Shown piece by piece: positions 1 through 64,000 of a stretch of DNA of 64,000 bases (its first letter is position 1; every line of letters starts with the position of its first letter). The DNA comes from Pseudomonas sp. FP2309. GTDB lineage: Bacteria; Pseudomonadota; Gammaproteobacteria; Pseudomonadales; Pseudomonadaceae. A program made the position numbers and the translations under genes. The notes below the pieces were generated by a model. That model saw only the letters and a list, made by a program, of their open reading frames with translations. It did no database searches and was not told where the DNA came from. The stretch is taken from assembly GCF_030687575.1 (NCBI RefSeq), contig NZ_CP117439.1, forward strand, positions 5,599,165-5,663,164. The letters run 5' to 3'.

Positions 1-798
1 TTTGTCGAGCTGATCGAGAACCTCGCCGCCAAATGCGCGGAAATGCCCCTGCACTTGATGACCCAGACCGTGATCGAGCAGTCCGGGCTGATCGCCTATC
101 ACGAAGCGGAAAAAGGCGAGAAAGGCCAGGCCCGGGTAGAAAACCTTGAAGAACTGGTCAGCGCTGCCCGGGCGTTCGAAAACACCGAGGAAGATGAAGA
201 ACTGACGCCGCTTGCCGCCTTCCTGGGTCATGCCTCGCTGGAAGCCGGCGATACCCAGGCTGATGAGCATGAAGACAGCATCCAACTGATGACACTGCAC
301 AGCGCCAAGGGCCTGGAATTTCCGTATGTGTTCCTGGTGGGCATGGAGGAAGGCCTGTTCCCCCACAAGATGAGCCTGGAAGAGCCTGGCCGTCTTGAGG
401 AAGAACGCCGCCTGGCCTACGTAGGCATTACCCGCGCCATGCAGAACCTGGTGATGACCTACGCCGAAACCCGACGCCTGTATGGCAGCGAGACCTACAA
501 CAAGGTGTCGCGCTTCGTACGCGAAGTGCCGAAGGGCCTGATCCAGGAAGTACGCCTGTCCAACAGCGTCAGCCGGCCTTTCGGTGGCGGCCAGCAGCAG
601 AACTCCAGCAGCATGTTCGCCGGCTCCGAGATTCCGGAAACCCCGTTCAGCCTTGGCCAACAGGTCAAGCATGCAATCTTCGGCGAAGGGGTGATCCTCA
701 ACTTCGAAGGCGCCGGTGCCCAGGCGCGCGTGCAGGTGAACTTCGCCGAAGGCAGCAAGTGGCTGATGATGGGTTACGCGAAACTCGAAGCCGTCTGA
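1..798 (+). CDS. uvrD: DNA helicase II UvrD, C-terminal part (5' end outside window)
   Basis: The reading frame is open from base 1, so this is the C-terminal 265 residues of a superfamily 1A helicase that unwinds DNA 3'-5' in nucleotide-excision and mismatch repair. Visible motifs are the motif V region (TLHSAKGLEFPYVFLVGME, then GLFPH) and motif VI (RRLAYVGITRAM), which complete the second RecA-like domain. A variable Gln/Ser-rich linker follows, and then a C-terminal Tudor-like segment (from about PFSLGQQVKHAIFGEG) that in UvrD and PcrA contacts RNA polymerase. Both motifs match UvrD rather than Rep in context, but Rep cannot be fully excluded from the C-terminus alone. No gene follows closely downstream. 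Confidence 0.93.
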   Translation, partial: FVELIENLAAKCAEMPLHLMTQTVIEQSGLIAYHEAEKGEKGQARVENLEELVSAARAFENTEEDEELTPLAAFLGHASLEAGDTQADEHEDSIQLMTLHSAKGLEFPYVFLVGMEEGLFPHKMSLEEPGRLEEERRLAYVGITRAMQNLVMTYAETRRLYGSETYNKVSRFVREVPKGLIQEVRLSNSVSRPFGGGQQQNSSSMFAGSEIPETPFSLGQQVKHAIFGEGVILNFEGAGAQARVQVNFAEGSKWLMMGYAKLEAV

Positions 799-820
799 AA
801 CATTTGCCTACATGAAGGTT

Positions 821-857
821 ATTGGCCCGCCCTTGTATTTAAGAAGCGCGGGCCAAT
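821..857. repeat. 10-bp inverted repeat downstream of uvrD
   Basis: ATTGGCCCGC at 821-830 is the exact reverse complement of GCGGGCCAAT at 848-857, separated by 17 bases. It begins 23 bases after the uvrD stop. The loop is long and there is no strong T run after it, so it may be a weak terminator or an mRNA 3'-end stabiliser. Confidence 0.45.
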
Positions 858-987
858 ATCTGTAATTAGTCCTACAGACCCTTCGGAATCGGTCTTACGC
901 AAAAGCCCGAAACATTATGCCGCTAGCCACTGCCACTACACCTGTGCAACATGGCGCGCGTGCAATCCACAAATGGGAATTCCCTTT

Positions 988-1857
988 ATGAAACGTTTTC
1001 TTAGCATCGCCATGGCGTTGTGCATCGGCCTGACGATGAGCCTCGACGCCAACGCCAAACGCTTCGGTGGCGGCAAAAGCTCGGGCGCGGCACCGACCCA
1101 CCAGACCAGCCAAATGGCTCCAGCCGCCGGTGCGGGTGGTGCTGCGGCTACCGCAGGCGCAGCCGGTGCTGCTGGCGCCGCTGCCAAGGCTGGCGGTGCT
1201 TCGCGCTGGTTGGGCCCTCTGGCCGGTATCGCGGCCGGTGGCCTGCTCGCCTCCATGTTCATGGGCGGTGGCTTCGAGGGTATGCAGATCTTCGACATCC
1301 TGATCATGGGCGTCATTGCCTTCCTGGTCTTCCGCTTTATCGCCGCCCGTCGCCGCAAGCAGCAGGAGCAAATGGCTCCAGCCGGTGCGCCGATGCAGCG
1401 TGAAGTGTTCGAGCAAAAACCTGCCATGGGTTCGATCTTCGGTGGTTCGGCGGCACCTGCCGCTGCCCGTCCGGTGATCAACGCACCGGCCTGGTTCAAC
1501 GAAGAGCGTTTCGTCGAAGCGGCGCGCAGCCACTTCCAGTCCCTGCAGCAACACTGGGACGCCAACGAAATGGATAAGATCTCCGAGTTCGTGACCCCAC
1601 AACTGCTGGAGTTCCTCAAGCGTGAACGCGCCGACCTGGGCGACGGCTTCCAGTCGACCTTCATCGACGACCTGCGCGTCCAACTGGAAGGTGTGGATGA
1701 TCGCGCTGACAAGACCATCGCCACCCTGACCTTCAGCGGCGTGTCGAAGACTTCGCGTTTCGACCAGGGCGAAGTGTTCAGCGAAAGCTGGAATATGGAA
1801 CGTGCCCAAGGCGACAACCAGCCATGGCTGGTTGCCGGTATCCGCCAGAACGGCTGA
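988..1857 (+). CDS. Tim44-like domain membrane protein
   Basis: A 289-residue protein of the bacterial Tim44-like family, whose function is not established. The ATG at 988 is chosen over the in-frame ATG at 973 because GGGAA lies 8 bases before it. Residues 1-24 form a signal peptide ending near DANA. An Ala/Gly-rich low-complexity stretch follows (about 40-75), then a hydrophobic segment (about 105-122, around IFDILIMGVIAFLVF) closed by the basic run RRRKQQ. The C-terminal 120 residues, starting near WFNEERFVEAARSHF, match the Tim44/MRPL45 fold that in mitochondria contacts membrane and import motor. It stands alone, with an inverted repeat before it and a good terminator after it, so it is probably monocistronic. 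Confidence 0.85.
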   Translation: MKRFLSIAMALCIGLTMSLDANAKRFGGGKSSGAAPTHQTSQMAPAAGAGGAAATAGAAGAAGAAAKAGGASRWLGPLAGIAAGGLLASMFMGGGFEGMQIFDILIMGVIAFLVFRFIAARRRKQQEQMAPAGAPMQREVFEQKPAMGSIFGGSAAPAAARPVINAPAWFNEERFVEAARSHFQSLQQHWDANEMDKISEFVTPQLLEFLKRERADLGDGFQSTFIDDLRVQLEGVDDRADKTIATLTFSGVSKTSRFDQGEVFSESWNMERAQGDNQPWLVAGIRQNG

Positions 1858-1884
1858 TCCCTGCACGCTTGAGCAAGTCGTAAC

Positions 1885-1915
1885 AAAAAACCCCGGACCT
1901 GTCCGGGGTTTTCTA
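1885..1915 (+). terminator. Rho-independent terminator of the Tim44-like gene
   Basis: CCCCGGA (1891-1897), a four-base loop CCTG, and TCCGGGG (1902-1908) make a GC-rich stem, with an A run before it and TTTTCTATTT after it. It begins 30 bases after the stop codon. Confidence 0.9.
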
Positions 1916-1923
1916 TTTCACGG

Positions 1924-1951
1924 TTGCACTTATAGCGAGCTACTGTATAAA
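1924..1951 (+). promoter_or_regulatory. Candidate sigma-70 promoter for the SUKH gene
   Basis: TTGCAC (1924-1929) and TATAAA (1946-1951) are 16 bases apart, 41 bases upstream of the GTG start at 1993. Both hexamers are close to consensus, but the call rests on pattern only. Confidence 0.5.
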
Positions 1952-1992
1952 ACGCCCCTATAAACCGCGCCATCAGCAAGAGGATCCCGGCC

Positions 1993-2400
1993 GTGGAAGA
2001 AATCATCGAACAATTGCGTGAAGCCAACGAACCGGTCCCGGTTCCTCTGGAACTGCCTGACGAAGACCAAATCGTAGAGATCGAAGAACAGCTGTTCATC
2101 GACATCCCGTTTGTGTTCCGCGAATTCCTGCTGACCGTCAGCGACGTGGTGTACGGCAGCCTCGAACCGGTGACCGTCACCGACCCGCAATCCCACACCT
2201 ACCTGCCCGACGTGGCCGCCAATGCCTGGGATGCCGGTGTAGATCGCAGCATGATCCCGATCTGCCAGGACGGCGACGACTACTACTGCGTCGAAGAAGA
2301 CGGCACTGTGGTGCTGTGGTCCGGCGAAGAAGAACTCGTCCAGGAAGAAACCTGGGAATCGGTGTGGCACTGGGCGCGGGACGTGTGGTTGGAAAGCTGA
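1993..2400 (+). CDS. SMI1/KNR4 (SUKH) family protein
   Basis: A 135-residue acidic soluble protein with a SUKH fold. The core is IDIPFVFREFLLTVSDVVYG with the later YLPDVAANAW and the C-terminal WESVWHWARDVWL. The start is GTG at 1993, with AGAGGA 8 bases before it. SUKH proteins are best known as immunity proteins in contact-dependent and polymorphic toxin systems, but single housekeeping-like SUKH genes are common in Pseudomonas and no toxin gene lies next to this one. I therefore do not call it an immunity protein. It converges on the antiporter gene with an 18-base gap. Confidence 0.8.
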   Translation: MEEIIEQLREANEPVPVPLELPDEDQIVEIEEQLFIDIPFVFREFLLTVSDVVYGSLEPVTVTDPQSHTYLPDVAANAWDAGVDRSMIPICQDGDDYYCVEEDGTVVLWSGEEELVQEETWESVWHWARDVWLES

Positions 2401-2418
2401 GTCCTGCACCCAGTCCCC

Positions 2419-4182
2419 CTAGTGCTCCGGCGTATCCTTGTGGTTAGCCAGGGTCTCCAGCAAGGCGACCTGCATCCGCGTATGCACGCGGATGAACCAG
2501 CGCCAGAGCACCGCCGCTACCGCCGCCGCGACCACGGCGATCAGCACCAGCAACTTGTTGGTCGGCAAGATACTGGCCGACAAGGCTGCCAATAGCAGGA
2601 AGATCACCAGCAACGACAAAATGGGGATCAGCTCCGCAATCACCCGTCGCACCCGCTGCGTATGCCGCCCAGCCATCTCCGGCTTCACGCTCATCTCAGC
2701 CAGCAACATCGACAGCGCCTTGAGCTTGCGGTAGGCCGCGATCAAGAACGGCAGCGACAGCAACAACGCCCCACCCCAGATCAACGCCTTCTGCCAGCTG
2801 GGGTCGCTGATCCAACCTTCCAGATACCCACCGATGCGCGCCGCAAAAAAGCTGCCGGCGAAGAAGATCGCGATCACCAGCGCCAGATTGACCCCCACTT
2901 GCAGGATGATCTTGCGGATCATTGACGCCAGCATCGCGCCCTCGCCCTGGGGCTGAATGCTGCGCAGCCACTCACCATACATACCGAATACCCGGCTCAT
3001 GCGCTGGGGCATCACGGCGGCAAGCTTCAATGACAATGGGTCGGCACCGCGAATCAAGTAAGGCGTGAGCAGCGTGGTAATCGCCGACACCGCGACCGCC
3101 ACCGGATAAAGAAAGTCGCTGGTCACCTGCAAGGTCATGCCCAACGCGGCGATGATGAAAGAAAATTCGCCAATCTGTGACAGCCCCATGCCCACCCGCA
3201 GTGAGGTACGGCCGTCATTACCTGCGATAAACGCCCCCAATCCGCAGGACAACATTTTGCCCAGAACCACCGCCACGGTGATCACCGCAATCGGCCAGGC
3301 GTACTGCAGCAGAATCTGCGGGTCGATCATCAAACCGATCGCCACAAAGAAGATCGCACTGAACATATCGCGAACCGGCTCGATCAAACGCTCGATCTTA
3401 ATCAACTGACGGGACTCGGCCATGATCGCGCCGATCAGGAACGCCCCCAGCACCATGCTGTATTCCAGCTTGACCACCAACAGGCAGAAACCGAAGCACA
3501 GGCCCAGTACCGTGATCAGCAGCATCTCGTTGCTGTCGAACTTGGCCACGTAGGCCAACAGCCGCGGTACCAGCAGAATACCGATGACCAATGCCACGAT
3601 CATAAACAGCGAGAGTTTGCCGACGGTGGAAAACACCTCGCCGGAGCTCACCGTCCCGCTCACGGCGATGCTCGACAGCAAGGCAATGAGGCCGATCCCC
3701 AGGATGTCTTCGACAATCAACACGCCGAAAATCAGCTGGGCGAAGCGCTGGTCTTTCATCTTCAGGTCGTTGAGCGCCTTGACGATGATGGTGGTCGAGG
3801 AGATCGCCAGGATGGCGCCGAGGAACAGCGAGTCCATGGTGTTCCAGTCGAACCAGCGGCCGATTTCGTAGCCGATCCAGATCATCAGGATGATTTCCAG
3901 GAAGGCCGCGATAAACGCCGTGGCGCCCACCTTGAACAGCTTGCGCAGACTGAACTCCAGGCCCAGACAGAACATCAGGAAGATCACCCCCAACTCGGCC
4001 AGGGTCTTGATGGTGTCTTCGTCGTGGATCAGGCCGAACGGCGGCGTGTGGGGCCCAATGATAAAACCGGCGACGATGTAACCCAGCACCACCGGCTGCT
4101 TGAGGCGGTGAAACAGCACGGTGACCACCCCTGCCACCAACATGATCACGGCCAAGTCCTGGATAAAGCTGATGGCGTGCAT
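2419..4182 (-). CDS. Monovalent cation:proton antiporter, CPA2 (Kef-type) family
   Basis: A 587-residue inner-membrane protein of the Na+/H+ exchanger fold (KefB/KefC-like), likely exchanging K+ or Na+ for protons. The first ATG with a ribosome site is at 4182 (AAGGAG about 9 bases upstream); a longer frame extends to 4233 without support. About 11-12 hydrophobic segments fill the first 390 residues, including the FCLGLEFSLRKL and ISSTTIIVKAL signature regions. Two or three further hydrophobic segments follow after residue 420. The C-terminal TrkA-N/RCK nucleotide-binding domain typical of KefB, KefC and YbaL is absent, so gating by glutathione adducts or NAD(H) as in Kef is not expected. Ion specificity cannot be read from the sequence. 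Confidence 0.88.
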   Translation of the reverse strand: MHAISFIQDLAVIMLVAGVVTVLFHRLKQPVVLGYIVAGFIIGPHTPPFGLIHDEDTIKTLAELGVIFLMFCLGLEFSLRKLFKVGATAFIAAFLEIILMIWIGYEIGRWFDWNTMDSLFLGAILAISSTTIIVKALNDLKMKDQRFAQLIFGVLIVEDILGIGLIALLSSIAVSGTVSSGEVFSTVGKLSLFMIVALVIGILLVPRLLAYVAKFDSNEMLLITVLGLCFGFCLLVVKLEYSMVLGAFLIGAIMAESRQLIKIERLIEPVRDMFSAIFFVAIGLMIDPQILLQYAWPIAVITVAVVLGKMLSCGLGAFIAGNDGRTSLRVGMGLSQIGEFSFIIAALGMTLQVTSDFLYPVAVAVSAITTLLTPYLIRGADPLSLKLAAVMPQRMSRVFGMYGEWLRSIQPQGEGAMLASMIRKIILQVGVNLALVIAIFFAGSFFAARIGGYLEGWISDPSWQKALIWGGALLLSLPFLIAAYRKLKALSMLLAEMSVKPEMAGRHTQRVRRVIAELIPILSLLVIFLLLAALSASILPTNKLLVLIAVVAAAVAAVLWRWFIRVHTRMQVALLETLANHKDTPEH

Positions 4183-4472
4183 GGCGAGGGGCTCCTTGAG
4201 GGTGCTGGCGCTTTTCCACTTCCGCTCGCGCATATGAAAAGTCGCAAAATACGGAAGGAAAAGTCTGCCTTAATCGTAAGAAATGCCCTGGGATGGGCTT
4301 TTGAAGGTTAACACCGCGACTTCCACCGAAAAGCCGGTGCAATATATGGAAACAGATCGGCCGGCGCGTGACGGCAAGCCGCCCGCCGGCGTCCCGTAAA
4401 GGGTCGCGCTGCAACGACTCCAGCACCCGCAGAGGTGCCCCCCAACCAATGCCTACAACCCGTGAGTGTGCT
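4183..4472. other. Divergent intergenic region (antiporter / thioesterase)
   Basis: This 290-base gap holds the promoters of the leftward antiporter gene and the rightward thioesterase gene. I see no convincing operator, repeat or RNA gene in it. The longer in-frame extensions of both neighbours into this region lack ribosome sites. Confidence 0.5.
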
Positions 4473-4958
4473 ATGGAACCCGGAAACGCCCAGCTGTCGA
4501 TGACGGTATTGATGACCCCTGATATGGCCAACTTCTCTGGCAATGTCCACGGCGGCACCCTGCTCAAGTACCTCGACGAAGTGGCCTACGCCTGCGCGAG
4601 CCGTTATGCCGGTCGCTATGTGGTGACGTTGTCGGTGGACCAAGTGATTTTTCGCGAGCCGATCCATGTCGGCGAGTTGGTGACGTTCCTGGCGTCGGTC
4701 AACTACACCGGCAATACCTCGATGGAAGTGGGGATCAAGGTAGTGACCGAGAACATCCGCGAGCGCTCGGTGCGTCATACCAACAGCTGCTTTTTCACCA
4801 TGGTGGCCGTGGACGACCAGCGCAAACCGGCCGCCGTGCCACCGCTGCAACCCCGTAACAGCGAAGACAAGCGCCGGTTCGTACAGGCCCAGCAACGCCG
4901 GCAGATCCGCCAGGAGCTGGAGAAGCGCTATCAGGAGATCAAGGCGGACGCGCTTTAA
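4473..4958 (+). CDS. Acyl-CoA thioesterase, hotdog fold
   Basis: A 161-residue cytosolic thioesterase of the YciA/BACH-type acyl-CoA hydrolase family, which frees fatty acids from acyl-CoA. The hotdog signature is clear: NFSGNVHGGTLLKYLDEVAY carries the active-site Asn/His/Gly loop and the Asp on the long helix. A charged, probably helical tail (QAQQRRQIRQELEKRYQE) follows the single domain and may mediate oligomerisation. The ATG at 4473 is preferred because similarity to the family begins just after it; the earlier in-frame ATG at 4449 has no better ribosome site. It converges on pdxY across a hairpin. Confidence 0.88.
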   Translation: MEPGNAQLSMTVLMTPDMANFSGNVHGGTLLKYLDEVAYACASRYAGRYVVTLSVDQVIFREPIHVGELVTFLASVNYTGNTSMEVGIKVVTENIRERSVRHTNSCFFTMVAVDDQRKPAAVPPLQPRNSEDKRRFVQAQQRRQIRQELEKRYQEIKADAL

Positions 4959-4968
4959 TTTCCACGCT

Positions 4969-4990
4969 GCAGACCCACATTGGGTCCTGC
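4969..4990. terminator. Hairpin between convergent thioesterase and pdxY genes
   Basis: GACCCA (4972-4977), CAT, TGGGTC (4981-4986), extended by GCA/TGC with one bulged C. It sits in the 36-base gap between two convergent genes, so it may serve both. No long T run follows on either side. Confidence 0.5.
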
Positions 4991-4994
4991 GTAC

Positions 4995-5867
4995 TTAGAG
5001 GCCGATCGGCGTCGCTTCGAACCGCACACGCGGATGGGCAATCCGATCCTGCGCCCGCACCAGTTCCAGTTCATAACTGGCACAAGCCTGGGTTTCCAGC
5101 AGTACTTCATGCACGGCGGCGGCGGTGAACTCAAATGCCGCCAGCAGGCTGTCGCCCAACAACACCCGCGCCAGAAACAGCCCGGAGGTCAGGTCGCCCA
5201 CGCCCACCGGCTGGCGCGGGAACGCCAGCAGCGGCCGACGCAGGTGCCAGCTGCCGTTGGCGGTGACCAGCAGCATCTCGAAGCCATCCGGCAGCTTGCC
5301 GGGGTAATCCAAATGTTTGACCAGCACGGCCTTCGGCCCGCGGGCCAGCAAGGCCTTGGCCATGGCCAGGCAATCGAACAGTGACTGCGGCTTGCGCCCG
5401 GCAAAGCTGTCCAGTTCCAGCTGGTTGGGGCACAGGAAGTCGGCCATGGCGGCGGCTTCGTCGAGCAGGAAATCGCTGACTTCCTGCGGCACGATGCAGC
5501 CCTTTTCCGGATGCCCCATCACCGGGTCGCACAGGTAAAGGACCTTGGGGTTGATGGCCTTGATCCGCGCCACACCGGTAAGTATCGCCCGTCCCTGGTC
5601 CGCACTGCCCAGGTAGCCGGACAGCACCGCGTCACAATTGCCCAGCTCTCCGATGGCGGCAATGCCTTCCACCAACGCAGGAATCTGCTGCGGCGCCAGC
5701 ACCTCGCCCGCCCACTGACCATACTGGGTGTGGTTGGAGAACTGCACCGTGTTCAGTGGCCAAACGTTCACCCCCACCCGCTGCATGGGGAACACGGCGG
5801 CACTGTTTCCGGCGTGGCCGAAGACCACATGAGACTGGATCGCAAGCAGATGAGGGGTGCGTTTCAT
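4995..5867 (-). CDS. pdxY: Pyridoxal kinase PdxY
   Basis: A 290-residue ribokinase-superfamily enzyme that phosphorylates pyridoxal to pyridoxal 5'-phosphate in the vitamin B6 salvage pathway. The N-terminal [20 protein letters not shown] is diagnostic for PdxY/PdxK. The [10 protein letters not shown] stretch and the C-terminal [14 protein letters not shown] carry the substrate lid and the catalytic Asp with its anion hole (GxGD). Length equals the family norm. It is divergent from the DUF3301 gene, with a 117-base promoter gap, and convergent with the thioesterase gene. Confidence 0.95.
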
Positions 5868-5984
5868 GCAGGGGATTTCCGTAAAGCCATTGAAATTCTG
5901 GCCGCGCAGTATGCGACTAAACGCAGCCTGTACGACAGGCCGGCGACACAGTTAAGCTGCGCTCACTTTGTTGGAGTTTTTCAC

Positions 5985-6380
5985 ATGCTGACCCTGGGAA
6001 ACATCTTCGTGTTGATGCTGCTGGCGACCGGTGCCGCCTGGGTATGGCACAACCACGGCCTGCGCGAGCGGGCGCTGGCGCGGGTCAAGCAGCATTGCGC
6101 CAAGCTCGATATCGAGTTGCTCGACGGTGCAGTTGCGCTCAAGCGCATTGGTTTTGTGAAGGATGCCAACGGGCGCCGGCGTCTGGCGCGGGTCTACAAC
6201 TTTGAATTCACTGTCACGGGCGAGTCCCGGCACAGTGGCACCATCACCCAATTCGGCGCCCATAGCGCGCAGATCGAACTGGCGCCCTACCCGTTCGAGG
6301 CCAAGGAAGCGCTGCCCAGCGCCGAAGTGATCGAGCTGAGCCAGTGGCGCCAGGACCACGCGGCCAAGAACCGTCAGTAG
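5985..6380 (+). CDS. DUF3301 domain-containing membrane protein
   Basis: A 131-residue protein of unknown function. The start at 5985 has TTGGAG 8 bases upstream; a much longer in-frame extension to 5511 runs through pdxY on the opposite strand and is not real. One N-terminal hydrophobic helix (about residues 4-21, NIFVLMLLATGAAWVW) is followed by a cytoplasmic or periplasmic beta-rich domain with RRRLARVYNFEFTVTGESR. The last seven bases overlap the end of the convergent COG0523 gene. No function can be assigned. Confidence 0.82.
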   Translation: MLTLGNIFVLMLLATGAAWVWHNHGLRERALARVKQHCAKLDIELLDGAVALKRIGFVKDANGRRRLARVYNFEFTVTGESRHSGTITQFGAHSAQIELAPYPFEAKEALPSAEVIELSQWRQDHAAKNRQ

Positions 6381-7348
6381 CGGCAGGCTGCCAGCTCGGC
6401 CTGCAGCGCAGCCACGTCCTGTGGTGCGCTGAAGATCAATTCAATCCGGGTATCGCGACGCCATTCGCTGGGCAGCCAGGTGAACGGGCTGTTATCCACA
6501 GCGTTGGCGGACACCCATGCGTCCCGGCTGTGGATAACCAGCTTAGCGCGGCGCCACTCAAGGTGCGTGAGCCATTGCGCCAGACGCTCGGGATCGAACG
6601 ACTGGCTGGGGTGCCAGCGCCAACCAATGCTCCAACCGTCCTCCTGGGATTGGCTCAAGCAGATGGGCAACGCGGGATCGCTCCAGACCGCCGGCATCTG
6701 CGCCAAGCCTTTGGGCATGTAGACGTTATCCACAGCCGCACCCGCTTTGGCATACAGGCCCGGCAGCTGTGCCAACGGCAACTGCGCCTGGTGGGTCCAA
6801 TAGCGCGGGCAGTCGGGTAACTGCTGTTCGATCGCCTGGCGCTGCGCCGTGTCCAGCGCCTCATCCTTGTTCAACACCAAAAGGCCGGCGCTCGCCAGGG
6901 CCTGCTGCTGTGCAGGCGGCAAGGGTTTGCCCGCCGCCAGGGCCTGGACGTCCAACACCAATACACAAGGCTGCACCGCCAACACCGTCTGCCATGGTGC
7001 TTCACGCAACTGTTTGAGCAATTGCGCGGGATGGCCCAGCCCTGACGGTTCGATAAATAATCGATCGGGCGTGGCCTTACGCAACAGGCGACCCAGGCCG
7101 ACCTGGAACGGCGCGCCATTCACACAGCACAGGCAGCCACCCGCGACTTCGCCGAGGGCAATACCGTCATCGTCCTGTGTCAGCAGCGCCGCATCCAGGC
7201 CGATCTGGCCGAACTCGTTGATCAACACCGCCCAGCGCTCGTTGGCCGGCCGTTGGGCGAGCAGGTGCTTGATCAGGCTGGTCTTGCCGGCACCCAGGGG
7301 CCCGGCAATCACGTGGGTGGGAATGTTCTGCAGCATCAGGGGCATCAT
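6374..7348 (-). CDS. CobW/COG0523-family GTPase (second paralogue in the island)
   Basis: A 324-residue G3E P-loop GTPase. Walker A is GPLGAGKTS near residue 18, the family's metal-binding CxCC is present as GGCLCCVNG near residue 70, and the guanine-specificity motif NKDE is near residue 160. COG0523 proteins are metallochaperones, often used in zinc scarcity. The gene lies 32 bases downstream of the DUF1826 gene and in the same direction as dksA2-zigA-DUF1826, so it is probably the last gene of that Zur-controlled operon. It is shorter than zigA and diverged in the C-terminal CobW_C domain, so it is a distinct paralogue rather than a copy. The start among several ATGs (7348, 7345, 7336) is uncertain. 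Confidence 0.87.
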   Translation of the reverse strand: MMPLMLQNIPTHVIAGPLGAGKTSLIKHLLAQRPANERWAVLINEFGQIGLDAALLTQDDDGIALGEVAGGCLCCVNGAPFQVGLGRLLRKATPDRLFIEPSGLGHPAQLLKQLREAPWQTVLAVQPCVLVLDVQALAAGKPLPPAQQQALASAGLLVLNKDEALDTAQRQAIEQQLPDCPRYWTHQAQLPLAQLPGLYAKAGAAVDNVYMPKGLAQMPAVWSDPALPICLSQSQEDGWSIGWRWHPSQSFDPERLAQWLTHLEWRRAKLVIHSRDAWVSANAVDNSPFTWLPSEWRRDTRIELIFSAPQDVAALQAELAACRY

Positions 7349-7380
7349 TCAGGCCATGTAGAGCATTTGATCCTACGCGG

Positions 7381-8025
7381 TTACGCCAGCCAATCCAGCG
7401 TCAGAATCAATCGGCGCTCATTAGCTTTCAGGGCAGGTGACCGATGGATCAGACCGTGCGCCTCGTTGCCGTGCCATTTGGTGCCCTTGAGCAGCGCCAC
7501 TTCACCACACTGGATCTGCTCGATGCGCTCGTGGGGTTCGGCCTCCGCCTGGCTGAGCTTGCGCCGATCCATCACCCCTTCACGCAGCCACTGGCTGCCG
7601 ACCCCGGCATAGGTGGTAATCAGCCGCACCGGCACGTGGTCGACGTGAAAGCGCGGGCACATGGCTTTATCCAGCAACCGCAGGCGCACGCCGATACGCT
7701 TGGCGCCGAGCAGGCAGGCAAAGGCGCTGACCAGCCATGCGACATCGGCGATAAAGCCTTCGTAGCCCTCAAGATCGCGACAACTGGACGCCAATCCGCG
7801 CAAATTCGGCGCAGCATCTTCGCGGTCGAGCTCAATGACCATCGAATCGGCCAATGGCTCGTTGAGTGCCACCAGCAAGGCACCGAATTCGGCGATGTGC
7901 AGTGGCAATTGGCGCTGCCACAACGCCAGGTTCACGCCGTCTTCGAGAATGTCGGACAGCGCCAGCGGGGTTTCGCCGCGGGTCTGGCGAATCACCGGGC
8001 GCAGGGGGATAACGGGTGCCAGCAT
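7381..8025 (-). CDS. DUF1826 domain-containing protein
   Basis: A 214-residue soluble protein of the DUF1826 family, function unknown. It contains a conserved block CPRFHVDHVPVRLITTYAG whose HxD pair resembles a 2-oxoglutarate/Fe(II)-type facial triad, and a later GTKWHGNEAHGLIHRSP that supplies further His residues. A metal-dependent oxygenase-like fold is therefore a reasonable inference but is not demonstrated. Its ATG overlaps the zigA stop by one base (TGATG), so translation is coupled. In P. aeruginosa the neighbouring PA5534/PA5535 pair has the same arrangement, to my recollection. Confidence 0.82.
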   Translation of the reverse strand: MLAPVIPLRPVIRQTRGETPLALSDILEDGVNLALWQRQLPLHIAEFGALLVALNEPLADSMVIELDREDAAPNLRGLASSCRDLEGYEGFIADVAWLVSAFACLLGAKRIGVRLRLLDKAMCPRFHVDHVPVRLITTYAGVGSQWLREGVMDRRKLSQAEAEPHERIEQIQCGEVALLKGTKWHGNEAHGLIHRSPALKANERRLILTLDWLA

Positions 8026-9230
8026 CAGGCTGCCTCTTCATACCAGGGACCAAATGGATCAGCCAACAGGCGCCAACCTTCAACACCCAGGGCCATTTCT
8101 TCATCGGTAAGCAAGCACGCATCCAACTCAGCGCGCATCTGGGCGAAATCGATGTTCTGCCCGATAAACACCAGCTCCTGGCGGCAGTCGCCGGTACTCA
8201 GCTGCCAGTTGCCCATGATCGCCGCGACGCTTTCTTCGTCCTGCGGCCACTGGCTTTTCGGCACGAAACGCCACCAGCGCCCGGCGAACCCGTGGCGCAT
8301 CAAACCACCGGCCTGGGACCAACTGCCCGCATCCTGATGCTTGCTGGCCAGCCAGAAAAAACCCTTGGAACGCAGTAATTTGCCGTTAACCCAGGGCCGG
8401 TCGATAAAGTCGAAAAAACGTTGCGGGTGGAACGGGCGGCGTGCGCGATAGGCCGTGGAGGCGATGCCGTATTCTTCGGTTTCCGGCACATGCTCGCCGC
8501 GCAACTCCTGCAGCCAGCCCGGCGCCTGTGCCGCGCGCTCGAAGTCGAAGCGCCCGGTGTTGAGGATTTTGTTCAGCGGTACTTCGCCCATGACCATTGG
8601 GATAATTTCCGCCTGGGCATTGAGACGCTCAAGGATGGCCATCAACTCTTCGCGCTCGCGGCTGCTGATCAGGTCGATCTTGCTGATCAAAATCACGTCG
8701 GCGAATTCGATTTGCTCGATCAACAGGTCAGTGATGGAACGCTCGTCTTCTTCACCCAGGGTTTCGCCCCGTGAGGCCAGGCTTTCGGCGGCCTGGTAGT
8801 CGAGCAAAAAATTCATGCCGTCGACCACGGTGACCATGGTGTCCAGGCGCGCGATATCCGCCAGGCTTTGCTCGTTTTCATCGCGGAAGGTGAAGGTTTC
8901 GGCCACCGGCAAGGGTTCGGAAATGCCGGTGGATTCGATCAGCAGGTAATCGAAGCGACCCTCCTTGGCGAGTTTTCCGACCTCTTCCAGCAGGTCTTCA
9001 CGCAAGGTGCAGCAGATGCAGCCATTGCTCATCTCCACCAGTTTTTCTTCGGCGCGGTTGAGGGTGACGTCGCGTTGCACCTCGCTGCCATCGATATTGA
9101 TTTCGCTCATGTCGTTGACGATCACAGCCACGCGCAGGTTTTCGCGATTGCGCAGAACGTAGTTGAGCAGCGTGCTTTTACCGGCGCCGAGAAAGCCGGA
9201 CAACACAGTAACGGGTAGACGGTTGGGCAT
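8025..9230 (-). CDS. zigA: Zinc metallochaperone GTPase ZigA (COG0523)
   Basis: A 401-residue G3E GTPase. Walker A is [16 protein letters not shown] at residues 10-25, the CxCC metal site is [11 protein letters not shown] near residue 70, and the GTP base-recognition region is near [10 protein letters not shown] CobW_C domain follows in the C-terminal 130 residues. ZigA-type proteins are thought to deliver zinc to client enzymes under starvation, and P. aeruginosa zigA belongs to the Zur regulon. GAGGA lies about 9 bases before the ATG. It sits 27 bases downstream of dksA2 and overlaps the DUF1826 start, so the three genes are one transcription unit behind the Zur box at 9696-9710. Confidence 0.93.
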
Positions 9231-9257
9231 CAGGGAGTCCTCATCAGGGGTGGCCGG

Positions 9258-9662
9258 TCAAATCGCCCGTTTATGGCGTTCGCGCAGCTCTTCACGTTCT
9301 TTGGCTTCAATACACAGGGTGGCGGTCGGGCGCAGCAGCAGGCGTTGCAGACCAATGGGCTCGCCGGTTTCGCGGCACCAGCCGTACTCACCACGGGCGA
9401 GCAACTCGAGGGCCTCATCGATCTTGTCCAGGAGCTTCTTTTCCCGCTCCAGCAGGCGCAGTTGCCATTGGCGCTGCTCTTCAGCACTGCCCACATCGGC
9501 CGGGTCGCTATTGGGTTCCTGCTCGCGCAGTACCAGGAATTCGCCTTCGATGCGCGCTTGCAACTCATTGCGTTGGGTCAGCAACAGCGCACGAAAGAAC
9601 CCTCGTTGGGCGTCATTCATGTAATCGGCAGGCGGTTGGGCCAGCAGGTCTTGTTCGGTCAT
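9258..9662 (-). CDS. dksA2: Zinc-independent DksA paralogue DksA2
   Basis: A 134-residue RNA polymerase secondary-channel factor that, with ppGpp, adjusts rRNA and amino-acid promoter activity. The coiled coil keeps the DPAD tip. The zinc finger is degenerate: the first CxxC is WCRETG (Cys-x-x-Thr) and the second is LCIEAK (Cys-x-x-Ala), so two of the four zinc ligands are gone. That is the hallmark of DksA2, which replaces zinc-requiring DksA when zinc is scarce in P. aeruginosa. It is the first gene of the leftward operon, 33 bases from the Zur box. Confidence 0.94.
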   Translation of the reverse strand: MTEQDLLAQPPADYMNDAQRGFFRALLLTQRNELQARIEGEFLVLREQEPNSDPADVGSAEEQRQWQLRLLEREKKLLDKIDEALELLARGEYGWCRETGEPIGLQRLLLRPTATLCIEAKEREELRERHKRAI

Positions 9663-9695
9663 GGCAACGGGATCACGGGTCAGGCTGTTCTTTTA

Positions 9696-9710
9696 TGTTA
9701 TAGTATAACA
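9696..9710. promoter_or_regulatory. Zur box (perfect palindrome) between dksA2 and a secreted-protein gene
   Basis: TGTTATAGTATAACA is a perfect 7-1-7 palindrome and matches the established gammaproteobacterial Zur operator core. It lies 34 bases from the dksA2 start and 79 bases from the start of the divergent small secreted-protein gene, so Zur-Zn could repress both. Confidence 0.92.
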
Positions 9711-9788
9711 ATACAAATAAGCCAATCCCCCTTGCTCCCTGCGACGAAGGGCGCAATGCTTGAACACCTCCCCAGCCCGAGAAACCCT

Positions 9789-10157
9789 ATGAAATACCTG
9801 GTGTGCGCCCTGTTATTGGCAGCCGCAGGACCTGCCTGCGCCCAGGCGCCGAGCCTGCTGGCCAACTGCACGCGCAGCGCCAATGTGCTGGCCTGTGCCG
9901 ACCCGCTGGGCAATAGCTACAGCGTGGCGACCCTCGGCAGCACCACCTATCTGCGCGGTTTCGAGGTGATCGGCAAACGCTACTGGGCCCAGACCAACAG
10001 CCGCTATGGGCAGCTGACGTTCTTTACCGGGTTGGCGTCGGACGGTGAGGCATGGGTCGGTTATACGCGGCGTGTGGGATGGACCACGATCAACCGGTTT
10101 TCCAGCTCCGGGGGCGCCAGCGCCAAGTTCACCTGCAGCCGCATCACCGGCTGTTAG
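9789..10157 (+). CDS. Small secreted Cys-containing protein of unknown function
   Basis: A 122-residue protein I do not recognise. Residues 1-19 form a clear signal peptide ending ACA before QAPSLL. The mature part has four cysteines (NCTRS, LACAD, KFTCS, and Cys as the last residue), enough for two disulfides. It is rich in Gly, Ser, Thr and aromatic residues (YWAQTNSRYGQLTFF), suggesting a small beta-rich periplasmic or secreted domain. It is transcribed away from dksA2 across the Zur box, so it may be induced by zinc starvation; it lacks His-rich metal-binding runs. Its end overlaps the convergent amidase gene by four bases. Confidence 0.75.
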   Translation: MKYLVCALLLAAAGPACAQAPSLLANCTRSANVLACADPLGNSYSVATLGSTTYLRGFEVIGKRYWAQTNSRYGQLTFFTGLASDGEAWVGYTRRVGWTTINRFSSSGGASAKFTCSRITGC

Positions 10158-11365
10158 GCCTGCTCGCTCTTCTGTTCCTGCACCCAGGCCATGTAGCTGT
10201 TCATCGGTGGGTTCTTCTGGAAGTACTTTTTCAGGCCTTCAAACAAACCGTCCGCCACAGCCTGTTGGTGACGCGCCGTGACCAGCCGCTGGGCGTCCTG
10301 GGCATTGGAGATAAAGCCCGTTTCCACCAGGATCGACGGCACATCCGGTGATTTGAGCACCGCAAACCCGGCCTGCTCAACACGCTTCTGATGCAGGCTG
10401 GTGATGTTTTGCAGGCTGCCCAATACCGAGCTGCCCAGTTGCAGGCTGGAGGCGATGGTGGCGTTCATCGACATGTCGAGAATCACACCGGCCAACATCG
10501 GGTCCTTGTCCTTGAGATTGAGCAACGTGGTGGCGCCCAACAGGTCGGCGCCGTTTTCGCGCTGCGCCATAAAACGCGCCGTGGCCGAGGTGGCACCGCC
10601 TTCGGACAGCGCATACACAGACGCCCCCGACGCCGTGAGCCGTGGCGCCGCATCCGCATGCACCGAGATAAACATATCGGCTTTGTGCTGGCGGGCGATG
10701 TCCACGCGCTTGCGCAGCGGCACGAAAAAGTCGTCGTTGCGCACCAGTTTCACGTCAAAGCCCTTCTCGCGTTTCAGGCGTTTGGCCAGCAACTGGGCAA
10801 TGGACAGCACCACGTCTTTCTCGCGCTGGCCCTTGGACCCGACCGCGCCTGGATCCTTGCCGCCGTGACCGGGGTCGACCACCACAATGATGTCGCGCTT
10901 GGGGTGGGTTTTATCCACCGGCGCCACTAAGGGTGCAGGTTCCGCCGCGATTTGACGCGGCGCGTGGGTGGCACTGGTCAGGTCCAGCACCAGGCGGTGC
11001 CCCTGCCCGTCCTGAGGCGGCAATACAAAGCTGTTGAGCTGCATCGGCGCGGCCAGATCGAGCACGATGCGCGTATCCGCCTTGCCGAAATGCCCCGAGC
11101 GAATCGAGGTAATGCCGCTGTTTTTCAACTCAAGCTGAGAAAAGTCGCCACTGAGCCCCGCGCCGCTCAGGTCGATGATCACGCGTTCCGGCGCGGTCAG
11201 GGAAAACGTCTTGTACTGCACCGGTCCGCTGAGGTCGAACACCAGACGCAGCTTGTCGTCCGAGCGCCACAAGCGGGCATTGCGAATCTGCGTGGCGTGC
11301 GCGGCGAACGGCAACGCGAACAGCGGGCTGGCCAGGAGCAGGTTGAGAAGCTGACGTCTGTGCAT
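10154..11365 (-). CDS. amiA: N-acetylmuramoyl-L-alanine amidase (AMIN + Amidase_3), Zur-island copy
   Basis: A 403-residue periplasmic hydrolase that cleaves the amide between MurNAc and the stem peptide during septal splitting. The N-terminus HRRQLLNLLLASPLFALPFA looks like a twin-arginine (Tat) signal. An AMIN domain follows (about 27-135), then the zinc-dependent Amidase_3 domain (about 165-375). The zinc ligands lie in DPGHGGKDPGAVG, in the Glu of GQREKDV and in SVHADA, and the catalytic Glu is in SILVETGFIS. Its promoter faces folE2 across a perfect Zur box, 84 bases from its start. P. aeruginosa has the equivalent amidase (PA5538, amiA) at this position; E. coli AmiC is the closest named relative by architecture. 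It is a zinc enzyme, so it may be a backup with better zinc retention. Confidence 0.9.
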   Translation of the reverse strand: MHRRQLLNLLLASPLFALPFAAHATQIRNARLWRSDDKLRLVFDLSGPVQYKTFSLTAPERVIIDLSGAGLSGDFSQLELKNSGITSIRSGHFGKADTRIVLDLAAPMQLNSFVLPPQDGQGHRLVLDLTSATHAPRQIAAEPAPLVAPVDKTHPKRDIIVVVDPGHGGKDPGAVGSKGQREKDVVLSIAQLLAKRLKREKGFDVKLVRNDDFFVPLRKRVDIARQHKADMFISVHADAAPRLTASGASVYALSEGGATSATARFMAQRENGADLLGATTLLNLKDKDPMLAGVILDMSMNATIASSLQLGSSVLGSLQNITSLHQKRVEQAGFAVLKSPDVPSILVETGFISNAQDAQRLVTARHQQAVADGLFEGLKKYFQKNPPMNSYMAWVQEQKSEQA

Positions 11366-11448
11366 GACAAATACCGCGAAGAGAAGGAGCGTCCGTACTC
11401 GACATGACTGAAAAAAGGCTGGAGCAGAAAATTCATCGTCGGCCTTAT

Positions 11449-11463
11449 TGTTATACTATAACA
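11449..11463. promoter_or_regulatory. Zur box (perfect palindrome) between amidase gene and folE2
   Basis: TGTTATACTATAACA is a perfect 7-1-7 palindrome, identical to the other Zur box except for the central base. It lies 32 bases before the folE2 start and 84 bases before the divergent amidase start. Confidence 0.92.
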
Positions 11464-11494
11464 TGTCGAATTATTTCCAACGATGGACCTGCTT

Positions 11495-12385
11495 ATGAAT
11501 GCGCTGACTCTGCCGGATATTGCCGCGCAGGCTTCACGCCAAGCCTTGCCACTTGACTGGGTGGGCATGTGCGGCATTGCCCTGCCTGTTCTGATCGATG
11601 GGCAGCGCCTGACCGCCACCGCAGATGCGGGCGTCAGCCTCGACGACGGCAGCGCCCGTGGCATTCATATGTCGCGTCTGTACCTGGCGCTGGAAATGCT
11701 TGATGAGCAGTCCCTCACACCTGCACTTCTGCGCAATGTACTGCAGCGCTTTCTCGACAGTCATGAAGATTTATCTAAGAACGCCTACCTGCGTATCCAC
11801 ACACACCTGCTGCTCAAGCGTCCGGCGTTGGTCAGTCCTTTGACGGGCTGGAAAACCTACCCAGTGACCATTGAGGCCCGTCTTGAAAACCAGATGTTCC
11901 ACGTGGAACAAAAAATTGACGTGACCTATTCATCAACCTGCCCATGCTCTGCTGCCCTTGCCAGGCAATTGATTCAGCAGCAATTTCTCGACGACTTCGG
12001 CGACAAGCCATTGCAGCATGACGCGGTGCTGAACTGGCTCGGCAGCGCCAACGGCATTGTCGCCACGCCCCACAGCCAGCGCAGCAGCGCGCAGTTGCAT
12101 GTGCATCTGCAAGGCGATCACCTGGCACTTACCGACCTGATCAACGACGCCGAAGCCGCCCTCGGCACCGCTGTACAAACCGCTGTGAAACGTGCGGACG
12201 AACAAGCCTTCGCCCTGGCCAACGGGCAGAACCTGATGTTCTGCGAAGACGCCGCCCGCCGTCTGAACCTCGCCTTGAAACGCTCGGATGCCGTCAAAGC
12301 CTTCCACCTCAAAGTGATCCACGCCGAAAGCCTGCACGCGCACGATGCCGTGGCTGAAAGCCGCTGGACGAGACACTCTGCATGA
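11495..12385 (+). CDS. folE2: GTP cyclohydrolase FolE2 (type IB, zinc-independent)
   Basis: A 296-residue enzyme that converts GTP to 7,8-dihydroneopterin triphosphate, the first step of tetrahydrofolate synthesis. Unlike zinc-dependent FolE it can use Mn or Fe, so it takes over in zinc starvation. The conserved catalytic Cys lies in STCPCSAALARQL (Cys149/Cys151). The start at 11495 is chosen because the upstream in-frame ATG at 11483 has no ribosome site. It is the first gene of the rightward operon behind a perfect Zur box. Its stop overlaps the next start (ATGA, 12382-12385). A perfect parS lies inside the coding sequence. Confidence 0.95.
   Translation: MNALTLPDIAAQASRQALPLDWVGMCGIALPVLIDGQRLTATADAGVSLDDGSARGIHMSRLYLALEMLDEQSLTPALLRNVLQRFLDSHEDLSKNAYLRIHTHLLLKRPALVSPLTGWKTYPVTIEARLENQMFHVEQKIDVTYSSTCPCSAALARQLIQQQFLDDFGDKPLQHDAVLNWLGSANGIVATPHSQRSSAQLHVHLQGDHLALTDLINDAEAALGTAVQTAVKRADEQAFALANGQNLMFCEDAARRLNLALKRSDAVKAFHLKVIHAESLHAHDAVAESRWTRHSA
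11895..11910. other. parS: parS centromere site (perfect consensus) inside folE2
   Basis: TGTTCCACGTGGAACA is a perfect 16-base palindrome equal to the consensus ParB-binding site of Pseudomonas and most bacteria. It encodes MFHVEQ in frame in folE2. It lies about 52 kb from dnaA and 43 kb from parAB. I found no second exact copy when scanning the window by eye. Confidence 0.9.
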
Positions 12386-13050
12386 TCACCTGCACCACTT
12401 TGCGCTGGGGCGCCCCCGGCCAACCGCTCACGCCAGCCCTGGATTTGACCCTCGCTAAAGGCAGCCTCACCGGGGTGATCGGCCCCAACGGCTGCGGTAA
12501 AAGCAGCCTGCTCAAAGTCATCGCGGGCCTTCAAAAGCCATTGGCCGGGAAAGTCACCGTGGAGGTTCCCCGCCGTGGTGGCCTGGCCTTCCTCCCGCAG
12601 CAACAACACCTCGACCGCCAGTTTCCTATCAGCCTGCAAGAGTTGGTGGCGGCCGGTTTCTGGGGCTCCAAGTTCACCCCGCAACAACGCAGCCACCGCC
12701 TGCAAGCGGTGCTGGAGGACTGGTGCCTCAGCGGCCTGGAACAGCGCCCATTAATGGCCTTGTCCGGCGGGCAATTGCAACGCGCCCTCCTCGCCCGCAT
12801 GAGCCTGACGGATTCGCCCGTGTTGCTGCTCGACGAACCCCACGCCGCCCTCGACGAAGACGGCCAGGCGCTGTGCTGGAAACATATCCACGCCTGGCAC
12901 GCCGAAGGCCGCACGCTGATGGTGGTGTGTCATGACCTCGCCTCCGTGCGCCAGCACACCGAGCAAGTGCTGCAGGTCAAAAGCAATGGCTGCGTGTTCG
13001 GCCCCAGCAAAGCGCTGATCCGTCCACAGCCACAGATGCAGGTGGCTTGA
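12382..13050 (+). CDS. Metal (zinc) ABC transporter ATP-binding protein, ZnuC-like
   Basis: A 222-residue cytoplasmic ATPase that should power the permease encoded next. Walker A is GPNGCGKSS near residue 34, the signature is LSGGQLQRALLA near residue 128, and Walker B is VLLLDEPHAALDE near residue 150, with the switch His in VVCHDLASV. Its ATG overlaps the folE2 stop by four bases, so it is translationally coupled to a zinc-starvation gene; that context, more than the sequence, suggests zinc as substrate. It lacks the C-terminal extension of canonical ZnuC. Confidence 0.88.
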   Translation: MITCTTLRWGAPGQPLTPALDLTLAKGSLTGVIGPNGCGKSSLLKVIAGLQKPLAGKVTVEVPRRGGLAFLPQQQHLDRQFPISLQELVAAGFWGSKFTPQQRSHRLQAVLEDWCLSGLEQRPLMALSGGQLQRALLARMSLTDSPVLLLDEPHAALDEDGQALCWKHIHAWHAEGRTLMVVCHDLASVRQHTEQVLQVKSNGCVFGPSKALIRPQPQMQVA

Positions 13051-13916
13051 TGCACTTCACCGCGCACCTATGGATGCCCTTCGTCGACTTCGTTTTTATG
13101 CGCCGCGCCCTGATCGGCGGGCTGGTGCTCGCCTGCAGTACCGCACCGCTGGGCGTATTCCTGATCCTGCGGCGCATGAGCCTGATCGGTGACGCCGTGG
13201 CCCATGGCATCCTCCCCGGCGCCGCCCTGGGCTTTTGGTTCGCCGGGCTAAGCCTGCCGGCGCTGACCATCGGTGGCCTGGGCGCCGGCCTGAGCATGGC
13301 CGGGCTGTCGGCGTGGATCACCCGCCGCACCGGCTTGCGCGAAGACGCCAGCCTCGCCGCCATCTACCCCATCTCCCTCGCTGCCGGGGTGCTGATACTC
13401 GGCATCGCTGGCAAACGCCTGGACCTGCTCCACCTGCTGTTCGGCTCCGCCCTGGCGGTCGATGAAACCACCCTCACCGGCATGCTCTGGGTTACGGGTT
13501 TCAGCCTGATCGCCATGGGGCTGATCTACAAACCGCTGTTGCTGGACACCCTCGACCCCCTGTTCCTGCAAACCGTCAGCCGTCTGGGTCCGCTGGCCCA
13601 CGGGCTGTTTCTGACGCTGGTGGTGCTGAACCTGGTGATCGGCTTCCAGGCGATCGGCGCGCTGATGGTGGTGGGGCTGATGATGCTGCCGGCCATCGCT
13701 TCACGCTTCTGGAGCCGGCGCTTGCCGGTGTTGATCGCAGTCTCGGCGGTGCTGGGATGCCTGTCGGTATGGCTGGGTCTGTTGCTGTCGTTCTACTACT
13801 CACTGCCCAGCGGCCCGGCGATTGTGCTGGTGGCTGGCGGTGGGTACCTGCTGTCCGTGGTCTTCGGTCCGGTGCACGGTTTGCTGCGCCGCCCGCCCTT
13901 ACTGTCATCCCAATGA
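13050..13916 (+). CDS. Metal (zinc) ABC transporter permease, ZnuB-like
   Basis: A 288-residue inner-membrane protein of the ABC-3 metal permease family with about eight hydrophobic segments. The cytoplasmic coupling region carries RMSLIGDAVAHGILPGAALG, the family signature. Its ATG starts on the last base of the znuC-like stop, so the two are coupled. The usual ZnuB length is about 260 residues; this one has a slightly longer C-terminus ending in a basic tail. It probably forms the transmembrane dimer with the ATPase before and the binding protein after. Confidence 0.88.
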   Translation: MHFTAHLWMPFVDFVFMRRALIGGLVLACSTAPLGVFLILRRMSLIGDAVAHGILPGAALGFWFAGLSLPALTIGGLGAGLSMAGLSAWITRRTGLREDASLAAIYPISLAAGVLILGIAGKRLDLLHLLFGSALAVDETTLTGMLWVTGFSLIAMGLIYKPLLLDTLDPLFLQTVSRLGPLAHGLFLTLVVLNLVIGFQAIGALMVVGLMMLPAIASRFWSRRLPVLIAVSAVLGCLSVWLGLLLSFYYSLPSGPAIVLVAGGGYLLSVVFGPVHGLLRRPPLLSSQ

Positions 13917-13927
13917 GGTGTTTCCCG

Positions 13928-14806
13928 ATGCGCGCTCTACTCGTGCTGTTCAGTCTGCTGCTGCCGTTGTCGATGGCCCAGGCTGCCGACAAACTCCAGG
14001 TTGTCACCAGCTTCAGTATTCTCGATGACATCACCCACCAGATCGGTGGTGACCACATCCAGATCAGCAACATGGTCGGCCCCGACGCCGACGCCCATAC
14101 CTACGAGCCCACGCCGGATGACGCCAAGGCGCTGCTCAAGGCCCGACTCATCATCAAAAACGGCCTCGGCTTCGAACCATGGCTGGACCGGCTGGTGGCC
14201 AGCACCGAAACCAAGGCCACGGTGGTCACCGCCAGCAAGGGCGTGATCTCCCACACCATGGACGAAGACGGCGAGACCATCCCCGACCCTCACGCCTGGC
14301 ACAATCTGGCCAACGCCGAAATCTATGTGAACAACATCACCAAAGCGCTGATCGCCGCCGACCCGTCCAACACTGCCGACTACCAGCGCAACAGCCAGGC
14401 CTACCTCAAAGAAATCTACCGCCTGCTGGCTGAAGCCAAGGCCAAGTTCGGCGCCCTGCCGGCGGGCAACCGTCGAATCGTCACTTCCCATGATGCCTTC
14501 GGCTACCTCGGCCAGGCCTATGGCATTCAGTTCCTGGCGCCTCAGGGCCTGTCCACCGAACGCGAGCCTTCGGCTGCCGAAGTCGCCGCGCTGATCACCC
14601 AGATCCGCAAAGACAAGGTCAAGGCCGTGTTCATGGAAAACATCAAAGACTCGCGCCTGCTCAAGCAGATCGCTGATGAAAGCGGCGCGCAGATCGGCGG
14701 CACGCTGTACTCCGATGCCCTCGCCGCCGAAGGCCCGGCCAGCACCTTTACCGGCCTGTTCGAATACAACCTCAACACCCTGTGCGCCGCCCTGAGCAAG
14801 CCATGA
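13928..14806 (+). CDS. Metal (zinc) ABC transporter periplasmic binding protein, ZnuA-like
   Basis: A 292-residue cluster A-I solute-binding protein. Residues 1-20 are a signal peptide ending AQAA. The likely metal ligands are His57 in DAHTYEP, a His in DPHAWHN, and a His in TSHDAFGYLG, with an acidic residue late in the sequence. The His-rich loop of enterobacterial ZnuA is missing; only a short acidic stretch (HTMDEDGETIPD) stands there. Zinc or manganese is possible from family membership, and context favours zinc. It starts 11 bases after the permease stop, and its own stop overlaps the next start. Confidence 0.88.
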   Translation: MRALLVLFSLLLPLSMAQAADKLQVVTSFSILDDITHQIGGDHIQISNMVGPDADAHTYEPTPDDAKALLKARLIIKNGLGFEPWLDRLVASTETKATVVTASKGVISHTMDEDGETIPDPHAWHNLANAEIYVNNITKALIAADPSNTADYQRNSQAYLKEIYRLLAEAKAKFGALPAGNRRIVTSHDAFGYLGQAYGIQFLAPQGLSTEREPSAAEVAALITQIRKDKVKAVFMENIKDSRLLKQIADESGAQIGGTLYSDALAAEGPASTFTGLFEYNLNTLCAALSKP

Positions 14807-15216
14807 ACCTGAGCATGCTCGACCTGGAAAGCGCTGCCCTCGGCAGCCGCTTTCCACTCGACGCCGTGCTCGACGCCCTGCCGTGGAACAGCGATAGCCT
14901 GATCGCCGCCATCGCCCAGCAACATGGCAACGGCCAGGTGTTGATGCTGGCCTGGATGAACCGCCAGGCCCTCAACGAGACCCTGGCCACAGGGCACGTC
15001 TGCTATTGGTCACGCTCGCGCCGGCAGCTGTGGCGCAAAGGCGAGACTTCCGGCCACTGGCAACAATTGGTCGAAGCACGCCTGGATTGCGACGGTGATG
15101 CGGTGCTGCTGATCGTCAACCAATTGGGCCCTGCCTGTCATACCGGCCGCCCGACCTGTTTCTACAACGCCATCGACGGCGACCACGTACACATCATTAC
15201 GGAGCCTGCTGAATGA
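14803..15216 (+). CDS. hisI2: Phosphoribosyl-AMP cyclohydrolase paralogue (HisI2)
   Basis: A 137-residue paralogue of HisI, which opens the purine ring of phosphoribosyl-AMP in histidine synthesis. The conserved blocks VLMLAWMNRQAL, YWSRSRRQLWRKGETSGHWQ and GPACHTGRPTCFYNA are all present. The three Cys that bind zinc in HisI are kept (LDCDGD, GPACHT, RPTCFY), so this is not visibly zinc-free; it may instead hold zinc more tightly. Placement in a Zur operon suggests a stress paralogue of the chromosomal hisI. It overlaps both neighbours by four bases. The ATG at 14803 is used because it overlaps the upstream stop; an in-frame codon at 14782 lies inside the binding-protein gene. Confidence 0.86.
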   Translation: MNLSMLDLESAALGSRFPLDAVLDALPWNSDSLIAAIAQQHGNGQVLMLAWMNRQALNETLATGHVCYWSRSRRQLWRKGETSGHWQQLVEARLDCDGDAVLLIVNQLGPACHTGRPTCFYNAIDGDHVHIITEPAE

Positions 15217-15773
15217 TCCGCAAGAACCCTTCCGGCGATCTGCCGGTGATTGCCGAATCGGCCTATGTCGACAAGACCGCCATCATCTGCGGCAAAGTCA
15301 TCATCGGCGAGAACGTTTTCGTCGGGCCCTACGCCGTGATCCGTGCCGACGAAGTCGACGCCAGCGGCGCCATGGACCCCATCACCATCGGCGCCAACTC
15401 CAATATCCAGGACGGCGTGGTCATCCACTCCAAATCCGGCGCGGCGGTGACCATCGGCGAATTCACCTCCATCGCCCACCGTTCCATCGTCCACGGCCCC
15501 TGCACCGTGGGTGACCGTGTGTTTATCGGGTTCAACAGCGTGCTGTTCAACTGCGTAGTGGGCGACGGCGGCGTGGTGCGCCACAACTCAGTGGTCGACG
15601 GCCGCGACTTGCCGGATGCGTTCTACGTGCCCTCCACCACCCGCATCGGCCCCAACACCGACCTGTCGCAATTCCCGCCGGTGAGCGTCAGCGCTTCGGA
15701 GTTTTCCGAAGACGTAGCGCGCACCAATGTCGATCTGGTGCGCGGTTACAAAGCCCTGCAAAACGAGTTCTGA
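15213..15773 (+). CDS. Gamma-class carbonic anhydrase-like protein (left-handed beta-helix)
   Basis: A 186-residue hexapeptide-repeat protein similar to Cam/CaiE-type gamma carbonic anhydrases, which interconvert CO2 and bicarbonate. The three metal ligands are recognisable: His72 (GVVIHSKS) and the pair His89 and His94 (SIAHRSIVHG), with the five-residue spacing of Cam. Gamma enzymes can use iron or cobalt in place of zinc, which fits a zinc-starvation operon where it could replace beta-class enzymes. It overlaps the hisI2 stop by four bases and precedes the dihydroorotase start by three bases. Enzymatic activity is not certain; many relatives are inactive. Confidence 0.85.
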   Translation: MIRKNPSGDLPVIAESAYVDKTAIICGKVIIGENVFVGPYAVIRADEVDASGAMDPITIGANSNIQDGVVIHSKSGAAVTIGEFTSIAHRSIVHGPCTVGDRVFIGFNSVLFNCVVGDGGVVRHNSVVDGRDLPDAFYVPSTTRIGPNTDLSQFPPVSVSASEFSEDVARTNVDLVRGYKALQNEF

Positions 15774-15776
15774 GCC

Positions 15777-17114
15777 ATGAGTCGCCTGCTGATCCGCAAT
15801 GCCCGCCTGGTCAACGAAGGCCGGACGTTCGACGCCGACGTCCTGATCGCCAATGGCCGTATCGAGAAGATCGCGAGCAGCATCCAGGGCTGTAACGCCC
15901 CGCTGTCCATCGATGCCAAAGGCCAGTGGCTGTTACCGGGCATGATCGATGACCAAGTGCACTTTCGCGAGCCCGGCGCACCGGAAAAAGGCAGCTTCTA
16001 CAGTGAGTCCCGGGCGGCGGTGGCGGGCGGGATCACCAGTTTCATGGACATGCCCAACACCCACCCGGCCACGCTGAACCTGCAAGAGCTGGCCGACAAA
16101 AAGCGCCGCGCGGCCCTGCATTCGGTGGCCAATTATGGTTTTCACTTCGGGGTGAGCAACGACAACCTCGACACCGTCGCCGCCCTCGACCCGCGGGAGG
16201 TGGCCGGAGTCAAAGTGTTCATGGGCGCCTCCACCGGCAACATGCTGGTGGACGACCCACGCATCCTGGAGCGCCTGTTCGCGCAAGTGCCGACCATCCT
16301 GCTGGCCCACTGCGAGCACACGCCAAGCATCCAGGCCAACGAAGCGCGTCTGCGCGAGCGCTTTGGCGACCAGATCCCCGCCGTCGCCCACCCGCTGATC
16401 CGTGACGCCGAAGCGTGCTATCGATCATCGTCTTTCGCGGTGGAATTGGCCAAGCGTCACGGCACGCGCCTGCATGTGCTGCACCTCACCAGCGCCCGCG
16501 AGCTGGCGCTGTTCGACGACAAACCCCTGGCCGAAAAACGCATCACTGCCGAGGTCTGCGTGCACCACCTGCTGTTCGATGACCGCGACTATCACCGCCT
16601 GGGCCACCAGATCAAATGCAACCCGGCGATCAAGACACGCGCCGACCGCGACGCGCTGCGCCTGGCGTTATTGAGTGATCGTCTGGACGTGATCGGCACT
16701 GACCATGCGCCGCATACCTGGGCGCAAAAACAGCTGGCCTATCGCGAAGCACCGTCCGGTTTACCGCTGGTACAACACGCGCTGCCGGCACTGTTGGAAC
16801 TGGTGGCGGACGGGCATTTACCGCTGACCACGCTGGTGGCCAAAACCAGCCACCGTGTCGCCGACCTGTTTGCGATCGCGGACCGCGGTTACCTGCGCGA
16901 AGGCTATTGGGCCGATCTTGTGCTGATCAACCCCGAGCCTGAAGGCAAGCCAGTGTGCGATGAACCGGTCCTGGCCCGCTGCGGTTGGACGCCGTTCGCC
17001 GAACGCCGCTTTCGCCATAGCGTCAGCACCACCCTGGTGTCGGGCCACCTGGCGTGGCACAACGGCCAGGTGGTCGAAAGCTGCCAGGGCCTGCCGCTGC
17101 AGTTTGCGCGTTAA
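15777..17114 (+). CDS. Dihydroorotase paralogue (class I-like), zinc-island copy
   Basis: A 445-residue amidohydrolase that would cyclise carbamoyl-aspartate to dihydroorotate in pyrimidine synthesis. The metal-site opening is GMIDDQVHFREPGAPEKGSF: the first His of the usual HxH is Gln60 while His62 remains. The later sites KVFMGASTGNM (possible carboxylated Lys), LAHCEHTPS, HVLHLTSARE and GTDHAPHTW are conserved. In P. aeruginosa the equivalent gene PA5541 is in the Zur regulon next to the gamma-carbonic anhydrase gene. It is the last gene of the folE2 operon and overlaps the convergent DUF3617 gene by four bases. The lost His may change metal preference. Confidence 0.88.
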   Translation: MSRLLIRNARLVNEGRTFDADVLIANGRIEKIASSIQGCNAPLSIDAKGQWLLPGMIDDQVHFREPGAPEKGSFYSESRAAVAGGITSFMDMPNTHPATLNLQELADKKRRAALHSVANYGFHFGVSNDNLDTVAALDPREVAGVKVFMGASTGNMLVDDPRILERLFAQVPTILLAHCEHTPSIQANEARLRERFGDQIPAVAHPLIRDAEACYRSSSFAVELAKRHGTRLHVLHLTSARELALFDDKPLAEKRITAEVCVHHLLFDDRDYHRLGHQIKCNPAIKTRADRDALRLALLSDRLDVIGTDHAPHTWAQKQLAYREAPSGLPLVQHALPALLELVADGHLPLTTLVAKTSHRVADLFAIADRGYLREGYWADLVLINPEPEGKPVCDEPVLARCGWTPFAERRFRHSVSTTLVSGHLAWHNGQVVESCQGLPLQFAR

Positions 17115-17632
17115 GCGCGCGGTTTGACTGTACCGCAGTCGTTGCCCAGCCATTGGGCATGGGTGTCCAGGCTGCCTTTCTGCTGAATGCCGGTCGCATT
17201 GAACGTGCCGTTGACGGTGGTGGTGAACTCTTTCTGGCTCTGGAAGGTGGCGACGCCGGTGCCCTGGGCTTTCGGGCAACTGAAACGGAATTTCCACTGG
17301 TTGCCGGTCTTGTCGGTCACTTGCTGTTTGCAACCTGATTGCGGGTCGGTCAGGGGGATCGAGTCCGAAGCCACCTGCGCCGGCGTGAGGCACACCTGTA
17401 CGCCCTTGCCGGCCATGGTGATGCCCTGTTTTTCCAGCATGGCGCGCTGTTCGGGGGTCATCTGTTGCTTGAGCTGACCCAGGATCAGCGACAAGTCCGG
17501 CAAGTCCTGGTTATCGACTTTCATATTGCTGGTGGTCAACTCCCACAACCCCGGCGCCAGCATCTGCGCCTGCGCGGCCACGGGCAACGACAAACCAACA
17601 ACCATGGATAAACAGAGCAGACGAGCATTCAT
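17111..17632 (-). CDS. DUF3617 domain-containing exported protein
   Basis: A 173-residue periplasmic protein of unknown function. Residues 1-22 form a signal peptide ending AQAQ. The mature domain opens with the family hallmark PGLWELTTSNMKV and has four cysteines (VQVCLT, SGCKQQ, FSCPKA, NDCGT), probably two disulfides. It converges on the end of the dihydroorotase gene and is divergent from the cardiolipin synthase gene. Similar Pseudomonas proteins are annotated only by domain. Confidence 0.85.
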   Translation of the reverse strand: MNARLLCLSMVVGLSLPVAAQAQMLAPGLWELTTSNMKVDNQDLPDLSLILGQLKQQMTPEQRAMLEKQGITMAGKGVQVCLTPAQVASDSIPLTDPQSGCKQQVTDKTGNQWKFRFSCPKAQGTGVATFQSQKEFTTTVNGTFNATGIQQKGSLDTHAQWLGNDCGTVKPRA

Positions 17633-17762
17633 CGGGTAACTCCTGGGTAATTGTGGCCGTTAGACGCCGCAAAGACGCCAGTGTTGCACGGCAAATAAAA
17701 TAGCGACATTCGTAGCCAGACATGGTCTGTTAGGCATTGGTTCGTCTGGAGTAACGTCGTCC

Positions 17763-19202
17763 ATGGATTTCTTTGGCCCGCACCTGCTCGCCTACTTCAT
17801 CGCCACGCTGCACGTGCTCGGGACCCTCGCCGCGATTCACGCGGTGCTGACCGTCAGAACCGCCCAAGGCTCGATCGCCTGGGCGCTGTCACTGATGTTC
17901 ATGCCCTACCTCACGCTGATCCCTTACCTGATCTTCGGCCGCAGCACGTTCGACGCTTACATCCAGGCACGCCGTCAGGCCAACCAGGAAATGCACACCG
18001 CCATTACCGAGCTGAACTGGCGCCCCTGGGTCGAAGAGGCCCTGGCCGCACGCAATTCCAGCGCATACACCTCGCTGCGCGCCATGCCCAAACTGGGGCG
18101 CATGCCCTGCCTGGCGAATAACCAGGTACGCCTGCTGATCAATGGCGACGCCACCTTCAGCGCGATTTTCGAGGCCATCCGCGCCGCCAGAACCGCGGTG
18201 CTGTTCCAGTTTTTCATCATTCACGACGATGACCTGGGCCGCCAACTGCACGCCCTGCTCAAGGAAAAAGCCGCACAAGGCGTCAGCATCTACGTGCTCT
18301 ACGACCGCATCGGCAGCCACGCCCTGCCCCATCGTTACGTGCAATCGCTGCGCGACGCCGGGGTGCAGATCAAGGCGTTCGCCACGCGCAGCGGCTGGCT
18401 CAACCGGTTCCAGGTCAACTTCCGCAACCACCGCAAGATCGTGGTGGTGGATGGGATAACCGGGTTTGTCGGCGGGCATAACGTGGGCGATGAATACCTG
18501 GGTAAAAAACCGCCGCTGGCGCCGTGGCGCGATACCCACGTGCAAGTCACCGGCCCGGTGGTGGCGTGCCTGCAAGAGTCGTTTGCCGAAGACTGGTTCT
18601 GGGCCGCGCGGCAATTGCCGCCACTGATTTTGCCGGACGCCTACCCCGAGGACGGTGTGCTCTGCCAATTGCTCGCCAGCGGCCCCGCCGACTCCTATGA
18701 AACCTGCTCATTGTTTTTTGTCGAGGCCATCCACGCGGCGACGAAACGCGTGTGGATCACCAGCCCGTATTTCATCCCCGATGAAGCGGTATTCGCCGCC
18801 CTGCGTCTGGCGGTGCTGCGCGGCGTCGACGTGCGCCTGCTGCTGCCGTCGCGGCCCGACCACCGCATCGTGTATGCCGCCTCCAGCCTCTACGCGATCG
18901 AAGCGGTGCGCGCCGGCGTACGGGTGTTTCGCTACACGCCGGGCTTTCTGCATCAGAAGGTGGTGCTGGTGGACAGCGAAATCAGCGCCATCGGCAGTGC
19001 GAACATGGACAACCGCTCGTTCCGGCTCAATTTCGAAGTGATGCTGCTGACCGTTGACGAAGCCTTCGCCAAGGAGGTCGAGCATATGTTGCTGGACGAT
19101 TTCGCCCTGGCCCATGAAGTCAGTCAGGAAGAAAGCCGTGAGACGCGGCGTTTGCAACACTTGGGCATGCGCGTGGCGCGTTTGATTTCACCGATTCTTT
19201 GA
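17763..19202 (+). CDS. clsA: Cardiolipin synthase A
   Basis: A 479-residue phospholipase D-superfamily enzyme that condenses two phosphatidylglycerols into cardiolipin at the inner membrane. Two N-terminal hydrophobic helices (about residues 5-60) anchor it. The two HKD motifs are [10 protein letters not shown] (His223) and HQKVVLVDS (His397), each followed by GGHN or GSANMDNRS, so both halves of the active site are intact. Length equals E. coli ClsA. A 130-base promoter gap separates it from the leftward DUF3617 gene, and a REP-like palindrome lies right after its stop. Confidence 0.95.
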
Positions 19203-19206
19203 CACC

Positions 19207-19232
19207 GTGGGAGGGGCTTGCCCACCTCCCAC
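19207..19232. repeat. REP-type palindrome downstream of clsA
   Basis: The imperfect palindrome begins GTGGGAGGGG and ends CCTCCCAC around CTTGCCCA. It has the form of the repetitive extragenic palindromes common in P. fluorescens and may stabilise or terminate the convergent transcripts. A second member is at 45849-45874. Confidence 0.75.
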
Positions 19233-19262
19233 AGGTGATCTTCAGTGTGTTGCAAAACAGCC

Positions 19263-20447
19263 TCAGCGGTAGATGTCTTCCCGCGTCCACGGCAGTTCAT
19301 GGCTGCCATCGGCATGCGGTTTCACCGCCAATATCTGGTGCAGGTTGATCCAGCCCCGCGCAAACGCGTAGGCACAGCCCGCCAAATACAGGCGCCAGAT
19401 CCGCAACGCCTGCTCCGGCACCCTCTTCGCCGCAGCCTCCAGATTGTCTTCCAGGCGCTCGCTCCAATGGTCCAGCGTACGCGCGTAATGCAGGCGCAGG
19501 CTTTCGACGTCGACCACTTCGAGCCCGACTTCGCTGATCTCGGCGGTCATCATCGCCAGATGCGGCAGCTCGCCGTTGGGGAACACGTAACGCTCGATAA
19601 ACTCGCCCGCACCACGGCCCACCGGGCGGCCATCGGTGTGCTTGGCGGTAATCCCGTGGTTCATCACCAGGCCGCCTTCACGCACGGCGCCAAACAGGGT
19701 CTGGCAGTACTGCGCCAGGTTGGCGTGGCCGACGTGTTCGAACATCCCCACGCTGACCACTTTGTCGAAACGACCGTCCTGGGGCAGGTCGCGGTAGTCG
19801 AGCAGTTGCAGGTCGACCTGGCCTTCCAGGCCCTCGGCCTTCACCCGCTCCTTCGCCAGCTCCAATTGCTCCTTGCTCAGGGTGATGCCAAATACTCTCA
19901 CCCCGAATTCCCGCGCCGCATAACGCGCCAACCCGCCCCAGCCGCAGCCGACGTCCAGCAGATACTCGCCAGGCTGCAAGCGCAGCTTGCGGCACAGGTG
20001 TCGAAATTTGTCTTGTTGCGCCTGGTCGATCGATTCGCTGCCGGTTTCGAAATAACCGCAGGAGTAGGCCATGTCCTGGTCCAGCCACAGCTGGTAGAAC
20101 GCGTTGGACAGGTCGTAATGGTAGGAAATCGCCGCCGCGTCGGTGGCTTTGTCGTGGATCGAACGCACCGGGCGACTGCCTTCATCGTCCTCGACCAGGG
20201 CATGACTCAACTCATCACACACCCGGATCACTTCGGTGATGGAGCCTTCCAGCTCCAGTTTGCCTTCGACGAAGGCTTCGCCCAGTGAATCGAGCGTGGG
20301 ATGGGTCAGTTGCGAGACGACCGTGGGGTCCTTCACCACGATGGTCACACTGGGCTCGGGGCCCAAGTTGAATTCATGGCCGTCCCAGAGTCGTAGACGC
20401 AGCGGTAGCTGTAGATTCTGTAAGGCCGGTGGAAGTTGCGCGAGCAT
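19263..20447 (-). CDS. cfa: Cyclopropane-fatty-acyl-phospholipid synthase
   Basis: A 394-residue enzyme that adds a methylene from S-adenosylmethionine to the cis double bond of membrane phospholipid acyl chains. The N-terminal lipid-binding region is followed by HYDLSNAFYQLWLDQDMAYS, the cyclopropane-synthase signature, and by the SAM site LLDVGCGWGGLARYAA near residue 180. A strong ribosome site (GGGGGG, 7 bases before the ATG) lies in the 87-base gap after bufC. Such genes are often stationary-phase (RpoS) induced, but I cannot point to a definite promoter here. Confidence 0.94.
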   Translation of the reverse strand: MLAQLPPALQNLQLPLRLRLWDGHEFNLGPEPSVTIVVKDPTVVSQLTHPTLDSLGEAFVEGKLELEGSITEVIRVCDELSHALVEDDEGSRPVRSIHDKATDAAAISYHYDLSNAFYQLWLDQDMAYSCGYFETGSESIDQAQQDKFRHLCRKLRLQPGEYLLDVGCGWGGLARYAAREFGVRVFGITLSKEQLELAKERVKAEGLEGQVDLQLLDYRDLPQDGRFDKVVSVGMFEHVGHANLAQYCQTLFGAVREGGLVMNHGITAKHTDGRPVGRGAGEFIERYVFPNGELPHLAMMTAEISEVGLEVVDVESLRLHYARTLDHWSERLEDNLEAAAKRVPEQALRIWRLYLAGCAYAFARGWINLHQILAVKPHADGSHELPWTREDIYR

Positions 20448-20534
20448 GAGTAGTCCCCCCTTGTTTCAGACGTCTGCTGAGAGGGTAGACCATCCCCAGA
20501 CAAAGTAGGAGGCTATCGATTTGATCGCCCGCCA

Positions 20535-21323
20535 CTATGGCGCCCGCCGCTGCAGCAAGCCCTCCTGGAGCCACTGCTTGAGCCACGTAACAGCCTGCAG
20601 TGGCGCACCCTCTGCATAAGTGACTGCCAGTTGCGCGCACAGTTCTGCGAAGGTCCAACCGGTCGTCACCATGCCGGCCATGGCGCACGCCTCGCCGGGT
20701 TCCAGGCTGCGGTAATTGCACACCTGCTGATGGCGCCAGACCAGACAGATCTGCGCCGGGTCCAGGTCCTGGCTGCCGGGGAAAGTCGACTTCGCCTTGC
20801 TCGCCCGCCAGATCGCCAGGGTGTTGAATCGGCAGAGCAATTGCTGCACCGACGGCACCAGCGTGACCTGCAAGCCGGGCCAATCCTCAGGTGGTAGCGC
20901 CGCCATGTCATCCAGGGTCAGTGGCACGCCCTCGGGAGCGTCGAACGCCAGGGTAAAAGCCCATTCCAGGCGCGCCAACTCGGCCAACGGCGCACTGTGT
21001 TGTGCCACGAAATGCTCGAGGATAAACGCCGGCAACCGCTGCCCCAGCCAGCGCAAGCTGTAGTGGGCCGACGGGTAGCGACGTATATAGGCGTCGGCCA
21101 GCGCGGCGAACGCGTCATCTCCCAGCCAGTACAGCAGCGCGCCGAAGTCATGCCGCAAGACCTCCTGCAACCGTGCCCTGTAGGCGTTGTGATAAATCGC
21201 CAGGCCGGTGTCCACGTCCAGTGTCGGTCCACCCAGCAAACTGGCGGCAAAGCGGCTGTCGGCAACCGACGTTTCGCAGAGCAGGTGCTGCTCAAAGGCC
21301 AATTGCCAATCGGTCAGGCGCAT
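20535..21323 (-). CDS. bufC: BufC/HvfC-type partner of a MNIO enzyme (DUF2063)
   Basis: A 262-residue protein with an N-terminal DUF2063 (HvfC/BufC) domain and a winged-helix-like C-terminal domain often labelled DNA-binding. The signature YHNAYRARLQEVLRHDFGAL is near residue 45. In known bufferin and methanobactin-like clusters this subunit binds the precursor peptide and hands it to the MNIO enzyme. It overlaps the bufB stop by ten bases and follows bufA-bufB in the same direction, so the three act together. It is not expected to be a transcription factor. Confidence 0.88.
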   Translation of the reverse strand: MRLTDWQLAFEQHLLCETSVADSRFAASLLGGPTLDVDTGLAIYHNAYRARLQEVLRHDFGALLYWLGDDAFAALADAYIRRYPSAHYSLRWLGQRLPAFILEHFVAQHSAPLAELARLEWAFTLAFDAPEGVPLTLDDMAALPPEDWPGLQVTLVPSVQQLLCRFNTLAIWRASKAKSTFPGSQDLDPAQICLVWRHQQVCNYRSLEPGEACAMAGMVTTGWTFAELCAQLAVTYAEGAPLQAVTWLKQWLQEGLLQRRAP

Positions 21324-22159
21324 GACGTCCTCCTGGCCAGGGCACCGGCCCCCAGTTCGCGGGCCTTGTCCAACTCGGTGAGCAGCGCTTGGAACGGCGG
21401 AAAATGGTCATCGCGCTCCAGCAGCGTCGAGACCGGGCCCAAGTGCTCCAGCGTCTGCTGATACAACGCCCACACCGGGTCACACACCGGCTGGTCATGG
21501 GTATCGACCACGTAGTCGCCATAGTCCATATGCCCCGCCAGGTGCAGTTGACGAATGCTCTCGGGTGGCAGGTTGCGGATAAAGGTCCAGGCATCGAACC
21601 CATGGTTGCGCGAGCTGACATACACGTTGTTCACGTCCAGCAACAACTGGCAGCCGGTAAGGTGGGTCAGGGCATTGAGGTACTCCCACTCGGTAAACTC
21701 ATCCGCCCTGGCGCGCACGTAGCTGGAGACGTTTTCCAGCACCAGCGGGCGTTGCAACACATCCTGCACCTGACGAACCCGGCCGGCGACGTGATAGAGG
21801 CTTTCTTCGGTGTAAGGCAGCGGCAGCAGGTCGTGCAACTGGTGCGCATTGCCCCGGCTCCAGCACAGATGGTCGGACACCCACGCCGGCGCAATACGCT
21901 CGGCAAGCTGTTTGAGCTGTTTGAGGTAGTCCCTATCAAGGGCGTGGGGGCCGCCGATGGACAAGGACACGCCGTGCATCACCAAGGGGTAGCGCTCGGC
22001 GATCGCGTCCAGGAAGTACAAGGCTTTACCGCCCTGCACCAGATAATTTTCGGAGATCACTTCGAACCAATCCACGGCCGGCGATTGTTCGAGGATCTGC
22101 GGGTAGTACTCGCTGCGTAAACCCAGGCCGTAACCCAGACTCGGAAGGGAAGCGGACAT
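21314..22159 (-). CDS. bufB: BufB-type multinuclear non-heme iron oxidase (MNIO, DUF692)
   Basis: A 281-residue TIM-barrel enzyme of the DUF692/MbnB family, which uses a cluster of iron ions to oxidise Cys residues of a precursor peptide. Metal-ligand motifs are visible in order: MHGVSLSIGG, VSDHLCW, VLENVSSYV, DVNNVYVSSRNHG, HLAGHMD, DTHDQPV and ERDDH. It lies between bufA and bufC in one operon. In bufferins, MNIO converts precursor Cys into thiooxazole-type copper-binding groups. All recognised ligands are present, so activity is likely. Confidence 0.92.
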   Translation of the reverse strand: MSASLPSLGYGLGLRSEYYPQILEQSPAVDWFEVISENYLVQGGKALYFLDAIAERYPLVMHGVSLSIGGPHALDRDYLKQLKQLAERIAPAWVSDHLCWSRGNAHQLHDLLPLPYTEESLYHVAGRVRQVQDVLQRPLVLENVSSYVRARADEFTEWEYLNALTHLTGCQLLLDVNNVYVSSRNHGFDAWTFIRNLPPESIRQLHLAGHMDYGDYVVDTHDQPVCDPVWALYQQTLEHLGPVSTLLERDDHFPPFQALLTELDKARELGAGALARRTSCA

Positions 22160-22223
22160 GCCTGACTCCTGGGGAAAGTGTCCGCAGCGCCGGTGTCGCG
22201 CTGCGGTGGCACTCGTTCGCCGG

Positions 22224-22475
22224 TTATTCGCCGACTGTGCCGCCGGCCTTGGCGCACTCAGCCTTGGTCATCGCCTTGAAACCGTGGCCCTTGCAGACAG
22301 CCTGGCCTTTACAGGCGTTTTCAGCGGTCTTGCAGTCGTTCATGCCTTTGCAGGAGGTCACGCCGTAGCAATGCACTTGTGCGTCAGCGGCCTGTACCTG
22401 GGTGGCGACACCGGCAAACATCGTGGCAGCAGCCATCGCAAGCGCGGCACCAGCAGCAGCGGATTTAATGTTCAT
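22224..22475 (-). CDS. bufA2: BufA2-type bufferin precursor (RiPP metallophore)
   Basis: An 83-residue exported peptide. The ATG at 22475 has GAGGAC about 10 bases upstream; an upstream in-frame ATG at 22490 does not. Residues 1-30 are an Ala-rich signal peptide ending VQAAD. The mature 50 residues hold six Cys in a repeating pattern (HCYGVTSCKG, NDCKTAENACKG, AVCKGHGF, AECAKAGG). That pattern with the adjacent bufB and bufC identifies a bufferin: a ribosomally made, Cys-modified periplasmic peptide that captures copper or other metals. Which metal, and which Cys are modified, cannot be read from sequence. Confidence 0.88.
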   Translation of the reverse strand: MNIKSAAAGAALAMAAATMFAGVATQVQAADAQVHCYGVTSCKGMNDCKTAENACKGQAVCKGHGFKAMTKAECAKAGGTVGE

Positions 22476-22592
22476 TGTTGTAGTCCTCATGATCGGTAGT
22501 GGCGTCGTTCTGAACGGATTGCTCAGTCTCAACACACCACTAGAGTGAGGCCTGCCCATGGCGTTACAGCCGTGAACACTTATTTTTGAAAT

Positions 22593-24479
22593 TCAATCGT
22601 CGAGCTTCGACAGGGGCTCCTGAAAGCGCAGCAAACGCCCGGCATTGCCCAGCACCAACAACGTACTAAGGTTGTGCAACACCGCCGCAATCATCGCCCC
22701 GGCCGCGCCCAGCCAACCGAATGCGGCGAACACCACGATCGCCAACGTCCATCCCAAACCGATAATCACGTTGACCTGCAACGTGTGCCGGCATTGGCGG
22801 CTCAAGCGCACGCAAGTGCCCAGGCGACGCAGATCGCTGCCGATCAACACCACGTCCGCCGACGCCAGGGCGATATCCGCACCGCCCGCGCCCATGGCCA
22901 CGCCTACCACACCGGCCTTGAGCGCCAGCGAGTCGTTGATCCCGTCGCCCACCACCATGGGCCGGAAACCGCTGGCGATTTCCCCCAGCACGCGGTTGAG
23001 CTTGTCCTCGGGCAACGCCTGGGCGTGGACATCGCTGATGCCCACGTCCCGGGCCAGGCTGTCGGCCACGCTTTGCCGGTCGCCCGTCAGCAGCAATTGG
23101 CGGCCCAGCCCCAAGTCACGCAGCGCCTGCAGGGCCTGGCGCGCTTCGGGTTTGACGCTGTCGGCCAGCAACAGCCAGGCGAGAAATTGCCCGTTCAGCG
23201 CCAGCCCGGCAATCGGGCCGTCGTGGGTCGGAACTGCGCTGGTAACAATGCCCAACTGTTCGAACAACTCCGGCCGGCCCAACGCCGCTTCGCCCTGATC
23301 GGTCTGCGCCACCACGCCCAGGCCCTGGCGTTCGCGAATGTCGGTCAACGCTGGCCGCTGCTCCTGAGCAGCCAACCCGGCCAACGCGCGGCTGACCGGG
23401 TGGCTGCTGGCCGAACCCAGGCTGGCCGCCAGGTTGAGCAGCGCCTGGCGATCGCTGGACGAGGTTTCGATGGACTGCAAACGCAGGGTGCCAAAGGTCA
23501 GGGTGCCGGTCTTGTCGATCACCAGCGAGGTCAAGTCCGCCAGCTCTTCGAGGAACGCCGAGCTGCGAATCAGAATCCCGTGGCGCGCCGCCACTGCAAT
23601 CCCGGCAATCGCCGTGGCCGGCGCCGACAACACCAACGCACACGGGCACGCCGCCACGAGCACGGCGAGCATCGCCTGGGCGTCATTGGTCACAAACCAG
23701 GTCACCGCCGCCAGCAGCAGCACCAGCACCATATAACTGCCCGCGTAGCGTTCCAGCAGGCGAGTGATCGGCGGCTTGGAACGCTCGGCGTTCTGCATCA
23801 GGGCAATCACTTTGCCCAGGGTCGACTCATTGCCGGTGCGCGTCACTTCAAGGCGCAGCAGACCGTCGAGGTTGATCGCCCCGCCAAACACCTGCACACC
23901 CGCACTGGCTTCCAACGGCACCGACTCACCGGTGATCGGCGCCGTGTCCAGGCTCGCCTGGCCCGACACCACCACGCCATCTGCCGGCACGCGGTCACCG
24001 GCGCGCACTTCGACGATATCGCCGGGGTTCAGCGTGCCGTTGTCCACCTCGACAACGCTGCCGTCGGCCTGAACCAGGCGCGCGTGGCTGCGGGTCAGTT
24101 TGCCCAGAGCGTGAATCGCCTCCTGGGAACCGATCACGCTGCGTTCTTCCAGCACATGCCCAAAGATCATGATGATCGGCAGCAACGCGGCGGTCAGCAG
24201 ATCGCCCGTCGCCCAGGCGCCAAGCATGGCCAGGGCGATCAGTTGGTCGGTGATGCCATGCAGGCTGGGAAAGCGCAGGCTGTACCACGCCGAACGCATC
24301 ACCGGCACGGCCACCAACAACGACGCCACACCCAGCAGCAACTGGCTGACACCACTCTGGTCCGGCGCCAGCCGGCGCCACACCAGGCCCAACACGAGCA
24401 AGCCCAACGCCAGCATGGCCAGGGTCAATTGCCGGGCAGCGCTGCGCTGCTCGACGGAGGTCAGCATGGGTGCGCTCAT
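22593..24479 (-). CDS. P1B-type heavy-metal translocating ATPase
   Basis: A 628-residue inner-membrane pump. The membrane metal site is ACPCALVLS, phosphorylation occurs at DKTGTLTFG, the actuator motif is APITGESVPLE, and the hinge is VVGDGINDSLALKAG. The last helices carry HNLSTLLVLGNAGRLL. The N-terminal HMA metal-binding domain of CopA and ZntA is missing; the protein starts directly with transmembrane helices, and the His-rich tail of the partner SPFH protein may stand in for it. Specificity (Zn, Cd, Co or Cu) is unresolved. Its ATG overlaps the stop of the upstream SPFH gene by four bases, so it is coupled to the SPFH genes. The bufferin operon follows in the same direction after 117 bases. 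Confidence 0.9.
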   Translation of the reverse strand: MSAPMLTSVEQRSAARQLTLAMLALGLLVLGLVWRRLAPDQSGVSQLLLGVASLLVAVPVMRSAWYSLRFPSLHGITDQLIALAMLGAWATGDLLTAALLPIIMIFGHVLEERSVIGSQEAIHALGKLTRSHARLVQADGSVVEVDNGTLNPGDIVEVRAGDRVPADGVVVSGQASLDTAPITGESVPLEASAGVQVFGGAINLDGLLRLEVTRTGNESTLGKVIALMQNAERSKPPITRLLERYAGSYMVLVLLLAAVTWFVTNDAQAMLAVLVAACPCALVLSAPATAIAGIAVAARHGILIRSSAFLEELADLTSLVIDKTGTLTFGTLRLQSIETSSSDRQALLNLAASLGSASSHPVSRALAGLAAQEQRPALTDIRERQGLGVVAQTDQGEAALGRPELFEQLGIVTSAVPTHDGPIAGLALNGQFLAWLLLADSVKPEARQALQALRDLGLGRQLLLTGDRQSVADSLARDVGISDVHAQALPEDKLNRVLGEIASGFRPMVVGDGINDSLALKAGVVGVAMGAGGADIALASADVVLIGSDLRRLGTCVRLSRQCRHTLQVNVIIGLGWTLAIVVFAAFGWLGAAGAMIAAVLHNLSTLLVLGNAGRLLRFQEPLSKLDD

Positions 24480-25510
24480 TGTTCGGCTCCCTGGATGATC
24501 AAACGGGAGTCGTCTTTAGGGTCGACCGTGGTCACGGAGCCCGCCTGGCCGAGGATCTTCGGCAGGCGCTCGCGGTACAGCCGCAGCAGCAAGCCCGGGT
24601 CTTTGACCTGGGCGAGGCTGGCGACCGTGGCAGTTTGCGCCCTGGCATTGGCCAGGCGTTCGCTGGCCTGGGCGTGGGCCACCTGTACCAGGCGGTCGGC
24701 CTGTTGAGTGGCGGTCTGGGTGAGTTTTTCCGCGTCGGTGCGCGCGTTGGCCACCGCTTTGTCGGCCTGCTGGCTGGCGGTGAGTACCGCGTTGAACGCA
24801 TTCACCGCCGGGCTCGGCAGGCTCGACTGCACGTCCACGCGCGTGACTTCGATGCCCAAACCGAGGCCGCTGGAGGTCAGGTCCGACAGGCGTTTGTTGA
24901 TGCCCTGCACCAAGTCACCGCGCAGCCGTTCGCGGCGTTCAGCGGCGCCGTTGTCGCGGCCGATCAGCTCGGGCCGCGCCACCAGGATCGTGTCCAGGTC
25001 GCGCGCGGCCGTCAGGGCCACCGCGCTGCGCGTCACCAGGCGATCCAGGGCCGGCAAGACATGCTCGCCCTGCAACACAAAGGAATAGGGTTCGGTGACT
25101 TTGTAAAACACCCGCACATCCAGTTGCACCACCCCGGCGTCGCCCGTCAGCAGGTAGCCGGAGCCAGCCAGGGCATCGCTCAGGGGCGTGGCAAAGCTGG
25201 CCACGCGGTCGGCCTGCACCGCCGCCTCCGAGCGCAGCAGGTTCTCCACCCGACGCTCGATCACGCGGTCGGCGGCGGGCAGCAGCACCACCTGCTCGAA
25301 CGGTTGCGGCCAGGCCACTAACAGCCCGGCGTTCTGGATACGGTCCAGGGCGCCAAAATGCAGGACCACGGCACGGTTTTGCGGGTCGATCTGGCGCACA
25401 TTGGAAAGCGCCCAGGCCAGCGCCGCCAACACCGTCACCGCGTAGAGCGCCATGAACGTCAGGCGTCCGGCCTGGATCCACGGGCTGTCCGGGCTGTCAC
25501 GCTCGGTCAT
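24476..25510 (-). CDS. SPFH/HflK-like membrane protein
   Basis: A 344-residue stomatin/prohibitin/flotillin-type protein with one N-terminal transmembrane helix (about 18-38) followed by the SPFH domain from IDPQNRAVVLHFGALDRI, and then a long Ala/Gln/Glu-rich coiled coil (about 230-300). HflK and HflC normally assemble a cage around FtsH protease. This one is the third of three SPFH genes here and overlaps both neighbours by four bases, so it is part of the P-ATPase operon rather than of the housekeeping hflKC locus (which in Pseudomonas lies next to hflX). Confidence 0.85.
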   Translation of the reverse strand: MTERDSPDSPWIQAGRLTFMALYAVTVLAALAWALSNVRQIDPQNRAVVLHFGALDRIQNAGLLVAWPQPFEQVVLLPAADRVIERRVENLLRSEAAVQADRVASFATPLSDALAGSGYLLTGDAGVVQLDVRVFYKVTEPYSFVLQGEHVLPALDRLVTRSAVALTAARDLDTILVARPELIGRDNGAAERRERLRGDLVQGINKRLSDLTSSGLGLGIEVTRVDVQSSLPSPAVNAFNAVLTASQQADKAVANARTDAEKLTQTATQQADRLVQVAHAQASERLANARAQTATVASLAQVKDPGLLLRLYRERLPKILGQAGSVTTVDPKDDSRLIIQGAEQ

Positions 25511-26493
25511 GGCTGGATGTCCTTGGGCCCGTCCACCAATGCACGGAACGGTGCGGCGTCGGTGCGCAGGATGATCTTGGTGCCCGGCGTCACCACCGTG
25601 CCCAACGTATCCAGCGAACGCAGCAGGTTATACAGCTGCGGGTTGCCGGCGTAGGCACGCCCGTAAATCTGCGCCGCCTCGACCCGCGATTGCGCTTCGA
25701 TATCGGCCGCTTTGACCGTGGCGTCGGCCTGCACGATGCGTGCGTCGCGCTCGGCGGCCGAGCGGATCTGCGCCGCTTCGCGCTTGCCCACGGCGGTGCG
25801 TTCAGTGGCAATGGTCTCGCGCTCGGCACGCATACGGTCGACGGTGGCGGTGAGGGTCACCGAGGGCAGGGTCAGCCGCTCGATGCCCACTTGGGCCACG
25901 CGCACGCCGTAGGTCGTGAGCAATTGTTGATCGATCTGTTGGCGCAACTGCGCTTCGAAATCGGCGATGCGCACCTGGCTGGCGTCGGTGTTGATCAGGC
26001 TCGACAGGTCGAAACTGGCCGCCGTGGTTTCCAGCGCCGAGCCGACAAAGGTGCGAATCTGGCGCGCCGCTTCATCCGGCTGGTTCTGCACGGCGCGCAT
26101 AAAGCGCTGCACATTGTCGGCATCGCCCTGCACCTGCCACGCCACATAGGCCTGCACGATGATGCGCAGGCCATCGCGGGTGCCCACGTCCTGCAAGCCG
26201 CTGGAGGTGGTGCGCAGGCGCAGGTCCACCGGGATCGCCGCTTCGAACGGTGCCGGCCAACGCCAGCCCAGGCCCGGTTCCAGCAACACCCGCGACGGGT
26301 TGCCGAACCGCGTAATCACCGTGGCTTCACCGGAACGCACCTGCACCAGGCTCGCCGCTGCAACCGCAAACAGCACCAGCAACACAGCCCAGCCCATACG
26401 CCGCCACGGGAAGGGGCCGGCCGCGTGCGCATCGCCGTGGTGGTGATGATGGTGGTGGCCGTGATGACCGTGATCGTGAGAATGAGCGCTCAA
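25507..26493 (-). CDS. SPFH/HflC-like protein with poly-His N-terminus
   Basis: A 328-residue HflC-like protein. The first 23 residues are extraordinary: MSAHSHDHGHHG is followed by seven His in a row and then GDAHAAG, giving thirteen His. This tail should be cytoplasmic, before a single transmembrane helix (about 34-50). The SPFH domain starts near VRSGEATVITRFGNPSRV and ends in a coiled coil rich in Ala/Arg/Glu (about 225-290). His-rich tails usually bind Zn, Ni or Cu, so a metal-sensing or metal-delivery role beside the P-type ATPase is plausible. It starts 12 bases after the polytopic SPFH gene and overlaps the next SPFH gene by four bases. Confidence 0.85.
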   Translation of the reverse strand: MSAHSHDHGHHGHHHHHHHGDAHAAGPFPWRRMGWAVLLVLFAVAAASLVQVRSGEATVITRFGNPSRVLLEPGLGWRWPAPFEAAIPVDLRLRTTSSGLQDVGTRDGLRIIVQAYVAWQVQGDADNVQRFMRAVQNQPDEAARQIRTFVGSALETTAASFDLSSLINTDASQVRIADFEAQLRQQIDQQLLTTYGVRVAQVGIERLTLPSVTLTATVDRMRAERETIATERTAVGKREAAQIRSAAERDARIVQADATVKAADIEAQSRVEAAQIYGRAYAGNPQLYNLLRSLDTLGTVVTPGTKIILRTDAAPFRALVDGPKDIQP

Positions 26494-26505
26494 CAGACCG
26501 ACTCC

Positions 26506-28431
26506 TTATTGAACGGCTTTACGCGGCATCGACGGATCGGCCGGCAAGGTAAAAGAACGCAGATCGATCGTCGGTGCACCGTCGGCACCCAGGCGATGAT
26601 CCAGAATCAGCAATTTGGCGTGGGCCAGGCCTTGGCTCAATTGACCGAGGTATTGCTCAAGCACAAAGGCCTGGCCCGCGCTGGCGTAGGCCTTTTGTTC
26701 GGCGACAAAACGCAGGTTCGCCGCTTGGGCGCCGGCATTCACCTCACGCGCGGTGGCCATGGCCTGGTCGCGGGCGGTACTGGCTTGCAGCAACGCCTGG
26801 TTGGTTTGCTCGCTGGCGGCGCCGCGCTCGCGGGAAATCAGGGCCTGGGCGCCGATCTGTGCGGCTTGTACGCCGTGGTAGGCATTGGCGGCGCCGGCCG
26901 GTGGGTGGATGGCTTCTACCACGGTGGCAAGAATCTCCACGCCACTGTCGAGTGTGTGCAGGTCGGCTTGCACCCTGCGACCAATCTCGTCAGCCAGGCT
27001 GGTGCGTTGTTCGCCGAGCAGTTCGTCGAGGGTGCGCGAGGCGAAGTCGTGCACCAGGACACGGCTGGCGGTGCTGCGGATCAGGCTCGGCACGTCCGCA
27101 CTGTGATAGGTGGCGGCCAGCGCGGCGTGGTCGGTCAGGCCGATGCGGTAGACGAAGCGCACGTCCATATTGACGATTTGGAAGCCCTGTTTGTCGCCGC
27201 TGCTGCTGGCGATCACCTGCGACTTGTCATTCACATGGCTGGCGTCCCACAAGCGGTTGGCGATGGCGGGCGGCGGGCCTTCGGCGGGGGCCAATTGCAG
27301 GGTGGCGGCTTCACTGACGCTGGTGGCAAGTTCATGCACCACGCCATTTTCCACCTTGATCACACGGCCCAGCGGCCACGGCAGCCCGGCGTGCAGGCCC
27401 GGCCCGAACACCTGCACCGGTTTGCCAAAGCGCTCATAAATCCCACGGCCTTGCAGGGGCACTTCGTGCACGCCGGTCAGCGCCCAGCCGACCGCCAATA
27501 CCACCAGCAGCACCGGCAAAAACGCGCGGCGCATGTAGGTAAATGCCCAGATCTGACGCAGGTCGATGCCGAAGCGGTTATGCAATTCGTGCTGCAACGC
27601 CAACAAGGGTTGTGGCGGCCAACGCAGCAGCCCGGCGATGAAACTCTGCGCCATCAGGCGCGGTTCGAGCCGCGGCTGGCGGGGGCTGAACAGCGACAGC
27701 GCGGCCCTGAGCAGAAACTCCACCGCCACCAGGGCCGGCAGCACGCCCATCAGCACCGCCACACGCAATGGCCACACCGATTCGGCGCCGGCAAACAGCA
27801 GGCAAATGGCGCTGACCAGCAAGCAAGCAATCGCCACCCGGCTCAACTGCGCCAACGGCGAGGCTTCCGGCCACTGTGCAGTGGTTTCCTGGGCCAGGCG
27901 GCGTTCGAGCACCAGGACACCAAAGGCCAGTGCCAAGGCCAGCGCTGCACCGATACTGGCGGATTGGCCTACAGGCGCAGCCGGCAACCTCAGGTTCCAG
28001 AATTCGATAATGCTGAACAACGCCAGCAGCGACCAACCTGCGAGCCACAGCACCGGCGTGCCAATCTGCGCCAACACGCCGCTGCCCACCCGCCCGACCA
28101 GGCGCGCATACCAGCCAGTGGCTTCAACCCGCGGCGCAAGCAACTCAACCGTCGGCGCTTCCAACGCCTGGGCACGCCAATCGGCCACCCACCACGCCGA
28201 TTGCAGACCGGCCACCAGCACCAGCAATGCCGACGCGCAGTTGATCAACACCACCGGCCAGATCGACAACGGCGCAAACAAAGCGACAAACAGCGCCAAC
28301 ACCCAACCGCCCACACCCAGCACCGTCAGGCCGATACCGGCCTGACGCAGCCGACGGGCATGGAACACACCCTGTTGAAAACGCGGAAGGCCTTCAACCG
28401 AAGCGCCGTCAGCTTCCAGATCCACTTGCAT
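26506..28431 (-). CDS. Polytopic SPFH-domain (HflK-like) membrane protein
   Basis: A 641-residue protein. The ATG at 28431 (MQVDLEADG) is preferred; an open extension to 28569 encodes a Cys-rich N-terminus in the promoter gap with no ribosome site. Roughly the first 320 residues hold about six or seven hydrophobic helices. A further helix (near FLPVLLVVLAVGWALTG) leads into an SPFH domain starting VPLQGRGIYERFGKPVQVFG, and a C-terminal Ala/Gln-rich coiled coil follows. Normal HflK has a single helix before its SPFH domain, so this is an unusual fusion. It is the first gene of the SPFH-SPFH-SPFH-ATPase operon. Function unknown. Confidence 0.82.
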   Translation of the reverse strand: MQVDLEADGASVEGLPRFQQGVFHARRLRQAGIGLTVLGVGGWVLALFVALFAPLSIWPVVLINCASALLVLVAGLQSAWWVADWRAQALEAPTVELLAPRVEATGWYARLVGRVGSGVLAQIGTPVLWLAGWSLLALFSIIEFWNLRLPAAPVGQSASIGAALALALAFGVLVLERRLAQETTAQWPEASPLAQLSRVAIACLLVSAICLLFAGAESVWPLRVAVLMGVLPALVAVEFLLRAALSLFSPRQPRLEPRLMAQSFIAGLLRWPPQPLLALQHELHNRFGIDLRQIWAFTYMRRAFLPVLLVVLAVGWALTGVHEVPLQGRGIYERFGKPVQVFGPGLHAGLPWPLGRVIKVENGVVHELATSVSEAATLQLAPAEGPPPAIANRLWDASHVNDKSQVIASSSGDKQGFQIVNMDVRFVYRIGLTDHAALAATYHSADVPSLIRSTASRVLVHDFASRTLDELLGEQRTSLADEIGRRVQADLHTLDSGVEILATVVEAIHPPAGAANAYHGVQAAQIGAQALISRERGAASEQTNQALLQASTARDQAMATAREVNAGAQAANLRFVAEQKAYASAGQAFVLEQYLGQLSQGLAHAKLLILDHRLGADGAPTIDLRSFTLPADPSMPRKAVQ

Positions 28432-28458
28432 CGACTCAACGCCTGCGCACACACAATT

Positions 28459-28473
28459 AGTTACGATATAACA
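28459..28473. promoter_or_regulatory. Weak Zur-like palindrome in the SPFH/lipid divergent promoter
   Basis: AGTTACGATATAACA matches the Zur core at 11 of 14 informative positions. The right half TATAACA is perfect and the left half degenerate. It lies 28 bases before the SPFH operon start. TATAAC could equally be a -10 element, so the call is tentative. Confidence 0.3.
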
Positions 28474-28616
28474 CACGGCGTGAAATTTTTGTTCGCAGAG
28501 CACCACACCGTGACAAAACCCCCATAAACACGCGCCATCACTGGTGCAGGCCGTGATTAATCGGCACACTCCAGAGCAGTTTTTCGCGGGCTCACGGACA
28601 AGGAAGCGTCACCCCC

Positions 28617-29234
28617 ATGATTTCGATCTATCAGCTCAAGCCGCGTTTTCAAAACCTGCTGCGCCCCCTCGTGCAGCGCCTCTACGACAATGGCACCACC
28701 GCCAACCAAATCACCGTGCTGGCGGGGATGATTTCCCTGCTGGTGGGCCTGTTGATCGCCAGCTTTGCCCAACACCTGTGGGTGTTTGCGCTGATCCCGC
28801 TGTGGATGATCGTGCGCATGGCCCTCAACGCCATCGACGGCATGCTCGCCCGGGAGTTCGGCCAGCAGTCACGCCTGGGCGCCTACCTCAATGAACTGTG
28901 CGACGTGATCGCCGACAGCGCGCTGATCCTGCCGTTTGCGCTGATTCCCGGCGTCAGCCTGGCGCCGGTGCTGTTGGTGGCCTTGCTCGCGGTGTTCAGC
29001 GAATACGCCGGTGTGCTCGGCCCCATGGTCGGCGCTTCGCGGCGCTACGACGGGCCGATGGGCAAGAGTGATCGCGCCTTCGTGCTTGGCGTGCTGGCCA
29101 CCGGCGTAGCGCTGGGCTGGCTCGGCGCCGCCTGGGTCGACACGATAATGTGGCTGGTCGCCGCCCTGCTCGCTTACACCCTGGTCAACCGCGTTCGCCA
29201 AGGCCTGAACGAAACCACCTCCCCTTCTGCATAA
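28617..29234 (+). CDS. CDP-alcohol phosphatidyltransferase-like protein with altered signature
   Basis: A 205-residue membrane protein with about six helices, of the family that joins CDP-diacylglycerol to an alcohol. The family signature DxxDGxxAR-x8-GxxxDxxxD reads here as NAIDGMLAR, then eight residues, then GAYLNELCD. The first and third Asp are therefore Asn, while the second and fourth Asp are kept, with an additional Asp four residues further on. The changed residues bind the metal ions in typical members. The gene starts the lipid cluster, divergent from the SPFH operon. Product lipid unknown. Confidence 0.85.
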   Translation: MISIYQLKPRFQNLLRPLVQRLYDNGTTANQITVLAGMISLLVGLLIASFAQHLWVFALIPLWMIVRMALNAIDGMLAREFGQQSRLGAYLNELCDVIADSALILPFALIPGVSLAPVLLVALLAVFSEYAGVLGPMVGASRRYDGPMGKSDRAFVLGVLATGVALGWLGAAWVDTIMWLVAALLAYTLVNRVRQGLNETTSPSA

Positions 29235-29244
29235 GGATTTTGCG

Positions 29245-30999
29245 ATGCGCGAACAGCAAGCACACACCTTCAGTACGCATGACGGCGTCGAGCTTTTTTA
29301 CCGACATTGGCCGGCCACCGTCTCGGCGAACGACGAAGCGCGCCAAGCCATCGTGCTGTTCCATCGCGGCCACGAGCATTCCGGGCGCATCGCCCACCTG
29401 GTCGATGAGCTGAACCTGCCGCAGTTCGACTTTTTCGCTTGGGACGCCCGTGGCCACGGCCAGTCCCCCGGCGCGCGCGGTGACAGCCCAAGCTTCGCCA
29501 CCAGCGCCCGCGATGTGCAGACTTTCTGCGACCACATCGGCGCCGCCTACGGCATCGAAGAACAGAACCTGGCCGTCATCGCCCAAAGCGTCGGTGCGGT
29601 GATCGCCGCCACCTGGGTACACGATTACGCGCCGAAAATCCGCGCGCTGGTGCTCGCCTCGCCGGCCTTCAAGGTCAAGCTGTACGTGCCGTTCGCCCGC
29701 CCCGGCCTGGCGCTGATGCGCAAGTTTCGCGGCAATTTTTTCGTCAACAGCTACGTCAAGGCCAAGTTCCTCAGCCATGACCCGGAGCGCGTGGCCTCCT
29801 ACGACAGCGACCCGTTGATCACCAAGGCGATCTCGGTGAATGTGCTGCTGGGCCTGTACGAAGCCGCCGACCGCGTGGTCGCCGATGCCCAGGCGATCCA
29901 GGTGCCGACGCAACTGTTGATCTCAGGCTCCGATTTCGTGGTGCACCGCAAACCCCAGCAGCAATTTTTTGACCGCCTCGGCAGCCTGAAAAAAGAACTG
30001 CACGTTCTTCCCGGCTTCTTCCACGACACCCTTGGCGAGCGCGACCGTGCGGTGGCCGTGAACAGCGCCCGGCGCTTTATCCTGCAAAACTTTGCGCACC
30101 CGCTGGACCGCGCCTCCTTGCTGGACGCCGACAAACTGGGCGCCACCTGCGCCGAGTCCGAGTCCCTTGCCGCGCCGCTGCCGCACAATTCCCTGCGCGA
30201 CCTGTACTGGCGCATGACCCGCGCCAGCATGGGCCTGGGCAAGAGCCTGTCGGCCGGCGTGAAACTGGGTTTCGACACCGGCTTCGACTCCGGCAGCACC
30301 CTGGACTACGTGTACCGCAACACCCCGACCGGCAAAGGCGCGCTGGGCCGGATGATCGACACCAACTACCTCAACTCCATCGGCTGGCGCGGCATCCGCC
30401 AACGCAAGCTGAACGTCGAAGAACTGCTGCGCCTGGCCATGGCCCAGTTACGTGCGGATGCGCGTGAAGTGCGCATCGTCGACATTGCCGCCGGCCACGG
30501 GCGTTACATCCTGGAAGCCTTGCAGGGCGTGACGCCGCTGCCGGAGTCGATCCTGCTGCGCGACTACAGCGACATCAACGTGCGCGACGGCAGTGCGCTG
30601 ATCCGCGAGAAAGGCCTGGGGGACATTGCGCAATTCGTCAAAGCCGACGCGTTTGACCGCGCCGACCTGGCCGCGCTCGCGCCCAAGCCGACGCTGGCGG
30701 TGGTGTCGGGGCTGTATGAGTTGTTTGCCGATAACGGCATGGTCGGCGGTTCGCTGGCGGGCCTGGCCGAAGCCGTCGAACCCGGCGGGTACCTGGTGTA
30801 TACCGGCCAGCCGTGGCACCCCCAGTTGGAGCTGATCGCCCGTGCCCTCACCAGCCATCGCCAGGGCCAAGCCTGGGTGATGCGCCGTCGCAGCCAGGCG
30901 GAAATGGATCAACTGGTGGAAGCCGCGGGTTTCCGCAAGATCACCCAGCGTGTGGATGAGTGGGGCATCTTCACCGTGTCCCTGGCGCAGAAGATCTGA
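29245..30999 (+). CDS. Fusion of alpha/beta-hydrolase and class I SAM methyltransferase
   Basis: A 584-residue two-domain protein. The N-terminal 290 residues are a monoacylglycerol-lipase-like alpha/beta-hydrolase: the oxyanion strand is LFHRGHEHSGR, the block WDARGHGQS is typical, and the nucleophile elbow is AQSVGA with Ser in place. The acid and His lie near SGSDFVVH and PGFFHDTLGE. From about residue 400 a methyltransferase fold follows with motif I VDIAAGHGRYILEA. It starts ten bases after the phosphatidyltransferase gene. The reaction is unknown; deacylation or demethylation-like chemistry on a lipid headgroup is only a guess. Confidence 0.85.
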   Translation: MREQQAHTFSTHDGVELFYRHWPATVSANDEARQAIVLFHRGHEHSGRIAHLVDELNLPQFDFFAWDARGHGQSPGARGDSPSFATSARDVQTFCDHIGAAYGIEEQNLAVIAQSVGAVIAATWVHDYAPKIRALVLASPAFKVKLYVPFARPGLALMRKFRGNFFVNSYVKAKFLSHDPERVASYDSDPLITKAISVNVLLGLYEAADRVVADAQAIQVPTQLLISGSDFVVHRKPQQQFFDRLGSLKKELHVLPGFFHDTLGERDRAVAVNSARRFILQNFAHPLDRASLLDADKLGATCAESESLAAPLPHNSLRDLYWRMTRASMGLGKSLSAGVKLGFDTGFDSGSTLDYVYRNTPTGKGALGRMIDTNYLNSIGWRGIRQRKLNVEELLRLAMAQLRADAREVRIVDIAAGHGRYILEALQGVTPLPESILLRDYSDINVRDGSALIREKGLGDIAQFVKADAFDRADLAALAPKPTLAVVSGLYELFADNGMVGGSLAGLAEAVEPGGYLVYTGQPWHPQLELIARALTSHRQGQAWVMRRRSQAEMDQLVEAAGFRKITQRVDEWGIFTVSLAQKI

Positions 31000-31001
31000 C
31001 C

Positions 31002-32300
31002 ATGCGCGAACCCGGTTTATTGAAGCCCGCCGTGCTGTGGCTGCTGCTGTTGGCGCCGTTGTTTTTCGGCACCTACGGCTTCGCCACCTGGGTCACCAGT
31101 CAGCGCAGCGATGTCGGCACCCTGGTGTTCGGCTGGGAAACCCACATACCGTTCCTGGCCTGGACCATCGTGCCCTACTGGTCCATCGACCTGCTCTATG
31201 GGTTCTCGCTGTTGCTGCCCGGCACCCGGCATGAACTCAAGCGCCATGCGCTGCGCCTGCTGAGCGCCCAGTTGATCGCCGTGAGCTGCTTTCTGATCTG
31301 GCCGCTGCGGTTCACCTTCGAGCGGCCGGAGCTCGATGGCGTGTTCGGCTGGTTGTTTGCGGTGCTGGCGGGCTTCGACAAGCCCTTCAACCAGGCGCCG
31401 TCGCTGCATATCGCACTGCTGGTGATCCTGTGGGTCATGTACCAACGGCATACCAGGGGCGTATGGCGATGGCTGGTGCATGGCTGGTTCGCGTTGATCG
31501 GCGTTTCGGTGCTGACCACTTATCAACATCACTTTGTCGACTTACCCACAGGTGCCCTCGCTGGCTGGCTGTGCGTGTGGTTGTGGCCGTTGGAACACCC
31601 GAGCCCGCTGCTCAGCGCAAGGTTTACACGAGACGCCAAGCGCTGGCGGTTGGGTGTGCGCTACGGCGTCGGCGCGCTGGCGCTGGCCCTGCTGGCGTTG
31701 AGCTTGGGCGGCGGGTGGTTATGGCTGCTGTGGCCGGCGGTGTCCCTGGGCTTGATCATGGCCAATTACATCGCACTCGGTGCGGCGGGCTTTCAGAAGC
31801 GTGCAGATGGCCGGCTGACGCCCGCCGCACGCTGGCTGTATGCGCCTTATCTGGCGGGGGCATGGGTCAATTCGCGGTTGTGGACACGCACGCATCCCCA
31901 GCCGGATCGGATTGTGGATAACGTTTGGCTCGGGCGGCTTCCCACCACGAGCGAGCAGAGTGCCTTCAAGGGCATTGTCGATCTGTGTGCCGAACTGCCG
32001 ATTAATCCACAGGGCCGCAAATATTGCTGCGTGCCGGTGCTGGACCTGATCTCCCCCACGCCCGCCGAATGCCTGCACGCCGCTGAGGCCATTGAGCGCC
32101 TGCGCGCCAACGGTCCACTGCTGGTGTGCTGCGCCCTCGGCTACTCGCGCAGCGCCACCGCCGTGGCCGCCTGGCTGTTGCACAGCGGGCGCGCGGCGAC
32201 GGTGGACGAGGCGCTGGCTATTATTCGTACAGCGCGGGCCGATGTGGTCCTGCATCCTGCTCATTGTGAAGCGCTGGAGGGTTTGCCCCATGCCCGCTGA
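31002..32300 (+). CDS. Fusion of PAP2 phosphatase and dual-specificity phosphatase
   Basis: A 432-residue protein. The N-terminal 270 residues are a polytopic PAP2-type lipid phosphatase (about seven helices) with NQAPSLHIALL and TYQHHFVDLPTG as the second and third active-site motifs. A loop leads to a C-terminal dual-specificity phosphatase domain (about 300-430) with the P-loop CCALGYSRSA, that is Cx5R with Cys in place of the usual preceding His. This resembles PTPMT1, which removes phosphate from phosphatidylglycerophosphate. It begins two bases after the fusion hydrolase stop and overlaps the next gene by eleven bases. Confidence 0.85.
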   Translation: MREPGLLKPAVLWLLLLAPLFFGTYGFATWVTSQRSDVGTLVFGWETHIPFLAWTIVPYWSIDLLYGFSLLLPGTRHELKRHALRLLSAQLIAVSCFLIWPLRFTFERPELDGVFGWLFAVLAGFDKPFNQAPSLHIALLVILWVMYQRHTRGVWRWLVHGWFALIGVSVLTTYQHHFVDLPTGALAGWLCVWLWPLEHPSPLLSARFTRDAKRWRLGVRYGVGALALALLALSLGGGWLWLLWPAVSLGLIMANYIALGAAGFQKRADGRLTPAARWLYAPYLAGAWVNSRLWTRTHPQPDRIVDNVWLGRLPTTSEQSAFKGIVDLCAELPINPQGRKYCCVPVLDLISPTPAECLHAAEAIERLRANGPLLVCCALGYSRSATAVAAWLLHSGRAATVDEALAIIRTARADVVLHPAHCEALEGLPHAR

Positions 32301-32733
32301 TATGGAACTTCAGGTGGTCGCCAGCCTGCTGCGCCGTGGTCGCTCGCTGGATCAGTTATCCACAGGCCTGACGTTACTCGGCGTGTTGTTCGGCCTCGCG
32401 CAGTTGTTGATGCCGAGCATTGCGCCGATCTGCCTGCTGCTCAGCCTGTGGATGATTATCCTCGGGCTGCTGCAAAAGTACTGGGCGCTGCGGGTGGCCT
32501 TCGACGCCGACCTGTTCGCCTTATTGGCCCGCGACATCGAGCGCACCGCAGACCTGGACCAGGCCCTGCAGTCCCTCGGCCTGCAATCGCCCAAACGCGC
32601 GGGCCGGCCCTGGACCGAACGCCGTCGCGGCGCTCTTAAACTGCTGCGCAAACAAGCCCTGCTGCTGGGCGCGCAAGCGCTGCTGACCCTGGGCGTGATC
32701 CTCGCCAGCCCTTGGCTGCCTTTCGCCGGATAA
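32290..32733 (+). CDS. Small membrane protein of the lipid cluster
   Basis: A 147-residue protein with no family I can name. The ATG at 32290 follows GGAGG by 9 bases; the inner ATG at 32302 is less well placed. Two hydrophobic segments (about 27-62, with LTLLGVLFGLAQLL and ICLLLSLWMIILGLL) and one near the C-terminus suggest three membrane helices. A polar, Arg-rich middle (RTADLDQALQSLG, RRRGALKLLRKQ) lies between them. It overlaps the phosphatase fusion stop and is followed by the acyltransferase after nine bases, so it probably belongs to the same complex or pathway. Confidence 0.75.
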   Translation: MPADMELQVVASLLRRGRSLDQLSTGLTLLGVLFGLAQLLMPSIAPICLLLSLWMIILGLLQKYWALRVAFDADLFALLARDIERTADLDQALQSLGLQSPKRAGRPWTERRRGALKLLRKQALLLGAQALLTLGVILASPWLPFAG

Positions 32734-32742
32734 GGAATCCCC

Positions 32743-33363
32743 ATGTTCGAACCCGTGGTTGCCACGCTGATTACCTCCATGGCCCGCACTGTCACCGGCG
32801 CCCGCAGCCTGTGGCTGGGGTGCGCGCCGGTGCCGGTGCAACGCATCTACTTTGCCAACCACAGCAGTCACGGCGACTTCGTCCTGCTGTGGGCATCGCT
32901 GCCGCAAAACCTGCGCAAGTTCACGCGCCCGGTGGCCGGCAGCGATTACTGGAACAAAAGTGCGCTGCGCCGCTACATCATCAACCGGGTGTTCAACGGC
33001 GTACTGATCGACCGCGAACGCAAAGAGCCTGTGGATAACCCGTTGCAGCCCATGCTCGCGGCGTTGGAGGGTGGCGATTCGCTGATCATCTTCCCCGAAG
33101 GCACGCGCAATCTGGAAGACGGCTTGCTGCCGTTCAAAAGCGGGCTGTATCACTTGGCAAAAAGTTACCCACAGGCCGAGTTGATCCCCGTGTGGATCGC
33201 CAACCTCAACCGTGTGATGCCCAAGGGCCGCGTATTGCCGTTGCCCTTGTTATGCACCACCAGCTTCGGCGCACCGCTGCAGTTGGAAGAAGGTGAAGAC
33301 AAGGCGCTGTTCCTCGCCCGTACCCGCGACGCCCTGCTCGCCCTCGCCCCGGAGCATTTCTGA
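32743..33363 (+). CDS. 1-acyl-glycerol-3-phosphate acyltransferase-like (PlsC family)
   Basis: A 206-residue membrane-associated acyltransferase that would acylate a lysophosphatidate or similar. The catalytic HX4D is in ANHSSHGDFVLLW (near residue 42) and the substrate-binding motif is IIFPEGTRNLEDG (near residue 118). Both are intact. The first ATG lies nine bases after the small membrane protein stop and has AAGGA before it. It is shorter than housekeeping PlsC and lies in a lipid-synthesis operon together with a CdsA homologue, so it is a second, dedicated acyltransferase. Confidence 0.88.
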   Translation: MFEPVVATLITSMARTVTGARSLWLGCAPVPVQRIYFANHSSHGDFVLLWASLPQNLRKFTRPVAGSDYWNKSALRRYIINRVFNGVLIDRERKEPVDNPLQPMLAALEGGDSLIIFPEGTRNLEDGLLPFKSGLYHLAKSYPQAELIPVWIANLNRVMPKGRVLPLPLLCTTSFGAPLQLEEGEDKALFLARTRDALLALAPEHF

Positions 33364-33364
33364 C

Positions 33365-34297
33365 ATGGATAGCCAAACCCTGATGTTGTTCGGCGGGATC
33401 GGCGCGATCCTGGTACTGGCCTCGCTGATCGGCCTGATCCTCAAACTGCGCACCCGTGGCACGCCGAATGCGGTGATCGACAACCTCAACGCGCGCATCA
33501 ACGCCTGGTGGGTCATGGTGGTGGTGATCGGCATTGCGTTCTGGCTCGGCACCGGTGCGGTGATCCTGCTGTTCTACGCGGTGTCGTTCTACGCCCTGCG
33601 TGAATTTCTCACCCTCACGCCAACCCGCCGCAGCGACTACCCGGCGCTGGTGGCCGCGTTCTACCTGGCCTTGCCGCTGCAATACGTGCTGATCTATGCC
33701 GACTGGTACGGGCTGTTCTCGATCTTTATCCCGGTGTACGTGTTCCTGCTGCTGCCGATCCTCGCCTCACTGGGCGGCGACAGTACGCACTTCCTCGAGC
33801 GCGCTTCCAAGGTGCAATGGGGCTTGATGATCGCGGTGTTCTGCGTGTCGTTCGTCCCCGCGCTGCTGACCCTGGACATCCCCGGCTACGAAGGCCGCAA
33901 CCTGCTGCTCATCGCCTACCTGGTGATCGTGGTGCAGCTGTCGGACGTGTTGCAGTACGTGTGCGGCAAACTGTTCGGCAAACACAAGATCGCGCCCAAC
34001 CTGTCGCCGTCGAAAACCGTGGAAGGCTTTGTCGGCGGGATCTTGCTGTCATCGTTGATCGGCGCGGCGCTGTGGTGGACCACACCGTTCAACCCGTGGC
34101 AGTCGTTTTTGATTGCGCTGTTGATCAACCTGCTGGGGTTTGCCGGTGGGATTGTGATGTCGGCGATCAAGCGCGACCGGGGCGTGAAGGACTGGGGGCA
34201 CATGATCGAAGGGCACGGCGGCATGCTGGATCGGCTGGATTCGGTGTGTTTTGCGGCACCGATTTTCTTTCATCTGGTGCGGTACTGGTGGACCTGA
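33365..34297 (+). CDS. Phosphatidate cytidylyltransferase paralogue (CdsA family)
   Basis: A 310-residue polytopic membrane enzyme that turns phosphatidate and CTP into CDP-diacylglycerol. The CdsA signature is complete near the C-terminus: SAIKRDRGVKDWGHMIEGHG followed by GMLDRLDS. About eight hydrophobic helices are visible. The housekeeping cdsA lies elsewhere in Pseudomonas, in the dxr-bamA region, so this copy probably feeds the phosphatidyltransferase of this cluster. It starts one base after the acyltransferase stop and is the last gene of the operon. Confidence 0.92.
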   Translation: MDSQTLMLFGGIGAILVLASLIGLILKLRTRGTPNAVIDNLNARINAWWVMVVVIGIAFWLGTGAVILLFYAVSFYALREFLTLTPTRRSDYPALVAAFYLALPLQYVLIYADWYGLFSIFIPVYVFLLLPILASLGGDSTHFLERASKVQWGLMIAVFCVSFVPALLTLDIPGYEGRNLLLIAYLVIVVQLSDVLQYVCGKLFGKHKIAPNLSPSKTVEGFVGGILLSSLIGAALWWTTPFNPWQSFLIALLINLLGFAGGIVMSAIKRDRGVKDWGHMIEGHGGMLDRLDSVCFAAPIFFHLVRYWWT

Positions 34298-34702
34298 CCC
34301 ACACCGCCCCAAAACCCAATGAAGCGAGTCAGTAACAGCCGATGCCTTGGTGCTGAGGCAAAGTCTGAAACTACCGCTCCTACATCCCGCGTCCCTTTCT
34401 TTCGCAGGACATTTCCGAGAGAATCCCAGCCGCTTGTGCCCTGCCTTTTCGATGGCTAGTCTGCGTTCGTCACTGCCAATTCAGTGACCGGGTTTAGCAG
34501 CTCGAACGTTGAACATTGGGCGCACAAGCGCCATCGCAAGCCTGGCGTTTTTTTTCGCCAACGCTTTATGGTGGCTGTGCGCAGGGCACCTTCGGGTGCG
34601 CCGGATTCCCAATGTTCCGGCCTGCTAACCTGCGTACAGCTGCCACCCATTGTTTAGCAGCGATGGCTGTCAGCTCCAATTACCGACATTGGAGTTACCG
34701 CA
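34298..34702 (+). promoter_or_regulatory. Structured leader upstream of the DUF6124 gene
   Basis: This 405-base gap is not empty. GTCACTG/CAGTGAC form a 7-bp hairpin at 34469-34488. GAACATTGGG (34511-34520) is the exact complement of CCCAATGTTC (34608-34617) and closes a domain. Within that domain sit TGGCG-T8-CGCCA (34543-34560) and GCACC-TTCG-GGTGC (34586-34599), a UUCG tetraloop. GTTTAGCAG occurs at 34492 and again at 34652. The ribosome site GGAG lies just before the DUF6124 ATG. From 34298 to about 34460 I see no clear element. I recall similar leaders before many DUF6124/DUF3077 genes in P. fluorescens. Confidence 0.6.
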
Positions 34703-34903
34703 ATGAGCAAAGTGAAACCCGGTCCACCCCAGCCCTTTTTCATCCCCCACCCCGACATCAGCTTCGAAGACGCACTGGTCTACGCCTCAGACCTGCTCCA
34801 CTGTGCCGAACAGTTGCGCGACTCACCCAAGGCCGCCGGACACCTCATGGAAATGGCCAAAGTGATGGTGGATCGTTCACTGGAATGCATGGGCGCTCAC
34901 TAA
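34703..34903 (+). CDS. DUF6124 family small protein
   Basis: A 66-residue soluble protein, function unknown, belonging to a family found in many copies in Pseudomonas. The core is ISFEDALVYASDLLHCAEQL, a helical segment, followed by a second helix AAGHLMEMAKVMVD. GGAG stands in good position before the ATG. It lies behind a long structured leader and 93 bases before the alpha-2-macroglobulin gene. A longer frame that overlaps it on the same strand is rejected. Confidence 0.8.
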   Translation: MSKVKPGPPQPFFIPHPDISFEDALVYASDLLHCAEQLRDSPKAAGHLMEMAKVMVDRSLECMGAH

Positions 34904-34996
34904 CCCCGCCAACCTCCCACGGTGCGGCGTATCGACGACATCTTTTGTAGCAAAGACGCGTGTAAGATACGCCGCACTTAGCCAGGGATGCTCACC

Positions 34997-37900
34997 ATGT
35001 TCGATTCGCTCAAAGCCATCAGCCGTCGTGTTGCCGGCGTGTTTCTGACCGTGGTGGGCGCCGTTTTCGGCCAATGGCAGCCGCCGTCATGGCTGCGTGC
35101 CGTTGGCCGTGGCGTGGCGAACCTGGGGGGTAAAGCACGCGCTTATCCGCGTCAGACCGGAGCCGGTGTGCTCGGCCTCGCGCTGCTGGCCGGTGCGGGT
35201 GTCTACGGCTGGCACTGGTATTCCAACCTGCCGCAGCCGCATACCGCGAGCTACTCCCTGCATAAACCCAACCTGACCGACTACAGCCAGCCAACGCCGG
35301 TTGTGGATAACGTGCAGGTGCGTTTCAGCGAATCCGTGGCGCCACTGGCGGCCATCGGTAAACCGGTAACCGAGGGCATCACTCTCAAACCCGAGGTTGC
35401 AGGCACCTGGCGCTGGGCGGATGACCGCAGCCTGCTGTTCGTGCCGGACAAAGACTGGCCCATCGACGCCCATTACACCCTCGACCTGGCTAAGAAAAAC
35501 CTGCTGGCCGACGGTGTGCTGCTGGACCAGTACAGCACTCAGTTCTCCACCCAACCGTTCCGCGCCACGCTGGCGCAAAACGAGCTGTATCAGGACCCGT
35601 CCAACCCAACGCTGAAACAGCTGGTGGCGACCTTCCATTTTTCCCACCCGGTCGATGAAGACAGCCTGCGCAAGCGCGTTTCCGTGACCCTGGGCAAAGG
35701 CTTGGCCTACCGCGACGCCCAGTTACCCAACCGCCCGGAAATCACCTTCGACGAGAAAAAACTCAACGCCTACGTGCGCTCCGCCGCACTGGCCACGCCA
35801 CTGGAAAGCACGCCGGTCAGCGCCAGGCTGGACGAAGGCGTGCAGGCGCGTGATGGCGGCAATGCCAGCAACGCGCCATTGGTGGCGCAAGTCACCGTGC
35901 CCGGCCGCTACCGCCTGACCTTTACGGGAGCCGAAGTCAGCTTTGTGGATAACGCCCGCGGCGAGCCCGAGCCGGTCCTGATGTTCAGCAGCTCCAGCGC
36001 CGTGGCCGATGAAACCATCGCCGGTAAGGTCCAGGCCTGGCTGTTGCCGGAAAAAGCCGAGGACGACACCCGTCCTTACTCCGCCAACGACATCGACGAC
36101 GCCCTGCTGGCCCGCAGCACCAAGGTCAACCTGACCCACGTGCCCAGCGTCGAACCACTGAATACCCTGCACGCCTTCAAGTTCAAGGCTCCGGCCGGTC
36201 GCGCGCTGTATGTGCGCGTGCCCGCCAACCTGGAAGCCATCGGCGGCTATCTGGCGAAGCATCCCACGGCGTCCCTGGTGAGCATGCCGGCGTATCCGCG
36301 GACGTTGCAGTTCCTGTCCGACGGCGCCCTGCTTAGCCTCAATGGCGAAAAACGCCTGGGCTTCATGGCCCGTGGCGTGCCCGGCGCCCATGTGGAAATC
36401 GCCCGCCTGCTGCCCAACCAGTTGCAACACTTGGTGGACCAGAGCAGCGGCAGCTTTGCCCGGCCCAACTTCGGCAATGAATACTTCGATCGCATGGTCG
36501 AGCGCCAGACGCTGGATATCCCGCTGTCGTCCAATGACCCGGCCAAAACCGTCTACGACAACGTGGACCTGAGCCACTACCTCACCGCCAACGGCGGCCG
36601 GCGCGGTATTTTCGTGCTCAAGCTCAGCCCCCAGGATGAGCCGGCCGAACGCACCTTCGACTACAACCGCAGCAGCACCAGCGACCTGCGGTTTATCGTG
36701 GTCACCGACCTGGGCATCATCGCCAAGCGTTCCAGCGACGGCAGCCATGACGTGTATGTGCAGTCCATCGGCAACGGTTCGCCGGTGGCCGACGCGCAGG
36801 TCGACATCATCGGTCGCAACGGCCTGCCGGTGAGCAGCGGCCGCACCGACGGCGAAGGCCATGTGCATTTCGCCAAGCTGGATGAACTGCGCCGTGAGAA
36901 AACGCCGCTGATGTACGTCGTCAGTCGCGGTAACGATCAGTCGTTCCTGCCGATTGCCCGCCAGTCCCAGCAGTTGGATTTGTCGCGCTTCGATGTAGGC
37001 GGCTTGGAAGAAGACGGTGCGATTGATCGCCTCAGCGCCTACCTGTTCACCGATCGTGGCCTGTACCGGCCCGGCGAGACCGCACACCTGGGCATGATCG
37101 TACGCAGTGGCAACTGGAAAGGCGCCTTGCAGGGCCTGCCGGTTGAGCTGCAAATCACCGACCCGCGGGGCCTGGAAGTGATCCGCCAGCCGCTGAAGTT
37201 GTCGGCCAGCGGCTTTGAGACCTTCGATTTCCCCAGCAGCGACGTGGCCCCCGCCGGGGAATACACCGCGACGTTGCAGTTGATTGGCCAAAAGCAGACC
37301 CGCACCGACCTGGGCAGTGTCAGCTTCAAGGTGCGCGACTTCGAACCGGACCGCATGAAGGTCAGCCTGAGCCTGCACAACACCCCGGTGCAGGGCTGGA
37401 TTGCCCCGGACCAGGTGGTGGCCAATGTCACCGCGATGCACTTGTTCGGCGCCCCGGCATCAGGCCGTCGTGTCACGGCGAAGATGTCTCTGAGCCCGAC
37501 GCTGGCGGCATTCGAGCGCTACCCCGATTACCGCTTCCGCCTTAACGACGCCCTGGAAGACGCCAGCAGCGAAGACCTGGCTGAAACCAGCCTTGACGAT
37601 AATGGGCAGGCCGTACTCGACCTCAACCTGCAACGCTTCGCCAACAGCACCTATCGCTTGCAGGTGATGACGCAGGTGTTCGAAGCCGAAGGCGGCCGCA
37701 ATGTGGCGGCGCAAAGTGCATTGCTGGTGTCGTCCGCGCCGTACCTGGTGGGTGTGAAAAGTCAGGACTCGCTGTCGTACGTCGCCAAGGATGCGCCGCG
37801 CCAGGTGCACTGGCTGGCCGTCGCACCGGACCTGACGCCGCTGGCGGTGGACGGCCTGACCAGTGAGGTGGTCGAGCACCGTTATGTGTCGGTGCTGGTG

Positions 37901-40804
37901 AAGCAGTCCAACGGCACCTACAAGTACGAGTCGCGCATCAAGAACATCAGCCAACCGGCCACGCCGCTGGTGATGACCAAGGACGGCGCCAAGCAGAGCC
38001 TGAACACCGCTACGCCGGGGGATTTCACCCTGCAACTGAAAGACGCCAACGGCAACCTGCTCAACCAGATCGACTACAGCGTGGCCGGGCGCGGCAACAC
38101 CTCGCGCTCCCTGGAGCGCAACGCCGAACTGCAACTGCGCCTGGATAAACACAGCTACGCCACCGGCGATGAGATCGCCATCAGCCTGCGCGCGCCGTAC
38201 ACCGGCGCGGGCTTGATCACCATTGAGCGCGACAAGGTCTACACCCAGCAGTGGTTCAAGGCCGACAGCACCAACAGCGTGCAACATATCCGCGTGCCGG
38301 CAGGCCTTGAGGGCAATGCCTACGTCAACGTGCAGTTCGTGCGCGACATCGGCTCGGCTGAGGTTTACATGAGCCCGCTGTCCTACGGCGTGGTGCCGTT
38401 CAGCATCAACCTGGATGCGCGACGCATGGCGCTGAAGGTCGAAGGCCCGGCGAAGATCGAGCCGGGGCAGACGCTGGACATCAAGCTCAACGCCGACCGA
38501 CCGGGCCGCGCCGTGGTGTACGCCGTGGACGAAGGCATTCTGCAGGTGGCGCGCTACCAGACGCCGGATCCGCTGGGTTTCTTCTTCCAGAAACGCGCGT
38601 TGGAGGTCGGCACCAGTCAGATCCTTGACCTGATCCTGCCGGAATTTTCCCGCCTGCTCAGTGGGGCGGCGCCCGGTGGCGATACGGAAGGCGCCTTGGC
38701 CAACCACCTGAACCCGTTCAAGCGTAAACACCAGCCACCGGTGGCCTGGTGGTCCGGGTTGGTGGATTTGCCGGCCGGCGAAACCGTGTTGCATTACCAA
38801 GTACCGGACAGCTTCAACGGCAAGTTGCACCTGTTCGCGGTGGCGGTGGATGCCGACAGCGTCGGCGTCAGCGAGGCCACGACCGACGTGCGTGGGCCGA
38901 TTGTGATCACGCCCAACGTACCGGCCTTCGTCGCACCGGGGGATGTGTTCACGGTCAGCGCCGGGGTGTTCAGCAACCTCGACGCGGCGGCGGACGTGAA
39001 ATTTGAAGTGCAAACCAGCAATGGCCTTGTGGTGCAGGGCGACAAGGGCAGTACCTTGTCGCTGCAACCGCGCAAGGAAGGCACCGCCGAATTCAAGATC
39101 AAGGTCGGTGACACCCTCGGTTCGGCAGACCTGCGTTTTGTCGCGGTGCTGCCGGATGGCAAGCGGGTCCAGGTGGCGGAAACCACCTCGATCCGACCGC
39201 TGAGCGAGCACCGCGTCGCCTTGAGCCTGGGCCGTTTCGACAACGCCAGCAAAGAGCTCAAACCCGCGCGCGAGCTGTACAGCCAACTGCGCGACGTGCA
39301 ACTGGGCGTGGCCGCTTCGCCACTGGTCTGGGCCAACGGCCTCAAGCATTACCTGGATGACTACGGTTATGCGTGCACCGAGCAATTGGTGTCCAAGGCG
39401 ATGCCGGCGTTGATCTGGGGCGGCACCGCACCCGAGGCCGAGCAGGCGTTCGGCAACGCGGTGCGCATGTTGCGCCAGCGCCAGAACCCGGCCGGTGGCT
39501 TTGGTTTGTGGGCGGCCAACCCGGACGTGGCGCCCTACGCCAGCCTGTACGCCACCGACTTCCTGATCGAAGCCAAGGAGCGCGGCCTGCCGGTACCGGA
39601 AGATCTGCTGGTGCGCGCCAACGCGTACCTGACCGAGCTGGCCAACGGCCCGAGCGAAGGCCTGTCGGAACTGCGCAACCGTGCCTATGCCGGTTACTTG
39701 CTGAGCCGTCAGGGGGTTCTGGTGAGCGGCGCTTTGAGCGATATCCGCGAACGCTACGAAACCTACTTCAAGGACAGCTGGCAGAACGACCTGGGCGCCG
39801 CGTACCTGGCGAGCAGCTACAAACTGCTCAAACAGGATCGCCAGGCTGACACCCTGTTCCGCAAAATCCCATGGCGCTCGCTTGTGGATAAGTGGGACAG
39901 CGACGGTCTGTACTACGACCCGCTGGTGCACGATGCCGAACATTTGCACCTGCTGGCGCGCCACTTCCCTGAGCTGATGGACGACGTCCCTGCGGCGCTG
40001 CTGGATAAGCTCGGCAAACGCCTCAACGAGCAACGCTACAACTCGCTGTCGGCGGCGCTGTTGCTGCGCGCCCTGGACAACTATGGCCAGCGCGCGCAGA
40101 GCGACATGACCCTCAAGGCCACCGCCTGGCTGGGTGACAAACAGCAACAACTGTTGGACATGGCCGGCCAGCCACCGCGCGCCGCCGTACCGGGTGGCAC
40201 GCAAAAGCTGGTGATGGAGAAATCCGACGGCCCGTCCGCGTTCTACATGCTCAGTGAGGCCGGGTTTGATAGAGGCGCCAAGCTCAAGGCCATCAACAAT
40301 GGCCTGGAAATCATCCACGAATACCTCGACCTCAAAGGCGAGCCCGTGAGCAAGGTTGCGGTGGGCGATGAGTTCCTGGTGCGCCTGCGCCTGCGCGCCA
40401 CCGACCGTGATCAGGTGCAGCAAGTGGCCGTGGTCGATTTGCTGCCCGGTGGCGTCGAGCCTGTGTATAACTTGCCGCCGGAGCCGGAAGCGGCCAGCAC
40501 CGAGGACAGTGAAGGTGATGACTCTGAGTACGTGGAAACCGCAGACAGTGAAGAAGCCGACACCTGGCAAGCGCCCATCGGCGAAACCGAACTGAGCAAC
40601 TGGCAGCCGGACTACGTGGATGTGCGCGATGACCGCGTGGTGTTGTACGGCACTGCGCTGCGCGATGTAGGCACCTTCGTGTACCGCGTGCGCGCCACCA
40701 ACGCCGGGACCTTCAATACGCCACCGGCCTACGCCGAAGGCATGTACGAAACCACCCTGCAAGGCCGTGGCAAAGTAGGCCAGCTTGAAATTACCAAGCC
40801 TTAA
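34997..40804 (+). CDS. Bacterial alpha-2-macroglobulin (YfhM type) with thioester
   Basis: A 1935-residue periplasmic protease trap. The ATG at 34997 has AGGGA 9 bases upstream; the ATG at 34988 overlaps that site. An N-terminal hydrophobic segment (about 52-70) anchors it; I see no lipobox Cys. Many beta-rich macroglobulin domains follow. The thioester is GYACTEQLVSKAM with Cys1460, followed by the alpha-toroid thioester-domain region. The C-terminal receptor-like domain contains an acidic, Glu/Asp/Ser-rich loop (near STEDSEGDDSEYVETA). In E. coli yfhM is likewise next to pbpC, and the pair is thought to defend and repair peptidoglycan when a foreign protease breaches the outer membrane. Confidence 0.95.
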   Translation: MFDSLKAISRRVAGVFLTVVGAVFGQWQPPSWLRAVGRGVANLGGKARAYPRQTGAGVLGLALLAGAGVYGWHWYSNLPQPHTASYSLHKPNLTDYSQPTPVVDNVQVRFSESVAPLAAIGKPVTEGITLKPEVAGTWRWADDRSLLFVPDKDWPIDAHYTLDLAKKNLLADGVLLDQYSTQFSTQPFRATLAQNELYQDPSNPTLKQLVATFHFSHPVDEDSLRKRVSVTLGKGLAYRDAQLPNRPEITFDEKKLNAYVRSAALATPLESTPVSARLDEGVQARDGGNASNAPLVAQVTVPGRYRLTFTGAEVSFVDNARGEPEPVLMFSSSSAVADETIAGKVQAWLLPEKAEDDTRPYSANDIDDALLARSTKVNLTHVPSVEPLNTLHAFKFKAPAGRALYVRVPANLEAIGGYLAKHPTASLVSMPAYPRTLQFLSDGALLSLNGEKRLGFMARGVPGAHVEIARLLPNQLQHLVDQSSGSFARPNFGNEYFDRMVERQTLDIPLSSNDPAKTVYDNVDLSHYLTANGGRRGIFVLKLSPQDEPAERTFDYNRSSTSDLRFIVVTDLGIIAKRSSDGSHDVYVQSIGNGSPVADAQVDIIGRNGLPVSSGRTDGEGHVHFAKLDELRREKTPLMYVVSRGNDQSFLPIARQSQQLDLSRFDVGGLEEDGAIDRLSAYLFTDRGLYRPGETAHLGMIVRSGNWKGALQGLPVELQITDPRGLEVIRQPLKLSASGFETFDFPSSDVAPAGEYTATLQLIGQKQTRTDLGSVSFKVRDFEPDRMKVSLSLHNTPVQGWIAPDQVVANVTAMHLFGAPASGRRVTAKMSLSPTLAAFERYPDYRFRLNDALEDASSEDLAETSLDDNGQAVLDLNLQRFANSTYRLQVMTQVFEAEGGRNVAAQSALLVSSAPYLVGVKSQDSLSYVAKDAPRQVHWLAVAPDLTPLAVDGLTSEVVEHRYVSVLVKQSNGTYKYESRIKNISQPATPLVMTKDGAKQSLNTATPGDFTLQLKDANGNLLNQIDYSVAGRGNTSRSLERNAELQLRLDKHSYATGDEIAISLRAPYTGAGLITIERDKVYTQQWFKADSTNSVQHIRVPAGLEGNAYVNVQFVRDIGSAEVYMSPLSYGVVPFSINLDARRMALKVEGPAKIEPGQTLDIKLNADRPGRAVVYAVDEGILQVARYQTPDPLGFFFQKRALEVGTSQILDLILPEFSRLLSGAAPGGDTEGALANHLNPFKRKHQPPVAWWSGLVDLPAGETVLHYQVPDSFNGKLHLFAVAVDADSVGVSEATTDVRGPIVITPNVPAFVAPGDVFTVSAGVFSNLDAAADVKFEVQTSNGLVVQGDKGSTLSLQPRKEGTAEFKIKVGDTLGSADLRFVAVLPDGKRVQVAETTSIRPLSEHRVALSLGRFDNASKELKPARELYSQLRDVQLGVAASPLVWANGLKHYLDDYGYACTEQLVSKAMPALIWGGTAPEAEQAFGNAVRMLRQRQNPAGGFGLWAANPDVAPYASLYATDFLIEAKERGLPVPEDLLVRANAYLTELANGPSEGLSELRNRAYAGYLLSRQGVLVSGALSDIRERYETYFKDSWQNDLGAAYLASSYKLLKQDRQADTLFRKIPWRSLVDKWDSDGLYYDPLVHDAEHLHLLARHFPELMDDVPAALLDKLGKRLNEQRYNSLSAALLLRALDNYGQRAQSDMTLKATAWLGDKQQQLLDMAGQPPRAAVPGGTQKLVMEKSDGPSAFYMLSEAGFDRGAKLKAINNGLEIIHEYLDLKGEPVSKVAVGDEFLVRLRLRATDRDQVQQVAVVDLLPGGVEPVYNLPPEPEAASTEDSEGDDSEYVETADSEEADTWQAPIGETELSNWQPDYVDVRDDRVVLYGTALRDVGTFVYRVRATNAGTFNTPPAYAEGMYETTLQGRGKVGQLEITKP

Positions 40805-43082
40805 ACGCCTGACGCCGCTGCTGGCGGCAGTGGTGGTGCTCGTGGGGCTGCGCGTGTGGCCCCATGCCCCGCTGGAGCAGGCAGCGACCTCCTCCAGGGT
40901 GGTGCTGGCCGACGACGGCGCGTTGCTGCGCATGACCCTGGCGCAGGACGGCCAATACCGCCTGTGGCTGCCGCTGGAGCGCATTTCGCCTTCGCTGGTC
41001 GAAGCGTTGTTGCTCAAGGAAGACCGCAATTTCTACTGGCACCCGGGGATCAATCCCCCGGCGTTGCTGCGCGCGGCGCTGGCCACCTACAGCGGTGGCC
41101 AGCGCCAGGGTGGCTCAACCTTGAGCATGCAGCTGGCGCGCCGCCTGTGGGACCTGAACACCCGGCAGGTCCCGGGCAAATTGCAGCAGATGGCGTTGGC
41201 GCTGTGGCTGGAGGCGCGCTACAGCAAGCACGACATCCTCGAGGCCTACCTGAACCTGGCGCCCATGGGCGGCAATATCGAAGGTGCCGAGGCGGCCAGC
41301 CGTATTTACTTCGGCAAGGCGGCGGCGCAGTTGTCATTGTCCGAGGCCCTGGCGCTGGCGGTGATCCCGCAACAACCGGGCCGGCGCGCGCGCTTCGGAC
41401 CCTCACTGCAAAACGCGCGGCTGCGCCTGATGAAAGATTGGCGTGAGACTTATCCACACGACCCGCGCAATGCCAGTTTGCTCGACTTGCCCCTCGAAGC
41501 ACGCAACCGCCAGCAGATCCCGTTCCTGGCGCCGCACCTGAGTGAACAGCTGCTGGCGTCCCAGGCCGGCAACGAACTCCACAGCACCCTTAACCTGCCC
41601 TTGCAGCAATTGCTCGAACGCCTGATCACCGGCTTTATTGCCGAGCGCCGCAGCACCGGCGTGGAAAACGCCACGGCGATCCTGATCGACAGCCGTGACC
41701 AGAGCGTCAAGGCCCTGGTGGGTTCGGCCGATTACTTATCCACAGGCATCCAGGGCCAGGTCAATGGCGTGCTGTCGCGGCGTTCGCCGGGCTCGACGCT
41801 CAAACCGTTTCTCTATGGGCTGGCGCTGGATCAGGGGCTGATCCACCCCATGAGCATCCTCAAGGACTTACCGAGTAACTTCGGCTACTTCCAGCCGGAA
41901 AATTTCGACGGCAGTTTTGTCGGGCCCCTGACGGCGCGCGATGCGTTGATCCGTAGCCGCAATATCCCGGCGGTGTGGCTGGCCAGCCAGGTTAAATCGC
42001 CGTCCTTGTATGGGTTGCTGCAACGCGCCGGTATCAAAGGCCTGCGCGATGAAAGCCATTACGGCCTGGCCCTGGCGCTTGGCGGTGGTGAGATGACCCC
42101 CGAGGAGCTGGCGCGGCTGTATGTGATGCTGGCCGGCGACGGGCACCTGCGGCCGTTGCGCTATGTGCAGGAACAGCCGCAAACCACCGGCGCGGCGCTG
42201 CTCACGCCCCAGGCCGCGTTTATGGTGCGTGACATGCTGCGCCGCAACCCGCGCCCGGACGGGCTGCCGGGCCGTCACTGGCGTACGGCGTGGAAAACCG
42301 GCACCTCGTGGGGGTTTCACGATGCGTGGAGCGCAGGCCTGGTCGGCCCGTATGTGCTGGTGGTGTGGGTGGGTAACTTCGATGGGCGGCCGAACCCGGC
42401 GTTTATCGGCGCCAAAACCGCTGCGCCGCTGTTTTTTCGCATCGCCGACGCCCTGCCCCTGGCCCTGCCCACCGTCGCGATCAAAGCCGACAAACCGCCG
42501 GCCGGGCTGGTGCGCATCGACGTCTGCGCGGCGTCGGGCGAGCTGCCCAACCGCTGGTGTCCGCAAACCCGCAAGACCTGGTACATCCCCGGCGTTTCAC
42601 CGATTCGCGTGTCCAACCTGCACCGCCCGGTGCTGATCGACACCCGCACCGGCAAGGCCGCGTGCCCGCCCTTCGAGGCGCAGTACACCCGCGAAGAAGT
42701 CTTTGAGTTCTGGCCCAGTGACGTCCAACGCCTGTACCGAGCCGCCGGCCTGCCGCGCCGAACGCCACCCAGCGTGATGAAAAACTGCCAGCCCAACCGC
42801 ATCACCGACCAGAGCGAAGCCCCGCAGATTCGCTCTCCGCTGACGCAGGTGAGTTATCAGTTGCGCCTCTCCCAGCCCCAGGAAAGCATCCCGCTGAACG
42901 CCAACGCCGCCAGCGATGCAGCGACGCTGTATTGGTTTGCTGATCAAACCTTGATCGGCCAGGGCCCGCCGCAAACCACACTGAACTGGCGGCCGGGCAA
43001 GTCCGGGGAGTATCGGTTGCGGGTGAGCGATGATCAGGGGCGCACTGCGAGTCGCGGGTTGAGGGTGGAGTTTGTGCCTTGA
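40785..43082 (+). CDS. pbpC: Penicillin-binding protein 1C
   Basis: A 765-residue bifunctional peptidoglycan synthase. It begins with TTG at 40785, inside the last 20 bases of the macroglobulin gene, with a hydrophobic anchor at residues 9-22. The GT51 glycosyltransferase has LLLKEDRNFYWHPG (Glu79) and QGGSTLSMQLARRLW. The transpeptidase has SPGSTLKPF (Ser337, Lys340), SRNIPAVWL and KTGTSWGFHDAW. The C-terminal domain (about 690-765) is the BiPBP_C type of PBP1C. The overlap with the macroglobulin gene implies coupled translation. Confidence 0.94.
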   Translation: MKLPSLKRLTPLLAAVVVLVGLRVWPHAPLEQAATSSRVVLADDGALLRMTLAQDGQYRLWLPLERISPSLVEALLLKEDRNFYWHPGINPPALLRAALATYSGGQRQGGSTLSMQLARRLWDLNTRQVPGKLQQMALALWLEARYSKHDILEAYLNLAPMGGNIEGAEAASRIYFGKAAAQLSLSEALALAVIPQQPGRRARFGPSLQNARLRLMKDWRETYPHDPRNASLLDLPLEARNRQQIPFLAPHLSEQLLASQAGNELHSTLNLPLQQLLERLITGFIAERRSTGVENATAILIDSRDQSVKALVGSADYLSTGIQGQVNGVLSRRSPGSTLKPFLYGLALDQGLIHPMSILKDLPSNFGYFQPENFDGSFVGPLTARDALIRSRNIPAVWLASQVKSPSLYGLLQRAGIKGLRDESHYGLALALGGGEMTPEELARLYVMLAGDGHLRPLRYVQEQPQTTGAALLTPQAAFMVRDMLRRNPRPDGLPGRHWRTAWKTGTSWGFHDAWSAGLVGPYVLVVWVGNFDGRPNPAFIGAKTAAPLFFRIADALPLALPTVAIKADKPPAGLVRIDVCAASGELPNRWCPQTRKTWYIPGVSPIRVSNLHRPVLIDTRTGKAACPPFEAQYTREEVFEFWPSDVQRLYRAAGLPRRTPPSVMKNCQPNRITDQSEAPQIRSPLTQVSYQLRLSQPQESIPLNANAASDAATLYWFADQTLIGQGPPQTTLNWRPGKSGEYRLRVSDDQGRTASRGLRVEFVP

Positions 43083-43094
43083 GTGAACAGATGA

Positions 43095-43126
43095 CCCGGC
43101 CATTACCTGCTTGGGCAGTGGCCGGG
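43095..43126. terminator. Nested hairpin between convergent pbpC and glmS
   Basis: CCCGGCCA (43095-43102) pairs with TGGCCGGG (43119-43126). Inside it CTGC-TTGG-GCAG forms a second stem. It sits in the 51-base gap between two convergent genes and probably ends both transcripts, although no long T run follows. Confidence 0.65.
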
Positions 43127-43133
43127 CTCCCGA

Positions 43134-44966
43134 TTACTCCACCGTCACCGACTTAGCCAAGTTACGCGGCTGATCAACGTCGGTGCCCTTCAACACCGCT
43201 ACGTAGTACGACAGCAACTGCAGCGGGATGGTGTAGAGGATCGGCGACAGGGTGTCGTTGATGTGCGGCATGTTGATGACGTGGGTGCCTTCGCCGTTGG
43301 TCATGCCGGCTTTCTCGTCGGCGAATACCACCAGTTGGCCGCCACGGGCGCGCACTTCCTGCAGGTTGGACTTGAGCTTTTCCAGCAGTTCGTTGTTCGG
43401 CGCGACGGTGACTACCGGCATGTCGTCATCCACCAGGGCCAGTGGGCCGTGTTTGAGCTCGCCGGCCGGGTAGGCTTCGGCGTGGATGTAGGAGATTTCC
43501 TTGAGCTTGAGGGAGCCTTCCATCGCCACCGGGTACTGCGCGCCACGGCCGAGGAACAGGGTGTGGTTCTTGTCGGCGAACAGTTCGGCGACTTTTTCCA
43601 CCACGCTGTCCATGGCCAGGGCTTCGCCCAGGCGGGTCGGCAGGCGACGCAGTTCTTCAACCAGGGTCGCTTCGACGCCGTCGGCCAGGGTGCCGCGCAC
43701 TTGGCCCAGGGACAGGGTCAGCAACAACAGACCAACCAGTTGGGTGGTGAACGCTTTGGTGGAGGCCACACCGATTTCGCGACCGGCCTGGGTCAGCAGG
43801 GTGAGGTCGGACTCACGCACCAGCGAGCTGATGCTGACGTTGCAGATCGCCAGGCTGGCGAGGAAGCCCAGCTCTTTGGCGTTGCGCAGGGCGGCCAGGG
43901 TGTCGGCGGTTTCGCCGGACTGGGAGATGGTCACGAACAGGGTGTCGGGCTGCACCACCACTTTGCGGTAGCGAAATTCGCTGGCCACTTCGACCTGGCA
44001 CGGGATGCTGGCCAGCTCTTCGAGCCAGTAACGGGCAACCATGCCGGCGTGGTAGCTGGTGCCGCAAGCAACGATCTGCACATTGCGCACTTTGGCGAAC
44101 AGTTCGGCGGCTTGTGGGCCGAACGCGTTGACCAGCACGTGCTTGTCGCCCAGGCGACCTTCCAGGGTGCGTTGCACCACGGCCGGTTGCTCGTGGATTT
44201 CCTTGAGCATGAAGTGGCGGTATTCGCCCTTGTCGGCCGCTTCAGCGCCGTCGCGATATTGCACCGCTTCGCGTTCGACGGAATTGCCGTTTACGTCCCA
44301 GATCGCCACGCTTTCACGGCGGATGTCGGCAATATCGCCTTCTTCCAGGTACATGAAGCGGTCAGTGACCTGGCGCAGGGCCAGTTGGTCGGAGGCGAGG
44401 AAGTTCTCACCCAGGCCCAGGCCGATCACCAGCGGGCTGCCACTGCGGGCGGCGACCACACGGTCAGGCTGGCTGGCGCTGATTACCGCCAGGCCGTAGG
44501 CGCCATGCAGTTCCTTGACCGTGGCTTTGAGCGCGGTGGTCAGGTCGCTGTGGTCCTTGAGTTTGTGGTTGAGCAGGTGGGCGATGACTTCGGTGTCGGT
44601 GTCGGAGGTGAACACGTAGCCCAGGCTTTTGAGTTGTTCACGCAGCGCCTCGTGGTTTTCGATGATGCCGTTGTGCACCACCGCCAGGTCGCCGGAGAAG
44701 TGGGGGTGGGCGTTACGTTCACACGGCGCACCGTGGGTGGCCCAGCGGGTGTGGGCAATGCCGAGGCGACCGACCAACGGCTCGCCGGCCAGGGCCTGAT
44801 CCAACTCACTGACCTTACCTGGGCGCCGCACGCGTTCAAGCTTGCCGGCATTGGTGAAGACGGCTACGCCGGCGCTGTCATAGCCGCGGTATTCCAGGCG
44901 CTTGAGGCCTTCGATGAGGATAGGGGTAATGTTGCGTTCAGCGACTGCGCCTACGATGCCACACAT
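43134..44966 (-). CDS. glmS: Glutamine-fructose-6-phosphate aminotransferase GlmS
   Basis: A 610-residue enzyme that makes glucosamine-6-phosphate, the entry to UDP-GlcNAc and the cell wall. The N-terminal glutaminase starts [12 protein letters not shown] with catalytic Cys2. Two SIS sugar-isomerase domains follow ([10 protein letters not shown] and [16 protein letters not shown] regions), and the C-terminus ends AKSVTVE. GGAG lies before the ATG. The deoR-type regulator glmR is immediately upstream in the same direction (10-base gap). Its end lies close to the Tn7 attachment position in many bacteria, but no transposon is present here. Confidence 0.97.
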
Positions 44967-44976
44967 GGTGTTTCTC

Positions 44977-45744
44977 CTAGATGATTGCCGCGCATATCAG
45001 CGTAATGCCGCGGGCTTGGATCTGGTCGCGGGCCTCAAGCGGCAGGCGATCATCGGTAATAAGGGTATGGACGCTGCTCCAGGGCAGTTCCAGGTTGGGA
45101 ATCTTGCGGCCGATTTTGTCGGATTCGACCATCACCACCACTTCGCGAGCGACCTCGGCCATCACGCGGCTCAGGCCCAGCAGTTCGTTGAAGGTGGTGG
45201 TACCGCGCTGCAGATCGATGCCGTCGGCGCCGATGAACAGTTGATCAAAGTCGTAGGAACGCAGCACTTGCTCGGCGACCTGGCCCTGGAACGAGTCCGA
45301 ATGCGGGTCCCAGGTGCCACCGGTCATTAGCAGCACCGGCTCGTGTTCCAGTTCGCTCAAGGCGCTGGCCACGTGCAGGGAGTTGGTCATCACCACCAGA
45401 CCAGGCTGGTGGCCCAGTTCGGGGATCATGGCGGCGGTGGTGCTGCCGCTGTCGATGATGATGCGTGCGTGTTCGCGCAAGCGCTGTACGGCGGCACGGG
45501 CGATGGCACGCTTGTAGGCCGAGATCGGCTGCGCGGCGTCGCCGACCAGTTCCTGGGGCATGGTGATTGCGCCACCGTAGCGGCGCAGCAACAGGCCGTT
45601 GCTTTCGAGGGCGGCCAGGTCTTTGCGAATGGTGACTTCCGAAGTTTCGAAACGCTTGGCCAATTCGTCCACGCTGACTTCGCCCTGCTCGTTGAGCAGG
45701 GTCAGAATGTTGTGGCGTCGTTGGGGGGTATTTCGTTTCGACAT
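44977..45744 (-). CDS. glmR: DeoR-family regulator of amino-sugar synthesis (GlmR)
   Basis: A 255-residue repressor. The ATG at 45744 is preferred; an extension to 45783 runs through operator-like repeats. The N-terminal helix-turn-helix reads [20 protein letters not shown]. The C-terminal sugar-phosphate isomerase-like sensor domain (DeoRC) has [15 protein letters not shown]. In P. aeruginosa the gene before glmS is glmR, controlling glmS. Two copies of an 11-base repeat overlap its start, so it is probably self-regulated. Confidence 0.88.
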
Positions 45745-45767
45745 GATATTGATAAGTTTCGTTTCGA
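45731..45767. promoter_or_regulatory. Tandem operator-like repeats at the glmR start
   Basis: TTTCGTTTCGA occurs at 45731-45741 and again at 45757-45767, exactly 26 bases apart. One copy lies in the first glmR codons and the other just upstream. The form (direct repeats with TTTCG cores) is typical of DeoR-family operators. Confidence 0.6.
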
Positions 45768-45848
45768 AATATAACGAAGGCAATCAAAACCTATTGGCGA
45801 AAGATCGTCAAGCGGTGGGCTTCATTTTTTATACGTTACATAACAAGC

Positions 45849-45874
45849 GTGGGAGGGGGCTTCCCCCCTCCCAC
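45849..45874. repeat. REP-type palindrome between glmU and glmR
   Basis: An imperfect palindrome starting GTGGGAGGGGG and ending CCCCCTCCCAC around CTTC. It belongs to the same family as the element at 19207-19232 and lies between the end of glmU and the start region of glmR. Confidence 0.8.
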
Positions 45875-45909
45875 ATTGGAGATTTGCTGGTCGTGAAGCT
45901 GTGGATAAC

Positions 45910-47277
45910 TCAGGTCTTTTTGATTTTAACCGGGCGTTTCCAGCCGTCGATGTTGCGTTGGCGGGCGCGGGCGACACCCAACTGCAAGTTATCCACATCC
46001 TGGTTGATGGTGGAGCCGGCCGCCGTTGTGGCACCGTCGCCTACGCTCACCGGCGCCACCAACGAATTGTTGGAGCCGATAAACACGTCTTCACCCAAGA
46101 CAGTCTGGTGCTTGTTGGCGCCATCGTAGTTGCAGGTGATGGTGCCGGCGCCGATGTTGGTACGTGCACCGACAGTGGCATCGCCCAAATAGGTAAGGTG
46201 ACCCGCCTTGGCGCCCTCGCCCAAGTGGGCGTTTTTCAGTTCGACGAAGTTACCCACATGGGCCTTGGCTTCCAGCACGCTGCCAGGACGCAACCGCGCA
46301 AACGGCCCGGCATCGCTGCCCTCGCCCATCACCGCACCGTCAATGTGACTGTTGGCCTTGATCACCACGCCTTTGCGCAGGGTGCTGTCCTTGATCACGC
46401 AGTTGGGGCCGATGACCACGTCATCTTCGATGATCACGCGGCCTTCGAGGATTACGTTGATGTCGATCAGCACATCGCGGCCCACGCTGACTTCACCGCG
46501 TACATCGAAGCGGGCAGGATCGCGCAGGGTTACGCCCTGGGCCATCAGGCGACGGCCTTCACGCAGTTGGTAGTGACGCTCCAGCTCGGCCAATTGCTTG
46601 CGGTCGTTGGCGCCCTGCACTTCCATTGGGTCGTGGGGCTGCTCGGTGGCGACCAGCAAACCGTCACTCACGGCCATCTCGATCACGTCGGTGAGGTAGT
46701 ACTCGCCTTGGGCGTTGTTGTTCGACAGGCGGCTCATCCAGTCGGCAAGCTTGTTGGCAGGCACCGCGAGAATCCCGGTGTTGCCCTCGGTGATGGCACG
46801 CTGGGCTTCACTGGCGTCTTTGTGCTCGACGATGGCGGCGACCTTGCCGTCGGCGTTGCGCACGATGCGGCCGTAGCCGGTGGGGTCATCCAGTTCGACG
46901 GTCAGCAGGCCCATTTGGCCTGGGACCACGTGCTTGAGCAGGCGTTGCAGGGTTTCCACTTCGATCAGCGGCACGTCGCCGTAGAGGATCAGCACGGTGT
47001 CAGCGGTGATGAACGGCACGGCTTGTGCGGTGGCGTGGCCGGTGCCCAGTTGCTTGTCCTGCAGGACGAAATTCAGGTCATCCGCCGCCAGACGCTCACG
47101 CACCACATCGGCACCGTGGCCGATGACCACGTGGATACGTTGCGGACTCAGCTGCCGGGCGCTGTGGATAACATGGCCAAGCATGGAATTACCGGCCACC
47201 GGGTGCAGCACCTTAGGCAGGGCCGAACGCATGCGGGTGCCCTGGCCTGCGGCGAGAATGACGATTTCAAGAGACAT
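45910..47277 (-). CDS. glmU: Bifunctional GlcNAc-1-P uridylyltransferase / GlcN-1-P acetyltransferase
   Basis: A 455-residue enzyme making UDP-GlcNAc in two steps. The N-terminal pyrophosphorylase has [20 protein letters not shown] and GTGHATAQA. The C-terminal left-handed beta-helix (from about residue 250) carries the acetyltransferase, with [19 protein letters not shown] and [10 protein letters not shown]. It lies downstream of atpC on the same strand, behind the atp terminator. The common Pseudomonas order atpC-glmU-glmR-glmS is kept. Confidence 0.97.
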
Positions 47278-47325
47278 GAATGGCTACCAATCCTGGGCGG
47301 TCCGGGTTCAGACCAGAGAAGTGTT

Positions 47326-47362
47326 TTGCAAAAAAAGAAAAAGGGTAGCCGAGGCTACCCTT
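47326..47362 (-). terminator. Rho-independent terminator of the atp operon
   Basis: AAGGGTAGCC (47341-47350), two bases, GGCTACCCTT (47353-47362). Read leftward the stem is followed by TTTCTTTTTTTGC. It starts about 40 bases after the atpC stop. Confidence 0.92.
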
Positions 47363-47400
47363 TTTAATCAATCGCGCTTGAAGCATGACGGCATGGCCGC

Positions 47401-47817
47401 TTACTTCTTGCGGATCTGCTGGAGCGTGCGCAGCTGGGCTGCAGCCTCGGCCAGACGTACAGCAGCAGCGCTGTAGTCGAAGTCCGCTCCCTTTTCGTTC
47501 AGGGCCTTCTCAGCAGCCTTGACGGCTTCCTGAGCGGAGGCTTCATCCAGGTCGCCAGCACGTTGCACGGTGTCGGCAAGTACCTTGACCATGTTCGGCT
47601 GAACCTCGAGGAAACCACCGGAGATGTAAAACACCTCCTTGTCCCCACCTTGCTTGGTCAACGTGATCGGACCTGGCTTCAAGCTGGTGATCAACGGCGC
47701 GTGGCCCATGGCAATACCCAGGTCACCGAGTTCGCCGTGTGCAATCACCATTTCTACCAGACCGGAGAAGATTTCCCCTTCCGCGCTGACGATATCGCAA
47801 TGGACTGTCATAGCCAT
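47401..47817 (-). CDS. atpC: F0F1 ATP synthase epsilon subunit
   Basis: A 138-residue central-stalk subunit that couples rotation and inhibits ATP hydrolysis. The N-terminal beta-sandwich has [16 protein letters not shown] and [15 protein letters not shown]. The C-terminal helical hairpin (from about 90) is Ala/Glu-rich and holds [12 protein letters not shown]. It is the last gene of the nine-gene leftward atp operon, followed by a strong terminator. Confidence 0.97.
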
Positions 47818-47861
47818 CTGATTGCCTCAACCTGATGAGCGCCCGTTTCCGGGCGCTTGGA

Positions 47862-49265
<1,404 letters not shown>

Positions 49266-50126
49266 TTAAACCGCGGCAGCGCCGCCGACGATTTCCGAGA
49301 TCTCTTGGGTGATCGCAGCCTGACGCGCCTTGTTGTAGATCAGCTGCAAATCGCTGATCAGATCACCGGCGTTGTCGGTAGCGTTTTTCATCGCGATCAT
49401 CCGCGCCGCTTGTTCAGCTGCGTTGTTCTCGACCACCGCCTGGTACACCTGCGACTCCACGTAGCGCACCATCAAGCCGTCAAGCAGCTCTTTGGCGTCT
49501 GGTTCGTAGAGGTAGTCCCAGTGGTGCTTGAGTTCCTGATCCGGGGTCGCCACCAGTGGAATCAATTGCTCCACGGTTGGCTGCTGGGTCATGGTGTTGA
49601 TGAACTTGTTGGATACCACGGACAGGCGGTCAATCCGGCCTTCCAGGTACGCATCCAGCATCACCTTCACACTGCCGATCAAATCATTGATCGACGGCTC
49701 TTCACCCAGGTGGCTGATAGCTGCAACGACGTTACCGCCGAAGTTGCGGAAAAAGGCCGCACCCTTGCTACCGACAACACACAGATCGATCTCGACGCCG
49801 TTTTCGCGGTTTACCGCCATGTCCTTGACCAGGGCCTTGAACAGGTTGGTATTCAGGCCACCGCACAAACCACGGTCACTGCTCACTACCACATAACCTA
49901 CACGCTTGACGGCGCGCTCGATCATGAACGGGTGGCGGTATTCCGGGTTGGCGTTGGCCAGATGCCCAATTACCTGGCGGATACGTTCCGCATAAGGACG
50001 GCTAGCAGCCATGCGCATTTGTGCCTTGCGCATTTTGCTGACCGCCACTTTTTCCATGGCGCTGGTAATTTTTTGCGTGCTTTTGATGCTCGCAATCTTA
50101 CTGCGAATCTCTTTTGCGCCTGCCAT
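49266..50126 (-). CDS. atpG: F0F1 ATP synthase gamma subunit
   Basis: A 286-residue rotor shaft protein. The N-terminal helix [20 protein letters not shown] and the C-terminal helix [20 protein letters not shown] form the coiled coil that turns inside the alpha/beta hexamer. A central domain carries [15 protein letters not shown]. It follows atpA after a 50-base gap. Confidence 0.97.
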
Positions 50127-50176
50127 GTAACACCTATCAGGTTAGCAAGCGGGAGCCTTGCGGCTCCCGCTGCGGC

Positions 50177-51721
50177 TTACCAGGTTTGGGTGGCCTTGAA
50201 CTTCTCGATACCGGCTTTCATGCCAGCGTCGATATCGTCATTGAAGTCACCCTTCACGTTGATCTTCGCCATCAATTCGGCGTGATCGCGGTTGAAGTAA
50301 GCAATCAGCGCTTGTTCGAAGCTGCCGACCTTGGTGATTTCAACGTCGGTCAGGAACCCACGCTCAGCGGCATACAGCGACAACGCCATGTCAGCGATCG
50401 ACATTGGGGCGTATTGCTTCTGCTTCATCAGCTCGGTAACGCGCTGACCATGCTCAAGTTGCTTACGGGTCGCTTCGTCCAGGTCAGAAGCGAACTGGGC
50501 GAATGCCGCCAGTTCACGGTACTGAGCCAGAGCGGTACGGATACCACCGGAGAGCTTCTTGATGATCTTGGTCTGAGCGGCACCACCCACACGGGATACC
50601 GAAACACCGGCGTTCACTGCTGGGCGGATGCCCGAGTTGAACATGGCCGATTCCAGGAAGATCTGACCGTCAGTGATGGAAATCACGTTGGTCGGAACGA
50701 ACGCGGAAACGTCGCCAGCCTGGGTTTCGATGATCGGCAGTGCGGTCAGGGAACCGGTTTTGCCGGTCACTGCGCCGTTGGTGAACTTCTCGACGTACTC
50801 TTCCGAAACGCGGGATGCGCGCTCCAGCAGACGGGAGTGGAGATAGAACACGTCGCCTGGGTAAGCTTCACGGCCTGGTGGACGGCGCAGCAGCAGGGAG
50901 ATTTGGCGATAAGCCACTGCCTGCTTGGACAGATCGTCATAAACGATCAGCGCGTCTTCACCGCGGTCGCGGAAGAATTCACCCATGGTGCAACCGGAAT
51001 ACGGTGCCAGGAATTGCAGCGCAGGAGATTCCGAAGCACTGGCAGCCACGATGATCGTGTTGGCCAGGGCGCCGTTTTCTTCCAGCTTGCGAACCACGTT
51101 GGCGATGGTCGATTGCTTCTGACCAATGGCTACGTAGACGCAGAAAATGCCGCTGTTCTTCTGGTTGATGATCGCGTCGATCGCCAGAGCGGTTTTACCG
51201 ATCTGACGGTCACCGATGATCAGCTCACGCTGGCCACGGCCGACTGGGATCATGGCATCGACAGCCTTGTAGCCAGTCTGTACAGGCTGGTCTACCGACT
51301 TACGCCAGATCACGCCTGGAGCAACTTTCTCGACCGCGTCGGTCTCGGTGTTGCCCAGTGGACCTTTGCCGTCAACAGGGTTACCCAGTGCATCGACTAC
51401 GCGACCCAGCAGTTCCTTACCAACCGGAACTTCCAGGATGCGGCCTGTGCACTTGGCGCTCATGCCTTCAGCCAGACTGGTGTAAGCGCCCAATACAACG
51501 GCACCTACGGAGTCTTGCTCCAGGTTGAGGGCCATACCGTAGACGCCGCCCGGAAACTCGATCATCTCGCCGTACATTACGTCGGCCAGACCGTGAATCC
51601 GCACGATGCCGTCAGATACGCTGACGACAGTGCCTTCGTTACGGGCTTGGGAGGTCACATCGAGCTTGTCGATGCGGCCCTTGATAATTTCACTTATTTC
51701 GGAAGGATTGAGTTGCTGCAT
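50177..51721 (-). CDS. atpA: F0F1 ATP synthase alpha subunit
   Basis: A 514-residue non-catalytic nucleotide-binding subunit. Walker A is [15 protein letters not shown] near residue 170. The arginine finger region is the C-terminal block [20 protein letters not shown]. The N-terminal domain starts [16 protein letters not shown], which binds the delta subunit. It lies 21 bases after atpH. Confidence 0.98.
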
Positions 51722-51742
51722 TGCTCTGCTGCCCCTTCAAAC

Positions 51743-52279
51743 TCAAGATTTCAATGCTTCGGCAAGTTTCGCGATTTTGCCGCGAATCGAGCCATCGATA
51801 ACCAGGTCGCCGGCACGGATAACAACACCACCAATCAGGGATGCGTCCTCCGAAGCTTGCAGGCGCACTTCCCGATTGAGTCGTGCACTGAGAACCTTGG
51901 CGAGTTTGTCTTGCTGTTCTTGGTTCAATGCAAAAGCACTGGTCACTTCAACGTCTACCGATTTCTCTGCTTCGGCCTTGTACAGGTCGAACAGAGCGGC
52001 GATCTCCGGCAACAGCTGGAGACGGTCGTTTTCGGCAACGACGTTGATGAAGTTCTGCACTTTCACATCAAACTTGTCGCCGCACACTTCAATAAAAGTG
52101 GCGGCCTTGTCTGCGCTCGTCAGGCGCGGGGCCTTGAGCACGCGCTGCATGGTGTCATCTTGCGACACTGCTGCAGCCAGGCCGAGCATGGCTGACCAAG
52201 AGGCCAGTTGCTGGTGGGCCTGGGCGTGCTCGAAGGCTGCCTTAGCGTAAGGTCGGGCCAACGTGGTCAGTTCTGCCAT
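51743..52279 (-). CDS. atpH: F0F1 ATP synthase delta subunit
   Basis: A 178-residue peripheral-stalk subunit that clamps the top of the F1 head to subunit b. The N-terminal helical domain starts [20 protein letters not shown]. The C-terminal signature is [20 protein letters not shown]. It starts 12 bases after the atpF stop. Confidence 0.96.
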
Positions 52280-52291
52280 GATCGCCCTCGC

Positions 52292-52762
52292 TTAAATTTC
52301 AGCAGCCAGTTTATTAACCAGCTCCGCGTGCGCGTTTTGATCGATAGTGGCACCGAGGATCTTCTCAGCACCGCCGACCGCCAGAGCACCCAGTTGGGCA
52401 CGCAGCGCGTCTTTGACGCCGTTCAGTTCCTGTTCGATCTCGGCATGAGCCGAAGCCTTCACACGGTCAGCTTCGACGCGGGCTTTTTCAACAGCCTCTT
52501 CGACGATCTGGTTACCGCGTTTCTTGGCTTGCTCAATGATTTCAGCTGCCTGTGCTTTAGCATCGCGCAGTTGATGACCCACTTTTTCTTGGGCCAGCTC
52601 CAGGTCGCGAGCTGCACGGCTGGCAGCGTCCAAACCGTCTGCGATCTTCTTCTGACGTTCGTGCAAAGCCGCGATGACCGGAGGCCACACGAACTTCATG
52701 CAAAACACTACAAAAATGAAGAACGCAACGGATTGGCCAATCAGGGTTGCATTAATGTTCAC
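52292..52762 (-). CDS. atpF: F0F1 ATP synthase subunit b
   Basis: A 156-residue stator protein with one N-terminal membrane helix ([20 protein letters not shown]) and a long cytoplasmic Ala/Glu/Lys-rich right-handed coiled coil. It dimerises to hold the F1 head. It lies between atpE and atpH in the standard order. Confidence 0.97.
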
Positions 52763-52819
52763 GCCAACACCTCGCTCATTCGTTGTCCATCACCCCAATC
52801 AACTCGAAAATTCGAGTGA

Positions 52820-53092
<273 letters not shown>

Positions 53093-53164
53093 TTACGTCG
53101 TATGGTTTAGGTTTTTTAGATTTTAAAGCGGTAAAACAAATCGTTTCATAGCCCTTTCAGGCCA

Positions 53165-53186
53165 CCTTCCCGTTTCACCGGGAAGG
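53165..53186 (-). other. mRNA hairpin between atpB and atpE
   Basis: CCTTCCCG (53165-53172) pairs with CGGGAAGG (53179-53186) over a six-base loop. It stands 24 bases after the atpB stop, in the leader of atpE. No T run follows, so it is more likely a processing or stability element than a terminator. Confidence 0.55.
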
Positions 53187-53210
53187 ACATCAGACTAGTC
53201 GAGACTGGTC

Positions 53211-54504
<1,294 letters not shown>

Positions 54505-54581
54505 CACTCTTGCTCCTCAATGGTCGGCTGCCGGAAATCAATAACTTGGCATAATTTGTGCCGACAAAATGCGCGCAGAGT

Positions 54582-54603
54582 ATAGGGGCGGTTCTGCCCC
54601 TAT
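54582..54603 (-). terminator. Hairpin between parB and the atp operon
   Basis: ATAGGGGC (54582-54589) pairs with GCCCCTAT (54596-54603) over GGTTCT. It lies 50 bases after the parB stop and 78 bases before atpI, so it may end parAB transcription. No T run follows. Confidence 0.55.
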
Positions 54604-54652
54604 TCAACTGTCAGGTAGTCATTTCCGATCACACGCTACATAAGCAAATGTT

Positions 54653-55525
54653 TCAGCGGATGTGGGCAAGGACGCCCTGAAGCTCATCGAGCGAGTTATA
54701 TCCGATGACCAATTGACCTTTACCTTTCTTGCCATGGCGAATTTGCACCGCAGAGCCCAGGCGCTCGGCCAGTCGCTGCTCGAGCCGCGCGATATCCGGG
54801 TCAGGTTTGACGGTTTCGACCGGTGCAGGTTTGCCGCTGAGCCATTGGCGAACCAGGGCTTCGGTCTGACGAACGGTGAGCCCTCGTGCGACAACGTGTC
54901 GCGCCCCTTCAACCTGTTGATTTTCGGGCAGACCGAGCAACGCACGGGCATGACCCATTTCGAGGTCGCCGTGGGACAACATGGTCTTGATCACTTCGGG
55001 CAGCGCAATCAGGCGCAGCAAGTTGGAGACGGTCACGCGGGATTTCCCCACGGCCTCGGCCACTTGTTGCTGGGTCAGCTGGAATTCCTGCTGCAGGCGC
55101 TGCAAGGCGATCGCTTCTTCGATCGGATTGAGATCTTCACGCTGGATGTTCTCGATCAACGCCATGGCGATAGCGGTTTCATCCGGCACATCGCGCACCA
55201 TCGCCGGGATGGTCTCTTTGCCGGCCTGCTGGCTGGCGCGCCAGCGGCGTTCACCGGCGATGATTTCAAAGCGCCCGCCATCAATCGGGCGAACCACGAT
55301 CGGCTGCATCACACCCTGGGCCTTGATCGAGTTGGCCAGTTCTTCCAGCGCCTGGGGGTCCATGTCGCGGCGTGGCTGGTATTTGCCGCGCTGGATAAGG
55401 TCCAGGGGCAGGTGTTGCAGCTCGCGTTCATCGGCCTGCACCGCTTGTTCTTCAAGCGATGTGACGGTCGGACCACTCAACAGTGCATCCAGTCCACGTC
55501 CGAGACCTCGTTTCTTGACGGCCAT
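54653..55525 (-). CDS. parB: Chromosome-partitioning protein ParB
   Basis: A 290-residue CTP-dependent DNA clamp that loads at parS and spreads. The CTP-binding motif GERRWRASQQAGKETIPAMV is near residue 105, followed by NIQREDLNPIEEA. The helix-turn-helix reads LTQQQVAEAVGKSRVTVSNL. The C-terminal dimerisation domain contains KGKGQLVIGYNSLDEL. A perfect parS for this protein lies at 11895-11910. It starts nine bases after the parA stop. Confidence 0.97.
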   Translation of the reverse strand: MAVKKRGLGRGLDALLSGPTVTSLEEQAVQADERELQHLPLDLIQRGKYQPRRDMDPQALEELANSIKAQGVMQPIVVRPIDGGRFEIIAGERRWRASQQAGKETIPAMVRDVPDETAIAMALIENIQREDLNPIEEAIALQRLQQEFQLTQQQVAEAVGKSRVTVSNLLRLIALPEVIKTMLSHGDLEMGHARALLGLPENQQVEGARHVVARGLTVRQTEALVRQWLSGKPAPVETVKPDPDIARLEQRLAERLGSAVQIRHGKKGKGQLVIGYNSLDELQGVLAHIR

Positions 55526-55534
55526 GGGGATTCC

Positions 55535-56332
55535 TTAAGTTGGCTGGGCTGCAGCGGTGCGTGGGTTGCGGCGTTGACGGCGAACCATCTCGCCGGCCAG
55601 AGCCAGGTAGGCAATGGCGCCACGCGAAGTCTTGTCGTAGGCCAGGGCCGGCATGCCGTAGCTTGGCGCTTCGGCCAAGCGGATGTTGCGCGGGATCACC
55701 GTGTCGTACAACTGCTCACCAAAGTGTTCCTTGAGCTGCGCGGACACATCGTTCATCAGGCTCAGGCGCGGATCGAACATGGTTCGCAGCAGGCCTTCGA
55801 TCTGCAGGTTCGGGTTGAGCAATTCGGCGATACGCTTGATGTTATCCACAAGGTCGCTCAAACCTTCCAACGCGTAGTACTCGCACTGCATGGGGATAAT
55901 CACCCCATCAGCGGCCACCAATGCGTTCAGCGTGAGCATCGACAGCGACGGTGGGCAGTCGATCAAAATGTAGTCGTAGTTCTCGCGAATCGGCGCCAGG
56001 GCGCTGCGCAGACGGCTTTCTTTCATCTGCATTTCCAGCAGCACCACTTCAGCCGCGGTCAAATCGCGGTTGGCCGGCAGCAATTGGTAGCCGCCATGCT
56101 CGGAGTAATGCATGGCCTGGGCCAGGTCACACTCGCCTATCAGCAAGTCGTAGACCGAGTTTTCCAAACCGTGTTTATCCACACCGCTACCCATGGTAGC
56201 GTTGCCCTGTGGATCGAGATCGATCAACAGCACCCGGCGCTTAGTGGCGACCAGGGATGCTGCGAGGTTGATGCAGGTGGTGGTTTTACCCACGCCACCT
56301 TTCTGGTTCGCTATCGCGAATACCTTAGCCAT
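55535..56332 (-). CDS. parA: Chromosome-partitioning ATPase ParA
   Basis: A 265-residue deviant Walker ATPase that positions ParB-parS complexes. Walker A is NQKGGVGKTTTCINLA at residues 8-23, A' is DLDPQGNATMG, and DCPPSLSMLTLNAL carries Walker B. The ATG at 56332 fits the family start; an open extension to 56350 uses no good codon. It lies 18 bases after the rsmG stop. Confidence 0.97.
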   Translation of the reverse strand: MAKVFAIANQKGGVGKTTTCINLAASLVATKRRVLLIDLDPQGNATMGSGVDKHGLENSVYDLLIGECDLAQAMHYSEHGGYQLLPANRDLTAAEVVLLEMQMKESRLRSALAPIRENYDYILIDCPPSLSMLTLNALVAADGVIIPMQCEYYALEGLSDLVDNIKRIAELLNPNLQIEGLLRTMFDPRLSLMNDVSAQLKEHFGEQLYDTVIPRNIRLAEAPSYGMPALAYDKTSRGAIAYLALAGEMVRRQRRNPRTAAAQPT

Positions 56333-56350
56333 TCTTGCTTGTGTTCCCAA

Positions 56351-56995
56351 TCATGCCGTGCGGCGCAGTATCAGCAGATGGCGTTGGCCTTGGCAACCGG
56401 GTACGGCCAAGGCGTGTTCGCTATCGAGGTGGAAGTCTGCCGGCAATGCTAACAGCTCATCGCTTGGATGGACGCCCTTCATTGCCAGCCAGCGGGTATC
56501 GCAGTCGCCCAGATGGCGGGTCCAGTTGCTGAAGTTATCCATGCTGCTGAACGCACGGGAAACAATTCCGTTGAACGGCTGTTCAGGTGTGAATTCTTCG
56601 ACCCGGCTGTGGATAACCTGCAAGTTATCGAGTTTGAGCTCGAGCTTGACCTGGGTCAGGAAGCGGGTTTTCTTGCCGTTACTGTCCAGACAGGTCACTT
56701 GCGACTCGGGAAACAGGATAGCCAGGGGTATACCCGGCATGCCGCCGCCACTGCCAACGTCCAACCAGCGACCATTATCGACGAAGGGCATTACGCTCAA
56801 ACTGTCGAGCAAATGCCGCGACACCATCTCGTCCGGATTACGCACCGCCGTCAGGTTGTAAGCCTTGTTCCATTTGATCAACAGGGCCAGGTAGCCCAAC
56901 AGCAGGTCGTGCTGGGCGGCGGTCAGGTCGACGCCCAACTGGCGTGCACCTGTGGATAACTCTTCGGCGTGTTGCGAGGTGACAGACGAACTCAA
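56351..56995 (-). CDS. rsmG: 16S rRNA 7-methylguanosine-527 methyltransferase RsmG
   Basis: A 214-residue SAM enzyme (GidB). Motif I is [19 protein letters not shown] near residue 78, and the conserved [18 protein letters not shown] precedes it. The start is TTG at 56995, overlapping the mnmG stop by four bases, with GGAG about 8 bases upstream. Confidence 0.95.
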
Positions 56996-58887
56996 GCGCT
57001 TTGCTCCAACTGACGGCCCGCGCCGCGTTTTTTCAAATGAATCATCAACAGCGAGATGGCTGCCGGGGTCACACCAGGGATACGTGACGCCTGGCCAAGG
57101 GTTTCCGGACGAGTTATCCCCAGCTTGCTTTGAATTTCTTTCGACAGCCCGGAAATACCGGTGTAGTCGATATCCACAGGCAGCTTGGTGTCTTCACTGG
57201 CGCGCAGCCGGGCGATTTCGTCCTGCTGACGGTCAATGTAACCGGCATATTTGGTCTTGATTTCAACCTGCTCGGCGACCTGGGGATCTTCTGCGCCGCC
57301 GCCCGTCACTTCGACCAAACCTGCGTAGTCGATTTCCGGACGGGACAGCAGGTTGAGCAAGTTGTACTCGTGGGTCAGCGGCGTGCCGAATTTTTCAGCG
57401 ATTGCGTCGCCCTGTTCGGTGCCTGGACGAACCCACGTGCTTTTCAGACGCTGTTCTTCCAGCGCGATGCTCTCGCGTTTTTTGCAGAAGGCTTCCCAGC
57501 GCTCGTCGTCGACCAGACCCAGCTCGCGACCTTTTTCGGTCAAACGCAGGTCGGCATTGTCTTCACGCAGGATCAGGCGGTATTCCGCCCTCGAAGTGAA
57601 CATCCGATACGGTTCCTGGGTACCCAGGGTAATCAGGTCGTCGACCAATACCCCGATGTACGCCTCATCACGGCGCGGGCACCAGCTGTCTTTGCCCTGT
57701 GCACGCAATGCCGCGTTGGTCCCAGCCAGTAAACCTTGCGCGCCGGCCTCTTCGTAACCGGTAGTGCCGTTGATCTGGCCGGCGAAAAACAAGCCGCCGA
57801 TCACTTTGGTTTCCAGGCTGTATTTCAGGTCGCGCGGGTCGAAGTAGTCGTACTCGATGGCGTAACCAGGGCGCACGATATGCGCGTTTTCCATGCCGCG
57901 GATCGACTGCACGATCTGGATCTGCACGTCGAACGGCAGGGAAGTAGAAATCCCGTTCGGGTAAAGCTCGTGAGTAGTCAGTCCTTCGGGCTCGATAAAG
58001 ACCTGGTGACTTTCCTTGTCGGCAAAGCGGTGGATCTTGTCTTCGATCGATGGGCAATAACGCGGGCCAATGCCTTCGATCACCCCGGAATACATGGGCG
58101 AACGGTCGAGATTGGCCGCAATGATTTCGTGGGTGCGGGCATTGGTGTGCGTAATCCAGCAGCTCACCTGCTTAGGGTGTTGCTCTTTGGAGCCCATGAA
58201 CGACATGACGGGAATCGGTGTATCACCGGCCTGTTCGGTCATCACCGAGAAATCCACAGAACGTCCGTCGATACGCGGCGGGGTTCCGGTTTTCAGGCGG
58301 CCGACACGCAGCGGCAATTCACGCAGACGGTTTGCCAGGGCAATCGACGGCGGATCGCCAGCGCGGCCGCCGGAATAGTTCTGCATCCCGATGTGGATAA
58401 GTCCGCCAAGGAAGGTGCCGGTGGTCAGCACCACGGATTCTGCGAAAAAACGCAGACCCATTTTGGTGACAACACCGCGTACCTCGTCTTGCTCAACGAT
58501 CAAGTCATCCGCTGCTTGCTGAAATATCCACAGGTTCGGCTGGTTTTCCAGGGTTTCACGCACCGCCGCCTTGTACAGGATGCGGTCGGCTTGTGCCCGA
58601 GTTGCACGTACGGCCGGGCCTTTGCGGCTGTTGAGCACGCGAAATTGAATGCCACCCTTGTCAGTAGCCATGGCCATGACGCCGCCGAGGGCATCGATTT
58701 CCTTGACCAAGTGGCTTTTGCCGATCCCGCCAATAGCGGGGTTGCAACTCATGGCGCCGAGGGTTTCCACGTTGTGCGTCAGCAACAGGGTTTTTACACC
58801 CATTCGTGCTGACGCCAGTGCTGCCTCGGTACCGGCATGACCGCCGCCGATGACGATCACTTCAAAACGGGAAGGGAAATCCACCAC
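56992..58887 (-). CDS. mnmG: tRNA uridine-34 carboxymethylaminomethyl modification enzyme MnmG
   Basis: A 631-residue FAD protein (GidA) that with MnmE makes cmnm5U34 in tRNA. The FAD site is [19 protein letters not shown] at residues 12-30. The GidA signatures [19 protein letters not shown] and [17 protein letters not shown] are present. It begins with GTG (58887, or the next GTG at 58884). The first gene of the mnmG-rsmG-parA-parB run, behind the origin-like gap. Confidence 0.97.
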
Positions 58888-59437
58888 GCACCTCGTGCCT
58901 GCTTATGTAGGTAATTAGGAATTGATTGGTTGAGCTGGTTTTAGAGCTTTGGCGGCAAGTATAGGGACTTAGCCCTTCCTAAAGAACCCTTTGCACAAAA
59001 TTTAACCAGCTGTGGACGAATCACGGACAATAGAAATTAAAAAGAAAGAAATTTATAAGATCTTTGTTTTTATGTTTATTTCTACTGAGCCACGTTTCTG
59101 TGGATAGATCTCTACAGGCCTTATTTTACGGATTGTACAGAGATTCAAAAGTCTGTGGTCATGTGCCAATGAGGCCGTTGGATAAGTGCTTTAAGCCTGT
59201 GGATTAAATGACTGCTTATCCACAGGCAGGTTTTTACTCAGGTTTCGAGCCTTGTTATCAACCGAGCCTACGGGGGGTTATTCACAGGGCTTAATCCACA
59301 GAAAAGCGTCCGTAGCCGCCAAAGCCGCCCACGGAAAAGCCGTATCGATCGATGTGATTTCTCAGGTGAGGTGTTCGAATGCTCTGAAACGAACAGAACA
59401 GGCAGGCGCGAATGGCCTGCCTGGGATCAGCAAAGGG
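58888..59437. other. Origin-like region between mnmG and mnmE with DnaA boxes
   Basis: This 550-base gap has an AT-rich stretch (about 59008-59090) and a cluster of DnaA boxes. TTATCCACA at 59216-59224 is perfect; one-mismatch boxes lie at 59099 (TGTGGATAG), 59198 (TGTGGATTA), 59278 (TTATTCACA) and 59292 (TAATCCACA). A 27-base block (59116-59142) matches 63652-63678 in oriC at 23 positions. The last 120 bases are the less structured 3' flank of mnmE. It looks like a diverged copy of oriC. Confidence 0.8.
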
Positions 59438-60808
59438 CTATTTACCGATGCAAAAACTGGAGAAGATCCGTCCCAGCAGATCATCCGAGCTGAATGCACC
59501 GGTGATTTCTCCTAACAACTGCTGAGCCTGACGTAAATCTTCAGCCAGCAGCTCTCCTGCGCCTGCCAGGGTCAGTTGGGCTCTACCGTGCTCCAAGGCA
59601 GCACTTGCATGGCGCAAGGCCTCCAAGTGCCTGCGACGCGCACTGAAGCTGCTCTCCGAGGTTTGCTCGTAGCCCATGCAGGCTTTGAGATGATCGCGCA
59701 GCAGTTCCAGACCCTCTCCGGCCGATTTGGCGCTCAGGCTGATAGTCACGTGGCCATCGCCGCTGGTTTCCAAGGCGATATCGTCACCCGTCAGGTCAGC
59801 TTTATTGCGGATTAACGTGACTTTGGCCGGGTCCGGCCGTTGCTCGAGGAATTCCGGCCACAGAGCAAACGGATCCGCAGCTTCCGGCGCTGTTGCATCT
59901 ACCACCAGCAGTACTCGGTCTGCTTCGCTGATGGCCTTGAGCGCACGCTCCACGCCAATTTTTTCCACCTGGTCATCGGTGTCGCGTAGGCCCGCGGTGT
60001 CAACCACGTGCAACGGCATACCATCAATGTGGATATGTTCGCGCAGGATGTCCCGTGTGGTGCCGGCAATCTCAGTGACGATGGCCGCTTCACGCCCTGC
60101 CAGGGCATTTAGCAGGCTGGACTTACCAGCATTGGGACGCCCTGCGATGACCACTGTCATACCGTCACGCAGCAAGGCACCCTGCCCGGCCTCACGCAGC
60201 ACTGTGGATAACTCATCGCGGACTTTGTCCAACATCGCCAATACATGGCCATCGGCGAGGAAGTCGATTTCTTCCTCCGGAAAATCAATCGCCGCTTCAA
60301 CGTAGATACGCAGGCTGATCAGTTGCTCGGTCAAGTTATGCACACGCAGGGAAAAAGCACCCTGCAACGAGCGCAGTGCATTGCGCGCAGCCTGCGCAGA
60401 ACTGGCCTCGATCAAGTCGGCAATGGCCTCGGCCTGGGCCAGGTCGAGTTTGTCGTTGAGGAAGGCGCGTTCGCTGAATTCTCCTGGGCGGGCCAGACGG
60501 CAACCCAACTGCAGGCAGCGTTGCAGCAACATATCCAATACCACTGGGCCACCGTGCCCTTGCAACTCCAGCACATCCTCACCGGTGAACGAGTTTGGCC
60601 CTGGGAAGTAGATGGCCAGCCCTTCGTCCAACACGCTTTCATCCGCATCCAGAAATTGGCCGTAATGGGCGTAACGCGGCTTTAACTCACGGCCGCTGAT
60701 GGCCTTCGCCGCGTGGCCTGCGAGCGGTCCGGAAATACGCACAATACCGACCCCGCCGCGACCTTGAGCGGTTGCGACAGCGGCGATGGTTTCACGAGGA
60801 GCACTCAT
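59438..60808 (-). CDS. mnmE: tRNA modification GTPase MnmE
   Basis: A 456-residue GTPase (TrmE) and partner of MnmG. The N-terminal folate-binding domain begins [19 protein letters not shown]. The G domain has [16 protein letters not shown] (near 223), AGTTRD and NKADLTG. The C-terminus ends FCIGK, the catalytic Cys of the family. The ATG at 60808 is used; six extra codons upstream are not needed. Confidence 0.97.
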
Positions 60809-60838
60809 CAGCAGGTTCCAGGACAAAAGTGACGGAAA

Positions 60839-60865
60839 GCAAAACGCCCCACTAGGGGGCGTCTT
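60839..60865 (-). terminator. Rho-independent terminator after yidC
   Basis: ACGCCCC (60844-60850), ACTAG, GGGGCGT (60856-60862). Read leftward, it is followed by TTTTGCTTT. It stands about 25 bases after the yidC stop. Confidence 0.85.
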
Positions 60866-60887
60866 GAGTGGTTACCCACAGAGTAAA

Positions 60888-62591
60888 TTACGCCTCGGCT
60901 TTTTTGGTAGCCGCTTCGATTTTACGTGTGATGTACCACTGTTGAGAGATCGACAATACGTTGTTGACCACCCAGTACAGCACCAGACCAGCTGGGAACC
61001 ACAGGAAGAAGAAGGTGAAGATGATTGGCATCATTTTCATCACTTTAGCCTGCATCGGATCCGGCGGAGTCGGGTTCAGACGCTGCTGGATAAACATGGT
61101 CGCGCCCATGATGATCGGCAGGATAAAGAACGGGTCTTTGATCGACAGGTCAGTTATCCACAGCATGAACGGTGCCTGGCGCATTTCTACGCTTTCCAGG
61201 AGCACCCAGTACAGCGACAGGAATACTGGCATCTGTACCAGAATCGGCAAGCATCCACCCAGCGGGTTGATCTTCTCTTTCTTGTACAGCTCCATCATGG
61301 CTTGCGACATTTTTTGCCGGTCGTCGCCATGTTGCTCTTTAAGAGCGGCCAGTTTCGGTGCTACGGCACGCATGCGCGCCATCGACTTATAGCTGGCAGC
61401 CGACAGTGGGAAGAAGATCCCCTTGATCAGCATGGTCAGGAAGATGATCGACCAGCCCCAGTTACCGACAATGCTGTGGATATGTTGCAGCAACCAGAAG
61501 ATCGGCTGGGCAATGAACCAGAGAATCCCGTAATCCACAGTCAGTTCCAGACCTGGGGACAACTCTTTCAGCACGGCCTGGCTTTTTGGGCCGGCGTACA
61601 GGGTAGCGCTGGTTTCAGCCTTGGCGCCTGGCGCAACGGTCAACGCCGGGCCGGTGTAGCCGATGATGTAGTTACCTTTGCTGTCTTTGCGCGCCAGTAC
61701 TGCATTGTTCTGGCCTGGCTGAGGAATCCAGGCGGTCACGAAGTAGTGCTGCAGCCAAGCTACCCAGCCACCGTTCACGTTATAAGTGATCGGCGCTTTC
61801 GTTTTATCTTCGGCCACTTTATCCATGTCTTTCATGGATACTTTTTTGTACGGCTCCGAACTTGTCCACAGGGCTGCGCCCAGGTAAGTCGCGGTGCCGG
61901 TCGCGGTGCTGGACGAAGGATCAGAGCTGGCATCACGCTTGAGCTGGGCAAACATTGCACCGGTCCAAGGTTGAGCGCTCTGGTTGTCGATCAGATAGGT
62001 GACAACGATGTCGTACAGGCCACGCTTGAGTGTGAAGCGCTTGATGTAATTGACGCCGTCCTTGCTGAACTTCAAGTCCACGACCAATTGGTCCTGGCCT
62101 TCAGCCAGTTGATAACTCTTCTTTTCCGAAGAGAAAATCGGACGACCGGTTGCGCTTGCATCGGGACCGTTGGTGCCGATCAGGCCGCTTTGCGCCTGGT
62201 AAACACGTTCGCCACCGTTATCGAACAACTGGAAAGGAATTTCCGGATGGTCCTGACGGCGCGGATAGAGCGGCAGTGTCAGTTTGGCAACATCGCCACC
62301 TTGCGGGTCGATCGCCAAGTCCAACACATCCGTCTTGATCTGGATGAGGTCGGTGCTTGTGGCCACTGCAACTTCGGCAGGTGCTTTTGTTTCGCCCGCT
62401 GCGCGTGGAATGTCATCACTGGCGGCAGTATTGGTGCCACTTACTGTATCGGGAAGCCCCGCTGGAACAGCATTGGCAGCAACATTCTGAGTCGGCAGGG
62501 CAGCTTGGCCGTAGTCCTGGTTCCATTTAAGGACCATGACGTAGGACACGATTGCCAGGGCGACGATCAGGATCGTGCGTTTAATATCCAT
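60888..62591 (-). CDS. yidC: Membrane protein insertase YidC
   Basis: A 567-residue inner-membrane insertase. An N-terminal anchor (TILIVALAIVSYVMVLKW) is followed by a large periplasmic domain (about 60-340) and five core helices with NWGWSIIFLTMLIKGIFFP and GGCLPILVQMPVFLSLYW, including the hydrophilic-groove Arg in MARMRAVAPK. It starts two bases after yidD. Confidence 0.97.
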   Translation of the reverse strand: MDIKRTILIVALAIVSYVMVLKWNQDYGQAALPTQNVAANAVPAGLPDTVSGTNTAASDDIPRAAGETKAPAEVAVATSTDLIQIKTDVLDLAIDPQGGDVAKLTLPLYPRRQDHPEIPFQLFDNGGERVYQAQSGLIGTNGPDASATGRPIFSSEKKSYQLAEGQDQLVVDLKFSKDGVNYIKRFTLKRGLYDIVVTYLIDNQSAQPWTGAMFAQLKRDASSDPSSSTATGTATYLGAALWTSSEPYKKVSMKDMDKVAEDKTKAPITYNVNGGWVAWLQHYFVTAWIPQPGQNNAVLARKDSKGNYIIGYTGPALTVAPGAKAETSATLYAGPKSQAVLKELSPGLELTVDYGILWFIAQPIFWLLQHIHSIVGNWGWSIIFLTMLIKGIFFPLSAASYKSMARMRAVAPKLAALKEQHGDDRQKMSQAMMELYKKEKINPLGGCLPILVQMPVFLSLYWVLLESVEMRQAPFMLWITDLSIKDPFFILPIIMGATMFIQQRLNPTPPDPMQAKVMKMMPIIFTFFFLWFPAGLVLYWVVNNVLSISQQWYITRKIEAATKKAEA

Positions 62592-62593
62592 GA

Positions 62594-62839
62594 TTACTCG
62601 GCCATCGAAGAAGAACGGGAGGTAGGGATAGGCGGAACCGGGTCATAACCACCGGGATTCCACGGATGACAGCGACCTAAACGACGAAAGGTCAGCCAGC
62701 CACCGCGCAGAAGACCATGATTTTCTATGGCCTCTAACGCGTAGCAGGAACAACTGGGGTAGAAACGACAGTGGCTGGCCATCAGAGGACTAATGGCATA
62801 GCGATAAAACTGGATCGGAACGAGGGCCAGTTTACGCAT
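62594..62839 (-). CDS. yidD: Membrane protein insertion efficiency factor YidD
   Basis: An 81-residue amphipathic protein assisting YidC. The signature is [20 protein letters not shown], followed by [16 protein letters not shown]. The ATG at 62839 is used and overlaps rnpA by eight bases; the preceding TTG is a possible alternative. Confidence 0.93.
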
Positions 62840-63239
62840 CAAGGCTGTCTACCCCTACAGTTTCGGTGCTGACTGCTGGTGCTGGCTTGTTGGTACGCGC
62901 CAAACGTTTCCAGAGCTTGCCGAAATGCTGAATCAATTCGGGGTTTTCTACATCCCCCAAGCCTTTGCGCGCGACGATAACAATATCCCAACCAACCAGA
63001 GTGTCCTGGTGGAGGCGAAACGATTCGCGCATCAGACGCTTGAGGCGATTGCGCTCAACGGAGAGCTTTACGCTCTTCTTGCCGATCACCAGTCCGAGAC
63101 GGGGGTGATCAAGATCGTTGTTACGCGCAAGGAGCAGGAGATTTTTCCCCGGAACCTTGCCGGTGGGGGAGTCAAAGACTGCCTTGAAATGCCGGGGGGT
63201 TAGCAGACGCTTTTCCCGACTGAAGTCCTGACTCACCAC
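62832..63239 (-). CDS. rnpA: Ribonuclease P protein component
   Basis: A 135-residue basic protein that assists the RNase P RNA in 5' maturation of tRNA. The signature [20 protein letters not shown] (RNR motif) is near residue 60. The start is a GTG at 63239 ([12 protein letters not shown]) or the next GTG; longer frames run through rpmH. It lies 13 bases after rpmH, the usual pair. Confidence 0.94.
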
Positions 63240-63252
63240 CAGTACCGGATTA

Positions 63253-63387
63253 TCAAACTGCCAGACGCGCACGACCTTTGGCGCGACGACGCGACAGGAC
63301 AGCACGGCCGTTCTTGGTAGCCATGCGAGCACGGAAGCCGTGAGTACGGGCGCGTTTGATGGTGCTTGGTTGGAAAGTACGTTTCAT
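63253..63387 (-). CDS. rpmH: 50S ribosomal protein L34
   Basis: A 44-residue basic ribosomal protein, read directly from the sequence: it starts [19 protein letters not shown] and ends [12 protein letters not shown]. The first gene of the rpmH-rnpA-yidD-yidC run. Its promoter lies in the oriC gap. Confidence 0.97.
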
Positions 63388-63973
63388 GGCGTTGTTACCT
63401 GGTTCGTCCACAACGGGCCGGAATGGCCCCCGTTTTAAGAGACCGGCGATTCTAGAGAAAGCAAGCCTCTAGGTCAATTTCCAACCAGCTTTTCCTTCAA
63501 TTAGATCTCTACAGGTGAAAGCGACCGTTTCTATCAGCCTACCTTCCATGGGCAATGCCATAGATATAAAAATAAAGAAGGAAGTTATTTAAAGCTTTTC
63601 TGTAAAGCTTATAAAAGCTAGGCAGCCATTCCTCTGTGGATAACTGCCTTAAGGCCTTGTTTTACGTTGTGTACAGAGGATGACAACACGGGGGAGAAAC
63701 GGTGTTCTGCCTGTGCTGCGCTGTCGGATAACCTGTGTGTGGAATGACATTTTATCCACAGGCGGGTTACCCACAGACTTTCTCCCCCACTTGTGCAACG
63801 AGCTCAGGTGCGCTTATCCACAGAGCTTATGCACAGACCATTGGTCGCCTTTTTTACAGATAAGACGTTGATTTTGGCTGGCCTGTGAGCAACCTACATG
63901 TGGATAAGTGGGCTGCCGGTCGCTACAATGGCGGCTGTTTTTGCCTCACCGGCTTTCAACTTAGGGGATATCC
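63388..63973. other. oriC: Chromosomal replication origin oriC (rpmH-dnaA gap)
   Basis: Perfect DnaA boxes lie at 63635-63643 (leftward), 63752-63760, 63814-63822 (rightward) and 63899-63907 (leftward). One-mismatch boxes lie at 63767 (TTACCCACA) and 63827 (TTATGCACA). The AT-rich stretch 63559-63620 is the likely unwinding element. The gap also holds the rpmH and dnaA promoters and GGGGAT before the dnaA start. Position and content match the known Pseudomonas oriC. Confidence 0.93.
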
Positions 63974-64000
63974 GTGTCAGTGGAACTTTGGCAGCAGTGC
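63974..64000 (+). CDS. dnaA: Chromosomal replication initiator DnaA, first nine codons
   Basis: The GTG at 63974 opens MSVELWQQC, the usual N-terminus of Pseudomonas DnaA, and runs off the window. GGGGAT lies 5-9 bases upstream. DnaA binds the boxes listed in the adjacent gap. Confidence 0.95.

What the first reader, a model, noticed from the sequence alone, without database searches (positions are those of the whole stretch)
58990..59300. Second origin-like region: a collinear copy of oriC lies between mnmE and mnmG
Five landmarks in this gap recur in the rpmH-dnaA gap at exactly the same offset of 4,536 bases: the TGTGGATA box (59099 and 63635), the start of a 27-base block (59116 and 63652, 23 of 27 identical), AATGAC (59207 and 63743), the perfect TTATCCACA box (59216 and 63752), and the next box (59278 and 63814). 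The upstream AT-rich parts also resemble each other (59041 and 63574). The pattern fits an ancient duplication of the origin. Escherichia-type origins sit beside mnmG (gidA), while Pseudomonas and Bacillus-type origins sit beside dnaA, so this may be a relic or an active second element.
Basis: partly seen in the sequence, partly recalled or inferred. Interest (0 to 1): 0.8.

Follow-up and report, generated by a model that had tools for sequence, protein, structure and literature searches.

The report
Second oriC-like element in Pseudomonas chromosomes
This Pseudomonas chromosome carries, 4.5 kilobases from its replication origin, a second stretch built on the same base-for-base plan, and nearly all of its relatives keep both, which points to a standby or helper origin rather than a decayed leftover.

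Summary
The mnmE-mnmG gap (A) and the rpmH-dnaA gap (B, the usual Pseudomonas oriC) match in one register: 115 of 201 bases agree, at most 76 elsewhere in the window. DnaA boxes stand at 0, +99, +117 and +179 in 46 of 46 A gaps and 46 of 46 B gaps of Pseudomonadaceae (box +99 of B is often degenerate). Bases between boxes agree too (45% versus 25% out of register). The two least stable 60-bp stretches of the window flank the first boxes. Of 148 family genomes 141 have exactly two such cores at E 1e-8, none three. Both copies are equally conserved, so A is not decaying. Three lineages lack A; no loss of B was seen where the site could be read, and strand skew suggests B as working origin. A sits where E. 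coli and Vibrio keep oriC. In the wider order all 94 places found lie at site A or site B. Best reading: an oriC paralogue, origin-competent but accessory. Firing is not shown. Two P. aeruginosa origins, one essential, are in print.

The parts
59097..59290 (+). Copy A, oriC-like core (first to last framework DnaA box), upstream of mnmG
   Evidence: 119.2 bits with model R1 (R1 was built from A and B cores, this one included); A-only model R2 131.2 bits (likewise in the training set)
59029..59088 (.). AT-rich putative unwinding element of copy A; least stable 60 bp of the 64-kb window
   Evidence: nearest-neighbour stability scan; columns -70..-10 are 80% AT on average in 46 loci; that it unwinds is inference
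59099..59107 (-). DnaA box 0 of A (R1-like), TGTGGATAG
59134..59142 (+). Conserved non-box element TGTACAGAG (+35..+43) of A
59198..59206 (-). DnaA box +99 of A, TGTGGATTA
59216..59224 (+). DnaA box +117 of A, TTATCCACA (perfect)
59278..59286 (+). DnaA box +179 of A, TTATTCACA
59292..59300 (+). Extra DnaA-like box of A, TAATCCACA
63633..63826 (+). Copy B, oriC core between rpmH and dnaA
   Evidence: 120.9 bits with model R1 (in its training set); 81.9 bits with the A-only model R2, which had seen no B
63560..63619 (.). AT-rich putative unwinding element of B; second least stable 60 bp of the window
63635..63643 (-). DnaA box 0 of B, TGTGGATAA (perfect)
63670..63678 (+). Conserved non-box element TGTACAGAG of B
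63734..63742 (-). Degenerate box +99 of B (four mismatches)
63752..63760 (+). DnaA box +117 of B, TTATCCACA (perfect)
63767..63775 (+). DnaA box of B, TTACCCACA (no counterpart box in A)
63814..63822 (+). DnaA box +179 of B, TTATCCACA (perfect)
63827..63835 (+). DnaA box of B, TTATGCACA
63899..63907 (-). dnaA-proximal DnaA box TGTGGATAA
56992..58887 (-). mnmG (gidA), neighbour on the AT-rich side of A
   Evidence: ORF; gene name recalled from the sequence; used as tblastn query
59438..60826 (-). mnmE, neighbour on the far side of A
   Evidence: ORF; gene name recalled; relatives
59399..59423 (-). Terminator-like hairpin just after mnmE, before A
   Evidence: pattern match only
63253..63387 (-). 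rpmH, neighbour on the AT-rich side of B (coordinates read from the sequence)
   Evidence: sequence; tblastn position in relatives
63974..64000 (+). dnaA start (runs off the window, which ends with the record)

Best explanation
Copy A is a second oriC: a paralogue of the rpmH-dnaA origin, kept by selection at the place where E. coli and Vibrio have their oriC. I infer that DnaA assembles on A in the same geometry as on B (shown: box spacing, orientation, AT-rich element, shared non-box element; inferred: binding, filament, unwinding). B is the principal origin. A is accessory: a standby or conditional initiation site, or a DnaA platform that modulates B, and it can be lost. In the wider order the core is found at either of these two places or at both, so the two-copy state is the likely intermediate of origin relocation, kept in Pseudomonadaceae. 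A and B are direct repeats around rpmH, rnpA and other genes that I take to be essential (recalled), so recombination between them would be lethal, which may help keep both (inference).
For: Register identity far above chance. Box template in 46 of 46 A gaps and 46 of 46 B gaps. A model trained on A alone finds B in all 46 Pseudomonadaceae loci that have B, 38.7-90.4 bits, E 8.8e-10 to 9.2e-26. Two strong matches in the own genome, 120.9 and 119.2 bits; the next are 20 bits (same place, other strand) and 17.3. 141 of 148 family genomes with exactly two matches at E 1e-8, at two distinct places in all 141. Non-box identity 0.447 in register versus 0.250 (sd 0.026) out of register, 45 genomes; A-A 0.520 and B-B 0.511, so equal constraint. 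Both flanks of box 0 are the least stable DNA of the window. The element TGTACAGAG is kept in both copies in one clade and relaxed or altered in both in the other. All 94 core places found elsewhere in the order lie at site A or site B. For B as main origin: A is missing in three lineages, B in none where the site could be read; mnmE minus mnmG fourfold GC skew is -0.006 in Pseudomonadaceae (n=45) versus -0.153 in A-only lineages (n=23), p 1.2e-6.
Against: No DnaA-binding, replication or marker-frequency data for A were available. Natural absence of A (G032, G026 and the three g13 genomes) shows that it is dispensable. PMC4403523 (passages) reports that of two P. aeruginosa origins only one is essential in the laboratory. 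With boxes masked, this genome alone gives only marginal significance. The E. coli oriC region itself is not found by the A-only model at E 1, and the three Vibrionaceae loci only weakly (21.1, 17.7 and 15.0 bits). The skew test counts related species, and a first version with gene means by group was inconclusive.
Confidence: 0.7

Rival explanations
1. A does not start replication. It is a DnaA-binding control site (titration, reactivation, or the far half of a bipartite origin) that acts on B.
For: Same boxes and register, 4.5 kb from B. In E. coli rnhA mutants an initiation zone next to dnaA depends on DnaA and, for full UV induction, on oriC about 75 kb away, so two DnaA clusters may cooperate (PMC12000880, passages).
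Against: Titration alone should need neither a conserved AT-rich element nor fixed spacing (inference). The A-B distance is not fixed: in Pseudomonadaceae from 4.3 kb (G093) over 8.5 and 10.2 kb (G080, G030) to 24 kb (G050), and 6.8 to 28 kb in families f7 and f33 (coordinates).
Confidence: 0.3
2. A is a decaying relic of a former origin.
For: Position equals the E. coli and Vibrio oriC. A is missing in three lineages.
Against: Equal conservation of A and B (0.520 and 0.511 at non-box columns). Among 14 close relatives the AT-rich element of A is 94% identical, while identity 230-290 bp from box 0 is 0.37 in the same ungapped comparison. Two cores in 141 of 148 genomes.
Confidence: 0.1
3. A is a DnaA-controlled promoter region of mnmG.
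For: A stays with mnmG (box 0 at 179-242 bp from its start, once 377) while the mnmE-mnmG gap grows up to 6.3 kb by inserts on the other side.
Against: No sigma-70-like promoter found in 58850-59500. It explains neither a 190-bp register shared with the origin nor genomes that keep mnmG without A. In E. coli the gidA promoter is said to have no DnaA boxes and was not affected when DnaA accumulated (PMC5835720, passage).
Confidence: 0.1
4. A and B are not duplicates. Two independent box clusters were shaped to one spacing by the DnaA filament.
For: E. coli and Vibrionaceae keep nearly the same first-to-last distance (179-180) with another inner spacing. The boxes carry much of the score.
Against: Non-box columns agree only in register, including a shared element that is not a box.
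Confidence: 0.12

Closest known systems
The two putative chromosomal origins of Pseudomonas aeruginosa (Yee and Smith 1990; Smith et al. 1991; Jiang et al. 2006, as cited in PMC4403523)
   Same: Two autonomously replicating elements in one Pseudomonas chromosome; only one essential (passages).
   Different: The primary papers are not held (Smith 1991 not tried), so I could not check that the second element is the mnmG-side site. Family-wide register, equal constraint and natural losses were not in the passages seen.
E. coli / Vibrio oriC beside mnmG (gidA)
   Same: Same neighbour, same orientation, first-to-last DnaA box distance 179-180.
   Different: Recalled as the single oriC there; inner box at +106 instead of +117; no +99/+117 pair. 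The A-only model scores Vibrio weakly and E. coli not at all.
rpmH-dnaA oriC of Pseudomonas (copy B; stated for P. putida strains in PMC3056050 and for strain UW4 in PMC3596284, passages)
   Same: Same core; own-genome scores 120.9 and 119.2 bits.
   Different: B has more perfect boxes; A has a more AT-rich flank on average.
Bipartite origins of Bacillus subtilis and Helicobacter pylori (PMC4285127, passages)
   Same: Two DnaA-box clusters near dnaA.
   Different: There only one subregion has an unwinding element and usually dnaA is the spacer; here both have AT-rich elements and the A-B distance varies.
Dormant origins of haloarchaea (PMC4595724, abstract)
   Same: An extra origin, silent normally, that can take over.
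   Different: Archaeal origins with other initiators (recalled); analogy only.
E. coli oriK-3850 next to dnaA (PMC12000880, passages)
   Same: The mirror case: DnaA-dependent initiation beside dnaA in a species whose oriC is at mnmG.
   Different: A broad zone in rnhA mutants, not an oriC copy.

Membership tests
Bacterial oriC (DnaA-dependent origin) | Cluster of DnaA boxes | tested here: met
   Five boxes with at most one mismatch in A; template in 46 of 46 A gaps
Bacterial oriC (DnaA-dependent origin) | AT-rich unwinding element beside the first box | tested here: met
   Least stable 60 bp of the window, 59029; unwinding itself not tested
Bacterial oriC (DnaA-dependent origin) | Conserved neighbourhood (mnmG or dnaA) | tested here: met
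   mnmG start 211 bp from box 0
Bacterial oriC (DnaA-dependent origin) | DnaA binding and open complex | not testable with these tools
   needs footprinting or ChIP-seq
Bacterial oriC (DnaA-dependent origin) | Initiates replication in the chromosome | tested here: inconclusive
   Skew of mnmE favours initiation at B; occasional firing of A not excluded
Paralogue of the rpmH-dnaA origin | Sequence similarity beyond the boxes, in register | tested here: met
   0.447 versus 0.250
Paralogue of the rpmH-dnaA origin | Common stem of A and B after separation from other families | tested here: inconclusive
   Neither A+B of the family as one clade (p 0.83) nor all A as one clade (p 0.20) is rejected; the quick tree search was itself not optimal
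P. aeruginosa second origin (oriC2) | Same chromosomal place | not tested
   two primary papers not held; no record titled P. aeruginosa among the 80 loci
Bipartite origin | Short spacer (dnaA as a rule) and a single unwinding element | tested here: not met
   Two AT-rich elements; distance 4.3 to 28 kb

The most novel reading that the evidence does not exclude
Pseudomonadaceae carry two origin-competent sites on one chromosome, kept in base-exact register by selection. A fires or takes over under some condition. The same two sites have exchanged the role of sole origin repeatedly in the order, through two-origin intermediates such as families f1 and f7.
Probability: 0.35. Interest if true: 0.85.

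Novelty: new variant of a known kind. Interest (0 to 1): 0.62.

Why it matters
Bacterial chromosomes are taught as single-origin, and how the origin came to lie beside dnaA in some bacteria and beside mnmG in others is an old question. A whole family that keeps both sites in one register, next to families with only one or the other, gives living intermediates and makes origin relocation testable. It also bears on origin finders: DoriC met two candidate origins in some gammaproteobacteria and kept the gidA one (PMC6323995, passage).

Tried and rejected
Fourfold GC skew as gene means by group was inconclusive because genes differ in base line; the paired mnmE minus mnmG test replaced it.

Recent gene conversion: A/B agreement is higher within a genome than between genomes (0.447 versus 0.423; 0 of 10,000 permutations), but cross-genome pairs of close relatives agree as well (0.469-0.473), so there is no sign of recent conversion. 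Agreement falls with species distance (to 0.402) while slid controls do not; read as shared constraint or slow homogenisation.

Tree of 95 cores: A and B of the family fall mostly apart, but no scenario tested is rejected, and some constrained trees were better than the free quick tree. Promoter scan of gap A: none found. A resemblance of GATCTTTGTTTTT (59059) to the recalled E. coli 13-mer was not pursued; GATCT is not conserved in relatives. Nine literature searches listed no paper whose title or abstract start tells of a conserved mnmG-side origin copy in Pseudomonas; I opened passages of 14 papers and the outline of one, and the library lacks most subscription papers. Ogasawara and Yoshikawa 1992 is recalled as treating the gidA and dnaA sides together; it was not read.

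Rows dropped: L040 (no mnmG on the contig) and L034 (no dnaA or rpmH on it) from pair tests; L030 from the A part of the training alignments (kept in the template test); L046 left out of the two-clade test, whose split I chose myself. 'A-only' and 'B-only' in the order mean no second match at E 1e-4 with strict filters, so weak second copies may be missed (G236 has a weak A, 15.7 bits). 102 of the 195 order genomes had no match at all.

Full report
WHERE. The window is the last 64 kb of a 5.66-Mb single-contig chromosome that opens at dnaA. Its best named mnmE relatives are Pseudomonas sp. KBW05, sp. MIACH and P. fildesensis (96-97% identity). Order: mnmG(-) | gap A | mnmE(-) yidC yidD rnpA rpmH(-) | gap B | dnaA(+) (gene names recalled). 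Gap B is the usual Pseudomonas oriC (PMC3056050 and PMC3596284, passages).

OBSERVATION. At offset 4,536, 115 of 201 bases agree; the best of all other placements in the window is 76. Local alignment score is 46 against at most 33 in 1,000 shuffles; with boxes masked, 34 against at most 33.

ANATOMY. Counting from the first box, boxes stand at 0 and +99 (reverse) and +117 and +179 (forward). I tested this fixed template without gaps in 47 Pseudomonadaceae loci, the window included. Gap A was available in 46 and fits in 46 (2 to 9 mismatches of 36; 20 shuffles each gave 14 or more). Gap B was available in 46 and fits in 46 (1 to 11 mismatches; shuffles 13 or more; box +99 often degenerate, and in a few loci one box is a base off). 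Distances from box 0 to the next gene vary; the core hardly does. On the outer side of box 0 both gaps have AT-rich DNA (80% and 73% AT on average), and these hold the first and second least stable 60-bp stretches of the 64 kb (59029 and 63560). A non-box element, TGTACAGAG at +35, is in both.

HOMOLOGY BEYOND BOXES. At 103 columns outside boxes, A and B of the same genome agree at 0.447, against 0.250 (sd 0.026, maximum 0.295) when slid by 1-20 bases; 45 genomes. A profile built only from A cores finds B in all 46 Pseudomonadaceae loci that have B, 38.7-90.4 bits.

SPREAD IN THE FAMILY. With a profile from both copies the own genome has two strong matches and nothing near. Of 148 family genomes, 141 have exactly two matches at E 1e-8, six have one, one has none, none has three. 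Gene neighbours were read in the named loci and in fetched stretches, not in all 141. Of the seven exceptions, G002 and G036 have the missing site at a contig end. In G032 and G026 the mnmE-mnmG gap is short and empty of the core while B remains (strong in G032, weak in G026). G012, G028 and G038 (one genus) have only B. So A is missing in three lineages; I saw no loss of B where the site could be read.

CONSTRAINT. A and B are equally conserved between species (0.520 and 0.511 at non-box columns). Among 14 close relatives the AT-rich element of A is 94% identical and the core 78-84%; ungapped identity falls to 0.60 at +192..+230 and 0.37 beyond +230. In one clade (29 genomes) the four columns of TGTACAGAG that one search lists (35, 36, 38, 42) keep one base in 24-29 genomes in A and 23-28 in B; in the other clade (15 genomes) both copies are relaxed or altered. 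Over all non-box columns the within-clade excess of A/B agreement is 0.031 (45 columns above +0.02, 24 below -0.02), Wilcoxon p 0.0015, with slid controls from -0.016 to 0.008. The simplest reading is one trans-acting factor seen by both copies; shared ancestry with relaxation in one clade is not excluded. This argues against a relic.

WHICH ONE WORKS. The segment between A and B is copied leftward if B is the origin and rightward if A is. The fourfold-site GC skew of mnmE minus that of mnmG is -0.006 in Pseudomonadaceae (n=45) and -0.153 in 23 loci that I assigned to A-only lineages, three Vibrionaceae included (two of the 23 are slightly positive; p 1.2e-6). Species are not independent, so this is supportive only. 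Together with the loss pattern it makes B the principal origin.

WIDER ORDER. Of 195 genomes drawn from the order, 93 have a core at E 1e-4; nine of these are Pseudomonadaceae. The other 84 genomes hold 94 places. I fetched all 94 (21, 60). All lie upstream of mnmG or between rpmH and dnaA. L135 is 1.6 kb from mnmG; in L106, L107, L131 and L145 only rpmH, and in L263 only the end of mnmE, is on the contig; in family f38 the core lies between rpmH and mnmG and is counted as A. By my tally 39 genomes have A only, 35 B only and 10 both (seven of family f7, G209 and G317 of f33, G171 of f25). Families f25, f33 and f34 mix states. Over 281 genomes of the class, 47 have a match at E 1e-3; of the 13 with two, two are Pseudomonadaceae, nine show the two strands of one place, and G507 and G527 have separate places (neighbours not checked). 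E. coli has boxes at 0, +106, +180 beside mnmG, the three Vibrionaceae loci at 0, +106, +179 or +180; the A-only model scores the latter weakly (15.0-21.1 bits) and E. coli not at all. Site A is thus the seat of the Escherichia-type origin and site B that of the Pseudomonas type, and this order holds living two-site states. Whether the two copies arose once or repeatedly is not resolved.

LITERATURE. P. aeruginosa has two autonomously replicating elements, of which only one is essential; that the other was once functional is raised there (PMC4403523, passages). Primary papers tried are not held. P. [quoted passage not shown] In E. coli rnhA mutants a DnaA-dependent zone beside dnaA needs oriC for full UV induction (PMC12000880, passages). 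DoriC saw two candidate origins in some gammaproteobacteria (PMC6323995, passage). The idea of a second Pseudomonas origin is thus not new. In the listings and passages I saw, I found no account of its family-wide register, equal constraint, losses, or site switching in the order.

MECHANISM AND LIMITS. Shown: spacing, orientation, AT-rich flanks, shared element, constraint, distribution. Inferred: DnaA binding in the same geometry, opening, and a standby or modulating role. Not shown: any firing of A. I put about 0.7 on an origin-competent, selected oriC paralogue with B as main origin, and about 0.35 on the bolder reading in which A fires in the chromosome under some condition.

Noticed in passing
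L002:11409-15376 and L017:11438-15443: An insert between mnmE and copy A encodes what look like a TonB-dependent receptor, a FecR-like and a FecI-like protein (names from reading the sequences; no family search). Five loci have mnmE-mnmG gaps of 4.5-4.6 kb; only these two were read. The core stays whole beside mnmG in them.
   Followed up: partly
L104, L115, L147, L267: Family f38: the core lies between rpmH and mnmG, as if the rpmH side of B were fused to the mnmG side of A.
   Followed up: partly
L208 (G155:C4:121410-123275): mnmG of G155 reads through one in-frame TGA: error, broken gene or recoding.
   Followed up: no
L086 (G000:C1:5582486-5582578): A weak third core-like match (17.3 bits) in the own genome, outside the window, to model positions 121-193 only.
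   Followed up: no
L025: Record titled Paucimonas (MAG) carries typical Pseudomonas A and B cores; the label looks doubtful.
   Followed up: no
L126 (G242), L132 (G281), L144 (G209) and L150 (G280): In some genomes outside the family the core at mnmG is recognised only from about model position 47-65 on, so the first box may be replaced or shifted there.
   Followed up: no
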